NCBI GenBank assembly: GCA_963281255.1
Contig: OY725498.1
Span: forward strand, 4,650,001-4,714,000
Direction: 5' to 3'
DNA length: 64,000 nt
Source of the DNA: Aphrocallistes beatrix
Taxonomy: Eukaryota > Porifera > Hexactinellida > Sceptrulophora > Aphrocallistidae
A program made the translations under genes and the position numbers. Below are positions 1 to 64,000 of this stretch, piece by piece. The notes under the pieces were generated by a model that was not told the DNA's origin, did no database searches, and was given only the letters and a program-made list of their open reading frames with translations. Numbering within the stretch: the stretch's first letter is position 1; every line of letters begins with the position of its first letter.

Positions 1-988
1 CACGCCTTGTGGTGGTACAACGCTGTCCAGCCGTTCCAACACACGCGAAAAGCATAGAGCGAACTGCCATCTCGACATCTGCATCATCATTCACAATCAA
101 TGCATTATTCCCGCCTAACTCAAGCAGATGCCTTCCAAACCGTTCTTGTACTGTAGTGCCAACTTGACGTCCAACCTCAGTACTCCCTGTGAACGACAAT
201 AAGTCCACACGTCTATCCTTAGCCATCTCCTGTCCGATATTTGCACCGCCTGAGACTAGAGAACAGATACTGCCTGGGTGGCCATTAGCTTCGAGGACAG
301 ATTGAATGATACGCGTGATGGCTATGGAGACGAGGGGTGAGGTGGGGGCTCCTTTCAACAGAGTACAGTTGCCACAGACAAGCGAGAGTGTATGATTCCA
401 CCCGAACACTGCAGCGGGGAAATTGAAGGCAGTGATGATGCCAATGAGACCAAGAGGGTTCCAGTTTTCAAGCAGCATATGGCCAGGACGCTCGGAAGGC
501 ATGACACTACCCCCCAACATCCTACTGAGGCCGACAGCAAAATCGCACATGTCAATGTACTCCTGAACTTCGCCTATCCCTTCGGGCAGGATTTTGCCTA
601 CCTCCAGACTTAGGAGCTTTCCGAGGTCTTCTAGCTTCGCGCGAAGTGCTCCTCCAACTTGACGTACTATTTCCCCTCTCTTTGGACCAGGGATGAGTGA
701 CCATTGCTTCCAGGCCTCCCGTGACTTCACTACCGTGTCATTATACTCCTGAATGGTTCCGAATGTCACGTGCGCAATAGGTTCGTTGGTGGTAGGAGAG
801 TATGAAGTAACTTTCTCACCGCTCCCACCCCAAGCACCGTTGAAAACTCCGTGGTTGTTCTCTTCGATCCCAAGGCGCTTTAGGAAGGAGTATTTGGGAT
901 TGTTCACGAGTAGAGAGAAATAGCGGATGTTAGAATGTTGGAAGTTGGAGTGACGAAGCCTGAAAGCTGAAGATATAATGCGCTGCAT
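1..988 (-). CDS. ALDH7A1: ALDH7A1 (antiquitin), alpha-aminoadipic semialdehyde dehydrogenase, 5' part
   Basis: About 329 codons read open on the minus strand from ATG at 988 to the window edge, so the C-terminus is missing. The family oxidises alpha-aminoadipic semialdehyde in lysine breakdown and also betaine aldehyde, in mitochondria and cytosol. Visible signatures are the NAD-fold stretch [13 protein letters not shown], the [12 protein letters not shown] loop, the ELGGNNA motif carrying the general-base glutamate, and GTAGQRCTT with the catalytic cysteine near the left edge. Antiquitin-specific matches include KGAPTSPL and [13 protein letters not shown]. The N-terminus ([15 protein letters not shown]) is rich in Arg and Ser without acids, as in a mitochondrial targeting peptide. 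No intron is seen. An AG lies directly before the start codon. Identity is firm. Confidence 0.93.
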
Positions 989-1379
989 TCTTAAAGTACA
1001 AATTCTCGCAATTATTTAAAGTATTGGTACATAAAAAGGACCAGTTCAGTCGTATAGTAAGTAGAGAACGTAGAGAAATATTATTATAATTATTAAGAAA
1101 AGTATGACAATGTATAAATAACTAGCAAAGAATATATAAAAAGTTGCTACAAATTATAAATATGAAAAGTTGCTACAAATTATGTATAGAAATATTGTCC
1201 TACTATTAGAAAGTAACAAAGGATAAATAAAGAAGTTCAACTATATAATACGAATAATAAGAACAGCTCCATCCATATCAGCTTAAAAGATGCATTAATT
1301 AAATATTTTTTATTTGAACTAAGTTCGCAGCTTCGAACTTAGCATTTTGGGGAAATGTTTCGATGTATAATTATCTTAA
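989..1379. other. Intergenic, ALDH7A1 5' flank and sacsin-PARP 3' flank
   Basis: About 390 bases of very AT-rich sequence between the start of ALDH7A1 and the stop codon of the sacsin-PARP gene, both on the minus strand. It must hold the 3' untranslated region of the upstream gene and the start region of ALDH7A1. It contains an imperfect short direct repeat (aaaagttgctacaaattat twice near 1139-1183). No ORF, RNA gene or clear promoter element was recognised. Confidence 0.6.
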
Positions 1380-4300
1380 TCAACAAAGTTTGTATGTTAT
1401 GAGGTAGCTCGGGTAAGCCAAGCAGTCCTCATATAGGATGTAAACCTTGGTGTTTCCTGTTACTCCATTCACAGAATGGTAACCGGGAGGGGGTGAGGAA
1501 ATACTATCATTTTGTGCTAATTTCTTGGAGTTTCCAACAAATACTTTGGCCATAAACATACAGTATTCGTCTTCTGACACTTGATAAGCATAGTCATGTG
1601 AATAAGCTGCATTTACAGCGAAATATATCCCCTTACCCCAAAGACCAACCCCTGAAAAACTGATTTGAAAGCCTAAAGGGCTATCTGATATTAAATGTGG
1701 ATTTGTACTGGACGATCCGTGGAACAAAGGTTTGATCAAGAGAGACCCTTCAGGGAGAGGTGGGGTTCCAGTTGTCATTTGAAATTTTGATTCGACTTTT
1801 TGTTTGAAATGGGTCCAACAATCTTTGTTGTGTATCTTTTTAATGTGAACAATCTCTGCATTTGTGAGACACTCTAAAAATCTCCTAGCTACTGCGTAAT
1901 ACTCCTCACAATCTTCGGACAGTATCTCGAATTTAATATCAGACCTGATATGAACTAAAGAGAGAAAATGTGTAAAAATACATTATACAATATACTAATC
2001 AAACTAGGACTTACAGTTTTCCAATTGAGTTTTCAACAAAGATTTAATGGGAGGGCATTCCCAAACCTTGTCTTCATCTTTAAACATCAATTCGCCGATA
2101 CGAGGAAAGGAGCATTGTATAAGTTTTAAAATATTGCTTGCATTCGCAATTGCTTCTTCAGCTGCTTCTAATGGGTAACACTGAATAGGGATACAGCAAC
2201 CGATGCCTGGAGTCATACAAGGGTCTCTTGCCACTTCGTTATAGTTCATGAGTGGAATACAGAGATCTGCTAGCTTCGACCGCTCTTCATCTCCAGAGAA
2301 AAACTGTTTAACTATCTCGATTATAATATCAAGATTTCGTTCAGCTGAAATATTCACTTGGTAGAATCTATGCAGACATATTATCGCAATACAGGCCTTG
2401 ATGGCACAATCGAAACAGTGGAAGCAGGCATGAGAAGCATAAACGCTTGGATCATTTTCGCACTTGTGTATCAGCTTTTGTGCTGCTCTCAAATCGCACT
2501 GTGCTGTCCTTATCCACAGCTGTGCTGTATGTGTGTCATGAGAAGTTATGGCGGTGGCTTCAATGCTTGAAGATGGAACAACAGAATGAGAAGACGAAGG
2601 GAGAGCGGATGAATATATCGCGGGAGATGAGTGCGTTGGAATTGTAGCAGGTATAGATGTTGGTGCATGACTGGGAGTAGGAATATGAACTACACTTTTA
2701 CGTGAATGAAATCTCTTGAATAGTTTAGCTCTAGTCATCCCTGTACTGCTGGGTGGAGCTGTTGCTGCTGATGTACTGTTGTCTAGGTGTGGACATTGAG
2801 ATATGTTGAACGAATTGAGAGTTTCTGTAATCTTGTCACTAGTTAAGCAACTATGTAAATAAAATAAATTTTGACTAAAAATATCTCCAAGACAGCTGTT
2901 AATAATCGTTGTCAGATCACGAAATATAGCCATTGAATCGTCTGTTTCGTAAGCATAAATGATTGAATGCTCTTTGAAACACTGGTAGATATCTTTTCGA
3001 GTTAATCCCGTTCCGTCTTTTAGACAGGTTACCTCGATATCTATACTATTCACAGCGACAACCTTTAATTCATTCAAGATTTGGGAAACTGATTTGAAAC
3101 TTGGATCAAGTGTTTGGTCGCTATCGTAAGAAACAGTATTATCTTTTATTTTGATAAATTTCAGGTTATCTTTTCCATTTGACTTTGTCTCATGATAATA
3201 TATCCGAATCAGACCATTCATAAATTCATCCGCTCTCAATATATTTTGAATAAATTTACTGGAATCTGAAGTAAAATATCCATTTCGTGTTTTATCAGCC
3301 AAGGATTCTTGTATCAGTGAACTCAAGCCTGTAATTTGAAGGCATTTTGGAGGTTCACATGAACCAAGGATATTAGGCGGGAGTTCATGCAATAATTCTA
3401 AGTTTGAAAGGACTGGGAATTGTCCAAGATGAATCATCAATTTAGTATTGTCAATATATATCACATCAGAACGAGGAATTATGTTGAAATTCTGTGTAAA
3501 TACTAGAATATTTGTGAGGTTAAGCTGAATTGTTTGATTGGATGATTCTAACTCCCTTAGAATATTGATAAAAAGCAAGAAAGTCTTCTTTCCAATATTT
3601 TTAATATCTAGTTGGGATAAAGAAGTGTCAGCTAGCAAATCTCCCATTACTGCGGTATAATGGTCGTGGTTGGGGTCATCTTGAACGGCGATCTTCCGTA
3701 AGAAATTGTGGAAATCTGCCAATGTATGTGGAACTTTGAAAAAATAAGGTTTTATTTCATCTTGAGTCTCGAAAACCATATTTCTCGCCATATACAGTTT
3801 CTCGTCATGAAGAATACACTGAGTATTTGGGGGAATACTCCAAGGTAAATCTGTGCTACTTAGATGGGAATAAGAACTGTTGAACAGCTTATTAACAATA
3901 TTCTTCAAACGTGTGTGTGCCAAAACAAAGTTAGTTGAAAGGATTTTGAGATGTTCTACTACGTCGCACGGATCTGGAGTTTGTCTGACTTTGAGAGTAC
4001 CGAATTTTTCAAAGTCTGATCCTACAATTTCCTTGCAGTGTATCCAGGTCACAGTACTGCAGCATGCTGAGTTCACGTGTAAGTTAGCATCAGGAAGACA
4101 ACCTAGTCTGTGTTCTTTCTTAAAATCCGACGAATATTTCCACTGGGAAATAAATGCAATGCTAGCGAACTGATCAATCAAACTTGCAGGTGCAATTTCC
4201 GATTTGAGTAATTTTATAAAAGCTATTAAGGGGAGTAAATTCGTTTTATCCGATTCTTTTCCATTATTTCTCGATGAAACCTGTATAGCGCATTCCTTGA

Positions 4301-7300
4301 TCGTATCAACATCTTCTTCATAATGCAGTCCTAGCTGATACAGAATCTTTGAACATGAGTTGATCCAAGTCTGGGGAATAAGGAAGTCGGAATAAAAAGC
4401 TTGGAACAGTTCAACATCTGGGTTATAGAGTTCATCAACTCGATACTGATCATTTCCTACAGTTATGAAGGGAATCGATCTAAGCTCTTCAATAATACTC
4501 GATTCAAGCTCTTCAATATTATTTTCGATGCATTTAAGTAGAGTTTGCTGTTCAGGAATTGGGAGGTTTCGAAATTGTGGAAATATACATTCAAGGAATA
4601 GATTCTGGAGACTAAGAAGACTAACAGATCGAAAGGAGAGTAATTCTCTCAATTTTCTTTCGTCTTCTTCGGAATTAGCTGAAATGATGTAGATATCAGA
4701 AAAATCTATTTTAGAAATGGTTCCGATCGGAAAGAGATTGAAGTTGATGAAACATTTTTGACATTCTTTAACAGACACTAACTTATTCGTGTTGGTTAGG
4801 AAAATCTTGAGCAAAGAAAATATCGTTAATTCTTGGTTATCATAGGAGTCTTTTTTCTGTAATACTAAACCTCTCAAGCAATTAGCCTCCTGATCACTTA
4901 GCACATTTTCAAGTGATCCAGTTGTTGCAAGGCTGAGTGCATTCACCACATCTCCATACTGAAGGGATTTGTAGATCGTATGCTGATCTAAACAACGACG
5001 CAACATATCTAAATTCACACCTAGCTCTTCTGATACCAGTGATTCTAATGCCAACACAGGACAACCTAATTTTCCCAATGTATTTGATAAAAGTTGAAGC
5101 TTAATATCAAAAATCTCTTCCTGTTTCAGATTTAAGATAGAGGGGAGTTGTGCTATTCTTAGACACTCTACACTCTGACTATCTATTCGCTTGACGGGAA
5201 CTAATTTGTGCTTTCCAAACTTCTGTATTAAGGAGACATTTCGTGAGAGGATAGTACTCACATATCGCCAGAATAGTATGACCCCTTCCAGATCGAGTAA
5301 TTCTGATTTAATATTGTGGATTAAAAATTGAATAGGCAAATCCTCTATGTACCCAGCTTGAGTTAATTGTGAGATTATTGTAACGGGATAAGCCTTGTCG
5401 TAGAATCGTGATTTGAAATGTGGTAGGAGCTTGGCATACTCAGAATTAAAAGTTGTACAAGAAGACTTTGAGAAGGAAGAAAGATTTCTTGACAGATCTA
5501 ACTTCAGTGGAATGTCCCCGTACCCCTTAATAGTTCCGCTATCCGCGGCGAATAGAAACTCTAGTAAGCAAACAATTTCGTCAAAGGACAAGATAGAATT
5601 ATTCTGATCTTTCATTAAAAAAGAAATATTACGATTCAAATAATTCAGAAAATGGAGCTGTTCCACTTTTTGAATCTCATAACCAAACTTACTGAGGCAA
5701 AGAGCAATGTGTTCTGGAGCAACTGTTAACGGATATTTCAGTTTGGTCAAAACCAGATTCAATGGTATTGAAACATCCGATTCTTCCATATTTTCAAAAA
5801 CACCTCGATTCTCCCCTGAAAAAGAATACCATTGTGAATAAGTTTCGTCAACAAGCATTTGCGGGTGAGAGCGATACAACCAAGAAATAAGTTGCTTACT
5901 TAGCAAGAACAGAAAACTAGAATTTTGTGTCTGCCCCTTCTCCAACAACTCCATATTTGGAAATAAGGAATAATACCATTCGAAGTAAAGTGGTACATTC
6001 CAGTTTGAAAATAAATCTTTCAAATGCTTACTTCGGCCGGATTTTAAATCAATCAGTAATGTAGCATAAAGAGGAACAATGACGTGATTTAAGATTCCAA
6101 TATGCCAAACGTCATGCCATTGTTGGTCTTCTGTACTGTCTTTCTCTTGAAACATCAAAAACTGTCTATGAGGATCGACAATAAAAGGTGCATTTATATG
6201 CACAGGGTAATCGTGGTAAGAAACGAAATTCCCAAGAGGAAGGTAGGAATATAAAAACGCTTTTCGTAGGAATTTAGATGCCTCAATAATATCATCAGGA
6301 ATCTTGATGGCGACACCGCCGTATATCGAATGATCAAGTTTCTCATTTTCATATCTACTCTTGTATTTTTTAAGATCTGGATAAACACTCTCTAGTCCTT
6401 GCAAATCTCCCTTAAAATTGTAAATCAGCCAAGAACTATTTTTCACAATGAAAGGTTGATATAATTGAGTCAGTGCACTAAATTGATTCGAATAAATTAT
6501 TGTCTTTTCAACTTCTGTCTCTATCCTTTTTAGAGTTATATGAATTTTGCCCAGGTTTGTTAGAGGCAACATTGAAGGTTCATTAGGAATATGTTGCATT
6601 GATTTACAAGTTAAAGTTCCACATCTTTTAGCAGTTCCTAAATCGATTTCAAATAAGCTGATATTTTTTACTGCTTCAAGAAACAAATTTATCTCGGATC
6701 CTTGGTGTAAAAATTCAGATGTCATCTTTTTGACTTTTTCTGGTATTAGAATATTGGAAAGGAAAGGAATTCTAAAGATCGTAAATTCCCCTTTCAAATC
6801 GGAAAAGTTATTTTTGCAAATATGCTCTTGAGAAGTAATAGCTGACAGAGAAAATGGTTTAAATTGATCTGGGAACTCTGAAAAATTCTCTTCAGTTAAG
6901 TCCAATCTTATTCCAGGAGGCTCAGTTGGAGGAATATTTAAATACTTTCGATAAGGATCGAAAATACAGTAACTATAAACAAACTCACCAGAACTCAACT
7001 TGCGCCTAGTCAGTAGGCAAGGAGACTCTGTGAGATGATACACCGCATTAAATCCTAGCCCGAATTTACCGATCGTATTTTTCGACCGCTTTCCTCCCAA
7101 ACCCACTGATTGTATTCCTGCAAGATCTTCTTCTGTAAACGCTCGGTTATTGTATATCAAAAGAGATGGACATGTTTGATATTCAGGTAAATTTGGCATA
7201 TCTTCGTTAGGGAAACAAAGGGATTCGGAACGGTAAGTTTTTTGGTGATCAATAATTATAGAAAACTCTGATGCAGATGCATCCTCTGCGTTTTGCAGAA

Positions 7301-10300
7301 ACTCTTTGAGTATAGTAGACTCGTTAGGGCAGTCTCTCTTGAAGTTGTCTATACGCGTTGAAATATCTTCATATTGGCCAAACCTATGAATTTGAAATGG
7401 AACATTCGTATAGAGTCGGCTTCTTGAACTAGGAACTTTGAGATTGTGCAAGCAAATCAGAGGAATGTGAGGATGGGCTAGTTTGCAATTTTCAGAAAAC
7501 AACTTCTTTTTCCAAGGCATATCATCTCGGATTAGGTCGCCAACAGAACATAAAGTGTTAGAAGCAGATAAAACGTATTTTAATCTCAGGCCTGAATCAT
7601 CATTATAAAAATCTAGTATTAATCGCAATATTAATCCAGCATCGCCAGGAGATAATGCTCCATTTTTGTAAATTTTCTTCATTGAATTGACAACGTTCAT
7701 TACACAATCAATTTCAATCTCTTTCTTAAGACCTAAACTGTAAAAGAAGTCAAGAGAAATGGAATGTTCACATCGGGTAAAAGGGAAACATGGTAAAAAA
7801 CTGCTTTTAAATCCCTCGTATTGAGAAGATTCTGTAATTTCTGATATCTTGTAAAATGTATTAAAATCAGGATGCCATATCCAATTCTTTCCTAACAGCA
7901 ATTGTTTAACGGAATCTCTTTGGTTCGACAATGTTTCCAAAGAATAGTAGATCTTTAGAACACGCGAAGTAATTTCTTTGGTCAATTTTCGTTCTTTGAT
8001 AATTGTTTCATTCTCATGGAATAAATGAAGAAGATTAATCAAAATATTTTCACTGACATCTGATGGAATTTTAAAGTTGTCATGGAATTTTTTCATGTCC
8101 ATAATCTTTTCATTGATAGAATAGAATTCAGGAGTAATTAAATACCGTGAAATGTACGAAAAACATTTAGTTGGACATGTGTATTTTTTATACTTCTGAA
8201 CTCTCATTTCTGAGAACAGTTTATCTTCCCAAACTGGGATGAAATCAACCTTCTTAACTTCATCATATATCCAAGCCATTCTTGACACTTCCTTGACGTT
8301 CAGAGATTCGATAAGTATCATACAATGAGATAGCCTTTCTTTGTCATCTAAATTTACCTGATTCTTGAGGCGATCCACTACATCTTCAGGAGGTAGTTTC
8401 CCGTGGATAACATGAAGGGACTTTAACGCTTGATAGAAATCACTTTCCTTTTTGAAAAGATGAGCAACAAAAGGGTGTGGTGTCCGCATTTCATTCGGTT
8501 TATATAATGGGGCAAATCTAGATTCTGGACTTATCACCTGTTTGGGAAATTGAAATGTCACATTCTGACCGATACCGCATGGAATACATTTGGTTTGTGA
8601 AAGTAATTCAGAAGCCCATTTCTCCTTGTAATAATGTAAAACAGTTTGAAGAATAAGTTCTACATATTTCAGAGGGATTTTTTGTAAAAATGGGAATAAC
8701 AACTCACGTAAAATACGTTGCATATCAAATAATTTATCGCTGTCATTTGTGAAGATTGTACGAAACACTTCTCTCTCATGAAATTTCTTTGGCAGAGTAA
8801 CAAAATATATTCCTCTTTTCGCACTAAATGCACCAACAAATGACAGAAGATCTTCACGAATTGAAAATGCACTCGTAATAAAGTAATGACAATCTACATA
8901 GCTAAGCCAATCTTCACGATAAAATTCGCTAAAAAAGATTGCAGTGTTGTTTTGGATAATCCGAATCGCAGCAGAGTTAGGAAACTGACGCCATAAAACA
9001 GAGCTATCCTTCTCTAATGGCCAGATCGAATAATAATCATCAATGTTCATGTTTCCCGAGGTCAAAGCCTGTTTTGGGAAGTACTCGCGTATCACCTTCA
9101 AAAGTTCTATCAATGCATTCACGAGTGCATCGTTTATCAAACACGTATTCCACTGTGTCCCACGGCTTCCATCCTCAGTACGACATAGTCCTCTCCGAGA
9201 ATGGTCCAATTCAAAGTAACCGTTGATAGACATTGGGTAAGGTGATGTCGCTGGCAAAGGGAGGAAACAATATAATTTGTGTTCAGTTGCGCGAGAAATT
9301 GTTTCAAAAGGGTTCGTACGAAATGAAATTGAGCAAAAGGGGATACTTGTCCATTTGCTCGGTTTTTTAAAAAAGTCTTGACATTGTTGAGCTCCAGATG
9401 CATACGAAACAATGTACTTCCGAGTGGTTGTAGATTTTCTGTTTTGCTCAAAAATAGTTATCTTTTGATGACACGAGATAGGAACTTTGCAACCGTTAAA
9501 TATTGATTGGAAATGGTCAGAATTACAAGATAGGAATGAATGGTCAGTTGGAAATGGATTCGTGTCAACTTTCTTCTTGAGACTCAGTAGTCGGACAGCT
9601 TTGGCATTGATACTTACTCTTTCATATATTTCTATCGAAGTAACATGCTGGAGAAAACGGATAATATCTTCAGTTTCATCAATGATATTAGAAGCAAATT
9701 TTTTAATTGTTTCCTTTTCATATATTTCCTCTGATATTTTTGATGCTTTATTTCGAAATGGGAGTCGAAACAATGTACCGTTATACTGTTCCCTACAGAA
9801 AACATTGCAATTGAAAAGCTGTAAGTTAAAAACACAAAACTGGTCTTTATAGTTCTTAAGATTGCCATAGTTTTTTGTAAAGTCCACTCTAATTCCAGGC
9901 TTTGGACAGTTCTTGGCAATGTAGCTCATCTGAGGATCCAGAATATGGACATACTTCCCACTAACAAAACTGGGAAGGTCAGTTAGGTGGTAAACCGTGT
10001 TAAATCCCAAACCAAATTTTCCTATTTTAAATACATCGTCCCGCTTGGTTTGTCCAAATATTTTCATTATATTTTTAAAATCCTCGTCAGTGAACTGTGA
10101 ATCATTGTAAAAGTAGATTGCAGGCCCTTGCCATGTCTTCATTGACGGAGTTAATATGGAGTTGGATGGGAATGTTGAATAATCGATCAAAATCTTAACA
10201 GACTTGGCCTTCGCATCATCTGCATTCTGCACAAGTTCCTTGTACACATCAATACTCGATTGGTATTGCTGAAGAATGTTGTTCAGTCTGGTAACCAAAT

Positions 10301-13300
10301 CTTCATACTGACCTACAGAGTCACAAAAACCGAATATATCTTCATCACCTAATAGAGTGAGTTCAAAGGACTTTGCACCCAATTGGATGGCAACGTATAT
10401 GGGAATGTCATCATGCAGGAGATAAAACACTTGGCCATCTTTCTCAATTTGGGAATTATTCGAGGTGCAGCCAGAATCAGAGAAAACACATTCGCTAGCT
10501 AGACGTAATTGATTGTCTTTACACAGAAGATACTTGTTGGTGTGAAAACCATTTTTATGCAAGTGTTTTATAATATTGCCGACCAAATCAATGCAATTAG
10601 AAATACCATATTTCTCGTCCATTTGTTGCCCTCTAAGTTTAAGTAATATGTCATACAACATCTGATCAGTAAGCTCAGCGGATGCACCATGTCGGTGGAA
10701 CAGTTTCCATGCATCATCGCTGTAATTAAGCGAATCAAATGAATAATAAAATGGCTCAAGAGGGAATGGAAATTTAACTTTAACAATCCTTCGGGGACAT
10801 AAAAACATATTTTCACTTTTTAAATACACGAATTCGAACTCTGCATTAATGTTTTCAGAAAGGAGTAAAGGAGAACTGTATATTTTACGTAAATTTTGAT
10901 GAACTTTACTGACATCAGAAACCTCAATTTATTTTTTAGAAATGAGAGACAGTTGTTCGATAAGCATCTTTCCAGAAAGACCAACTTGGCAATTTAGAGA
11001 TGAGAGAAGAGGTTTATAGTTAGGGAGTTCGTTCGCACATATCTTGACGCTAGCTACTAAAGGTATTTCAGACTGTTTACAGAATACAACAGAGCCGATT
11101 TGAACTAAAGATTTCTTTCCAAGAAATGGCAAGCAGTTCGGATAATTTGGCTTTTGATAACATGGCAATACAAGTTTATTGTTGCATAAGGCATCTCTAA
11201 CCACAGGAGTAAGTGATAAAGCATCTGTTTGGCGAAAGATAAATTGGTTTACGAACTTAAGAAGATCAAGGAAGTGTGTTTGGTGCTCAGGATCAGTTCG
11301 AGAAGTATTAAATGAAGATTGGAGATAAACAACCGCAGTCTTGATAACTTCTTCAAAAAGTAATTGATTAATAGAACAAGTTGTAGAATTGAATAATAAT
11401 GCTGATCTGATGTGCTGGGAAAACTGGTTATATTTACAGTGAGGGAAGAATCGTGAATTTGGAGGTAATATTTTTCTCAAAATCTGATCTTCAGGATTAA
11501 AGAGCTCATTCGGCTTACGATACTTCAAATGTGTAGAAGTAACTGAAAAATTAATTGAGTCTACAATCCATTCAAAGTCCTTTAACACAGAGAGAGACTG
11601 CTGTGATAAGAAGCCAAGATTTCTAAGTAAAAATTGGCTCAACGTAAAGTGATCAGACAATTTGTGGTTTTCTTCAAGCGTTTGCATGAAATTAATCAAA
11701 TAATTAGTAACAAAAGTGTCAATATTCGTACAAGGAATTCGCAAGACATTATATAGAGCGTTCACTTTACTATGCAGAGGTGATAGGAAGTGATTTGGAT
11801 AATTCAAGGAGATTGAAGGCAAATCGAAAATTTCAGGAACTCGAACTGTGCCATGAGATAACGATATGTAGTTTTCGGACATGTTAGGGAATATAGGGAG
11901 CTGTTTGATAATTTTGCTCTGATTTGGAGTGAAATCATGTTTTTGATTGAGAATATTTACAATAGTTTGGAAGAGAAGAGCATTATCTTTGGTTCCCAGA
12001 AGTCTAGTAAACTGTTGACAAACAGAGTTACTCTTCTCTAACACCGTTAAAAGCCCATCCGGAAGTGATGGAAATATTAAACGGTCCAAGCATTGGATGA
12101 AACCGTGTTTATACACGAATATACATCCCGATTCCCGTAGGAGCATTTCAACCGATTGATAAGTCGCATCAGAGGAATATTGGATATAAATTCTACTCAT
12201 TACGATTGGTAACAATTGATTGTCTGCTGAACCAATCTCCTCCTTTGGCAGTAAAGGCAGGGCACCTAGTGATTTAGCGAGATTCTGATCTGTTCCTAAG
12301 AATGACCAGACTGATTTGATCCAACTGACGTATGTTGGATTTTGAGAATCCCATAATAAAGTGCCTTCGCATTTATGGAAGACACGAGTTAATGATAACT
12401 TGAATAGTTTAACCAATAAACCAATATCCATTTTGATGTTAGAGATGTCCTTGAGGTTAATAGCAGTGGGATATTTCGTTGCTAATATAAGGAAATATGA
12501 AAACACGTCCAAAGGGATATTGGGATCAACGAAGCTACCATCTAACCCAGGGAAAATATCAATCAAACTCAGTCTAGGTTTGTATATATAGATTGGTTTG
12601 TGCTGATTTGTACTAAATTTTGTCATAGTCGATGATGAGAGAGGAAGTAACGGAATATCTTTGAGTAGTTTTGGGATGCAAAGAGGAGAGAAATTGATGT
12701 CTAAATCGCTAGTGATGTATTTCAGTAGGTTAAGTGAATCCTGAAAATGTGAATTCAATTTTGAAACCAGTCTTTCAGAATCGCAGTTAGTTTTTAGCAA
12801 CGTTCGGAGCAGACATGGTGAGATTATTCTCTCTTCTGTACGACACCGCAGTTCAGGCAATGAATTGAAGATTTCAATAATGTTATTTGGGAGAAAAACA
12901 AATGGTTGCTCTAATGTTTCAAGCACTTCCCCAATAAATTCTTCATATGGTAGGGATTTACCTTCCATTTTCGGGTGATAGATTCCAGAACGAATATCAA
13001 GCCATTTGTCGCAAGGATGTGAATAGATCATTTTACAATTTTGCAATTGTGTTAATCCCTGGTTTACCATAATTGAAACTAAAGACTGTTCGTTTGAAGC
13101 ATCAACTACACAAAACTGATAATGGTATTTATCTGGATTTTCATGGTGAAAACGATGAACAATTATTTGGTGGAAAATGGCATAACAATTAACGCCCAGC
13201 TGTTCAATTAGTACTTTATTCCATTTCGAATCGGTGTCATTAGAATCAGGTGTTGGCCATTTAATTCGGCGCCTGTCATTCGATAGAGCGAAGTAGCCGT

Positions 13301-15022
13301 GTATGTGGAATGGAAAGTGAGAATTCTCGGGAGTTGGGAGGAAACAACATAATTTTCCTGAATTCGAGGTTAGGAAATAAGAGGAAGGGATTTTCAAATT
13401 AAATTTGAAATTCGAAAGTATGTTCTTTATACAAGAGTGTATGTCACCTTCATCCCAATTATAACAATAACTCCAGCAATCACGTTTCGGTAACTGGCCC
13501 ATTTCAATTCCAGTTTCAAATGCCATACCAATCCATGGTATATAGTTTTTTATTTTGTTTTTTCTGTAAAATTCCGACAGATCTTTAGGGGAATGTGGGA
13601 ATCCAATAAGATTAACAACTAGCCATACTCCTTCCTTACCCATCTTTACATGGTTTACTGTTATCGGAAATAGTCTTATCATTATCTTGACTTCATCAGT
13701 CAGATTGTTAATAGGATCTGATAGATCAAGCTTTCCTATTTCATTACTATCGTTAGGCGGAATTTCCACAGAGAAAATGCGCTTAGGAACCTTACTCGCT
13801 TCTTTTTTGATGAAAAGTTCAATCGACTTAACATTTTTTAGAAATACTAAAATAGTTTCTGCCTCTTTCATAAGAGGTTCGAAAAGGGTAGTCATGACCC
13901 GGTCTGTGTCATAGAATTCATTAATTTTGATTTTTGAAACCCAATTTTTGTTCCGAAGAGGAAATCTAAAAATAGTTCCATCGAATTGACTTCTCCCGTC
14001 ATAACCGAAATATGATTTAAAACATTTCTGACTATCGATATTATCTAATTTTTGAAAGAATGTTTTTAGCTTAAAAGACTTCCCAGTGAATTCTGGGTTC
14101 AAGTGTAGATGTGGATCGAGAAAAAGAATTTTATTATCACTGAGAATGATGGGAAAGTCTATAGAAAAAATACTTAAATGGTTTGTTAAAAAAACAAATA
14201 TCTAAAAGAACTAGCATTTACCAGTGATGTGATAAGTAGAAACGAACCCCTGTCCGAACCGACCCACTTTATTGACATCATCCACTTTACCACTCGTGCC
14301 TATGCTATGAATTCCTTCCCAGTCTGAATCTGTAAATTTCGCATTATTCCAAGCATATAACGCCTGCCCTTGGCAGACCGAGAACTTGGGGTCCGCCAGC
14401 TGGTCACAGGGGTACGAAGAGTAGTCGAGGAGGAATGCTACCGCACTTGCTCCGGCATCATCGGCATTCTGTATCATTTCCTATATTGGCCAAAAATACA
14501 ATAATCGGATTCATAAAATGAGAAATTTGTGAAGCTAGGAGTGTTGCAAATCTCCGTCCGACCCTCCTCTCATACCGGAGCACCAGTGTCAACCTAGTAA
14601 CCTCCGGAATTCTAACCGGATCCTAAACTTTTCGACCGGACAGGATCGCAATGGTTGGGAATCGGGATTATATTTACCTTCAGTATCTGACTGCCATCTG
14701 GATAATTCTCGAGGATATTTTGGATATAAGTGATGAGAGGTGGGACTGTTATTGTAATATCTTCCTCACCTAATGTAAAAAAGTGGAAAACGATAATCAT
14801 ACAATTGATCTCTGATTTGTATTCGGAAAAACAAAAATGGATTTTACCATCACTTGAGTCATCACTACCAGCACCTAAAATGCACACAAAATATTATAAA
14901 ACAATTAAAAGGATGCGAGTGAGAATATCAATCTATCCCTTCGACTTACTTGATGTCTGTCTACGTTTTGGAAAGTTTACATCGCTAGGTGCTTGACGTT
15001 TTCTACCTTGATTAGTCGCCAT
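1380..15022 (-). CDS. Sacsin-like giant protein with HEPN and C-terminal PARP catalytic domain (fusion)
   Basis: Six exons inferred on the minus strand: 15022-14950, 14874-14848, 14769-14678, 14480-14222, 14158-2015, 1954-1380. All joins have GT/AG ends and matching phase. About 4,390 codons; human sacsin has about 4,580. Three sacsin repeat modules carry HSP90-type ATP-binding motifs: EMIQNADDAGAS with KVGRFGQGF (about 14480-14230), ELVQNADDAKAK with KIGKFGLGF (about 10240-10010), and EFLQNAEDASAS with TIGKFGLGF (about 7310-7060). A sacsin-type HEPN domain lies at about 2560-2110. The last exon adds a PARP fold: FHGSS, GKGIYFAV, PPPGYHSV and AYPSYLITY, like PARP14. No ubiquitin-like N-terminus and no J domain are seen. 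A single in-frame TAA at 10929-10931 interrupts exon 5, so the product may be two proteins, a readthrough protein, or a broken gene. Sacsins are chaperone-like; the PARP role is inferred. Confidence 0.8.
10929..10931 (-). other. In-frame TAA inside the large sacsin-PARP exon
   Basis: On the minus strand the frame reads through ...LSLISKK, then TAA, then IEVSDVSKVHQN in the same phase. Sacsin-like sequence continues on both sides with no frameshift and no gap in the usual pattern (a VGLS...IEQLSLI block followed by a KVHQNLRKIY helix). A run of six A lies just before it, but an indel there would change frame. The only GT...AG interval of about 60 nt over it would delete the conserved block. 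It may be a nonsense mutation, a sequencing error, or a real end of an upstream gene. Confidence 0.75.
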
Positions 15023-15922
15023 GTCTCACTACCTCGCTAAATAGTCAAACTGATCCATAATCAAAATATACACATGCACCTGATGAAAAGTTGAGATCGA
15101 GATATTATTGCGACATTTGAGAAACAAGGTTTAAAGTAAAATTTTTATTCTTACTTTTTATATTAAATAGATTAGTTTTTCCAAATCTATGCTATTTACC
15201 AAACTTGACCACGTTAATTCCAAGTGGAAAATTGGTACTATATGGTTCAACCCCCCCCCCCCAATAGACGAGTTTACCTGGTCTTAGAGTATAAAGGGCT
15301 GCATATTTATGATAAATAAACTCAACACAAGTTGGAATAATCTAATCGCTCTAAAGACGATGAATTTATTTATTTGTACTTCAATGAACATAATTATATT
15401 ATAGAAATAACGATTATTTCACATTCTAGCCGACCATACTTTGTATCATGGTCAACTTGTGATTGGTGTCTGATTGAGCTATCTACTTCAAAGTTCATAG
15501 TAGATTGTTGACACAGTTGAAGTCAGGTGATCAAATAATGGTTAATAAATATATCGGCCACCTTTTAATTCACAACAAGAAGTTAACATGCTTCCACAGT
15601 CTAGGTTTAATTATGAAGAATAGACCTGCGGAATTGAATGTGTTCCAGTATACTCCGTTATCGAATAGCTCTCATGTGTACAATTTTATGGTGACTTTAA
15701 GACTGCGAACTTTCGCGTATCTTCCATGTTGCTGAATAATGTTACCGACTTGTTATAAGTCCATTTCCTCGCAATGCTAGACAAACTCTAGCCTACTTAA
15801 GGGCAAATTAATTAGTAATATTCGGTCAGATTACCAATACTTACGTAATCAGTTGGATATCTTATGTTAATCAAATACCAATAATCAGTATAGGTCATAA
15901 CCTTATCTTATAATTATTGAGA
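15023..15922. other. Divergent intergenic region between sacsin-PARP and TMEM42-like genes
   Basis: About 900 bases separating two divergently transcribed genes, so it probably holds both promoters. It is AT-rich and includes a homopolymer of about ten C at 15251. On the minus strand a TTTAG lies 14 bases before the sacsin-PARP ATG. One chance ORF (15505-15735, plus) has no recognisable similarity and is not called as a gene. Confidence 0.5.
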
Positions 15923-16360
15923 ATGCAATTAATTGACAAAACCTCAATTTGCATTAGCCAGCGTTCTTCCATTGTCATTCAGATGAAGATACTGGCCGAT
16001 GGAGTTATTTTGTCTTCGATGGCAGGATTATTCGCAGCAATGGCTGCAGTGTTCTCCAAGCTTGCTTTTGACTCGGATTACCTCTCAGACGTAGAGCCGC
16101 CACATCTTGGAGTTGCTGGCTGTGTTATTATGGTCATCATTTGTAATGTATTAATGTGGCTATTGTTCGTTAGAAGTCTCCATTTCGCATCTTCAGTAGC
16201 GATTGCGATGATCATAAACACCACAACGAATTTCTTAATGACTGGAGTATTGGGTTATTTCGTGTTCAAAGAAGAAATAAAGTTGACATGGTGTTTTGGT
16301 GTATTTTGTATGGTATTTGGTGCTATGTTATTGAATCGAGGAGCAACTAAGAATATTTGA
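15923..16360 (+). CDS. TMEM42: TMEM42-like multispan membrane protein
   Basis: An intronless ORF of 145 codons from the first ATG; a second in-frame ATG at 15983 gives 126 residues and starts almost directly at the first membrane helix, so the start is uncertain. The protein has four hydrophobic segments typical of half an EamA/drug-metabolite-transporter unit. Matches to the TMEM42 pattern include GLFAAMAAVFSKLAFDSD early, LMWLLFVRSLHFASSVAIA in the middle, the TTNFLMTGVLGYFVFKEE block, and a final helix ending FGAMLLNRG. Human TMEM42 has about 159 residues. Its function is not established; it is probably an integral membrane protein of the secretory pathway. It is divergent from the sacsin-PARP gene. 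Confidence 0.75.
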   Translation: MQLIDKTSICISQRSSIVIQMKILADGVILSSMAGLFAAMAAVFSKLAFDSDYLSDVEPPHLGVAGCVIMVIICNVLMWLLFVRSLHFASSVAIAMIINTTTNFLMTGVLGYFVFKEEIKLTWCFGVFCMVFGAMLLNRGATKNI

Positions 16361-18035
16361 GGAAAAAATGTCCAATTTATGATTATATCGTCTTATTTCT
16401 TGAGAAAACATTACATAAATTTCCTTTTTAGCAGTAGGTATTAATAATTAATCCATTAGTCTGAAAGCGTGTCTATCTTCGTAATTGCTGTGTTAGTTTC
16501 GATTAGTAAAACTTTCAGTATTAATTGATTAAGATGTTGAAAACTTTCACTTTTTAGGAAATATATATTTTTATTTCAATTTCCCATCTTAAGTTATATA
16601 TAGATTATGATATCGATCCCTACAGGAATAGATTTCAACATATGTCATGTGTAGTTTGTATTTACAGTGATTTGTAATTCGTTGCATGCATCACTATTGA
16701 AATTGCTGAATGAATCCCGGTAACAATTCAATTTTTAAAATTTATATTACATCAATGGAGCGTAATTATATGCATTGATTTGTAGGGACTCTTAATTTCT
16801 GGGTAACATTTGTATCCAATGAAGCATAATAATCCCTTTGTCATTAGATGCTGTATGAAATAAATTCTTATAACATTTGCCAGCAGGAGAGTTCAGTGCC
16901 ATCAGACCTGCTCTCATGCGTTCCTGTGTTTGCATGATGATAATCCTCGTGTATGCTGATCTTGTATCACTGTACTCTTTTCCTTTGTTAGATATCTTCC
17001 TACACATCCATTTGTAAACATAGTTGCATCATTGTGTTCTAGGAATGCTTATTTCGTTTGTAATTAGAAACTATTTACTTTGATTATTCAAGAATTCTTG
17101 TTATATGGTATTAGCCATCAAATGGTGACCATTTATTGACATCGTAACGGACAGACTCGACAGTGATTATTCGATGATACCTTTAAAAAGAGTTGAAGAT
17201 AACAGAGGATTTAACCTTGCCTATTCTATTCTGATTTACAAAAGCATACTAATGAATATATTCATACTTCTCTACACTGTAAGACTTACGCTCGCAACTC
17301 TATGGTAATTTCATGCTTTTTCTGCTTCAAAAGCAGAATACCAACAATATTTATTGCGAACAATTAAATTCATTGCATTGAATATTGTAGTTGTGATGAT
17401 TCAGTGAAGCACATTCAACGCAATGGCTGTTCATTTTGTTTTTACACTAAATAAAACCACTCAATAGTTCCTATTTACATGTGTTTATTGAACTTGTATT
17501 TTGAAATAACACAATATTAACTCAAACATCTTTCTCAGACCAAGTCACTTCTTACATTGATACAGATAGCAAATTTGAAAATTGCCCACTGATCGAAAAT
17601 TTTGGAGATGCAAAACTTAAATAATAAATTTATCTTTTAATTGATTCCTCTCGCCTCGGCTTGCTCGATGTTTCCTTCGAATAAAATTAGAAATGTGTAC
17701 ATATAACGCTGCTTAGCCAATTAATATGTTTTATCAGTTTAAGTAGGAACTTACGCTATTTCTTCCTCAAATACGTACGTATTTAGTCAATGAACTATTC
17801 TGTTATGACTTTGGTTTAATATAGCGATAGAAATGAGCGGGAGACATTTTGATGCGTGCGTTGCCAGCAAATTTTTATACATTTTTATTTAATGATATTG
17901 TAATCAGAGCATGAATATATTCTATAATCTTGTGGTTTAGAATTTTTAGGTCATCCATTGTTCACAGTTTCAATGATTTACATATGACCTCAAATTCCAC
18001 AAAACTTATAGCATTGAGATTGTTGGACTTAGTAG
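16361..18035. other. Gene-poor region, left of the serine-rich gene
   Basis: About 1.7 kb without a gene I can support. It is AT-rich with no obvious repeat. A minus-strand ORF at 16792-17007 (71 codons) has codon-like texture with several Met, Arg and Lys, but I recognise no family and it lacks supporting signals. A small 8-bp-stem hairpin lies near 17319-17340. The rest may be the 3' untranslated region of the TMEM42-like gene and regulatory sequence of the serine-rich gene downstream. Confidence 0.45.
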
Positions 18036-18044
18036 TATAAATAT
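18036..18044 (+). promoter_or_regulatory. TATA box of the serine-rich gene
   Basis: The string TATAAATAT lies 78 bases before the ATG at 18114. A start site 25-30 bases downstream would give a 5' leader of about 45-50 bases. No other ATG lies between the TATA box region and the start codon except one overlapping the TATA box itself. Most other genes in the window lack such a box. Confidence 0.5.
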
Positions 18045-18113
18045 GGAAGCACTCAGCTAGCTTTACAAACTGACTATTAACAAACTAACCAAAACATTAC
18101 TAATCATAATAAA

Positions 18114-19013
18114 ATGAGTTCTCCAAGTGGAAATCAAGGTCGAATTTCACAACTCATTCGTGAAGAGCGTACAGTAGTTGACCCAGATTTGGATCAAAAT
18201 TTACAACTTTTGCAGTTGACATCTTTATACGAAAATGTCGATTTGAGTGAAAATTCTCCCAGCCGCTTTCGCAGCGATTCAGAGGACAACACCTCCATCG
18301 ACTCCTCAAATCCAGACTCACCATCTTCACCAAGCTTTTTCAAATATCGCCCCTCCAATATATGCATATCACAGAGCCAGAGCTCTGACCTACGTACAAG
18401 CATGTTTCACCGTTCTTCATTTCCTCTGAGCAGAAAGCGAAAGAGTGACGTGTTTTTTGCGGATGACATTGACCGCATTTCAGTCATACGTAGCATGAGT
18501 CGGTCCATATCCCCACGCAGTATCAGCCCAATAGGGGAGTGTAGGAGTGCACCACAGTCTCCCCTTTGTCTGTCGGCCACCTGGGATCCCACCGGAATTA
18601 GGCGGCCTCACAGTTCGAAATCCACTTCACATGATCGAGACTCACTATCCAGCTCTTGCCATTCCAGTCCTTATAACTCAACCGAGTGTTTGATTCAACC
18701 TCCCAGATTGAACATTTCCGTGTCATATGATAATCATGAAATTAACGAAATTGAGAATGTGCAAAAATTGACCCCAAATTCAAATGAGACCTTTGTTTTT
18801 CCTGATAAAACACAGAAAGAAGAGCAGATGCCAATTTCATCAAGTTTCAACCAATTACAGATATTTCAAAGCCGAAGGCTCTCGACTGGGAGAATGAAAC
18901 TCCATAAGAAGTGCTTAAAATTGAGGAAGTCGCTCACACCAGACAATTCTCCATTAATTAACAACGACGAACCAGCTCAAACAAATGTGGCCAAAAGGCG
19001 AAAAATTGAATAA
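18114..19013 (+). CDS. Intronless serine-rich protein, family not recognised
   Basis: A 299-residue protein, about a quarter Ser/Pro/Thr, from ATG at 18114. It has many potential phosphorylation clusters, such as SMSRSISPRSISPIGE and SLTPDNSP, several SP sites and basic patches (SRKRKSD, and AKRRKIE at the extreme C-terminus) that look like nuclear localisation signals. No folded domain is evident; most of it is probably disordered. Near the C-terminus GRMKLHKKCLKLRKSL faintly resembles the conserved segment of immediate-early-response (IER) proteins, but in those it is N-terminal, so I do not assign the family. It is flanked by unusually long noncoding stretches on both sides and has a TATA box, which suggests a tightly regulated gene, perhaps a nuclear regulator. 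Confidence 0.65.
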   Translation: MSSPSGNQGRISQLIREERTVVDPDLDQNLQLLQLTSLYENVDLSENSPSRFRSDSEDNTSIDSSNPDSPSSPSFFKYRPSNICISQSQSSDLRTSMFHRSSFPLSRKRKSDVFFADDIDRISVIRSMSRSISPRSISPIGECRSAPQSPLCLSATWDPTGIRRPHSSKSTSHDRDSLSSSCHSSPYNSTECLIQPPRLNISVSYDNHEINEIENVQKLTPNSNETFVFPDKTQKEEQMPISSSFNQLQIFQSRRLSTGRMKLHKKCLKLRKSLTPDNSPLINNDEPAQTNVAKRRKIE

Positions 19014-22000
19014 AGACTTATCAGAGCATCGCTCTCTTTTAGTATTAGCGTGTTTTATCGTACCTATGACTTCGAAATCTTTTCAATTGTGTGTTAGATG
19101 TCATAGCCAGCACTTATAATTCACTTATTAAAATTAAGCGAACTAAATCTTTTGTTTAACTATCAACGTTATAGAATCTAGATTTTAATCATTATTTGGA
19201 ATTGGGGGGAAGTTATAATTAAATTCTCACGAGTTAAAGTAGGGTCACACAGTAGAATGAGATTTCAATGTTGTTTTCCTTAAATTAAACCTCAACTCAC
19301 GACAAAATACATTAGACAGTGCAAAGGACAAGTAATCGTATTCTGCAAGATGATGATATGATCACATTATTATACTGTTGTAAATTCCTTAGTACATGAT
19401 TCCACTTGGGCTTAGAGGGTAATCATTTTGTGGAAACCGTTAGACACCTCATAGTTAAATTATAAACTTTTTCGTAAATTAGATGCACTATAATCCTGAA
19501 TTTGTACAAAGACAGATACGATAATCATTTTGCTTTTTTCAGCTTGCTCTTTTAGGAGATGAATTGTAATAGACTGGTTTCGCAAGCAATCGATGAAGTG
19601 CTAGGCGAATACTCTTTGGAGAGCAATACTTTCAAGCTTATGAAATTTCTAAGGAAATTTTCATGAGCTCAGCAATATCGCTAATGTTACAGCAAAGCCT
19701 TATGTTTAATTTATTCAACTAATAGGATTTATGTATTTCACCAAAGATAGATTTTCCATCACTTTTTATTAAAACATTAAGAAAACATACTCAAATGACA
19801 TGCACATAACCAAAATTGTGGCTCGCAGTTTACATTAAATTTCAGGTAGTTTCTTGCCAAATCTATTCTTTTCAGGCGCTGGAAATATGATTTAGGAGAA
19901 AGTCATAACTACGTCAATCTAGTACAGATTCAAGCCTTATAATTTCTGTCTATCTATTACCAATTACTTTTCTTCCAACATCCTATAGGACTTGTTTTGT
20001 CTAGTAACCTTGAGTACCACAAGTATGCATCACCATTATATGTACCTTGTTTACAAAAAGTGAGTAAACAGCTAAACTAAAATGAGATAGCTTTGAATTG
20101 AACGTAGTGAAATACCATACATTCCTTCATTCCGAAAAGAAATTCACGAGATGTTGAGCTTGAGAAGTTTCTTCCACAAATTGCAATCACTTCCTTCGAG
20201 CAAATCTGAATATAATTTTGTTCTTGATGCGGAAACCACACTTCTTTGTTATTCAATCAGTATAATGTTATCAACTAGGCTTAATAATTGGTTGTTAAAT
20301 TTTTCTCGACCTCATAAGCGTAATAGGAATTTTCCATTGCATAAATATTACCTTTTTTAAAAAAAATACCGTCCATGCGATCCATATGTTGCATTTGCTG
20401 ATGCTATACACAAATTTACCTTACCAAAACACAACCTAACACTTGTTAATGCAGCATTGTATGTAAATATCAAATATTGATTTTTTCTTTGTAAAAAATT
20501 TTTAAGAATGTTCCCTTACTCAATTATAAATCTTTTTTAATAATTTCAAAAATTACACATACACAGCATTTAATCATTCATTTGCGCAGTTCGTCATGAG
20601 ATGAATGCTTTTAATAAGTTTACAATTTACAACTTAATCTCTAATGATGTAAAGTTTATTAAACTTATCATTAGTCTGATTTGCCTTTTAACTTCCTGCT
20701 TAAATCTACACAGTCTTCCCCTTCATATTTAGCATCATAGATGATGGAAGCCAAATTCTGCAAACATCATTTTACGTTATTCTACACTATATTTCTTTGT
20801 ATGAACCATTTTCTTCAGTTGCCGATGATAGATCTTTGTGCCCTTAGTACGTATTTGTTGAAGAATTCAGATAGCATGCTAATTTAATGTTATGTGGTGG
20901 TAGTCAAGAACCTGTTGCAATCAAATTTGTTTTTCAATCCATTAGTGATGCAATTTCATTGTTTTTCACCATTTGAAGTTACACAATTAATTAAGCATTG
21001 AGATATATACAATTATAAAACATGTTATAGTGCTTTCCCCTCTGCCCTTACTCGAACAAACAAATTTTTCCTTCATTTCAATAGTTTGCATTGTTTATCA
21101 TGGTACCAACACGCACAGCAGGTACACACTTACGTCACACACATATACTTGTGTAGTGTTTCCTCAATGCTAACAATTACGATCATGAGAGCATTCAGTC
21201 AATTACATAATGAAGAACTCTGAATTAATTAGACTCTGTGCATCAAGCTAGTTGTATCATAACATTTCTTACAACGTTTGTCCCACTGAAACTAAATAGG
21301 TTATTAATTTCACTGTATGGTATGTTTCAACAGATCATATAGTGCTCTAGAGCTCATAGTTTATGAGTAACATGATAAATTACAGTAATTAATATCTATT
21401 TAAGACCCCTGGGTACAGAATATCAAGAAGGTCGAGTGTGATTCCCCCAATTTCCTTGTATTTGTTTGTGCCATCAGAATGATACGGAAAGTCAATTGAT
21501 TCTAGTACCTAATTAAGCACTATCATTATTATATTGGTTGTTTTAATCATTATTTATATTGTATATGTCTATATTGCAATACAAAGTTTACAAATGGTAT
21601 TTTATCTCTGTTATTTGTCTGAATTTACTAAATTCTTCTCAGCAAAAAACAAGATGACATTAGCATTCAGTACTGATAGTGGAGAATTTCTTGTTAGGTA
21701 TCTGTAGCTATAAAAAAATTAGATTAGTTGTTGAATTGATTTCTATATTTTCTTAAGATTTAATCATATTTTATTTATCAAAAAGTACTTATTCTACTCG
21801 CGTACAAATCTATTTATTTTTTGGGATTTAACTTACTTAGGGTCATACTAGTTCATATAGAAATCCTAAATATTTCAGCATTGTGGAAGGCCAGTGAATT
21901 ACCTAATATCTACCTCTCTCTCTGATAGGAGATTATTTGAATACATTTCTTATCACAAAGGAAAACTATCTAAGATTAATTAATAATTCCAATCATACCA

Positions 22001-24191
22001 CTTTATAGTCGTGATGTTCTCAAATATCCCCAATTGTTTGATGCAGTTCAATTGGGAGGCACTTCAATGGCATCGTCTGCTCCATTTGACTTATCTAAAC
22101 CATGTGCGTTCTTCTTATCCATAACTGACCAAAGACTTTCATCATTCTGTAATTCGATATTTTTAAAGTAGTAAGAGTGCCAGAGAATTTTCAATCCGAG
22201 TCAACATTTTTGGGAGGAGCTATGAAGTTGATTACTCCTCCATCATTTTTCTATTTTATTCCTAATTTAATAACTTCTCGATAATTCTTTATCAGATCTT
22301 AGTTGTATTCAGCACAGACAAAACACAGAATTGAAGATACATTGAAATGGTTTGTGAGTGTCTGTTACAACTCAAACCGTACTAGCCTGAGGTTTCATGA
22401 AAATCTTATTCAGGAAATTAAATTGGTTAATTAAACCCATTTCGAAATTACAGATTTTGTAATTATGTAAGTTTTGAACATGAATTTGATAAAATAAAAT
22501 AATTTTTGATCCAGTTTGTTCACATCTGAAGTATTTTTCCTTATCAGTAGAAGTTAGGTTTGTGTCACTAATTATAATTTCCATCATAACATTCAAAATT
22601 GGTGATAGCTATCCTGGATGAATTGACGTAGGTATCTACCAATTTGGATTCTCAATTATGACCCAATATGCTCAGGTTGACACAGTGATACAACTCTATT
22701 CGCTACTTCATACTATGGCTGTTTCGATTCACCTTTGTCTGAAACCCAATAACATATTCATACTTTGTTTTCTCTTCCATTCTGATCTCGGAATGATAGC
22801 TAGCTATTAGAATTATTGGATAATATGCTTAGATCATTTTCCAACCATTTTAATCACATCTTGGTCTAATTGAGTTGCGTTTTTAGGAATTTTTTAGTTC
22901 ACGAACAATAATGTAATTCAGAACATAATAGCTTTGCAAGCTAATCTTAATGAGTCTACTAATTAGTGATCTAACTGTTCGCCTCATTACCATAACTTTC
23001 TAGCTATGCTTCACCGTGAAATCTATTTGATTTGGTCAGAACATTCTGTCATAGAAAGTAGTGCATTTATCTCAAATGGAAGTACATCTGGCCGGTGTTT
23101 TTGTACAAGCCATTATGGAGAGACCGCATACCATCTGCTTTTAAGATAGTCTGTTGAATAAGCCTTGACTGAAATACGACTCCAGTAGGAGGGTAGTGAA
23201 TACACAGACGCGTAGATACTGCGATGTGCTATCATCAAAAGAGATTTTATTAGATCTAAATTTGAAAATCTCAGCTCTTTAGATCATTTTTAATTAATTG
23301 TACTTACATTTTTTGAGCCTGTATATCCTGAAATGTAAATCAATTCGAATAATTTTTTAACACTTTAAAACTAAACCTTTCAACTACATCACTTCTGGAT
23401 TCGTATCAAGCATATGCCGCTTATCTTTGTAGAAACTGTTCGTTCGCTGGCTGACATATGTCCTGGGAGTTTGTATCTTAATTTATTAACAATGAACATC
23501 TGTAAAGTTGGAAATGATAGAATCTTAACACACTCATGAAAAGGAGCATATTCTTGGAAAATAAAGTAGCTATTTTCCTCATGGTTCTGCTAATTACGGA
23601 GTAAGAGAAAAATGTATTTGACGTTGTAGGACCAAGCAATCGCTTAGAAAAGCGTTACTTCACTGTATCCCAATCTCTCTCCCTGCGATTCCATAACGAG
23701 ATTTTCACTGAATATTAAACTATTAAAGATCAGCATTTCTTGTGTAGACTGTAGAAGCATGCAAACGGTATTCCTGATGCAATTAATACTTGAACAGCAG
23801 GCAGAATGTTGTCTAGGATATTGAGAACTTCCTTGATTCAGTAGAAGATAAACCAGGAGCATTATTTCTCTAGAGAGAGATTAATTATGTTATAATTGAT
23901 CAATCCTTATTCGAATAATTCTTTTGTCCAAGAAAACTCTAAATACACTTTCACAATCTTTTTGGAATTGGATGCAGTTGCTACAAATTTGATTTCTTCC
24001 GCTACATTTTTTAGCCACCACCAAAGTTGTATTTTGCACCGTAAAGGCAAGTTCACCCATCTTAACTAGATTTTCTGGTTACCTGGCTTACGTAATACTG
24101 CATTCTTCGTACTAACGTTATTCCCTACAAATCATTCTGATTTGCTTAGAACTTCTTAGAGGAAGCAACTTGAGTTTGTACCATCTCTCTC
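19014..24191. other. 5.2-kb gene-poor region
   Basis: The longest stretch without a supported gene in this otherwise dense window. It is strongly AT-rich. Short ORFs at 20151-20360 (plus), 22372-22596 (minus) and 23644-23862 (minus) have no recognisable similarity, and their composition is what chance AT-rich ORFs look like. I saw no tRNA, rRNA, tandem repeat or transposon coding sequence. It could hold regulatory DNA of the serine-rich gene or of ACTR1, an unannotated noncoding RNA, or a decayed mobile element that I cannot recognise. Confidence 0.5.
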
Positions 24192-25325
24192 ATGGACGGG
24201 TTCGGGTTCATTGCTAACCAGCCAATCGTTATTGATAACGGGAGTGGCATCATAAAAGCTGGGTTTGCAGGGGAGGACACACCGAAATTCCGATTTTGCA
24301 ATTACATCGGTTTTCCTAAACATGTCCGCGTGATGGCGGGAGGACTAGAAGGGGATGTCTTCATTGGTCCAAAGGCAGAAGAGCACAGAGGGCTGTTGAG
24401 TATCAAGTATCCTATGGAGCACGGGATAGTGCGGGATTGGCGGTCAATGGAGCAAGTATGGCATTACCTCTACTCCAAAGAGCAACTCCACACCAACCCT
24501 GAAGACCACCCAGTCCTGCTCACAGAGGCACCGCTCAACCCGACCGCGAACCGGATGCAAGCGGTCGAGTTCTTCTTCGAGACGCTGAACGTGCCTGCTC
24601 TCTACATCTCAATGCAGGCAGTGCTTAGCCTCTACGCCACAGGCCGAACGACTGGAGTGGTGTTAGATTCCGGTGATGGGGTCACTCACTCTGTGCCCGT
24701 GTATGAGGGATTTTCACTGACTCATTCCATCTCGCGGTCTGACATAGCTGGTAGAGACATCACAGCATACCTGCAAACGCTGCTACGGAAAGAAGGACAT
24801 GTTTTCAAAACGACCTCCGAGTTTGAAGTTGTCAAATCCATCAAAGAGAGTGCTTGTTTCATTTCGCAGAATCCCAACAAGGAGGAGCAGATCGTAGCTA
24901 GCAAGGGTGGCGATTACGTACTTCCGGACGGTAGCATTATAACCATAGGAAAGGCTAGATTCCGTTCTCCAGAGCTGTTATTCCACCCGCACCTGATCGG
25001 CGAGGAGACGGAAGGGATCCATACCGTGTTGGGTAATGCTATCCGAAAATCCGACCTCGACATCCGTAAGATCCTCTACACTAACATCGTGCTATCTGGC
25101 GGCTCTACTCTGTTCAAAGGTTTCGGAGATCGCCTGCTGACTGAAATGAGGGACCATTCCCCGAAAGATATTAAAATCCGCATTTCCGCCCCCAGCGAGA
25201 GGATGTTCTCCACCTGGATGGGTGGGTCCATTTTAGCTTCGCTGGAGGCGTTCAAGCGTATTTGGATAACGAAGAAGGAGTACAGTGAGGAGGGGCAAAA
25301 GGTGGTTGAGAGGAAGACTGTTTGA
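24192..25325 (+). CDS. ACTR1A: Actin-related protein 1 (centractin)
   Basis: An intronless ORF of 377 residues (human ARP1 has 376). ARP1 forms the short actin-like filament of dynactin, the adaptor that couples dynein to membrane cargo. The whole protein aligns by eye with centractin: [20 protein letters not shown] (phosphate-1 loop), [50 protein letters not shown] (phosphate-2 loop), [20 protein letters not shown] (adenosine loop) and [17 protein letters not shown]. The start [11 protein letters not shown] parallels the family's MESYDVIANQP rather than conventional actin. The middle region is more divergent than in typical animals. It heads a long run of plus-strand genes and is more GC-rich than its upstream flank. 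Confidence 0.95.
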
Positions 25326-25523
25326 CGTGACGTGATCTTATGTTGTGTAGCGTATAGAGTGTACCAATATTTGTATTTATCTAAATCCTCTTGGTTTAAT
25401 GGGAAAAATACTGATAGTTCTTATTTTGGCAAATCCTAGTCTTATTTTATAATGGAAAGATATTTTATTTCTAATAATATACCTAATTTTTTGCTTAGAT
25501 TTCGATTTTATATTCTACTGATT

Positions 25524-26187
25524 ATGGCCTCAACAGGGGCTAGTCGCGAATCTGAATTTGAAGCCGCAATAGCTCGAATAAAGAGTGAAATTGAGAATAG
25601 ATTCCATGAACTGATTTCTAGCTTGAGAGAGAGAGAGGATCATGAGCGGTCTATTTCAAATCTGAAGGTAAAGCTGAAACGAACTCGAGAGACCATCGAC
25701 TACTATTTCGAATGGTAGAGCACTTGTGAGTCAGTTCGATACTGGACGTTTACTAGTATACGATTTAAGAGGAAATTTCATCAGACAAATTGGAAGTGAA
25801 GCAGGGGCAATTTAGAATGTCCATACGGTATTGCTGTAACGAGTTGGATGGAGATATTTATGTTTGTGATAATGATAGCAATCATGTGCAAATCATAATA
25901 AAGTACTTTACGTACAAATCTCAGTTTGCAGTGAGTGAGCCACGAGACTTGAAGTTAACTAGTCAGCCATATACGTACTGTCTGCAAGCACCCCATTCAT
26001 ATTCACCTCAAGTACGTACATGTTTTGAAGAGCATCTCGGTTTCTATTGGCAAGCTTTTGCAAAATCCATTCGGATTCTGTATTAATGGAACTGGACAGT
26101 TCCTTATTTCTGATTTAAAAAAGTAAAATTATCTTATTTGACAAAAAGGTGCATTCCTCTACCAGCTTGACGGTACAAGAAATGTAG
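25524..26187 (+). pseudogene. Decayed coiled-coil/NHL-repeat gene of the family seen at 60222 and 61977
   Basis: ATG at 25524 opens MASTGASRESEFEAAI followed by a coiled coil (IENRFHELISSLRERE) that mirrors the start of the intact NHL genes. The frame stops at 25716. In a shifted frame the NHL propeller continues (GRLLVYDLRGNFIRQIGS) to a stop near 25809, then in another frame LDGDIYVCDNDSNHVQI, then NPFGFCINGTGQFLISDLKK to a stop at 26124, then GAFLYQLDGTRNV up to about 26186. The order of fragments matches the intact genes, with at least three frame disruptions, two or more stops, and loss of the first propeller blades. No intron arrangement that I could find restores it. It stands about 34 kb from the live copies, so the family has been moving or expanding in this genome. 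Confidence 0.75.
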
Positions 26188-26646
26188 AATCGTAGTGATA
26201 AGTTACGAGGTCCTCTTCTCATATTCTGAGAAGTGTCTCCATCTTTCTACCACCCTCCCCTCCCTAACAATGAATTACATCTGTTTGTATCCTATACGCT
26301 CTTCTGTGCCTTTCGCTACTTTTCTATTATTTTGCTTATCTATATTTTAATAGAATTATTGTGCGTTTGAATTCTTTCATAGAATTAATCGTATTCGATA
26401 CATTCTGTTCCACCTACGTAGATTTGTTGCTAAGTGGTTGAAGACGATATCAATTATATTGGCATTTAATAAACTGACATTCGCGATATCCCAACATAAT
26501 TATAAGCACAGGTGCTTATCAATATCTGAGGTACTACTTCGTCTTATTTGAACCACAAACGATCTAAGCTTTTGTCTTATACTATGCTCTTGACTCTATA
26601 TTTCAACTGTACTGACATTCCTCGTGACGATATGTTTTAATCATTA

Positions 26647-26698
26647 TTTTGATCAGAAATGTGGAATTTTAATACAAATTCCACAATTCTGATCAAAG
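26647..26698. repeat. Near-perfect 23-bp inverted repeat with 6-base loop
   Basis: The left arm at 26647-26669 and the right arm at 26676-26698 are complementary at 21 of 23 positions, with a six-base AT loop. The arms contain TTGATCAGAA...TGTGGAATTT. It lies about 75 bases before the ATG of the CH-domain gene. It could be a pre-microRNA-like hairpin, a palindromic miniature element, or a regulatory dyad. The rest of 26188-26772 is AT-rich with no gene seen. Confidence 0.75.
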
Positions 26699-26772
26699 TA
26701 TAGTCCCAAATTCCTCTATCATATTACAGTGACTACACAATACACTACAAAACACTCCCATACATTAGCCCC

Positions 26773-29110
26773 ATGCTATCAGAATCTGCTCACGGGACAG
26801 TTCCCAACAAGCCGCCTCCTTCAGACAGCCAGCACAAATCTAGACACAGAGTGAGACACGACTCTCCTGACGAAGTGGCAGTGGATAGACAGAGCAAGAG
26901 TAAACCTGATGGGCTCAGATCAGTGAACTACTACCAGGTATCTCATAGTGCTTCAGCATTCAATTAATGGTTAATTTGGACAAAAACATTCCATCGCAAA
27001 TAGCTATTTCTTATCTCATTCATAAAATGAATAATTATATTTTGGCATGTAGGAAGTTACTGTGTATCATGATTATGAATGCTTTTATTAGAAATGGGTG
27101 AATGGTTTGCTCCTATCTCAAGAAGTCGGACATGTAGATAACCTCATCACTGCATTCTCAAATGGAAAGTTCATTATCACACTCACACAGCTGATTATAG
27201 GAGAGAAAATAACAGGTGTGAAGAATGACCCTACGTATCTGAAGCAAAAGATAGAGAACACGCGAAAGTGTTTTGAAATTTTAGCTACTAAGGGCATAGA
27301 AATGCAAGGAGTTAGTCCAGAAGATCTTGTGAGTGGAAAGAGAGTAGCTATCAAAACGTTTTGTAAAACTCTTCAGAAGGAGGGAAAGAACGGTTCGATA
27401 TCAACTAGCAAGTCCCTTGACCTAACTGAGGTAAAGATGCCTATAGGTCAACCTGGCGACCCGAGTCCTTACATGAAACTGCAGCAGAGAGTAGCTATGT
27501 CCAATTCCTTGAATGCAATCACATCAGAGAGTGGAGAGATAGGATTAAGTGGGGAAAATGATCTGAGCTTAGAAGAGATACAAATTGAAACCAAATCCGA
27601 TTCTATCCAAACTGTCAGGAAGGAGAGTAGAGAAGAGAAAAGCGAGAATGAGAAAGATAGACAGGAGGGTGTTTCCAGCAGGCCTAAAAATCTTGAAATT
27701 CAAATTGAGAGCGAAGTGGGTAAGGCAGTTAAAAGGCGATCTCTGGAATTGCCTCCTCACCGCTCCTCAAATAAATTCCTCCCCAGCACCCCTCAGAAAC
27801 CCGTCGTAACAACTAATTCGGAGGAAATCCTTAAGGATACTAAACCATCTCACAACACTAAACAGTTGGAAGATGTAAAGAACAAAATGTCTGAGCAAAA
27901 GGCAGAATCGAAAAGAGACGAAGAAGAAACTAAGTTACTCCGCTCAAAGATGAAAACCTCCAAAGAAGAGACAGGAGGGAGACATCTCCAATCCAAACAG
28001 AAGCGATACTCTCCTCTCGACATCACGAAGCTCGCAGGGAAACTGTTCGATGCTTTTAACAACTTCTCCCCGATTGAGGAGAATCTGTCCGAGCAACCGA
28101 TGGAGGAATCTCTAACAGGAGAAAGCGAACTCCCTTTGACAGAGACTATAGAAGCTAGTGACGTCATCACGTCTGAACCTATCCCTCCTGTAGACGCGCT
28201 ACCCGATTCGGCAGTGAAAGAGAGTTTGACAGTCCTACCTCCACTTTCTCTGGAGGATCTAACTCCAGAAGTGGGCGAGACGGCTGTGGAGAAAAACGCG
28301 AAACGCATTCTGCGTAAGAATAAGCGTCAGGCGACTGTGATTGAGTCGCGAGAAGTGTTGCAAGCTAGGGTTCAGAAAGAGGAAGTTACACAGGAAGATG
28401 AATCTTCACACCTTGATTCAAGTACGCCTGAAGAATTGCCTACTCACTCAGCGCAAGACTCAATCAGTTCTGTAGTGGGGAGTGAGGGTTTGGACAAAGC
28501 ACCCGAAGCTTTAAAACATCAGAAGAGAGAGAAAACCGGCCTGAAGGTGAACCATAGAATCAGGTCTCTCTCCCCTCAGTACAACGAGTCTGGGATGACA
28601 GCTGCGCACTCAGTGGAAGATGTCTGGCAGGAGCTGCAGCGAATGAAAGCCACAGTTCGCACGCATCACTCTCTTGCTAACCGCTTCGCACAGGACTACC
28701 CAGTCATGCGGCGGTGCTTTGAGACACAGAGTCAGTCGGTGCGGAAACTGGAGCGCATCCAGCACACGCGAGGCCGTAACTCGGAGAAAGAGCTGCAAGA
28801 CAAGCTGGCTCTGATGGAGGGATACCTGGTGCAGACCATGCGAGAGAACGCAGACCTCCGGAGCAAGGTCTGGGGACTGACGACCAGACTTACGCAGCTG
28901 GAAAAGTCGGGCGCCTCTTCGCGGCCCAGCTCCATTCTCAGCTTCAGTGACGTGCACCGGCGGGAGCAGATGAGCATTCAGGACATCTCCATGCATAAAC
29001 GCGCCTTGAAACTTAAGAAGTTCTTTGGCGAGGAACCTCCGCCTCTCTTGGAGGAGATCCCCACCTCATTCACTCACGACGCGTCTAAGGAAGATGACGA
29101 AATTGTATAG
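26773..29110 (+). CDS. Calponin-homology domain and coiled-coil protein, neuron-navigator-like N-terminus
   Basis: Two exons are inferred: 26773-26937 and 27092-29110, with a 154-nt GT/AG intron in phase 0 whose removal rebuilds YYQ-KWVNGLL, the first helix of a CH domain. About 727 residues. The CH domain (residues about 54-155) has LTQLIIGEKITGV, IENTRKCFEILATKGI and MQGVSPEDLVSG, which resemble the CH domain of neuron navigators (NAV2/NAV3) more than alpha-actinin. A long, charged, probably disordered middle follows, then coiled coil (about 560-660) with MRENADLRSKVWGLTTRL. There is no navigator AAA ATPase, so this is either a short relative or another CH protein. Likely role: actin or microtubule linkage. 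The N-terminal 55 residues are low-complexity and polar. Confidence 0.75.
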
Positions 29111-29340
29111 TTCCAATCTACATGGCACCCCCCTCAATTCTAATTGAAATCCTACTCAATTGCACGCATCTTTGCTATAATATCACTTATTTTGACATCA
29201 AAATATTTATTTATTCTGAAATGTATTTTGGCTAAACTCTAGTTACAACTCGATCTTTGGAAATTAATAATTTTAATTAATCAAGCCGCAAATCCTATTT
29301 GTTATTTTACCTTATAAGGAAGTTTCTAGCACCTCATTAG

Positions 29341-31953
29341 ATGGCTACCAGTTTTAAAGTCAGTGCACAGAAACAGGAGTCCCAGCTGAGTCAGACTGAT
29401 TTCCATTCTCTGGGCCTGGAGGCGAACACTGTCCTGAGGGAATACCAGCTGGCGGGGGTTAACTGGATTGTGGACTGCTATAATAACGACCATGGGTGCA
29501 TTCTGGGAGATGAGATGGGGCTGGGTAAGACCATACAGTCGATCGCTTTTCTGCTCTATCTCAGAAGCAAACTCTCCACTTTCTCCTTTCTTGTCGTGTG
29601 CCCACTCAGTCTCGTTCATAATTGGGAAAAAGAGATCGAAACATTCGCACCTGATTTTTCCATTATAACGGTAATAGGCGAGAAAGAAGTTCGCGAAAAA
29701 GCGCTAGCGAAAATCGTTCAATCGAGTTCCCTGGACTCAGTGGTGTTAACCACTCCTGACTACCTCCTGCGAGAGTCCGATTTCTCAAAGTTGAAATGGT
29801 CTTGCGCAGTATTCGATGAAGCACATCGCCTGAAGAGCCACGAGAGTAAGCTGTACAACGTCATCCAAACTCGCTTCACCATAAAGTTCCCTCTCCTCCT
29901 CACTGGCACCCCTATTCAGAACAACCTGCACGAGTTGTACACACTTCTCACCCTCCTCACCAAGCGCACATTCCCGCTGTCTCGAATTGAGGAGTTTGTG
30001 ACTCAGTTTAAGACGGTGGTAGATAAAGATCACACAGACCAAGTTAGCGAGCTCCACACACTGTTAAAACCGTATATACTGCGCAGAACCAAGGACGAAG
30101 TGCTCTCTTCCCTGCCTAAGTGTAGTCAGGTGTACATCTACGCGCCTCGAACTGACCTACAAAAGAAGATATATCGAGCTGTCTTGCACAAGGATATTTC
30201 TGTGTTCGGAGAATCGGGAAAAAAGACGCGTTTGTTGAATGTCCTCATGCAGCTGAGGAAGTGCGTTAACCATCCCTATCTCTTCGACGGAGTGGAACCA
30301 GAGCCGTTCGAGATGGGAGAGCATCTTATCACCGCCTCAGGTAAGCTGCTGATACTCGACAAGATGCTCACACACCTGAAGGAGACTGGACACAAAGTGC
30401 TGCTGTTCTCTCAGATGACGCATGTGCTGGACATCCTACAGGACTACCTGACCTACCGTAACTTCACGTACGAGCGGTTAGATGGGTCTGTGCGTGGGGA
30501 GGAGCGCTACCTCGCTATCAACAACTTCAACCAGAATGAAGATACGTTCGTGTTTATGCTGAGCACGAAGGCCGGCGGGGTGGGACTTAACCTAACAGCG
30601 GCTGATACCGTGATCTTCTTCGATAGCGACTTCAATCCTCAGAACGACATTCAGGCTGCGGCCAGGGCTCATAGGATAGGGCAGCAGAAACCGGTGAAGA
30701 TAGTCCGACTCGTGACCAAGCATTCTGTCGAGGAGATTATTCTACGGAGGGCGGCGAAGAAAATCGAGTTGACAGAGACCATCATAGAGGGGGGGCAGTT
30801 TGCTCTGGGGGTTGGAGATGAAGGTGTTGACAGGAGTAGTGTGATATCAGAGGTGTTAAAATTCGGTCTAGACAATCTACTCTCTGATGAGAAGGAGGAA
30901 GAGTCAGCTGTTGATATCGCGGAGTTGCTGGGGCCGAGTGAAGAGGGTTTATGGGTGGATAGGACCGCTAGCGACAGAGCGGAAGCAGTGGACACGTCTC
31001 AAGACGAGATTGCTAACATGTACGAGTTCGAAGGGGAAGATCTTTCCAAAGTTTCCAAAGAGAAAGACGACTCTGCATTCGATCAGCTGATGCAACAGTA
31101 CCTGAGTTTGCAGACAGGCGAGAAGGCGGGATTGGGTAAGCGAGTGCTGAGGAGTGAGGAAGGGCCGCAAAAGATCACGAAGCCGCTGGAGCTGGTCATC
31201 CATAAGAAGCGAGTCCTGACGCCGGAACAGCTGGAGGCTCGGCGAAAGAAGCGTGAAGAAAACCGCGCGAAACGGCAGAAGCAGCTGGAAGAGAAGGAGC
31301 AGCGAGAACTTGAGGAAAAGCGCAGAAAGCAGTTGGAATTCTGGAAGAAGCATAAGTATACAACTTCCAACCTGTCTCTGAGCGAGTCAGAGGAGAGCTC
31401 GGAGAGTGGATCTGATGGGGAAGCGACTAGCGAGCCGTCTGAGAGTAGGATTAACTATGTGAAGGGTGACGTCACTCACCCTCCCGCTAAACACGTTGGC
31501 GAGCGCAATGCTATCATCGTCCACTGTGTAGACGACTCAGGCAAGTGGGGGCGAGGGGGCGTGTTCACAGCTCTGAGTAACAGGTCCAATCAGCCGGTGT
31601 CCGTGTACGAGTTGGCCGGGAGGATGTCCGACCTGGAGTTGGGACAAGCACACTTGGCGGGAATTGATGACCTACAGAGTCGAGACGCGGGGAAGGATTT
31701 CGCAGCTCTGATCGTATCGCAGCGAAGAGACGAGCAGGGCGTGTCTGGGGTTAAGCTGAGTGCGCTCGACGAGGGCTTGAAACGGGTGCAGAAAGCCGCC
31801 CTCCTGCACAAGGCCAGCGTGCACCTTCCCAGAATAGGCCACAGCACGCGCAACTTCAACTGGTACGGAACTGAACGATTGATTCAGAAGCACCTGGCCT
31901 CTAAAGGGATCCCAACCTTTGTGTACTACTTCTCTGCTAAGTCCGCTATCTAG
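29341..31953 (+). CDS. CHD1L: CHD1L/ALC1-type SNF2 chromatin remodeler with macro domain
   Basis: An intronless ORF of 870 residues (human CHD1L has 897). The enzyme slides nucleosomes at DNA breaks and is switched on when its macro domain binds poly(ADP-ribose). SNF2 motifs are seen in order: LREYQLAGVNWIV, DEMGLGKTIQSIAF (Walker A), VFDEAHRLKSHESK (DEAH), LLLTGTPIQNNLHELY, then the C-lobe FSQMTHVLDILQDYL, STKAGGVGLNLTAADTVI and AARAHRIGQQKPV. A charged linker with KKREENRAKRQKQLEEKEQ follows, then a macro domain (about 700-870) with VKGDVTHPP, GKWGRGGVFTALS and a final YYF. It starts 230 nt after the CH gene and ends 116 nt before ELP4. Its binding partner PAR is made by PARP enzymes, a chemical link, though not a genomic one, to the PARP fusion at 1380. 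Confidence 0.95.
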   Translation: MATSFKVSAQKQESQLSQTDFHSLGLEANTVLREYQLAGVNWIVDCYNNDHGCILGDEMGLGKTIQSIAFLLYLRSKLSTFSFLVVCPLSLVHNWEKEIETFAPDFSIITVIGEKEVREKALAKIVQSSSLDSVVLTTPDYLLRESDFSKLKWSCAVFDEAHRLKSHESKLYNVIQTRFTIKFPLLLTGTPIQNNLHELYTLLTLLTKRTFPLSRIEEFVTQFKTVVDKDHTDQVSELHTLLKPYILRRTKDEVLSSLPKCSQVYIYAPRTDLQKKIYRAVLHKDISVFGESGKKTRLLNVLMQLRKCVNHPYLFDGVEPEPFEMGEHLITASGKLLILDKMLTHLKETGHKVLLFSQMTHVLDILQDYLTYRNFTYERLDGSVRGEERYLAINNFNQNEDTFVFMLSTKAGGVGLNLTAADTVIFFDSDFNPQNDIQAAARAHRIGQQKPVKIVRLVTKHSVEEIILRRAAKKIELTETIIEGGQFALGVGDEGVDRSSVISEVLKFGLDNLLSDEKEEESAVDIAELLGPSEEGLWVDRTASDRAEAVDTSQDEIANMYEFEGEDLSKVSKEKDDSAFDQLMQQYLSLQTGEKAGLGKRVLRSEEGPQKITKPLELVIHKKRVLTPEQLEARRKKREENRAKRQKQLEEKEQRELEEKRRKQLEFWKKHKYTTSNLSLSESEESSESGSDGEATSEPSESRINYVKGDVTHPPAKHVGERNAIIVHCVDDSGKWGRGGVFTALSNRSNQPVSVYELAGRMSDLELGQAHLAGIDDLQSRDAGKDFAALIVSQRRDEQGVSGVKLSALDEGLKRVQKAALLHKASVHLPRIGHSTRNFNWYGTERLIQKHLASKGIPTFVYYFSAKSAI

Positions 31954-32069
31954 TGCATTACTGCATGTTTATTTTTAGAGAGATAAAGATAGACGTACGT
32001 TCCTACCCATCTTGTTCTTTGATTGTAGTTTTTACTCTAAAATTATTTGAATAATTAGTGTGTGCACTC

Positions 32070-33200
32070 ATGTCAAGTTTCAAGAAGAAGACAGGTTCCA
32101 CTAAGTCTAAGACTCCCTCTCTGTCCCCTGGATGCAAACCCTCTATCCACAACAACCAAGTGGTTATTTCCTCCGGCGTGGCTTCCATTGACTTCCTGCT
32201 GGGAGGGGGTCTTCCCTTGGGGTCTCTCGTCCTCATCGAGGAGGACGAGTTGAGGACTTACTCAGATCTCCTCTTGCGCTATTTCGTCGGGGAGGGAATA
32301 CTGAGCGGACATCAGACGATGGTCTGCACTGGGATGGGGGATTGCAGCGAATTTCTAAGACAATTGCCGGGTGTGGAAGTGGAATGTACCGGAGAGAACG
32401 TAGGACAGAGCAAAACTGACTCGAGCGGTGAGGAAACAATGAAGATAGCTCTTCGTTATGAAGCCTTGGAGCAGATTAACTCAGAGTTCACTTCAGCTAT
32501 TAAATTCTGTCACACATTCGATCTAACACAGAAACTTGACTTTGATACTTTCATTAAACAGAACCCTTGTGTCACCATAATCAACACCAACTCACATTTA
32601 ACACCCGTTGATACGCAGGCTAAAGCAGACAGCACGAATCCTTGTATAGAACCTTGCTACGCACAGTTGATCCAATCGATTCGAGACAGAATAAATCAAT
32701 TGACTGGTGAGGCTTACAACGGAGTGATTAGGATCGCTTTACAACACCTCGGTTCGATGGCTTGGACAGATACAGGATCAGAAGGGTCGAAACAGTTCCT
32801 ACAATTCCTTTACCAGGTCCGAGCCTTGACTCGCTCCTACCCCATCACGTTCCTGCTGTCCTATCCTCCTTACAACCACTCCCAGCTAGATCTGCATAGG
32901 ATTAGACATCTTAGTGATGCTGTATACAGATTGGAATGCTTACAGAGCAGTGAAAAGGAAGTAAGCAGTCTCTTCTCGGAGTATCACGGCCTGTTTCACC
33001 TTGTAAAATTACCCAAAATCAACTCTCTCCAATCCTTCATTCCTGAAACGCTGAATTTCGGATTCAAAGCAAAGAGGAAACGCTTCATGATTGAGAAACT
33101 GCATCTCCCTCCCGAGCTAGGAGAAGATCCAAGAGAGAAGAAAGTGTCCGAAAATTCTCACCGAGGAGCTAAAATTGATAAGAAAATGATAGAATTTTAG
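32070..33200 (+). CDS. ELP4: Elongator complex protein 4
   Basis: An intronless ORF; the first ATG is at 32070, giving 376 residues. ELP4 is a RecA-fold subunit of the ELP4-5-6 hexameric ring of Elongator, which modifies wobble uridines of tRNA in the cytoplasm. Recognised blocks are VASIDFLLGGGLPLGSLVLIE near the N-terminus (the degenerate Walker-A region), LLRYFVGEGILSGH, GVIRIALQHLGSMAW in the middle, FLQFLYQVRALTRSYPI, and the C-terminal signature FKAKRKRFMIEKLHLPPEL, almost the same as in human ELP4. The spacing to CHD1L (116 nt) and to the next gene (120 nt) leaves little room for separate promoters and terminators. Confidence 0.93.
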   Translation: MSSFKKKTGSTKSKTPSLSPGCKPSIHNNQVVISSGVASIDFLLGGGLPLGSLVLIEEDELRTYSDLLLRYFVGEGILSGHQTMVCTGMGDCSEFLRQLPGVEVECTGENVGQSKTDSSGEETMKIALRYEALEQINSEFTSAIKFCHTFDLTQKLDFDTFIKQNPCVTIINTNSHLTPVDTQAKADSTNPCIEPCYAQLIQSIRDRINQLTGEAYNGVIRIALQHLGSMAWTDTGSEGSKQFLQFLYQVRALTRSYPITFLLSYPPYNHSQLDLHRIRHLSDAVYRLECLQSSEKEVSSLFSEYHGLFHLVKLPKINSLQSFIPETLNFGFKAKRKRFMIEKLHLPPELGEDPREKKVSENSHRGAKIDKKMIEF

Positions 33201-33320
33201 TATCCATTAGCACGTCTTACTGGTTAAACACAACTATGGCGAATAATTAGATTAGGATTTCCATTAATTAGCTAAGATTGATGACTTCCTATCTTTTCAT
33301 CTGTCTAGGAACGTTCAATT

Positions 33321-33896
33321 ATGAATATTGAAAGGAAGACTTGTACGTTTCTATCGGCCATCTCTTCCCTCTACCAGCACACTCTCCCTCTCCTGTCTCA
33401 ACAGATCAATCTAGAATGGGAACTGTTACAAGTGCCTAGCTCGAGTGGTAATAACCGGTGTAGGACACATTGTCCTGAATGTTACACTTCATTGGAGACT
33501 GGTGAGAACTGTAGCGTGAGGAGGAGAACTGCTAAAGAGCTGAAACTGTCTAGTTTCAAACTCAGATCCGTTGATCGAAACGAAAAAGTTGTTTTAGGGA
33601 AACGAAATACTTCCTACTGGACTATACCCTGTAGGATTTGTGGAATCTTGTTTATTGATTTGTCTGCTAAGAAAAGGATGCGCAAAAGGAAATATCATCT
33701 TCTGGGTAAAAACAGAAAATATTTGGGTCTAAGTAAAAAAGCGAAGAGGACACAATCCAAGAAAAATAGAGCGAAAATGGCTAGAATAGAGAGAACAAAG
33801 AGGAAATTAATAACCAAGAGATCCTTGCAAAATTCTCAGATGAAAGGGAAGACATTAGAAGATTTCCTTATAGAGTGTAACCTCAAGGTCGATTGA
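33321..33896 (+). CDS. C18orf21-like (RNase MRP/Snm1-Rpr2-type) small basic protein
   Basis: A 191-residue intronless ORF from ATG at 33321. An N-terminal helical part is followed by a probable zinc ribbon made of CPECYTSLETG near residue 51 and IPCRICGILF near residue 108. A VRRRTAKELKL stretch lies between the two. The second half is very basic (KKRMRKRKYHLL, KKAKRTQSKKNRAKMAR), and the end is KTLEDFLIECNL. This order matches human C18orf21, which has CPYCFQLL, a basic RLKPKARLTPK, a second CxxC, and a C-terminal FLSSL motif, and is related to the yeast Snm1/Rpr2 group. The likely role is RNA binding in RNase MRP or nucleolus. The match is by pattern only; any small zinc-ribbon RNA-binding protein is the alternative. 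Confidence 0.6.
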   Translation: MNIERKTCTFLSAISSLYQHTLPLLSQQINLEWELLQVPSSSGNNRCRTHCPECYTSLETGENCSVRRRTAKELKLSSFKLRSVDRNEKVVLGKRNTSYWTIPCRICGILFIDLSAKKRMRKRKYHLLGKNRKYLGLSKKAKRTQSKKNRAKMARIERTKRKLITKRSLQNSQMKGKTLEDFLIECNLKVD

Positions 33897-34047
33897 TGAT
33901 CCATTATCTGAATTATATATGTGCTTTATTCACTAGATTTCCAATTAACTGAATATTTGTCTGAGCTATTGTCACTACGCACGACGTACTTACTATACTA
34001 TTGTTACTGTAATTAATCTGTGCAGTGAGTTGGTACCAGCAATTAGA

Positions 34048-34599
34048 ATGGGTTCTGCTATCAGTTCCATGTTCAGCTTGGACGAAGTGAAGAGAATGGA
34101 CCGCAGACAGTTAGTGATGCAGGTGCTCAATTTCGTCCTGATAGTCGGCAGCGCTCTCATGATCTGGAAGTCTCTCATGCTTCTCACTGGCTCCGAATCT
34201 CCGATCGTGGTCGTGCTTAGTGGAAGTATGGAGCCTGCGTTCTATAGGGGAGACCTCCTCATTCTTACTAACAAGGAGCATGAACCGATCCAAGTGGGAG
34301 ACATCGTCGTATTCAAGATAAAGGACAGAGACATACCTATCGTGCACCGAGCCATAAAGCTACACGAATCAAAGGACGGGAAGGTCAAGTTCCTGACCAA
34401 AGGGGACAACAACTCCGTAGATGACAGGTCCCTCTACTCCCCCGGACAGATGTGGCTGCAGAGAAGTGACGTCATCGGTCGAGCTAAAGGGTACATTCCT
34501 TACATCGGTATGGTAACTATCGCAATGAATGATTATCCACAGCTCAAGTATGCAGTTCTCTTCATCCTTGGTTTGTACGTGCTAATTCACAGAGAGTAG
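34048..34599 (+). CDS. SEC11A: Signal peptidase complex catalytic subunit SEC11
   Basis: An intronless ORF; ATG at 34048 gives 183 residues (human SEC11A has 179). This is the ER serine protease that removes signal peptides. A single N-terminal membrane segment (about 21-43) precedes the catalytic core: [15 protein letters not shown] with the nucleophile Ser, [12 protein letters not shown] with the catalytic His that replaces the bacterial lysine, and [16 protein letters not shown] with the acidic residues. The C-terminal hydrophobic segment is [17 protein letters not shown]. The beginning, [21 protein letters not shown], is typical of the animal family. It lies between genes 151 and 157 nt away on the same strand. 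Confidence 0.96.
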
Positions 34600-34756
34600 G
34601 AGATCACGAGATGCTCTTACAAGTTAGATTATGTTTTATATTTGCTCTATAATGCTAAAGTTATAACTGAATATATTAAAAGAATAACTTCTAAACTTTA
34701 AATTTATACTTGTTGGATTTTGAAAATTTTATTTCGGTTAAAAAGGATCTTTAGAG

Positions 34757-37700
34757 ATGGCCAAGTATATGGCGCCTGAGTTGAAGAAGCTCCTCCACTC
34801 GAAAGAGCTAGCGCAGAGGAGAGGAGACACGTCTGAGGAAGCCAAGCTGTGCAATGTTATTGGAGAGTTTCTGAAGAAGGACGGGAATCTAACTGGCGCC
34901 CTGAGGGAGCACGAGATGGAACTGCAGCTGTGCGAATCTATCGGAGACAAGATGGGTGTGGCGATAGCAAACCGCAGAATCGGGGAGTGCAAGAGCGAGC
35001 TGGGGGAGCATCAAGATGGTCTGAAACACCAGAAACTGCATCTCCGGATAGCGAAGAGCCTCGGAAACCTCTTGGAGGAGCAGAGGGCCCTAGCTACGAT
35101 TGGACGCAACTGCTACCTCTACGCACTCTCTCTTCCAGAACCAGACAGCAGCAGAGAGTTGAAGTGCGCCAAAGAAGCGTTGCTAGAATCCCTAAACTGC
35201 TGCGATAAGCTGGAAGCTCAGAAGAGCTGTAGTGAGAGAGATCTGTGCGAGATGAAAGCCAGACTGTTCTCTAACCTGTCCAACTACTACGAGTATAAGG
35301 AGGAGCTCGTGCTGGCCAAGAAGTACTGTCGGAAAGCGATAGAACTCTCGAATAGTGCAAACTTCTGCTGCGCCAACTTCCACTTTTCTCTCGGCTCCAT
35401 CTGCCTAACAAGTGCCGAGTACAGCGATGCTCTGACACACTTTGATTCCGCACTCAAGCTAGCACAGAGCGACGGAGATAAACCGATGCAGTCGTTTGCA
35501 TTGGAACAGATGGGGACTGTGCTCGCCAGTCTTCGAGACTTCCATGCTGCTAAACACTCCTGGAAGCAGGCGCTAAAAGTCGGTGGAATCAGAGGCGAAG
35601 ATAGGTCTACTCTGCAACAGAGCTATATGCTTGTGAAGAAGATGTTGATGTATTCAGAAAAGCTTAAAAGCATGGGTGAAGACAGTAACCGTAATAGGGT
35701 CGAATTGCTTGAAAAGCTTGGTGATACTGCTTGTAGCATGGAGCTGTATCGGGCGGGGGAATGCTACTATAGAGAAGAACTGCAGATGGCAGAGACGATC
35801 GGGTGCAGTAGAAGTAAGGTGGGGGAGATATTCTGCTCCCTGGCTGTGACGTACACCGACCTGAAGGAGTATGATAAAGCCATTCTCCATTTTGAGAGAG
35901 AGATTAAGAACTGTAAGGATGGAGTTAAGTGTACTAGTTTGAAGCTGTTAGGAGACTCTCATTTCGAATTGGGACATGAATTCACGGTTATTGACGCTGT
36001 ATATGAGAGAGCAATGGAAGTAGCAGAGCGAGAGCACGACCTGAAATCTATTAGGGATGTGTGGGGATGCAAACTCAAGCTGTACCAAAGAGAAGGTGAG
36101 AAAATGGATCTCTAATTAAGGGCATGTTTAAGACGTTTAATTATACTTTAATAGGTCTTGATAGAAATATAATTAAAGCCAAGATGGAGCTAGAAGCGCT
36201 GTCTCATAATCTCGACAGTGGGGAGAGTGAGAGTGAAGAAGACTGCAACTCTAGACTGAATGAATTCGTCCTGAGTGATTCAGATATTTCAGAGGATGAG
36301 TTAGAAGATATCCTAAACTCTACTTCAACCGTCTCCCACGTCAGATATCCAAAGAAGTCGAACGTAGATCGTGTGAACGCCAAAGGCGAATCTAAGCTGC
36401 AACAAGCTGCTATTCTAGGTACGGATTTATCGGGTCTACGACAATTCGTATTCATCCATGGTCCAGTAATATTATTATTCGATTAACCTAGGCAAACTAG
36501 ACATGGTGAATATTTTGTTGAAGCAAGGAGCACTCGTGAACATACGAGACTACTGCGGATGGACGCCACTTCACGAAGCTTGCAACTTCGGCAACTCCGA
36601 TATAGTGCGAGCTCTCCTGGAGTTCGGAGCTAATGTGAATGACCCCGGGGGCATACACTGTCAGGGAATAACTCCGCTGCACGATGCGACGCTCAACGGA
36701 CACTATGGATGTGTTAAACTCTTGATCGACTTCGGAGCAGACCCTCACTGGAAGAATAGTGAGAATTTGTCACCTATTGATGTTGCTAAGAAAGGGTTAG
36801 AAGAGTTTAAAGCGGAGAAGTGTACTGAAGAGGCACAAGAACGAATGAATAGGATCATACAGCTGCTAGAGACCTGTCCTGTGGTCAAACACCGTCCCAA
36901 GCAACCGCCCATTAACTTACTGCCTCAGAAGCGTCCTATCCTACGGAGTACTTCCCCGCCCCCTTTACTCCCAGAGCGAGCCAGTCCGGACAACACACAG
37001 TCCTGGCTGGTGGATGACAGCGAGTATAAATACAAGCGAGTTCGAATGTCTCCTCGCTTCAAGAATAAATCCAATTCAAAAGGATCAGCATCACATTCCT
37101 ATGTCACGACTTCTGCTTGTAAGAGGAATAAGACTGGCATCTCTCACCGCCCAAAAGCTGCCAAACATCACAGAAAATCCCCCAAGCGTAGTCACAAGAG
37201 ACTGTTGAACTCATTTCACGCTTCTAAAACCATTGAAACCCCTCAACCCAACCCAGGAACACATTCCAACTTTACTCTCCCGGCCACACAAGAAGACCTT
37301 AGTTCAGAATTAGAACTGTTTTTTGGCGCCACAGTGGCTAATGACCCGACCGATCTGGACGCAATAACCCCGCACAATCTTGATGAACCTGACTTATTAG
37401 AATTGGAGCTACCCTCATCGCCAACTCTGACTCCTCGAAACCAGTCTCCCGATCGCTTATCGAGCAACTACAGCCTCGCTAACGGCGTATCCACTCGCCT
37501 AGACGCCGTGACGATACAGGAAGTGAAGCGGGTTAAAGTTAGAATTGAGAACGACCAGATTAAGATTCCTTGCCACCCGGGGCAGACCATTCAGTGGCTG
37601 TGTGAAGAGGCGAGTGAGAGGTATAGCACGATCAGAGGAATCAGGCCGCTGTTACAGCTGACAGACAAGGAAGGAGCTCTTCTGATGCCGATGGACAAGC

Positions 37701-38416
37701 TATCTGAAGTGCTCTCTAACGAGGAGGAGGTCATAGGCCGTGTGGAGAGCTGGGACCTGCCTTCTCTGCGTGATAGGTACCAGCAGTACTGTGCTACACA
37801 TGGAGTGACTCCCTGTCAGCGAATCACCACCCTACTCCCCAGCCTGGCCATAGAGAACGAACTGAATCTGTGTAACAGAATGCTTCCCACTCAAGACTTG
37901 ATGGTCCTGTTCAAGTGTCTCTCCGCACAGCTCCACATCACTAGGATCGACCTCAGCAGCAACGTCGTAGGTGATGATGGGCTGAAGATACTAGGCAGTT
38001 CCGTCTGCAACCTCTCTGGCCTCCAGTTCCTCTCTCTGTCCTGTTGCTCCCTCTCGTGCGCGGGGATATCCGCACTGCTCAGTCAGATTGTAACGCAACA
38101 GACCGAGAAGAAACCGATCGAGTCGCTGGCACACTTAGACTTGAGTTATAACTTTATTTGTGGAGATGGAGGCAAGGCTCTCTCGCATTTCATCTCACAC
38201 ATACGTAACTTAGAAGTCCTCAAGCTGGACTCTTGCGGACTCAAGAACTGCACTGATTTCAATCACTTATCGAATTCCATTTCTACTCTTCCTCTCCTGA
38301 AGGAACTCTCCCTCGCCTTCAACCACATTTCTACCAACAACACGGCGGCTCTCGTAAAGGCAATGCAAAGAGATGCTCTTGTAAAACTCAACTTGTCTCA
38401 TAACCACGTTATTTAG
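34757..38416 (+). CDS. TONSL: TONSL (Tonsoku-like), replication-fork repair scaffold
   Basis: Three exons are inferred: 34757-36095, 36155-36418, 36492-38416, with introns of 59 and 73 nt. The first join is in phase 1 and reads REGLDRN. The second rebuilds an ankyrin repeat (AAILGKLDMVNILL). About 1,175 residues (human 1,378). Domains in order are TPR repeats (residues about 10-440), an acidic stretch (SGESESEEDC, SDISEDELED), three ankyrin repeats with GWTPLHEACNFG and GITPLHDATLNG, a basic disordered linker, a ubiquitin-like fold (VKVRIENDQIKIPCHPGQ), and leucine-rich repeats to the end. This exact order is diagnostic of TONSL, which reads unmethylated H4K20 on new chromatin through its ankyrin repeats and works with MMS22L in homologous recombination. 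Without splicing it looks like three separate ORFs. Confidence 0.94.
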
Positions 38417-38580
38417 ATCTAATTTATCGGATTGAAATCATTGATTCATACATTTACTATTCTTTTCAAGTAATAATAACCAAAGATATTTGCCATAAGA
38501 ATAACGTACAGTTTTTTCCTGTGAGATTATAACCTATTTTACTGGGGTAGGGCGTTACCATTGCTTTCATAGACTAGAGT

Positions 38581-40575
38581 ATGATTGAAAACCTCCTGCT
38601 ACACCCCTCCGTCCTCCCCTACGCCGTAGCAGTCACGATTACTGTGCTTGTGGTGTATCTTGTCGCCAGAATTAGAGGATCCCGGAAGCCTATCCCTCTC
38701 ATAGTCAGTCCCCCTCACGGCACCCCGCGTACCCTGGTGATCGGATACGGGACACAGACAGGAACGAGCAGAGTGTTGGCTCAGAATCTCGCTGCGCTCT
38801 GTGAGAAAGAAAACATTTCACACAGAATCGCCTCTCTCTCTTCCAAGGATTGTCCCAATCCAGATGATTTCCTCTCCCAGTGCGCGGGGGATGGTTCTAT
38901 CTTGATCGTTATACTCTCGACTTATGAAGAGGGCCTCCCGCCTGAAGGTGTGAAGTGGTTCTGGACGTGGTTACAGGATGCCAGTCAGGACCATCGTGTG
39001 TCCAGGACGTTCTTGCGACAGCTACACTACTCTGTTTTCGGAGTCGGGCACTCCGTGTATGGCCCGGAAAGGTTCTGTCTAGCTGGCAGGCAGACGGACG
39101 AGTGGCTTGCCTCTCTCTCAGCCAAGCGCCTACTCCCCTTCAGCACAGGGGACCAGGACGTGAATGCCAGCCTACACGGGGGGGTGGAGCTGGATTTCAG
39201 TGCTTGGGGTACACAGCTCCTTAGAGCCTGTCGACCCCTGCTCAGTACCAGATCCACTCAGTTAGACACGTTCGATGAGACCGTGTTCGAGTCCAAACTA
39301 GCTGGAAAGGGACCTAGAACAGACACAGAGCTGGAATCGGACACCAGCGACTCAGAGCCTGAAATCGCGGACGTAGAAGACATGGGAGGGAGCATCGAGC
39401 AGTCAATCAAGTCCAAGTCCAAGTCGCCCCGTGCCATGCTCACCCCCCTGCTGAGACAGAGTCTGACCAAACAGGGGTACAAGCTGATCGGGACGCACTC
39501 AGGCGTGAAGCTGTGTCGCTGGACCAAGAGCATGCTGAGGGGAAGAGGGGGCTGTTACAAGCACACTTTCTACGGAATCGAGAGTCACAGGTGCATGGAG
39601 ACCACGCCCTCGCTTGCTTGCGCTAATAAGTGTGTGTTCTGCTGGAGACACCATACCAATCCTGTGGGGACGGAGTGGAAATGGTTGATGGATTCGCCTG
39701 AAAAGGTGATAGATGGCTCAATTGAGAACCACCGGAAGTTGATCAACCAGTTCAAAGGCGTGCCTGGGGTGAAGCAGGAGAGGTTCAATGAAGCGATGGG
39801 GATACGGCACTGCGCGCTTTCTCTAGTCGGGGAGCCGATCATGTACCCAGAGATAAACGCGTTCATTGGAATGCTGCATGAGCGCAGGATCTCCTCGTTT
39901 CTAGTCACGAATGCGCAGTTCCCAGACCTGATCCACAGTCTCGTGCCTGTGACGCAGCTCTATGTGAGTGTGGACGCTGCGAGTGAGGAGAGTTTGAAGA
40001 AGATTGATCGACCTCTTTTCCGCGACTTTTGGCCCCGTTTTGTTGATAGCCTGCGGGCCCTCTCCTCTAAGGGACAGCGGACTGTGTACCGCCTGACCCT
40101 TGTGAAGGAATGGAATGCGGAAGAGATACAGGGGTACGCACGACTGGTCTCACTCGGCAAGCCCGACTTCATTGAAGTGAAAGGTGTCACATTCTGCGGA
40201 AGTTCAGATGCCAGTAGCCTAACCATGCAGAACGTGCCATGGCACGAAGAAGTCATCGGTTTCAGTCGCCTCTTAGCGGACTACCTGCCTGAATACGATC
40301 TCGCCAGCGAGCACGAGCATTCCAACTGCATCTTAATTGCACATCGGAAATTCTTCATTGAAGGACGCTGGTGCACTTGGATCGATTATGACAGGTTCCT
40401 CGACTTGGTGAGTGAGTACGATGCTCAAGACGACTCAACGCGATTCACGGCTATGGACTATCTGGCATTGACTCCGCCCTGGGCTGTGTTCGGGAATGTG
40501 ATGCGAGGCTTTGACCCTGAAGAGCAGAGAGTGAGTAAGAAAAAGTTGAAGACCAAGGACACCACGGGGTGCTGA
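38581..40575 (+). CDS. TYW1: TYW1, 4-demethylwyosine synthase
   Basis: An intronless ORF of 664 residues (human 732). TYW1 makes the tricyclic base of wybutosine in tRNA-Phe from N1-methylguanosine and pyruvate, using radical SAM chemistry. An N-terminal hydrophobic segment (about 12-31) could anchor it to a membrane. A flavodoxin domain follows with the FMN loop GYGTQTGTSRVLAQ and ILSTYEEGLPPEG. A charged linker precedes the radical SAM domain, whose iron-sulfur motif is CANKCVFCWRH (CX3CX2C). Further marks are GEPIMYPEI, QLYVSVDAASEESLKKIDRP and EVKGVTFCGSS. The flavodoxin/radical-SAM fusion is the usual eukaryotic form. It ends 143 nt before ALG6. Confidence 0.95.
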   Translation: MIENLLLHPSVLPYAVAVTITVLVVYLVARIRGSRKPIPLIVSPPHGTPRTLVIGYGTQTGTSRVLAQNLAALCEKENISHRIASLSSKDCPNPDDFLSQCAGDGSILIVILSTYEEGLPPEGVKWFWTWLQDASQDHRVSRTFLRQLHYSVFGVGHSVYGPERFCLAGRQTDEWLASLSAKRLLPFSTGDQDVNASLHGGVELDFSAWGTQLLRACRPLLSTRSTQLDTFDETVFESKLAGKGPRTDTELESDTSDSEPEIADVEDMGGSIEQSIKSKSKSPRAMLTPLLRQSLTKQGYKLIGTHSGVKLCRWTKSMLRGRGGCYKHTFYGIESHRCMETTPSLACANKCVFCWRHHTNPVGTEWKWLMDSPEKVIDGSIENHRKLINQFKGVPGVKQERFNEAMGIRHCALSLVGEPIMYPEINAFIGMLHERRISSFLVTNAQFPDLIHSLVPVTQLYVSVDAASEESLKKIDRPLFRDFWPRFVDSLRALSSKGQRTVYRLTLVKEWNAEEIQGYARLVSLGKPDFIEVKGVTFCGSSDASSLTMQNVPWHEEVIGFSRLLADYLPEYDLASEHEHSNCILIAHRKFFIEGRWCTWIDYDRFLDLVSEYDAQDDSTRFTAMDYLALTPPWAVFGNVMRGFDPEEQRVSKKKLKTKDTTGC

Positions 40576-40718
40576 CACCTTTATACCTCTCTAAGCCCAA
40601 ACTAGTGAGTTCAGAATTATTTGTATTTCAGCCATTACATTGTGTTACTAATTTATATGTTTCCGTAGAGATGTGTGATGATAGAATTGCTTTTATCTGT
40701 GATTAGATTCGTATATAA

Positions 40719-42173
40719 ATGTACACATTCACTGTGGCTATCGCGGCGGTGTTGATTCGCTGGTGTCTCTCTCTATGGAAGTATTCTGGAGAGTCGACTC
40801 CTCCTATGTTTGGAGATTTTGAAGCTCAGCGGCATTGGATGGAGATCTGCTACCACGTGTCTCCGTCCCAGTGGTACCTCAACTCGTCCGACAACAACCT
40901 CCTCTATTGGGGTCTCGATTACCCTCCCCTCACGGCCTACCACAGCTTCCTGTGCGGGGGAGTGGCTCATCGGATAGATCCGAGGTTCGTCGCGCTTGGT
41001 TCTTCACGTGGATTCGAGAGTTACAACCTGAAGCTATTCATGCGATCCGCCGTCTTGGTCTCAGACCTATTAGTGTATTTTCCCGCGACTATTCTGTACT
41101 GCCGAGCTTTCCTCTCTTCCTTCCCTTCCTTCCAGAGATCTCTTTTCCTCATCCTCTTGTTGCTACCGCCGCCCATCATCCTAATAGACTACTGCCACTT
41201 CCAGTTTAACGCTGTCAGCCTAGGCTTGGCACTGCTAGCTTACGTCATGATGGGTGGAGGCTATGACGTCATCGGGTGTGTGTTCTTCACAGCTTCTCTC
41301 AATTACAAGCAGATGGAGTTGTACCATGCTCTGCCCTTCTTCTGCTACCTACTAGGCAAGGCGTTTAGGACACGTTATCTCTATGTGGTTATGTACGCAC
41401 TATCAGTCTGTATCACCTTCATTATAATCTGGTTACCATTTCTCCACTCATCTTACAGTGTGATACAAGTGCTGCACAGACTTTTCCCGTTCGAACGCGG
41501 CGTTTTTGAGGATAAAGTTGCTAGCATTTGGTGTGTGTTGGAGGTTCTGATCAAGATAAGAAGGTTCGTCCCACAGAATTACCTCATCTACACATGTCTC
41601 GCTTCAACTCTGATCGCTTTACTGCCTTCATCAATCCATCTCGTGAGAAAACCGACTATTCACAACTTGATGCTCGCGCTCGCTAGCTCCTCTCTCATAT
41701 TTTTCCTCTTTTCTTTCCATGTGCATGAGAAGTCTATTCTTCTAGCGGTTTTGCCAGCCACTCTTCTCCTGCCCTACTACCCATACGCCATGACCTGGTT
41801 CCTCACAATAGCCACATTCAGTCTGTTCCCTCTTCTACACCGCGAAGGGAATATCTTGCCTGCTTTTGCAATGGCGATTCTCTTTTATCAGATCTGCAAT
41901 ACAATTCTAGTTAAAACCGAGACTACATCCAATAATATCAAGACTCTACACGCTTTCAGCATGTTAGGCTGTGTTCTGATTTCTCTCCTACCTCTTGGGC
42001 TTGCCCCACCCCCCAGCAAACCAGATCTGTTTCCCGTACTCAATGCTGTGTACTCGTGTTCACATTTCATAGGATTTCTAACCTATTTTCATCACTTGCA
42101 GCTTACCTCACACACACGGGGATATATCGGTGTAAATGGAGAATTAATTTTCAAGCGAAAGAAGCGTGATTGA
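40719..42173 (+). CDS. ALG6: ALG6, dolichyl-P-Glc:Man9GlcNAc2-PP-dolichol glucosyltransferase
   Basis: An intronless ORF of 484 residues with about ten or more hydrophobic segments. ALG6 adds the first glucose to the lipid-linked oligosaccharide in the ER lumen before N-glycan transfer. The first luminal loop has GDFEAQRHWMEICYH and WGLDYPPLTAYHSFL, the GT-C motif with catalytic Asp typical of ALG6/ALG8. Other marks are IDYCHFQFNAVSLGLALLA, NYKQMELYHALPFF and FHVHEKSILL. ALG8 is the closest alternative, but the DYPPLTAYHS motif and overall order favour ALG6. A TATATAAA string lies directly before the ATG, too close to act as its own core promoter. Confidence 0.9.
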   Translation: MYTFTVAIAAVLIRWCLSLWKYSGESTPPMFGDFEAQRHWMEICYHVSPSQWYLNSSDNNLLYWGLDYPPLTAYHSFLCGGVAHRIDPRFVALGSSRGFESYNLKLFMRSAVLVSDLLVYFPATILYCRAFLSSFPSFQRSLFLILLLLPPPIILIDYCHFQFNAVSLGLALLAYVMMGGGYDVIGCVFFTASLNYKQMELYHALPFFCYLLGKAFRTRYLYVVMYALSVCITFIIIWLPFLHSSYSVIQVLHRLFPFERGVFEDKVASIWCVLEVLIKIRRFVPQNYLIYTCLASTLIALLPSSIHLVRKPTIHNLMLALASSSLIFFLFSFHVHEKSILLAVLPATLLLPYYPYAMTWFLTIATFSLFPLLHREGNILPAFAMAILFYQICNTILVKTETTSNNIKTLHAFSMLGCVLISLLPLGLAPPPSKPDLFPVLNAVYSCSHFIGFLTYFHHLQLTSHTRGYIGVNGELIFKRKKRD

Positions 42174-42367
42174 TTGATAGAGATAGAGAAATGTGTACTT
42201 TTAATTTTAATGGCCAATTAGTCACTTTTTTGAAGGGGCATAGAGTTTTGAATTGATTCTCTTTCTGAAGTTGTAGAATAAGCATCAAAATCTAGATGAT
42301 TTTATCACATTCTAATTCAGTGGAATTGGGTGTGTCTGACTAATTATGTACTCTAACATATCTTGAA

Positions 42368-42375
42368 TGACGTAA
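42368..42375 (+). promoter_or_regulatory. CRE-like half site upstream of PP2A copy 1
   Basis: TGACGTAA sits in a block of roughly 220 bases (about 42250-42470) that is conserved upstream of PP2A copy 3 (about 45015-45237) but not copy 2. The position is about 100 bases before the ATG, as in copy 3. The shared block also includes an identical 25-base stretch around 42314-42340. Confidence 0.4.
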
Positions 42376-42470
42376 ATCGTTTTTGAACAGACAGAACACT
42401 AATACAATTGTTTAAATACTAGATTTTAATAGTTAGGCAGCAAAAGAATTCTGAATTATACTGTATCAAC

Positions 42471-43403
42471 ATGGTAGAAGACCGTAGCTGGGCTCATTCT
42501 CTCGATTCCTGGATCGAGCAGCTGAACAACTGTCAGTACCTGGAGGAGAGTAACGTCAAGACGCTGTGTGAGAAAGCTAAAGAGATTCTATCGAAAGAAT
42601 CCACAGTCCAGGAAGTGAAATGTCCAGTCACAGTGTGTGGAGACGTACACGGCCAGTTCTACGATCTGATGGAGCTGTTCCGTATCGGAGGAAACAGTCC
42701 GAACACGAACTACCTGTTCATGGGGGACTATGTAGACCGTGGGTATTATTCGGTGGAGACTGTGAGCCTGTTGGTTTCCCTGAAGACCCGGTACCCCAAC
42801 CGTGTCACCATCCTCCGAGGTAACCACGAGTCCCGCCAGACAACCCAGGTTTACGGGTTCTATGATGAGTGCCTGCGGAAGTACGGGAATACGAATGTCT
42901 GGAAATATTTCACTGACTTATTTGACTATCTCCCGCTCACTGCACTGGTGGAGGGACAGATATTCTGTCTCCATGGAGGGCTGTCCCCTTCAATCGACAC
43001 ATTGGATAATATCCGTAGCTTAGATCGGTTACAAGAGTTACCGCATGAGGGTCCCATGTGTGACCTCCTGTGGAGTGACCCAGACGATCGATGCGGTTGG
43101 GGGACATCCCCCAGGGGTGCAGGCTACACCTTCGGACAGGACATCTCTGAAAACTTCAACCACGCCAACGGTCTCATGCTGATATCACGCGCGCATCAGC
43201 TCGTGATGGAGGGGTACAACTGGTGCCATGAGAAGCAGGTCGTGACCATATTCAGTGCTCCCAACTACTGCTACAGATGTGGGAACCAGGCAGGGTTTAT
43301 GGAGCTGGACGATGTGCTCAAGTACACATTCTTACAGTTCGATCCTGCACCTAGAAGGGGAGAGCCATTCGTTACTCGTCGCATCCCCGACTATTTCCTG
43401 TGA
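42471..43403 (+). CDS. PPP2CA: PP2A catalytic subunit, tandem copy 1
   Basis: A 310-residue intronless PP2A catalytic subunit, one of three in tandem. It dephosphorylates Ser/Thr as part of PP2A holoenzymes. Metal and phosphate ligands are all visible: [31 protein letters not shown] and SRAHQL, plus [10 protein letters not shown]. The C-terminus ends PDYFL, the tail that is methylated on Leu and bound by regulatory subunits. Compared with copies 2 and 3 it has private changes, including ESRQTTQ for [28 protein letters not shown] and [10 protein letters not shown]. Copies 2 and 3 are closer to the usual animal sequence at most of these sites. All three have RCGWG where most animals have RGGWG. 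Confidence 0.95.
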
Positions 43404-43861
43404 CCTTCACCCATTCTCAGAATTTATCTGTACTCTCGTATATGTTTATATATCAGGTGTTAGTATTACTTCTGAATTGAGTTTACCAGATTTTCATGTG
43501 ACCAAACCAGGGCAACTTTATCAAACAACGAAGATAACCAATTGTAATCCTTTTTACTAACATAGTGTATATGTAGTGAAATTAATTATCAAATATTTTC
43601 TTACAAAAGAGAAAGTGTATGATGTTCTATAAACTATGCTTACTATTCCAGTGGGTCCGTTAATGCACAAAAGTTTGTGATCTAAAGAGAGATCATATAT
43701 TTCCGTAGAGTATTGAGTTTATTCATGATAATCAGTCGCCAAAAAGTATTCTATAACGTGATCGAGATTCTCGTGAAAATCCTGGAGGATAATAATACAA
43801 CTGTTTAATACGGCGCAAATTTTAATAATTAGACAACAATAAAATTCTGAACTGTATCAAC
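43404..43861. other. Spacer between PP2A copies 1 and 2
   Basis: 458 bases, AT-rich. Only the last 70 or so (from about 43793, aatacaactgtttaa onwards) resemble the flank of the other copies. The more distal block with the CRE-like site found before copies 1 and 3 is absent, so copy 2 has a different upstream region. No ORF of note. Confidence 0.55.
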
Positions 43862-44791
43862 ATGGTAGAGGACCGTAGCTGGGCTCATTCTCTCGATTCC
43901 TGGATCGAGCAGCTGAACAACTGTCAGTACCTGGAGGAGAGTAACGTCAAGACGCTGTGTGAGAAAGCTAAAGAGATTCTATCGAAAGAATCCACGGTCC
44001 AGGAAGTGAAATGTCCAGTCACAGTGTGTGGAGACGTACACGGCCAGTTCTACGATCTGATGGAGCTGTTCCGTATCGGAGGAAACAGTCCGAACACGAA
44101 CTACCTGTTCATGGGGGACTATGTAGACCGTGGGTATTATTCGGTGGAGACTGTGAGCCTGTTGGTTTCCCTGAAGACCCGGTACCCCAACCGTGTCACC
44201 ATCCTCCGAGGTAACCACGAGTCTCGTCAGATAACCCAGGTTTACGGGTTCTATGATGAGTGCCTGCGGAAGTACGGGAACCCTAAAGTCTGGAAATATT
44301 TCACTGACTTATTTGACTATCTCCCGCTCACTGCACTGGTGGAGGGACAGATATTCTGTCTCCATGGAGGGCTGTCCCCTTCAATCGACACATTGGATAA
44401 TCTGCATAGCTTAGATCGGTTACAAGAGGTACCGCACGATGGTCCCATGTGTGATCTCCTGTGGAGTGACCCAGACGATCGATGTGGTTGGGGGATATCT
44501 AGGAGTGCTGGGTACACCTTCGGACAGGACATCTCTGAAAACTTCAACCACGCCAACGGTCTCATGCTGATATCACGCGCGCACCAGCTCGTGATGGAGG
44601 GGTACAACTGGTGCCATGAAAAGCACGTAGTGACCATATTCAGTGCTCCCAACTACTGCTACAGATGTGGGAACCAGGCAGCACTCATGGAACTGGACGA
44701 CGTGCTCAAGTACACATTCTTACAGTTCGATCCTGCACCTAGAAGGGAAGAGCCCCTCGCCACTCGTCTCATCTCCGACTATTTCCTGTGA
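43862..44791 (+). CDS. PPP2CA: PP2A catalytic subunit, tandem copy 2 (most diverged)
   Basis: 309 residues. The first half is almost identical in DNA to copies 1 and 3. The second half differs: one codon is deleted in the loop before AGYTFG (WGISRSAGY in place of [10 protein letters not shown]), LDNLHSLDR replaces [15 protein letters not shown] replaces VPHEGP, and the tail reads [16 protein letters not shown] where copy 3 has [16 protein letters not shown]. Metal ligands (GDVHG, GDYVDRG, RGNHESR, LHGG, RAHQL) are intact, so it is probably active. The altered tail may change regulatory-subunit binding. Its distal promoter block is not shared with the other two copies. It may be a specialising or slowly decaying paralogue. 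Confidence 0.92.
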
Positions 44792-45237
44792 TTTTGCACG
44801 CCTATACGGGGGGGGGTTTCTTTATTTTTTAAGGGGGGCACAAATTTCCTGGAAGCTGACAACATTTGTTTTATAATGTGCCTAGATTTAAGTTGTATAC
44901 ATATACAACCAGCATATACTGCGTGCTAAAATAAATGGAATATATATTTTTTAAAATAATTAGTAAACTATTATGACTCAGGCTTGAGAATCCTTACAAG
45001 GTTCATATAATTTGGAATTGATTCTCTTTTGAAGTTATGGAATTAGCATCGATACTAGTCTCTTGACTCTATCACATTATAATTCAGTGGAATTGGGTGT
45101 GTCTGACTAATTTCTGTACTCTAACATTTCTTGAATGACGTCAATCGATTTTAACAGTCTGAACTCATAATACAACTGTTTAAATACTGCCCAAATTTTG
45201 ATAATTAGACAACAATAAAATCCTGAACTAGATCAAC
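44792..45237. other. Spacer between PP2A copies 2 and 3
   Basis: 446 bases with a G-run of about ten near 44807. From about 45015 onward it matches the upstream region of copy 1 (aattgattctctttt, ttcagtggaattgggtgtg, tgaatgacgt and aactgtttaaatact are shared). This indicates that coding sequence and promoter were duplicated together. Confidence 0.55.
45136..45143 (+). promoter_or_regulatory. CRE palindrome upstream of PP2A copy 3
   Basis: A full TGACGTCA octamer lies 95 bases before the ATG of copy 3, in the block shared with copy 1, where it has degenerated to TGACGTAA. It would bind CREB/ATF-type bZIP factors. Function is inferred from the motif and position only. Confidence 0.45.
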
Positions 45238-46170
45238 ATGGTAGAAGACCGTAGCTGGGCTCATTCTCTCGATTCCTGGATCGAGCAGCTGAACAACTGT
45301 CAATACCTGGAGGAGAGTAACGTCAAGACGCTGTGTGAGAAAGCTAAAGAGATTCTATCGAAAGAATCCACAGTCCAGGAAGTGAAATGTCCAGTCACAG
45401 TGTGTGGAGACGTACACGGCCAGTTCTACGATCTGATGGAGCTGTTCCGTATCGGAGGAAACAGTCCGAACACGAACTACCTGTTCATGGGGGACTATGT
45501 AGACCGTGGGTATTATTCGGTGGAGACTGTGAGCCTGTTGGTCTCCCTGAAGACCCGGTACCCCAACCGTGTCACCATCCTCCGAGGTAACCACGAGTCT
45601 CGTCAGATAACCCAGGTTTACGGGTTCTATGATGAGTGCCTGCGGAAGTACGGGAACCCCAATGTTTGGAAATATTTCACTGACCTATTTGACTATCTCC
45701 CACTCACTGCACTGGTTGAGGGACAGATATTCTGTCTCCATGGAGGGTTGTCCCCTTCAATCGACACATTGGACCATATCCGTAGCTTAGATCGGTTGCA
45801 AGAGGTACCGCATGAGGGTCCCATGTGTGATCTCCTGTGGAGTGACCCAGACGATCGATGCGGTTGGGGGATATCTCCCAGGGGTGCAGGGTACACCTTT
45901 GGACAGGACATCTCTGAAAACTTCAACCACAACAACGGTCTCATGCTGATATCACGCGCGCACCAGCTCGTGATGGAGGGGTACAACTGGTGCCATGAGA
46001 AGCACGTAGTGACCATATTCAGTGCTCCCAACTACTGCTACAGATGTGGGAACCAGGCAGCACTCATGGAACTGGACGACGTACTCAAGTACACATTCTT
46101 ACAGTTCGATCCTGCACCTAGAAGGGGAGAGCCACTCGTCACTCGTCGCATCCCAGACTATTTCCTGTGA
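45238..46170 (+). CDS. PPP2CA: PP2A catalytic subunit, tandem copy 3 (most canonical)
   Basis: 310 residues, intronless. Of the three copies this one keeps the most residues of the usual animal enzyme: [54 protein letters not shown] and [16 protein letters not shown]. It differs in NHNNGLML where the others have NHANGLML. All catalytic ligands are present. It keeps the CRE-like promoter block, so it is the likeliest ancestral or housekeeping copy. The next gene, YIF1, starts 290 nt downstream. Confidence 0.95.
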
Positions 46171-46460
46171 TGCCATCGCATTCTCACACCTCTATCTGTA
46201 CTCTTGTGTATGTGTATTTATATATTATCTCAGTTAGGTGTCAAGCTAGGGTGTTGCGGTCAGTGCATGCTATATTACTCCATAGTACTACTCCCTCTGA
46301 CTGATACTTACTCTCTTACAGTGTGAATGAAATGTTAGGTCTTGTAGTGCATTTTACGCTGTGTTTATTTTAATTAATAGCATACATACTCACATACAAT
46401 CAGTCCTGCTTCCTTTATTTTGAAAACAATAATTATCCGTGTTTCTCTACTCTAGCTGCC

Positions 46461-47531
46461 ATGGCTTATACTAGTTTCAGTTATAACCAACAATCCCAAC
46501 AGCCTTACAACTCACAGCCCCCAATCCCAGTTCCCGTGTACAGCCCAACCCCAGGTTTCGACCCCAATTCCAATCCTGCATACTCGGATCCGGCGCATTA
46601 TTATATTCCTCAACCTCAGCCCCAAACTACACAGCAGTTTGCACCGCAGTATCCGGAGCAGCAGCCACCGTTCCAACCCTATCCAACTCAACAGCCTGGA
46701 TTTCCAAACACACAGAGTTATGAGTTTGACTATCAGCCCGTTGCCCCGGCACAAACCTACCCGCAGTCACAGACCTCTGACATGTTCATCGGACAAATGA
46801 CCTCCAACCTCACCTCAGGTGGTACCTTGGCTGCCACTGCTCTCCAGTTCGCGCCCTCGTTGGCTGCGACCGCTAGCAAGGAATTCATTGACCAAAATCT
46901 TGGCACGTTTCAACAGAGCAAGAGTGTGTACAAGAGCTACTGGGATGTGGACACGAGTTATGTGCTGAGAAAACTGTTCTACCTTCTGTTCCCTATAAAC
47001 TCGAGCAGCATGCAATCCAGTGGGTTCTCTTCCTTCCCGACACAAGGAGACACTTCCCGCTCCCTCAACAGCCCAGACCTCTACATCCCGTCCATGTCCC
47101 TCGTGACGTACATCCTCATGGTCGGGTACGTACTCGGGACGCAGGGCAGGTTTGCACCTGACCTGTTAGGAATCACGGCTAGCTCCGCTTTGGTCTGGCT
47201 TGCAATAGAGCTGTGCTGCTGCCTGCTAGCAACCTACTTGATCGGAATGTACTCCGCAGGACTCTGGCATAAACTCTCCGTGCTGAGTGGGTACAAGTTC
47301 TTCTACATGGTGTGTTGCATCGGAGTGTTCGTTGTATTTGGTTCATACGGGTACTACATTAGCTTCCTAGCGACTTCGCTCTCGAGCGTTATATTCTCGG
47401 TACAGAATCTCAGGGCTATTATGAGGGACCAGACTTCAAGTAACGGCTGGTACCTTATGCTGGCAATCTCCATTCTACAGCCCCCCATGGTGTACTGGCT
47501 CACCTGGCATCTTGTGCACTACACTCAATGA
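46461..47531 (+). CDS. YIF1A: YIF1, Yip1-interacting factor (ER-Golgi membrane protein)
   Basis: An intronless ORF of 356 residues with ATG in a strong context (GCCATGG). YIF1 with YIPF proteins works in ER-to-Golgi vesicle traffic. Residues 1-110 are rich in Pro, Gln and Tyr and probably disordered. The conserved part begins at about 140 with SKEFIDQNLGTF and YWDVDTSYVLRKLFYLLFP. Then LNSPDLYIPSMSLVTYILM precedes about five membrane segments, including SALVWLAIELCCCLLATYL and a last one with PPMVYWLTWHLV. DLYIPSM and YWLT.HLV are family signatures. YIF1A and YIF1B cannot be separated here. Confidence 0.93.
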   Translation: MAYTSFSYNQQSQQPYNSQPPIPVPVYSPTPGFDPNSNPAYSDPAHYYIPQPQPQTTQQFAPQYPEQQPPFQPYPTQQPGFPNTQSYEFDYQPVAPAQTYPQSQTSDMFIGQMTSNLTSGGTLAATALQFAPSLAATASKEFIDQNLGTFQQSKSVYKSYWDVDTSYVLRKLFYLLFPINSSSMQSSGFSSFPTQGDTSRSLNSPDLYIPSMSLVTYILMVGYVLGTQGRFAPDLLGITASSALVWLAIELCCCLLATYLIGMYSAGLWHKLSVLSGYKFFYMVCCIGVFVVFGSYGYYISFLATSLSSVIFSVQNLRAIMRDQTSSNGWYLMLAISILQPPMVYWLTWHLVHYTQ

Positions 47532-47685
47532 GAATTAGTCAGGTCTTTTAATTAACCTTATTTGTATGAGAATTCATTAGGTGTGGCAATTATTCTTTTA
47601 GATATACTCTTGATAAAAATATTAGTTGACTAATCTCATTGCTGTATTGGATGTCATAAAACATTGATATTTATTCGTATCGTTG

Positions 47686-48762
47686 ATGGGAGTTAGGAGT
47701 TCTATGAGCAGCTATCGGTTGAAGAGGAGGTTCTGTTACGGTGTATTCATATTGTGTACCTTGTCTTCGTGCTTCCTCATCTCTTATGCCTTTTGGCAAC
47801 AGTCAATGAACTCTTGGAAATCAAAGTATATCGAATTGGAAGAAAATTTCACAGAGCAAATGCTAGTACAAATTTTGGAAAATCTATCTGATGACCAACA
47901 CATGCACAGTGGGAAGAGAAGAGAGCTGATAGAGAGTATTACGCAGTGGCAAGTGGAACAGGACAGATTGCGGCCTGTTATTTTCGTTGGAGGGGTACCG
48001 AGGAGTGGAACTACCCTGATGCGAGTTCTTCTCGATGCACACCCGAATATCTCGTGTGGCCAAGAAACCAGAATAATCCCTCGCATTCTGAAAATGTACT
48101 CGAACTGGGGAAAGACTGACAAAGAGGCCGAGAGACTGAATGAAGCGTCACTAACGAAGGATTCGCTGAATAGAGTGATGAGTGCGATGCTCATGCAGAT
48201 ATTCCGCGAACAGATAGAAACAGTGTCTGAATTCTTCTGTAACAAGGATCCATTCAACCTCGCCCACATCCACGATCTAGATAACATCTTCCCGAACTCC
48301 AAATTCGTGCTAATGATCCGCGATGGCAGAGCTGTGACACACTCGATTGTAGACAGAGGTGTGACGATTTCCGGTCTGGATATCGAAAGTTATGAGAAGG
48401 TTCTACAATTCTGGAATTCTGCTTGTGAAGGGATGTTGAAGGAATGTACTCAGATTAATCGCAAACACCAAGATAATCGCTGTATAAAAGTGTTTTATGA
48501 AAACTTAATTCTCAACACAGAAACAGAGCTCAAACGTGTGTTTGAATTCCTGGCGATACCCTGGGACAGTAGGATCCTTCACCATGAACAGATGGTGGGG
48601 AACGGAGACATAAAACTATCGAGGTTAGAACCTTCTACCAAACAGGTCTCTCAAGCCATCTACAACGAATCTCTCTCAAAATGGAAGTCCCAAATACCTT
48701 CAAATGTCCTCACACAAGCACGCCAACTGGCTCCTCTCTTGGCCAAACTTGGCTATGCCTAG
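47686..48762 (+). CDS. TPST1: Tyrosylprotein sulfotransferase
   Basis: An intronless ORF of 358 residues from ATG at 47686. This is a type II trans-Golgi enzyme that moves sulfate from PAPS to tyrosines of secreted and membrane proteins. A single signal-anchor lies at about residues 15-37 (FCYGVFILCTLSSCFLISYAF). The 5'-phosphosulfate loop is FVGGVPRSGTTLMRVLLDAH, followed by CGQETRIIPRIL with the catalytic Glu. The 3'-phosphate motif is FVLMIRDGRAVTHSI. Further matches are CNKDPFN and FLAIPWDSRILHHE. TPST1 and TPST2 split in vertebrates, so the symbol is a family label. It ends 145 nt before UBXN6. Confidence 0.95.
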   Translation: MGVRSSMSSYRLKRRFCYGVFILCTLSSCFLISYAFWQQSMNSWKSKYIELEENFTEQMLVQILENLSDDQHMHSGKRRELIESITQWQVEQDRLRPVIFVGGVPRSGTTLMRVLLDAHPNISCGQETRIIPRILKMYSNWGKTDKEAERLNEASLTKDSLNRVMSAMLMQIFREQIETVSEFFCNKDPFNLAHIHDLDNIFPNSKFVLMIRDGRAVTHSIVDRGVTISGLDIESYEKVLQFWNSACEGMLKECTQINRKHQDNRCIKVFYENLILNTETELKRVFEFLAIPWDSRILHHEQMVGNGDIKLSRLEPSTKQVSQAIYNESLSKWKSQIPSNVLTQARQLAPLLAKLGYA

Positions 48763-48907
48763 CTATCCCATCTGACACTTGTTTATATGAATATTATTGT
48801 ATAACAGTTGTATATTACATATCCGTATTTGTAACTGGTTCCTGATAATTCGGTTTAATACGCGCTGCTTCATAATAACCAATCTATGAGTATATCATAG
48901 CGATAAG

Positions 48908-51900
48908 ATGAATTTATTTAAAAAGACGAAAACAAAAATCCACTTCGCTACGCAGGGCGGGTCTGGCACGGTGCTAGGCACCTCCAACGAATCTGACAAG
49001 GGAACAGCTTCCCCTCCTCCCATCACGTCTCAACCCACACACAAGACGTACGTTATGGAGAACCCATTCATTCAGGTTCTAATAATGCTGTAATGATGAA
49101 TGATTTTATTCCATTCTAGACAAAGCAGCTCTTCGCGGACGTCAGGAGTAGCTGCTATCTCTCGTTTCGATTCCAAATCTTCCCAACAGCCCCGGCCTGC
49201 CTCCTCCAGCGGTCGAGGGGGAGGGATGCTGAGTGAGGCTCGGCGAGAGGCAGACAGAGATAAGACTGGATCGACTCGAGCGAGCTCCATCGACTCGACT
49301 GCTGTGAAAGTTGCTCAGAAACTGACTGAGGATGAGATCATAAAAGCTCTCTCTTCTCCGGACTCCGCTAGAGTCATAGTAGACTGTCCTGTTACAGGTA
49401 TAGCCTAACATCTTATGTTACAGTACCATAGCTTCCAGCTATGCTCTACCATAGAACTGAATTTGTAGTTGTTGTTGGTTTATATTATTGAAGTTGGATG
49501 TCTGAGGATTCGGAATTGACTCATCGTGTTAAGCACACTCGGAAATTTGAACTGGAGAAACCGATTCCAGATGTCACCCCGCCCAAACCAACAGTTTCCT
49601 GTTGCTCTGTGTTTCTAATAATTTTGATGTCTTTATTTGTTACGATGGTTGCAATTGTCCTCGTATTACCTTCCCACATCTCGCCTACCCCCTATGTCAT
49701 CTCGGACAATCCTCCTGAATTCGACCCTAACCTCACGAAGATAGTGAAGACATCTGAGAAACTGAAGGTCCCTGGGTGTGAATGCTTTGCTGTGGACTCA
49801 AAGGGTTTCATCTACAGCGGGACACTGAATGGCCTCGTTGTCAAAATAAGCCCTGACTTCTCTACCGTCACTCCGATAGTGAGAACTGGGCCTGCTCCAG
49901 TGGATAGTGTGGAATGTAACACCTTGGATGAGGGATACCTAGAGGAGTGCGGTATCGTGCTTGGGGTAAGCGTTTTGAATGACGATACACTCCTCGTAGT
50001 TGACGTGTTGCACGGGATATTTTCAGTCTCTATTAACCGGAAGTCTAAAACGCAACTGCTAGATCTGAAACACCAACCAGACTACTTGAAGAAGACGATC
50101 GGTCTCCCTAACAATATCGTAGTACTACAAGACGACGGGGCATTCCTTTTCTCTGATTCCACTTCGAAATTCTCTTTTAAAAATGTAGCCTTAGCCGTTT
50201 TCGAGCATGGGAATGACGGCATAATCTACCATTATGACTTATCCACGCAGAAAATAACAGCTTTAGTTTCGGGTCTCCACTTTCCTAACGGGGTAGAACT
50301 TCACAGAGATGGAGAGTCCGTTTTGATATGCGAGTTCAACATAGCGCGTATCACTCGGTTCTACTTCAAAGGCGAAAAGAAAGGAAAGAGAGAAGTGTTC
50401 GTTGATAATTTGATAGGAACTCCCGATAACATACAGCGATCTCGACAGGGCGGATATTGGGTGGCGGTACCCATGATCAGAGAGTGGCCATACATATCCG
50501 ATATTGTGCTAAAGTACCCTTTCATTTCTAAGTTATTCGCTAAATTGATTTCTTCTGACTTTTTGCGGAGCACTACCAAGGCACAAGCTGGTCATTTTGG
50601 CCTGGCAGTGAGACTGGGGGAGAATGGAGAAGTTTTGGAATATGTATTTGATCCAAAAGGAGAGCATGTTTCTGTTGTGACGCATGCCCTGGACCTCTCT
50701 GATGGTTATCTTTATTTCGGTACCTCAGCAGAAGAACATCTAGTCAGGACCAAGTACCCCATTTTGTAAATACTAGGATATTTGCATGAAAATACGACTC
50801 TTGTTATAGTTTGATTATTATATTTGTACTGGGATTATATGACACTGTGTATTATGATGTTTCTACGTTACGAATACGCGTGTAGGGAAGACGGTTAATT
50901 ATGAACAGAGGCTGACACACCTCCAGAACACCCTCCAAGATATGTACCTGCAAGAGCCTCTCTACGCGTCCTGTCTCATGGTGCACACGCTAGGAAGCAA
51001 CTGTCCTACGACCACACACCTCGTGGGGACAAGCAGTGGCCTTAGCGAGACAGACAAGATTTCAGCTTGTGTAGAGACACTCAGCAAGTGCCTGCGGAAA
51101 ATCATAGAGCAGCCTGATGAGGAGAAGTATAGGAGCATCCGCTGTGAGAGTAAAGCTCTTAAAGAGAAGGTGTTAGAAATCGCAGGGGCTGAGCTGTTCT
51201 TACAAGCAGTAGGGTTTGTGCAGGAGCACAGAGATTTTCAGGTAAGACTTGTAATGTGTTAGAAATCAGATGTCTAACCTCGATTCTTTGTAAAGGGAAA
51301 ATCAGAACTGTTCTATGTGCTTCCCAAACCTGAACAGAAAAAGGAAACTTTACCACCGGAAGCGAGCGGTGATGCAGAACAGCTGATCGCAACGGACGGT
51401 ATAGCACCTGCACCGAGTGAATTGGGTGCTTGTAAAGTAGAAAGTCCTCTGATCGATGTCAGTGAAGAGAATGTAGTGAATGAGGCGGAAACTCTCACCA
51501 CAGCTCTCGATCTGTTAACAAAGGTCACACCCATTCAGCTTGCACTGAATAGAGACGTGCAAGTGTACCGCGCTAGCAGCTCTGTGCAGAGATTCCCAGA
51601 CCTCCCACCTTCATTCTACATCTTGAAGTCGGAAGAAGTTAAGAAGGAGTACTTGCAGAAGAAGGAGCAGGTGGAGATCAACGAGATGTTGTTAACACGT
51701 GCTCAGCGCGAACGATTGGACCGTCAAGCCAGTAGGCAGTATCAGTTCTGCGTGATTAGGGTTAAACTGCCTGAGGGTATGGTCGTTCAGGCAACTTTCA
51801 GAGCGAGAGAGAAACTGACGCACCTCCACACTTTCATCAGCAACTCTCTCAGAAATGAAGCCACCATATTCTCACTGTTCCATCAAGGAGGAAAGAAGCT

Positions 51901-52036
51901 AGATACGATGGCATTGTCTCTGCAAGAAGCGGAGTTAGTACCGGCTGCCCTTGTTAATATGAGAATCGAAGGGGAAGTTGGGAGAGATTCAATTCTCAAA
52001 CCTTCTCTGCTGAAAAACATAAAAAGATTGTCATAG
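48908..52036 (+). CDS. UBXN6: UBXN6 (UBXD1), p97/VCP adaptor, with a gene-bearing intron
   Basis: Four exons are inferred: 48908-49047, 49120-49397, 50886-51241, 51296-52036; introns of 72, 1488 and 54 nt, all GT/AG and in matching phase (2, 1, 0). 504 residues (human 441). UBXN6 binds the p97 ATPase and helps in ER-associated degradation, lysosome damage clearance and caveolin sorting. The N-terminus MNLFKKTKTKIHF matches the p97-binding start of the family. Exons 2 and 3 join at DCPVTG-KTVNYEQR, inside the region before the PUB domain. The PUB domain includes KVLEIAGAELFLQAVGF. The UBX domain is at the C-terminus (FCVIRVKLPEGMVVQATFRARE) and the tail SILKPSLLKNIKRL is characteristic. Intron 2 contains a whole APMAP-like gene on the same strand. 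Confidence 0.9.
49498..50769 (+). CDS. APMAP: APMAP-like (strictosidine-synthase-like) membrane protein, nested in a UBXN6 intron
   Basis: An intronless ORF of 423 residues (human APMAP has 416), lying completely inside UBXN6 intron 2, same strand, beginning 100 nt after the donor and ending 116 nt before the acceptor. It has a cytosolic N-terminus (KPIPDVTPPKPTVS) and a signal-anchor helix (residues about 38-60), then a six-bladed propeller of the strictosidine-synthase/arylesterase type: GLPNNIVVLQDDGAFLFSDS, GLHFPNGVELHRDGESVLICE, ARITRFYFKG and PDNIQRSRQGGYWVA. Animal APMAP is an ER/plasma-membrane protein with arylesterase activity. The lack of introns and insertion in an intron are compatible with retroposition, but most neighbours are also intronless. 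Confidence 0.92.
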   Translation: MSEDSELTHRVKHTRKFELEKPIPDVTPPKPTVSCCSVFLIILMSLFVTMVAIVLVLPSHISPTPYVISDNPPEFDPNLTKIVKTSEKLKVPGCECFAVDSKGFIYSGTLNGLVVKISPDFSTVTPIVRTGPAPVDSVECNTLDEGYLEECGIVLGVSVLNDDTLLVVDVLHGIFSVSINRKSKTQLLDLKHQPDYLKKTIGLPNNIVVLQDDGAFLFSDSTSKFSFKNVALAVFEHGNDGIIYHYDLSTQKITALVSGLHFPNGVELHRDGESVLICEFNIARITRFYFKGEKKGKREVFVDNLIGTPDNIQRSRQGGYWVAVPMIREWPYISDIVLKYPFISKLFAKLISSDFLRSTTKAQAGHFGLAVRLGENGEVLEYVFDPKGEHVSVVTHALDLSDGYLYFGTSAEEHLVRTKYPIL

Positions 52037-52257
52037 ATCTATCCTGAATTGATTGCTACAGTTGAATTTATTCTTGTCATTTGAGTCCTATTAATTACCC
52101 CACTTCCCATTGCTGTATTTATCATATTTAATATCATTCATCAACTAATTGCCTCGAACGCGATGTTCTTCGCTTAACCATAAAGATTTCGCGATTTAAG
52201 GACTACCCTGGGACTGCCACTAGTATTTTTTTGCTGTCTCAATGTTTAGGTGTTGAT

Positions 52258-53766
52258 ATGTTTTCTGATGCGGATTTTGAAACAGTTAACATTCCTTCAA
52301 GTTGGAAACAAGAAAAATCAAAAGAGGATCGTTCCTCCCAGACTCCTGCCACCCTCACAGTGTCCAGGGAGTGCAGTCCCACCCACAAGTCCGATGTCAC
52401 CTGTCAGACCGATCAACCAGAACCGCCCCCAGGAATGGCAGAGGATACCAACCCTGAAGCTACATTGGCCTTCTTAAAACGAGTAGAACCGGAAGTGACA
52501 AAAATACTGAAACAGAATCAGCTGAGTCATGCTTTCGACGATTACAACGTGACATGGAGGAGCACTGAGAAGAAGACTGAGCCTCTCTTCACACTGGAGC
52601 AGAGCCCACCTCCTGATTCAGAGCCTGACATGCCAGTGACGTCATTGGCATGGAGCGCTAAAGGCAATGTGATCGCAGTCGGTTATGGGCGATTAGATCA
52701 TCAAGATCTCTGCTGGCACAAGTCCTTCATTTCAACTTGGAACCTAGACAGACATTCAGCCGGAGAAGTCAAGCCTGACGAGTCTGTAGTGGTGGAAAAT
52801 TGTGTGATCTCACTAGCATTCCATCCCGAGAGGGCTACGTTGCTAGCTGGCGGTCTGTTCAATGGGAACATCTACGTGTGGGATCTGAGCGCGAGCGATG
52901 AGCAGAGAATCGCCAGCACAATGTTGGTCTACACTGGCCACACTGACCCTGTCAACCAGATTGAGTGGGTGGAATCTGCAAATAAGTCTCGACTGAAGAA
53001 CTACAACCTCCTGAGTGTAGGGGGGGAGGGGCTGATGATTATTTGGGAGCTAGATACCGTGAAAGGCACGCTCGATCCGATATTCACATGCACACTGACT
53101 ACTTCCTGCATTCCTAAGAGCATTCGCGTTAGCAAGGGCAGACCGCAGGATGCTCTGGGCATCACCTGTGCTGCTCTATCCCGCGAGGACCCCAAGGTGT
53201 ACCTCGTGGGTACAGAGAGTGGAAACGTGTTCAAGTGTTCACTCCATGGTGTGCCTATGGGTAAGAATGAGAAAGTGGTGTCAGAAAACGTCGTCACAAT
53301 GGTATACACACCGCATGTCGGTCCTGTATACTCCGTCTGTAGCTCTCCCTTCCATAGGAACCTCTTCCTCACCTGTGGCATTGACGCTACTCTGTGCTTA
53401 TTTTCAATGTTAGACCGTAATCCAGTGTTGGTTATCGACGCCGAATCCCTACACTACATCCTGAGTGCGGAGTGGTCTTATGTTCGTCCTACAGTCTTCA
53501 TGTGTACAAACAGTATAGGAGAAATTCTAATATTCGATCTGTCTCATTCACGGCTTAAACCTGTTCAGAAACTGACCGCCAACTCGAAACAGAGTCCCGT
53601 GAATGTGGTGAGGTTCAATAAGTCGCGCAGACAGCTGATGGCGAGTGGGGACAGGGGCGGATCCGTGGTGGTGTGGGAGCTTAGCAGTGACTTGTGTAAC
53701 TTAAAACCGAACGAACAGAAAGTATTGGAGCGTATCGCAACAGAGACTCCAGATTTGGATTATTAA
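52258..53766 (+). CDS. DYNC2I2: DYNC2I2/WDR34, cytoplasmic dynein-2 intermediate chain
   Basis: ATG at 52258 opens a 502-residue ORF. The frame is open further upstream to about 52231, and a TTTAG acceptor-like site lies just before it, so a 5' exon is possible. The protein drives retrograde intraflagellar transport in cilia. The N-terminal region has SSWKQEKSKEDRSSQT and CQTDQPEPPPG, then LAFLKRVEPEVTKILKQN, which corresponds to the light-chain-binding region. WD40 repeats follow: VTSLAWSAKGNVIAVGYGR, VISLAFHPERATLLAGGLFN, YTGHTDPVNQIEW, VGPVYSVCSSPFHRNLFLTCG and VNVVRFNKSRRQLMASGD. WDR60 and dynein-1 intermediate chains are more distant alternatives. A cilia gene fits an animal with choanocytes or ciliated larvae. 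Confidence 0.9.
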   Translation: MFSDADFETVNIPSSWKQEKSKEDRSSQTPATLTVSRECSPTHKSDVTCQTDQPEPPPGMAEDTNPEATLAFLKRVEPEVTKILKQNQLSHAFDDYNVTWRSTEKKTEPLFTLEQSPPPDSEPDMPVTSLAWSAKGNVIAVGYGRLDHQDLCWHKSFISTWNLDRHSAGEVKPDESVVVENCVISLAFHPERATLLAGGLFNGNIYVWDLSASDEQRIASTMLVYTGHTDPVNQIEWVESANKSRLKNYNLLSVGGEGLMIIWELDTVKGTLDPIFTCTLTTSCIPKSIRVSKGRPQDALGITCAALSREDPKVYLVGTESGNVFKCSLHGVPMGKNEKVVSENVVTMVYTPHVGPVYSVCSSPFHRNLFLTCGIDATLCLFSMLDRNPVLVIDAESLHYILSAEWSYVRPTVFMCTNSIGEILIFDLSHSRLKPVQKLTANSKQSPVNVVRFNKSRRQLMASGDRGGSVVVWELSSDLCNLKPNEQKVLERIATETPDLDY

Positions 53767-53847
53767 GTCATTAGATTCCATAGAACATATCACTTATGTT
53801 ATCAGAAATTTATTTACAATTTGATTTTATATACTTTAGCTATTCTA

Positions 53848-54447
53848 ATGAACAAACTTCCGATTATGTTCCGCACCTGTATGCGCATCACTAACATCCT
53901 TACACCTAAATCCTCTTTCTCTGTTCGCACGAATTCTACTAATACCCCTACAGACACGCCTCCAGGAGTTTCCTTCCAAGATATCGCCACAGCTTTGGAT
54001 TTTCAAGGAGAAGAGAAGGGCAGCAGTCAGACGACCAACTCTCTCCCTCTCCCCACTTCTGTGCCCAACAGTTACATGAGAGTACTGAAGATACTCCAGA
54101 ACACGAACAAGCTGTATATCCAGGTCAGCAGACACAACGTGATAGCCACACTCACAACTCCTATCGGCAAGCCACTCACTTGGGCCTCGTGCGGGATGGT
54201 GGGATTCAAAAATGCTAGGAAAAGAACAGAATTTGCATCTACCACAGTTGGACGGTGCATTGGAGAGAAGACTTTAGCTTTAAAAATTGAAAACGTGCAT
54301 CTCAAGGTTAAGGGCCTATACCTCAAGAGAAGGATAGCAACTGTGAAAGGTATCATCGAATCGGGCGTGAACATCATAGCCATCACTGAAAACAACAGGC
54401 TACCCTTTGGAATGGGTCCCAAGCCACCCGCCAGGAGATCGCTATAG
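53848..54447 (+). CDS. MRPS11: Mitochondrial ribosomal protein uS11m
   Basis: ATG at 53848 gives 199 residues; a second ATG follows at 53863. The N-terminus (MNKLPIMFRTCMRITN) is basic and hydrophobic without acids, as in a mitochondrial presequence. The conserved uS11 fold starts near residue 95 with LYIQVSRHNVIATLTTPIG, then WASCGMVGFKNARKRTEFAS, VKGLYLKRRIATVKGIIESG and the tail ITENNRLPFGMGPKPPARR, which contacts 16S-like rRNA. It starts only 81 nt after the DYNC2I2 stop, the tightest spacing in the window. Confidence 0.93.
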   Translation: MNKLPIMFRTCMRITNILTPKSSFSVRTNSTNTPTDTPPGVSFQDIATALDFQGEEKGSSQTTNSLPLPTSVPNSYMRVLKILQNTNKLYIQVSRHNVIATLTTPIGKPLTWASCGMVGFKNARKRTEFASTTVGRCIGEKTLALKIENVHLKVKGLYLKRRIATVKGIIESGVNIIAITENNRLPFGMGPKPPARRSL

Positions 54448-54579
54448 GATATTATCGATTTATTAATTATTTACAATTCTTACGTTAACTGAATTAGAAT
54501 GGGAATTGGGTGTCGCGACATAACTTAGAACCAGAACCAGATGTATTAATTCTGCATTGTAAAGGGTTGTGTTGTTAGC

Positions 54580-55992
54580 ATGCTGGGTCAAGGGCGCTAC
54601 GAAGGAGAAAATAAGGATCAGGTTCGACACGGCGTAGGCGTGTACTACTACCCGAACAAGTTCTTCAAGTACGAAGGCGAGTGGAAGAACGGAAAGAAGC
54701 ATGGGACCGGTAAACTGATTCTAGGAGACGGTGGGTACTATGAGGGTGCCTTTGTTGAAGGAGAGATAGAAGGGAATGGTGAAAGAGTGTACGGACACTC
54801 CGGTGCTAGGTATGTGGGACATTTTAGCAAGGGGGAGAGGCACGGTCTGGGGCGATACGAGACGAGTGATGGGTCGTATTACGAGGGTAATTGGTTCTAT
54901 AACAAGAAAGAAGGGTTCGGAAGCAGTCAGGCGGCGAATGGGACTGTGTATGAGGGGGAGTGGCATAACAATATAAAACATGGAGAAGGCATGCTGGTAT
55001 TCCCTGATGGGAGTAAGTATGACGGATGTCTCGTTAATGGATTGCGACACGGGCATGGACGTTATGAAATGGCGGATAAATCTGTGTACGAAGGACAGTG
55101 GAAGAATGAAATGTTCCAAGGGGAAGGAACTCTGACACACCACTCTGGCATCGTGAGGGTATGTCCATGGGTGAAAGGGAAACCGTTCAGTAATCCGTCT
55201 GCGTTCATGTTTCAGTCTAAAAAGCATATCCGTCTCGATCACGGCAAACCGTTCTCTTTCACAGTGGCTGTTGTGGATGAGAAAGGGGATATCTTCGAAG
55301 AGGAAAGTGGGAGGCTGGTACAGCTCAAGGTTTCGCGGAAGGTGAAGACGGGAGAAGAAGACTGGTTCAATATGCTAGTTCGTAAGACCAGTGAGAGCGA
55401 TGAGTTTGTCCATACAAGTAGATCGACCCCGAACACTCCTTTCTCTAGTTCTTGTGACTTGGAATTAGAGAACTATTTGGAAGACATAGAAACACCGTTT
55501 AAGCAGGCCTGTCCCATTCCAACCGTGAAAGGAATTGTCTGCTTTAAGAACGTCTACCTTCCTACCTTTCCATCTGACGTCAAAGACAAAGCATTCAACA
55601 AACTGAACCAGGCAAAGTCTCTGATAGATAAAGTGATCTTATTCGAGAATTCAGCAGCGTTTTCAGAAGGAGACGAATGTACGGAGACAACGTCTGAGTC
55701 TAATCTCAAGGACGGTAAGGCTAAATCAAGGAAATTGCATCCTCTGAGGCAATCTGAGAATCGGAGAAACCAGATGCGGACAGAAGATAACACGAGGACA
55801 AGTATGAGCAAACCGACGAACAGATCTAGCAAAACAGCTGCAGAGGGAGGGAAAGTGCCGAAATTTGCATTATCTGAAGATTTGTTTATCGGGGCTTTTG
55901 ATGTAACAGAAAATCCTTTCGCACTCCAAATTCCACTCAAAAAGCATCCAGTCTATTCCGGTACACCTTCAATAGTCAAGCTTGTGAAGTGA
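54580..55992 (+). CDS. MORN1: MORN-repeat protein, MORN1-like
   Basis: An intronless ORF of 470 residues (human MORN1 has 497). At least seven MORN repeats fill residues 5-190, each with the YEGEWKNGKKHGTG pattern: RYVGHFSKGERHGLGRY, YYEGNWFYNKKEGFG, YEGEWHNNIKHGEG, KYDGCLVNGLRHGHG and YEGQWKNEMFQGEG. The region after them (PFSFTVAVVDEKGDIFEEESGR) resembles the beta-sandwich-like part seen in MORN1, and the C-terminal third is basic and disordered. MORN repeats bind lipids or act as scaffolds; MORN1 is linked to cilia and basal structures. The preceding TAG is one base before the start codon. Confidence 0.88.
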   Translation: MLGQGRYEGENKDQVRHGVGVYYYPNKFFKYEGEWKNGKKHGTGKLILGDGGYYEGAFVEGEIEGNGERVYGHSGARYVGHFSKGERHGLGRYETSDGSYYEGNWFYNKKEGFGSSQAANGTVYEGEWHNNIKHGEGMLVFPDGSKYDGCLVNGLRHGHGRYEMADKSVYEGQWKNEMFQGEGTLTHHSGIVRVCPWVKGKPFSNPSAFMFQSKKHIRLDHGKPFSFTVAVVDEKGDIFEEESGRLVQLKVSRKVKTGEEDWFNMLVRKTSESDEFVHTSRSTPNTPFSSSCDLELENYLEDIETPFKQACPIPTVKGIVCFKNVYLPTFPSDVKDKAFNKLNQAKSLIDKVILFENSAAFSEGDECTETTSESNLKDGKAKSRKLHPLRQSENRRNQMRTEDNTRTSMSKPTNRSSKTAAEGGKVPKFALSEDLFIGAFDVTENPFALQIPLKKHPVYSGTPSIVKLVK

Positions 55993-56179
55993 TCCGAGTC
56001 ACAAGGATATTATCTGGACACAGCGTAGAGGGCTGTGGGCATTTGACTAGATGCCTACTCTTTATTATATCATATTACGGATAAATTGTTTCAAGATATC
56101 TTATATTAACGATTAACTTTTTAACCATTTATATTGGGAATTATAATAATTCGTGCGTAGTTAACTATTATTAGCCATA

Positions 56180-59100
56180 ATGAGTGAGGAAATGTACACG
56201 GAACTTCCGGCTGACGGTGATCCAGGATTCGAAGTTTACGAGGAGCTCTCTGCTGAAATGACTGGAGGAATTCAAAACGCGAAACCACTCGCTGCAGCTC
56301 CACCTGTTCCAGAGACGAGACGCCCCCTCCCGCAAGCCCCTACTGTCCCGGACAGGAACCCAGGCCTCAAACCCCAACCTGTCACAGGCGGCGGAAAGTC
56401 CAAGTTCTACGATCAACCGTCTCCTCTTCCCCAACGTCGACTGCCTCAGGTACCCCCTGCTATTCCCACAGGAAAGGCCCCAGAAGCTCTCAGGGTTTCG
56501 GATGCGTTCCAGATATTCATCCACTCCAAGAAAACCGGCAGCTCCAAATCTCGGTACTCCACCCCCTGGGCGAAACGTCCAGACCCCAGCGGCCAGGATG
56601 TTGAGTTTCTTCCTCTACAGGGAAACGGAGTTAATCTTCCTTTCGTCCCACCATGTATCCTTGTCAAGATGCCACAGGGCACAGAGATAGACACGGGGAA
56701 TTACCTGCGGCTCTTCATACCCCCCGCCTCAGCCTCCCAACAGCCGCCACCCAAGGCGACAACTGGCGCCCCCCTACCACAGTCTGCAAGTGCGGAGGCT
56801 GATGATCAATCTCTCCTGTACGATGAAACAACTCTGCCCGCCGAGGATACACAGCCTCAGGACACCTACGATGACGTCATTCAGAGGCCAGAGCCCACCG
56901 TGACTGTCCCTAATTCTGAACCTGAACTCACGTATGATGACGTCACGAATGTGACAGAGAATGGAATGCCTCTGAAAGAGGACGAATTAACTTATGATGA
57001 CGTCATTCCCAAATCGAAGCCACCAACAAAGTAAGTCATTATCATTCTATTCGCAAAACTAAAAGTACGTATTTAGGCCTGTTTCGTGCCAGGTTGATTC
57101 ACGTGCCAGATTGATTCACTTGTATTAATGGACCATGGACACTGTAGTGTCGTGCCAGATTAATTCACTTGTATTACTGAACCATGGATGCTGAGTTACC
57201 GTACCAGATTGATTCATTGTTTGTGTAATTATGTGATACGAACAATATGCATTGCTTACACAGTATCTGCACTTTATGAGGGAGTTACTGTATGATAATT
57301 ATCACATTTTCGCATACGCAGCTAGTAATTCCGAATTTATTCAAAGGATTATCTTTCAAGGATTGGAATTGGTAAGCATTTCAACTACGTAGTTTCTGAA
57401 AATGGAATAATATTTGATTTTTATTCGTTAATCACTTATGCTGTCATACAAAGTTTGAATCAATCTGGTACGGTAACTCAGCATCCATGGTTCAGTAATA
57501 CAAGTGAATTAATCTGGCACGACAATACAGTGTCCATGGTCCATTAATACAAGTGAATCAATCTGGCACGTGAATCAACCTGGCACGAAACAGGCCTAAT
57601 GCTAAGTGTTTAGGAAAGTTAGGTTTTTGTGATATACGAGTCAGCAACCCTATTTGTTAGCCAGCGGGTCCATTGTTATCACAAGTGCGATGAAATCCTC
57701 ATCCGCTCCTTCTAACTGGTGTTGACACTTCTCTTTCACGAGCAAGCTGTTTTGCCTCTTCAAGACAAACTCTTCAGCAACACCTCCCTCTATCTTGATC
57801 TCTATCCTCCCCTCTCCCTCTAGCACCCATATGTAGACTTCTCTTCCTGCCTCAGTTAAGTTAGGACCGTACTTGGTACCCTCCCCCTTCACTACCTCTA
57901 CTCTGAACTCTCCTGTACTGAAGATGCATGTAGTGTTGTCTTGTGAACTTTTGAATTCTGACAGGAAAGTCTTCAGTGTGAGAGGAGCTGCAACTTCCGT
58001 TGTTACATCCAGTTTGAAAGGTGGGTCTTGGAACACTTTACCCGCTGGAAGAATTCCTGTCTTGTGTTCTTCTGATGCAAAAAACTCTTTGATGACCGGA
58101 GCTACGTGAAATGCAGAGTTGAAATAGAATTGATTATCTAAGGTTAAATTAATATATTACCTAACTGAGTGCCCAGGTCTGTACAGTGAAACCAAGCTTC
58201 CCAGAGAGTGTCTGTACTTCCCTCTTGGTAGAAGCGGAGTGCGTCCTTCTCCGTCTCATACCTCTCTCGCTCTATCACCAGTCCCACCGTGTCGGCTTGC
58301 CGCTGAGGGGAGTGCGGCATACGGCTGGGCAGTCGAAACATCTCTCCTTCCTTGATCACGACATCTTTGTGCTGACCTGATTGATATGTGCAATAGTAAT
58401 TGCGCAAAGTGGGTATAGCCATCATGATTAATATTGAGTAATATATGAAATAAATTATTTAACATTACGCTATATATTAATGGACTCTAATATACCTTTT
58501 TCAACGATCTTGAGGACCATATCTCCTTTGACCTGGTAGAACAGCTCCTCTCCCTCTTCGATGTGGTAGTCCTTCCTTACGTTAGGTCCCCCGATGAACA
58601 TCACCTTCAGTTGTCCCGCCCCGTGCATCAGCTTGTTGCACACGGGGGGAATGAAGCTGGATTTGTTCTCTTCTATCCATCCTGACACGTCATGAAGTAG
58701 ACTTGATGCAATGGCCATATTCGAATGATTTCTAAGTATCCAGTTTATGCGTAAAACTCGCTTTTATAGCAAAGGAAGTTTGATATGTTTGTTCATTATT
58801 GAGTATGCGATTATGAACTTCTGCGGTTAGTGAGACATATTTGCTGGATGACTGGAGGCTTTGCTTTTAATTCATAAAACCGAGGAATGATTCCATCATT
58901 CTATCTTGATACACGTAGTATCGGATATTATATTAAATATTGCTTCATTTGAATCGATTAATTTCCCTGCGAAGTATTGCAAAATGTTTGCAGAGGTGGA
59001 AGCGTAGCTACACATATATAAGAAGGAAGGAATTTAAGATTCAAGCAGAGAGCAAACCCAAATGGCGGAAGCGAACCCTGGTCTGATAGACAAATTGGAG

Positions 59101-60006
59101 TTGATCGAAATAATATTAGTTGACAACTGGCGTGACGTGTGTTATAAAGTGAAGTTTGAGGACTTAATTGATGAAGAAAAGCTTGCACACATCAAGGCAA
59201 TTGAGTTTAAGGACAAACTGAAAGATCCCCGTTTCACTGAAGAAGAGAGGGCAATCGTTTCAATGGCAAACTTGAAGGCCATTCGGCGCCAAGCGAGTAG
59301 ATCTCGAAAGGAGAGGGAAACTGAAGAATTGAAGAAGGTGGATCGACTGAGCGAAGAGAAGAGAGAATTAGAGCAACAGAAAGAGAGCATTGAAAAGGAA
59401 TTAGTAGTGATTAAGGATACTGAGGGAGAAAAATAACTACTCGTAGTTCCCAGCAGAGATGTACATTTTTCATTTTGTATTATTCTAGCTAAGTTTAGTA
59501 GTTGCGGCTTTTTCATATTTTAGCTTTGTTCATTGTAATAATCATTCAGCCAAAGTGCACAATACTTGAATCTTAGTCAATGTTTTACTGGGTGTTTGTT
59601 CCTTAGGGAAAGTGTGGAGCCGCAGGATATCTACGACGACGTGGAGGTATCTCGCACAAGTAGCAACAGAAGCTCCCCCACACCTAGCGGCTCATCTGAA
59701 GCGAGCTACAAAGTTAAGGGAGATAAGAAAGCACAGAAATCGGAAGCACAGCGTATTAAAAAACGCGAGAAAAGCATCAAGAATTTCAAACTGTTGAATA
59801 TAAAGTCTACTGATTCATACCTCCAGGATCTGGTGTCACAAACCGCGAGCGGGAAGAGCAAAGATAAAGACGTGCTACAGATCGCAGAGGGAGAGAGAGT
59901 GCAGCTGTTATTGCAAGACCACCCAAAGTTAAAGGCTGGACATTGGCTGGTCGAGAAGTCAGACGGTACGGTAGGACTAGCGCTGTCCAGTTTGTTCACA
60001 AGTTAA
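56180..60006 (+). CDS. FYB/ADAP-like adaptor with YDDV motifs and C-terminal helical SH3
   Basis: Two exons, 56180-57030 and 59607-60006, with a 2,576-nt GT/AG intron; the phase-2 join reads [14 protein letters not shown]. 416 residues. The N-terminal two thirds are proline-rich ([24 protein letters not shown]) with tyrosine motifs MYTEL, VYEEL, LYDETT, three TYDDV, and one IYDDV from exon 2. The end has [16 protein letters not shown], the basic helix that begins the helically extended SH3 of FYB, SKAP-linked adaptors and PRAM1, followed by an SH3-like strand pattern ending [12 protein letters not shown]. In vertebrate ADAP, phosphorylated YDDV binds the SLP-76 SH2 domain and links antigen receptors to integrins. 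A non-vertebrate homologue would be an ancient adhesion-signalling adaptor. The intron contains a mobile-element relic and two genes. Confidence 0.8.
57076..57596. mobile_element. 521-bp MITE-like element with 141-bp terminal inverted repeats
   Basis: The left arm (57076-57216) and right arm (57456-57596) are inverted copies of 141 bases with a single mismatch by eye (GTAGTGT versus the equivalent of GTATTGT). The ends read GGCCTGTTTCGTGCCAGG and its complement, and TA flanks both sides (57074-57075 and 57597-57598), consistent with TA target duplication as in Tc1/mariner-type MITEs. Each arm contains about three internal repeats of a unit with GTGCCAGATTGATTCACTTG followed by a CCATGGA core. 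The middle 239 bases are AT-rich and noncoding. The near identity of arms suggests recent insertion. It sits in the FYB-like intron, 53 bases from the HAAO stop codon. Confidence 0.85.
57650..58718 (-). CDS. HAAO: 3-hydroxyanthranilate 3,4-dioxygenase, nested antisense in the FYB-like intron
   Basis: Three exons on the minus strand: 58718-58496, 58376-58161, 58101-57650; introns of 119 and 59 nt with GT/AG ends. 296 residues (human 286). HAAO is the cytosolic non-heme iron enzyme that opens 3-hydroxyanthranilate in the kynurenine route to quinolinate and NAD. The cupin iron ligands are in [13 protein letters not shown] (His, Glu) and [11 protein letters not shown] (His). Exon joins restore [16 protein letters not shown] and [16 protein letters not shown], closely matching the animal enzyme. 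The C-terminal degenerate cupin half is present. It is the only minus-strand gene between 24192 and 64000. A TATA box lies 43 bases upstream of its ATG. Confidence 0.95.
58761..58768 (-). promoter_or_regulatory. TATA box of HAAO
   Basis: TATAAAAG on the minus strand ends 43 bases before the HAAO ATG, so a start site about 25-30 bases downstream would leave a leader of roughly 15-20 bases. A CTTAG acceptor-like site lies between the box and the ATG. This suggests that the nested gene has its own promoter inside the host intron. Confidence 0.55.
59015..59022 (+). promoter_or_regulatory. TATA box of the small bZIP-like gene
   Basis: TATATAAG lies 40 bases before the ATG at 59062, allowing a start site near 59045. 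Like HAAO, this nested gene seems to carry its own core promoter inside the FYB-like intron. Confidence 0.5.
59062..59436 (+). CDS. Small CNC/Maf-like bZIP protein, nested in the FYB-like intron
   Basis: An intronless ORF of 124 residues on the same strand as its host. Residues about 30-65 ([20 protein letters not shown], then [14 protein letters not shown]) fit the extended homology region that precedes the basic region in CNC and Maf factors. The basic region is [15 protein letters not shown], which aligns with the CNC pattern NKVAAQNCRKRK: Q, SR and RK positions are kept, but the Asn that reads DNA is Lys and the paired Ala are Arg. A leucine zipper follows (heptad L, L, I, I over [22 protein letters not shown]). 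It may be a dimer partner with altered or lost DNA specificity. A plain coiled-coil protein is the alternative. Confidence 0.6.
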   Translation: MAEANPGLIDKLELIEIILVDNWRDVCYKVKFEDLIDEEKLAHIKAIEFKDKLKDPRFTEEERAIVSMANLKAIRRQASRSRKERETEELKKVDRLSEEKRELEQQKESIEKELVVIKDTEGEK

Positions 60007-60221
60007 ATAACGGCCAACTCCGTAACTGTACATATGTAATGAATTGTATTATAGGCTGCATAGCCGTGCCAGGTGAGGATTTCAATGCGGATGTATTTAG
60101 TTATTTATTCTTATTTTGATGCTTGATACTCTAATGAATATGCTTTAATTATGAATTTAATTGTAGTTCAGAATACTGGTGTAACGTAGCACTTTTCCAA
60201 ATTAGATACATTTCATTGTGC

Positions 60222-61451
60222 ATGGCTACGGGAAATCCTCCTCCTATAGGAGGGAAGGATTTCGAACAAAGAGTAGTGGACGTTCGAAAAGAGATAGAAA
60301 CGCATTTCACTGAGTTGATTGAAGGTGCTAGATCGAGACAATCAGAGTTACTAAAGAAGGTTGATAGTATTTTAAGAGACTACAGAGAGAAAGTGAAGGA
60401 AGAGAGTCAGACACAAAAAGAACTCGATGCTACTAAGGAATCAATCAAACAGAATATCCAAGTTTCAGGATTATTGGATCTACAAGCAGATCTTGTATGT
60501 AAAATCGAAGAGAGAGTTCAGAAAGTTAAAAAAGAAAAAGCATCCTGGGACATATCTTTTAGCGGAGATAAAGAGGTTATTCAGAAAATTAAAAAACATG
60601 GACAGATCATCTTTGGGGCTTTTTCTCATCGATCCAACCCATCTATTAACTACAAAAGTAAGCTACAAGCTATTAAGAGTTTTGGAACTCAGGGTAATGC
60701 AGACGGTCAGTTCAGTAGTCCATGGGGAGTAGCGATAGATGTGAATACATCTCACTTATTTATAGCTGATCATTCACGCCATAGAGTCCAGGTATTCTCA
60801 CAGGAAGGGCAGTATCTCTATAAGTTCGGAGATGGTCATATGCGAAGTCCAATTGGCGTTGTTATCTATCAAGATAAGGTGTTTGTGACACAGTTCAGTA
60901 CAAGCTGCTTGCAAGTCTACAAACTAGATGGAACCTATGTGAGTACCGTTGGGAGTCAGGGAAGTGGTGAGGGACAACTAACCAACCCTTATGGCGTAGA
61001 TATCAATAAAGCTACTGGAGATATTTACATATGTGACACAAAGAACAATCGTGTTCAGATATTCTCTCAAGAATTGCAATTCAAACAATCACTCTGGGCT
61101 AACTCTCTTACAAGACCTATAGACATAAAGCTGACTGAAGAGTCGATATTCCTGTTAGATGAGAGTATTACCTGTCTACACATCTATAATCACAATCATG
61201 CATTGGTGAAGTCTATCATAACCAGAGTTGCCGGAAAACAAATTGATCGTCCTTTTTTTTTCTGTATCGATGCAGAGAACAATATTTACATGACAGACTA
61301 CAGTACTGGAAAAGTGAATGTGTTCGATATTCAAGGTACTTCTCTCCACCAGTTTGGGAAATATACTAATCCAACTGGTATCACATTATCTCAAACTGGT
61401 GCAATTATCATATGCGGCGCAGCAAACAACCAATGCATCCATATTTGGTGA
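60222..61451 (+). CDS. Coiled-coil/NHL-repeat protein, tandem copy 1
   Basis: ATG at 60222 opens 409 residues, intronless. Residues about 12-130 form a coiled coil (FEQRVVDVRKEIETHF, KVDSILRDYREKVKEE) like the central part of TRIM proteins, and residues about 145-409 form an NHL beta-propeller with typical blades: GQFSSPWGVAIDVNTSHLFI, DHSRHRVQVFSQEGQ, PYGVDINKATGDIYICD and NNRVQIFSQEL. There is no RING or B-box, so it lacks ubiquitin-ligase parts of TRIM-NHL proteins. NHL propellers bind RNA or protein. It differs from copy 2 by about 41 replaced residues but few silent changes. A decayed relative lies at 25524. Confidence 0.88.
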   Translation: MATGNPPPIGGKDFEQRVVDVRKEIETHFTELIEGARSRQSELLKKVDSILRDYREKVKEESQTQKELDATKESIKQNIQVSGLLDLQADLVCKIEERVQKVKKEKASWDISFSGDKEVIQKIKKHGQIIFGAFSHRSNPSINYKSKLQAIKSFGTQGNADGQFSSPWGVAIDVNTSHLFIADHSRHRVQVFSQEGQYLYKFGDGHMRSPIGVVIYQDKVFVTQFSTSCLQVYKLDGTYVSTVGSQGSGEGQLTNPYGVDINKATGDIYICDTKNNRVQIFSQELQFKQSLWANSLTRPIDIKLTEESIFLLDESITCLHIYNHNHALVKSIITRVAGKQIDRPFFFCIDAENNIYMTDYSTGKVNVFDIQGTSLHQFGKYTNPTGITLSQTGAIIICGAANNQCIHIW

Positions 61452-61660
61452 TTTAAAACCCTTATGATTATGTCCAATGAATTTACTTTAACTAAAGGAT
61501 TTACTTTTTTAGATTTTATTTCCCGGTATATACCATTAACTTTTTGTTTTGTTGCTCAGTAACTGGGAGAGTACAATAACTCTATGCTAAGTTGGACACT
61601 ACGTCATAATTAATCAAATTAATTTATAATTTCGAGGTAAATGAGCTGATTGTTCATACG

Positions 61661-61752
61661 ATGGAACTGCTGGAACAAACCATCCTCCTGGCTAACAGCC
61701 TGCTCATGCAATACTGCATCCCCCGCATCGTCTATCAAATAGCAGATTGTGG
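61661..61752 (+). pseudogene. Truncated 5' stub of the CEP95-like gene
   Basis: The first 91 bases of the CEP95-like coding sequence (MELLEQTILLANSLLMQY onwards, through ADC) are repeated here, with one replacement (I for V at residue 8), and then the sequence jumps into the FYB 3' flank. The frame continues by chance to a stop at 61873, giving a meaningless 70-residue ORF. It is a by-product of the tandem duplication. Confidence 0.85.
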
Positions 61753-63508
61753 CAAGTTAAATAACGGCCAACTCCGTAACTGTACATATGTAATGAATTG
61801 TATTATAGGCTGCATAGCCGTGCCAGGTGAGGATTTCAATGCGGATGTATTTAGTTATTTATTCTTATTTTGATGCTTGATACTCTAATGAATATGCTTT
61901 AATTATAAATTTAATTGTAGTTCAGAATACTGGTGTAACGTAGCACTTTTCTAAATTAGATTACATTTAATTGTACATGGCTACGGGAAATCCTCCTCCC
62001 ATAGGAGGGAAGGATTTCGAACAAAGAGTAGTGGACGTTCGAAAAGAGATAGAAACGCATTTCACTGAGTTGATTGAAGGTGCTAGATCGAGACAATCAG
62101 AGTTACTAAAGAAGGTTGATAGTATTTTAAGAGACTACAGAGAGAAAGTGAAGGAAGAGAGTCAGACACAAAAAGAACTCGACGCTACTAAGGAATCAAT
62201 CAAACAGAATATCCAAGTTTCAAAGTTATTGGATCTACGAGCAGACTTTGTTAGTAAAATCGAAGAGAGAGTGCAGAAAGTTAGAAAAGAAATAGAATCA
62301 TGGGAAATATCTTTTAGCGGAGATACAGAGTTAATTCAGAAAGTTAAAAAACATGGACAGATCACTTTCAGATCCTTTTCTCATCGATCCAATCCATTTG
62401 TTAACTACAAAAGTAAGCTACAAGCTATTAAGAGTTTTGGTGCTAAGGGTAATGCAGACGGTCAGTTCAGTAGTCCATGGGGAGTAGCGATAGATGTGAA
62501 TACATCTCACTTGTTTATAGCTGATCATTCACGCCATAGAGTCCAGGTATTCTCACAGGAAGGGCAGTATCTCTATAAGTTCGGAGATGGTCTTATGCAA
62601 AATCCAATTGGCGTTGTTATCTATCAAGATAAGGTGTTTGTGAGACAGTTCAGTACACACTGCTTACAAGTCTATAAACTAGATGGAACCTATGTGAGTA
62701 CCGTTGGGAGTCAGGGAAGTGGTGAGGGACAACTAACCAACCCTTATGGCGTAGATATCAATAAAACTACTGGAGATATTTACATATGTGACGCAGGGAA
62801 CAATCGTGTTCAGATGTTCTCTCAAGAATTGCAATTCAAACAATCACTCTGGGCTAACGCTCTTATAAGACCTTTAGACATAAAGCTGACTGACGAGTCG
62901 ATATTCCTGTTAGATCAGAGTAATACCTGTCTACACATCTATAATCACAATCATGCATTGGTGAAGTCTATCATAACCAGAGGTGACGGAAAGCAAATTG
63001 ATCGTCCTTTTTTTTTCTTTATCGATCCAGAGAACAATATTTACATGACAGACTCCAATACTGGAAAAGTGAATGTGTTCGATATTCAAGGTACTTCTCT
63101 CCACCAGTTTGGGAAATATACTAATCCAAAAGGTATCACATTATCTCAAACTGGTGCAATTATCATATGCGGCGCAGCAAACAACCAATACATCCATATT
63201 TGGTGATTTAAAGTCCTTATAATTATGTCCAATGAATTTACTTTAACTAAAGGATTTACTTTTTTAGATTTTATTTCCCGGTGTATACCATTAACTTTTT
63301 GTTTTGTTGCTCAGTAACTGGGAGAGTACAATAGCTATGCTAAGTTGGACACTACGTTATAATAAATCAAATTAATTTATAATTTCGAGGTAAATGAGCT
63401 GATTGTTCGTTCATACGATGGAACTGCTGGAACAAACCGTCCTCCTGGCTAACAGCCTACTCATGCAATACTGCATCCCCCGCATCGTCTATCAAATAGC
63501 AGATTGTG
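61753..63508. repeat. Tandem duplication, unit 2
   Basis: Second copy of the segment at 59999-61752, starting at caagttaaataacgg and ending inside the CEP95-like coding sequence at agattgtg, after which unique sequence continues. The two units are collinear, with offsets of 1754-1757 bases along their length, so only small indels separate them. Confidence 0.9.
61977..63206 (+). CDS. Coiled-coil/NHL-repeat protein, tandem copy 2
   Basis: ATG at 61977 opens 409 residues, same architecture and length as copy 1. The first 80 residues are identical to copy 1. Changes cluster in residues about 83-160 (SKLLDLRADFVSKIEERV versus SGLLDLQADLVCKIEERV) and then at scattered sites over the propeller (GLMQNPIG versus GHMRSPIG, RGDGKQ versus RVAGKQ, FIDPENN versus CIDAENN, DSNTGKV versus DYSTGKV). 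No stop or frameshift is seen, so both copies look functional. The start region and 3' flank are shared with copy 1. Confidence 0.88.
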   Translation: MATGNPPPIGGKDFEQRVVDVRKEIETHFTELIEGARSRQSELLKKVDSILRDYREKVKEESQTQKELDATKESIKQNIQVSKLLDLRADFVSKIEERVQKVRKEIESWEISFSGDTELIQKVKKHGQITFRSFSHRSNPFVNYKSKLQAIKSFGAKGNADGQFSSPWGVAIDVNTSHLFIADHSRHRVQVFSQEGQYLYKFGDGLMQNPIGVVIYQDKVFVRQFSTHCLQVYKLDGTYVSTVGSQGSGEGQLTNPYGVDINKTTGDIYICDAGNNRVQMFSQELQFKQSLWANALIRPLDIKLTDESIFLLDQSNTCLHIYNHNHALVKSIITRGDGKQIDRPFFFFIDPENNIYMTDSNTGKVNVFDIQGTSLHQFGKYTNPKGITLSQTGAIIICGAANNQYIHIW

Positions 63509-64000
63509 ATTCCGTAACTTTTGTGGCACTTTTCGAGAGTATCACTCGATCTCTAGTCCCCTCCGTCAACCGTCTCCCCTCCACAGCACAAGAGCACATG
63601 GAAAACTACGCCCTCCTCATCTCACAGGTCTCCTCATTCCTGCCACGAGACCTGAACCTAGATCACATCGACCCGTCCTTCTTAGCTGCCCACGACACAC
63701 TCAGCATCCACAACCTGCTCGAGCTGATGAGTGTGCTGGGAGAGATAATCACAGAGAACTCACAACTCAACCAATTCACACATACCACGCCTTCCCCCTT
63801 ATTCGCGGAACCTCCAATCTACCCTAACCTAGTGCCAGGGCTATCTCCTGACATGAAGGGCATCCCCATGAGTGCTTACACCACCAACACGGATGAGATG
63901 TATCTCGACCATTTCCGGAGAAATATGGAGAATTTAAACATAGATACAGATGCTAGGATTACTTTCAACTTTCCTACAAACGCAACCCAGTCATTTCTCC
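63418..64000 (+). CDS. CEP95-like protein, N-terminal part
   Basis: ATG at 63418 opens 194 codons to the window edge without a stop. The start ELLEQTVLLANSLLMQ, then QIADCDSVTFVALFESIT and a proline soon after (LVPSVNRLPS), resembles the N-terminal CH-like domain of CEP95 (CCDC45), where a DCD-VFVALYE motif is found. A helical segment with NLLELMSVLGEIITEN follows, then a low-complexity linker. CEP95 is a centrosome and spindle-pole coiled-coil protein. The coiled coil itself is beyond the window, so the identity rests on about 120 residues and is tentative. Confidence 0.55.
   Translation, partial: MELLEQTVLLANSLLMQYCIPRIVYQIADCDSVTFVALFESITRSLVPSVNRLPSTAQEHMENYALLISQVSSFLPRDLNLDHIDPSFLAAHDTLSIHNLLELMSVLGEIITENSQLNQFTHTTPSPLFAEPPIYPNLVPGLSPDMKGIPMSAYTTNTDEMYLDHFRRNMENLNIDTDARITFNFPTNATQSFL

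Follow-up and report, generated by a model that had tools for sequence, protein, structure and literature searches.

Does a giant sacsin-like gene of the glass sponge Aphrocallistes beatrix continue, across a very short intron, into an ADP-ribosyltransferase domain, or do two separate transcripts lie side by side? The window, i.e. the whole 64,000-nucleotide stretch analyzed here (contig OY725498.1, positions 4,650,001 to 4,714,000), had previously received a first-pass annotation from its letters alone. This read a frame ending in a HEPN domain, a GTAAGT donor at 2014 and, after a 60-nt intron, an in-phase exon with a complete PARP fold, and took the combination for a candidate undescribed system.

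Gene model and domain architecture

In our six-exon model (minus strand, 15022-1380; 4389 codons before the final stop) three SACS modules of the Hsp90-like ATPase type are followed by a divergent HEPN domain and then by a complete PARP catalytic domain. The features, in the direction of transcription, are:

Exon 1: 14950..15022, minus strand; ATG at 15022; basic, KR-rich N-terminus resembling that of protein P0003 from the glass sponge Oopsacas minuta
Exon 2: 14848..14874, minus strand; 27 nt, acidic and serine-rich; similar stretch in P0003
Exon 3: 14678..14769, minus strand; SACS module 1 begins here in the gene model
Exon 4: 14222..14480, minus strand; N-terminal half of SACS module 1 with the ATP-binding motifs QNADDA and GRFGQGF (SACS match 14205-14483, E 6.3e-29)
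Exon 5: 2015..14158, minus strand; giant exon of 12144 nt with the remainder of SACS 1 (to about 13779), SACS 2, SACS 3, a linker and HEPN
In-frame TAA: 10929..10931, minus strand; codon 1227 of 4389; aligned segment stop-free in 10/10 paralogues
SACS module 2: 9618..10304, minus strand; PF25794, E 1.7e-69
SACS module 3: 6624..7370, minus strand; PF25794, E 8.8e-44
HEPN domain: 2016..2540, minus strand; divergent, with Arg in the presumed RNase His column
Phase-1 intron: 1955..2014, minus strand; 60 nt, T / GTAAGT ... TTTAG / TT (slash, exon border)
Exon 6: 1380..1954, minus strand; PARP catalytic domain and stop codon TGA at 1382-1380
AATAAA polyadenylation signal: 1309..1314, minus strand; 3' of the PARP stop, 68 nt past the start of the stop codon

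The gene is flanked by an aldehyde dehydrogenase (2-1015, minus strand; Pfam E 1.7e-72) and by an EamA-like exon (15914-16360, plus strand) that scores just below the Pfam cut-off (26.2 vs 28.2 bits). Its basic N-terminus (15022-14950, minus strand) has the form RK-x10-KRR, with a similar stretch in P0003, and looks like what we take to be a putative bipartite nuclear localization signal.

Pfam recognizes SACS in both big open frames of the window (E 2.2e-114 and 1.4e-19; PF25794 in both), and the genome scan places the matches of this gene at 14483-13779 (in two pieces), 10304-9618 and 7370-6624. All three modules retain QNA(D/E)DA and G(R/K)FG(Q/L)GF, presumably the GHKL ATP-binding motifs. 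The HEPN domain of the family falls just under the Pfam cut-off in a single-domain scan (20.8 vs 22 bits, E 4.5e-4), and its predicted fold resembles the HEPN domain of human sacsin (3o10); when the HEPN alignment was run as a profile against the PDB, no match appeared at E up to 10. A PF05168 profile search of the whole genome returned no HEPN match either, which we attribute to the low sensitivity of this model here rather than to absence of the domain, because single-domain scans and structure prediction recovered it. The tail matches PF00644 with E 2.1e-23, which bears out the complete PARP fold read earlier, and the suggested domain search thus finds sacsin-type ATPase modules, a sub-threshold but fold-supported HEPN domain and a PARP tail in a single gene.

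The repeated SACS (SIRPT) modules, the GHKL ATP-binding motifs and the C-terminal HEPN domain make the product sacsin-like. The J domain that had been named as a part of sacsins was not found in the big open frames of the window (E up to 0.01), in P0003 (E up to 10) or in P0010, a protein of one of the paralogues (E up to 0.01), and we therefore do not class the gene as a canonical sacsin. A ubiquitin-like domain was likewise not found in P0003 (E up to 10), and in the window gene the N-box of SACS 1 already lies at residue 68. Macro and WWE domains, as expected of a PARP14-type protein, were detected by Pfam neither in the window frames nor in P0003.

The HEPN-PARP junction recurs across the genome

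All seven HEPN-bearing genes of the genome have a GTAAGT donor at the aligned codon, in phase 1, with an in-phase PARP exon beyond it. In 7/7 cases the first base of a codon is followed by the donor, N / GTAAGT, and the acceptor reads AG / T (slash, exon border); the intervening introns measure 60, 425, 2382, 522, 1597, 370 and 2374 nt. This recurrence answers the doubt that attaches to the 60-nt intron of the window gene, whose coordinates had been given correctly, and because two Oopsacas minuta proteins are also annotated as joined, the link between HEPN and PARP is not a product of chance.

If instead the HEPN-sacsin and the PARP were two transcripts, the former would end at the TAG near 2004. 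Reading through the donor indeed stops after CKS, the other six genes also encounter a stop within about 15 codons past the donor, and intron retention could yield a PARP-less isoform. However, the two exons are only 60 nt apart, the first in-frame Met of the PARP exon comes after 58 residues, and the sole AATAAA in the 183 nt scanned sits past the PARP stop. Moreover, donor, phase and acceptor are kept in 7/7 genes over introns of 60-2382 nt, and two Oopsacas minuta models join HEPN and PARP, which makes separate transcripts a highly improbable reading. As far as genomic sequence can settle the matter, we regard the sacsin-HEPN-PARP fusion as confirmed.

A chance neighborhood, or a join created by assembly in the window only, was also considered and is ruled out by the six further loci of the genome together with Oopsacas minuta.

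A family of sacsin-like genes with and without the HEPN-PARP tail

The 100.5 Mb genome contains 47 SACS matches, which group into 11 loci. HEPN followed by PARP is present at seven of these, with HEPN in the giant exon each time, and neither domain was detected at the other four. The seven best matches of the PARP exon, itself included, all fall at seven sacsin loci, downstream and on the same strand. At the HEPN-less loci, G (C20), H and I (C8) and J (C7), the open frame ends before HEPN, that of H about 50 codons before that of its near-copy I. The genome-wide PARP scan detected nothing at these four loci. When nine HEPN and nine PARP sequences were used as tblastn queries against the terminal stretches of 5.6-6.0 kb (L052-L055), which reach about 3 kb past each open-frame end, none gave a match at E up to 0.01 (self-matches served as positive control).

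The two loci on C8 (C8:2929966-2941104, plus strand, and C8:2976503-2986722, minus strand) are near-identical genes, inverted relative to each other and separated by about 35 kb. An in-frame TGA interrupts the last SACS module of the plus-strand copy, and the frame of the minus-strand copy ends about 50 codons early. Four SACS modules, rather than three, are found at C7:1094091-1105164, C20:1535861-1547451 and C7:1848552-1859235, as well as in the Oopsacas minuta protein P0005.

The window copy carries an in-frame stop

A TAA at 10931-10929, which the first-pass annotation did not mention, splits one frame of the giant exon into open frames of 1090 and 2974 codons. The full protein may thus not be made from the window gene. 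The TAA could mark a null or polymorphic allele, or it could be an assembly error. Our family-level claim does not depend on it, as it rests on the other six genes and on Oopsacas minuta.

It may be that the family is real and working, with the window copy a pseudogene or segregating null whose TAA truncates the product after SACS module 1, so that no PARP is made. The lone in-frame TAA interrupts an otherwise open 4389-codon model, and the aligned segment has no stop in any of ten paralogues. Further, P0002, which is 99% identical (2390/2406 aligned positions), starts only at codon 1793, leaving unused six Met codons between 1227 and 1793, as though another assembly might be interrupted upstream too. 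However, this start may be only the choice of the gene-caller, and P0002 does not cover the TAA site. The rest of the model has no second stop, its splice sites, ATP motifs, PARP triad and polyadenylation signal are intact, and in the tree the branch of the window gene, at 0.64, does not exceed the 0.66 of its sister P0004. We place the null-copy reading only a little short of an even chance.

Alternatively, an unrecognized short in-frame intron could remove the TAA. Seventeen GT-AG pairs of 40-200 nt, with lengths divisible by three, span it, the shortest being 10950-10909 (42 nt), and one of 177 nt (11080-10904) has a GTAAAC donor of the GTAAA kind seen in three of the five introns of the window gene. 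But the acceptor of that pair (TAAAG) is poor, and its use would delete 59 codons, a part of which can be aligned to paralogue A and P0003; none of the remaining 16 donors is of the GTAAG/GTAAA kinds found in the five introns; and paralogue A, the nearest, is open straight through the segment. Such an intron is quite unlikely.

Occurrence in Oopsacas and history of the fusion

A search with the HEPN-PARP region recovered 11 proteins (E up to 0.001). Two of them, P0003 (4433 aa) and P0005 (5363 aa) of Oopsacas minuta, contain both SACS and PARP; the former is 46% identical over 98% of the query region, the latter 40% over 95%. Against the whole window gene P0003 is 41% identical over 4292 positions. 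The same architecture, including the HEPN-PARP join, is thus present in a second sponge, where it had been suggested to look for it. According to the Oopsacas minuta genome paper, Braker and Augustus were used for gene prediction, and transcriptomic reads were mapped.

The remaining nine are 'ena' single-exon predictions ending just past HEPN, and their lack of PARP is uninformative because such predictions cannot show a spliced PARP. In all nine the reading continues into CK, CE or SK, the residues expected from translation through a phase-1 GTAAG/GTGAG donor; seven are known as protein only, and the other two are P0002 (the window gene or a near-copy) and P0010 (paralogue A). A whole-protein search with P0003 returned 21 proteins (E up to 1e-10), with PARP listed for P0003 alone. 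P0005, whose PARP is 47% identical, was missed by this search and by a PARP-only search of giant proteins, which returned only P0003; these searches are therefore a weak test of whether the fusion is confined to glass sponges.

The tree of the last SACS module has 26 rows, 13 of them labelled, and uses 13/24 protein ids together with segments of P0003 and P0005; it leaves out P0001 (the window itself), P0002, P0008, P0014, P0017, P0018, P0022, P0023 and P0024. In it, paralogue B pairs with P0005 (support 100/100), and P0003, paralogue A and the window gene form one clade (100/98). The main groups reappear in the HEPN and PARP trees, less strongly supported in the latter. These groupings imply that two or more gene duplications came after the fusion, as did the divergence from Oopsacas, so that, judged from the trees, the fusion is at least as old as that divergence. 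Nine PARP-bearing and four HEPN-less rows part with one change, and the HEPN-less group is nested inside the PARP-bearing rows (90/93, below the strong-support mark of the tool), which favors one gain of the fusion followed by one joint loss of HEPN and PARP.

Outside the sacsin family, the nearest PARP relatives in the genome are genes on C11 and C9 (35-38% identity), and the two that were scanned, L007 (C11) and L048 (C9), are macro-WWE-PARP genes. Such genes are the likely source of the sacsin-fused PARP. The region C11:4343373-4361849 holds three tandem PARP genes with open frames of more than 1000 codons; L007, the scanned member, is PARP14-like in its macro, WWE and PARP domains and recalls the PARP14 clusters reported in other animals.

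Predicted activities of the PARP and HEPN domains

By profile, the closest catalytic domain is that of PARP12 (E 9e-26; Foldseek to PARP12, E 1e-9). The catalytic triad is H-Y-V in three of nine sacsin-linked domains and H-Y-I in six, and H-Y-E in both controls from the same genome, one tankyrase-like and one PARP1-like. Loss of the third-triad glutamate marks mono-ADP-ribosylation, and the H-Y-(V/I) triad accordingly predicts that the sacsin-linked PARP would be mono-ADP-ribosylating. ATPase and ADP-ribosyltransferase activities of the family are both expected from the motifs. In the pairwise comparisons of paralogues C, D and F (three pairs), dN/dS is 0.12-0.15 for PARP and 0.19-0.24 for HEPN, dS being saturated in most other pairs; by this measure the PARP exons are under purifying selection, which is strong in the measurable pairs.

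Valine or isoleucine in the third position might also indicate a pseudoenzyme serving NAD+ or protein binding, as the inactive PARP13 has V there. However, the inactivity of PARP13 accompanies loss of the H, and in the sacsin family H and Y are kept in 9/9 and purifying selection is strong in the measurable pairs. We consider a pseudoenzyme unlikely and retain mono-ADP-ribosylation as the predicted activity.

In the HEPN domain the HNL motif of the outgroup served to locate the presumed RNase His column. One sacsin-PARP-clade row is gapped there, and the other 15 all hold Arg, while outgroup rows have His (3/5) or Ser (2/5); P0002 and P0010 were omitted as further entries for the window gene and paralogue A, and P0021 was not aligned. 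Judged at this column, the Rx4-6H motif of catalytic HEPN RNases is not found in the sacsin-PARP HEPN, and RNase activity in the clade looks unlikely because of the Arg. The HEPN domain of human sacsin is likewise described as without the RNase motif, with RNA binding proposed (PMC3710099).

A possible function

We think it fairly probable that the window gene belongs to a glass-sponge family of giant proteins in which SACS ATPases, HEPN and, via a conserved phase-1 intron, PARP act together as a mono-ADP-ribosylator triggered by a client or cue. The SACS ATPase modules would bind a client or stress cue, HEPN would serve as a non-RNase binding or dimerizing unit, and the PARP tail would mono-ADP-ribosylate the client, neighboring proteins or itself as output. 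This output may serve stress responses or defense against invaders, as with the clade-3 PARPs PARP12 and PARP14. Coupling, clients and a stress, immune or antiviral role are thus suggestions that we infer from the domains. More tentatively, and with somewhat less than even confidence, we envisage that in glass sponges one ancestral fusion gave rise to a multigene family of giant sensors for immunity or stress. In these, Hsp90-like ATPases and an RNase-dead HEPN would gate a mono-ADP-ribosyltransferase; the family would have diversified by duplication, and one subfamily would later have lost HEPN and PARP together.

The biochemical output of the ATPase modules and HEPN domain of sacsin is, to our knowledge, not settled. 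The natural, conserved fusion of such modules to a clade-3 PARP suggests what it could be, namely that recognition of a client or stress is read out as ADP-ribosylation, and a single C-terminal HEPN-PARP fragment would suffice to probe it.

Comparison with known systems

We found no paper on a sacsin-PARP fusion by title or abstract start among the matches listed from open-licence PMC, and no open-licence PMC paper with both 'Oopsacas minuta' and 'sacsin'. The claim that the fusion is undescribed stands to this extent; in the databases, however, two Oopsacas minuta entries already bear the names 'Sacsin-like' and 'Poly [ADP-ribose] polymerase'. On sequence grounds, it is a new pairing of two known families, sacsin-like proteins and clade-3 PARPs, that is conserved and, apparently, under selection. 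The Oopsacas minuta proteins are the nearest counterparts, sharing architecture and join; unlike the window gene they have no TAA, and P0005 has a fourth SACS module.

Human sacsin (SACS) shares the SACS repeats and a C-terminal HEPN domain of the same fold (3o10). The N-terminal ubiquitin-like domain and the DnaJ domain described for it (PMC3710099) were not found in the window family, in which the PARP tail is extra. The sacsin-DEATH proteins of the demosponge Amphimedon resemble the window family as sponge sacsin-like proteins joined to an immunity-related domain; the joined domain is DEATH, and the portion of the source at hand mentions no PARP for them (PMC3710099).

From the side of the PARP, the clade-3 enzymes (PARP12/13/14/15) have the closest catalytic domain, and the genome's own macro-WWE-PARP genes (L007, L048) have macro and WWE where the window gene has SACS and HEPN. 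Cnidarian HEPN-TRADD-N-macro-PARP proteins, proposed as immune effectors, also unite HEPN and PARP in one polypeptide (PMC8195603); they are described there with TRADD-N and macro domains, neither of which Pfam reported in the window frames or P0003. With the sacsin-PARP family, glass sponges join those animals whose large proteins combine HEPN and PARP.
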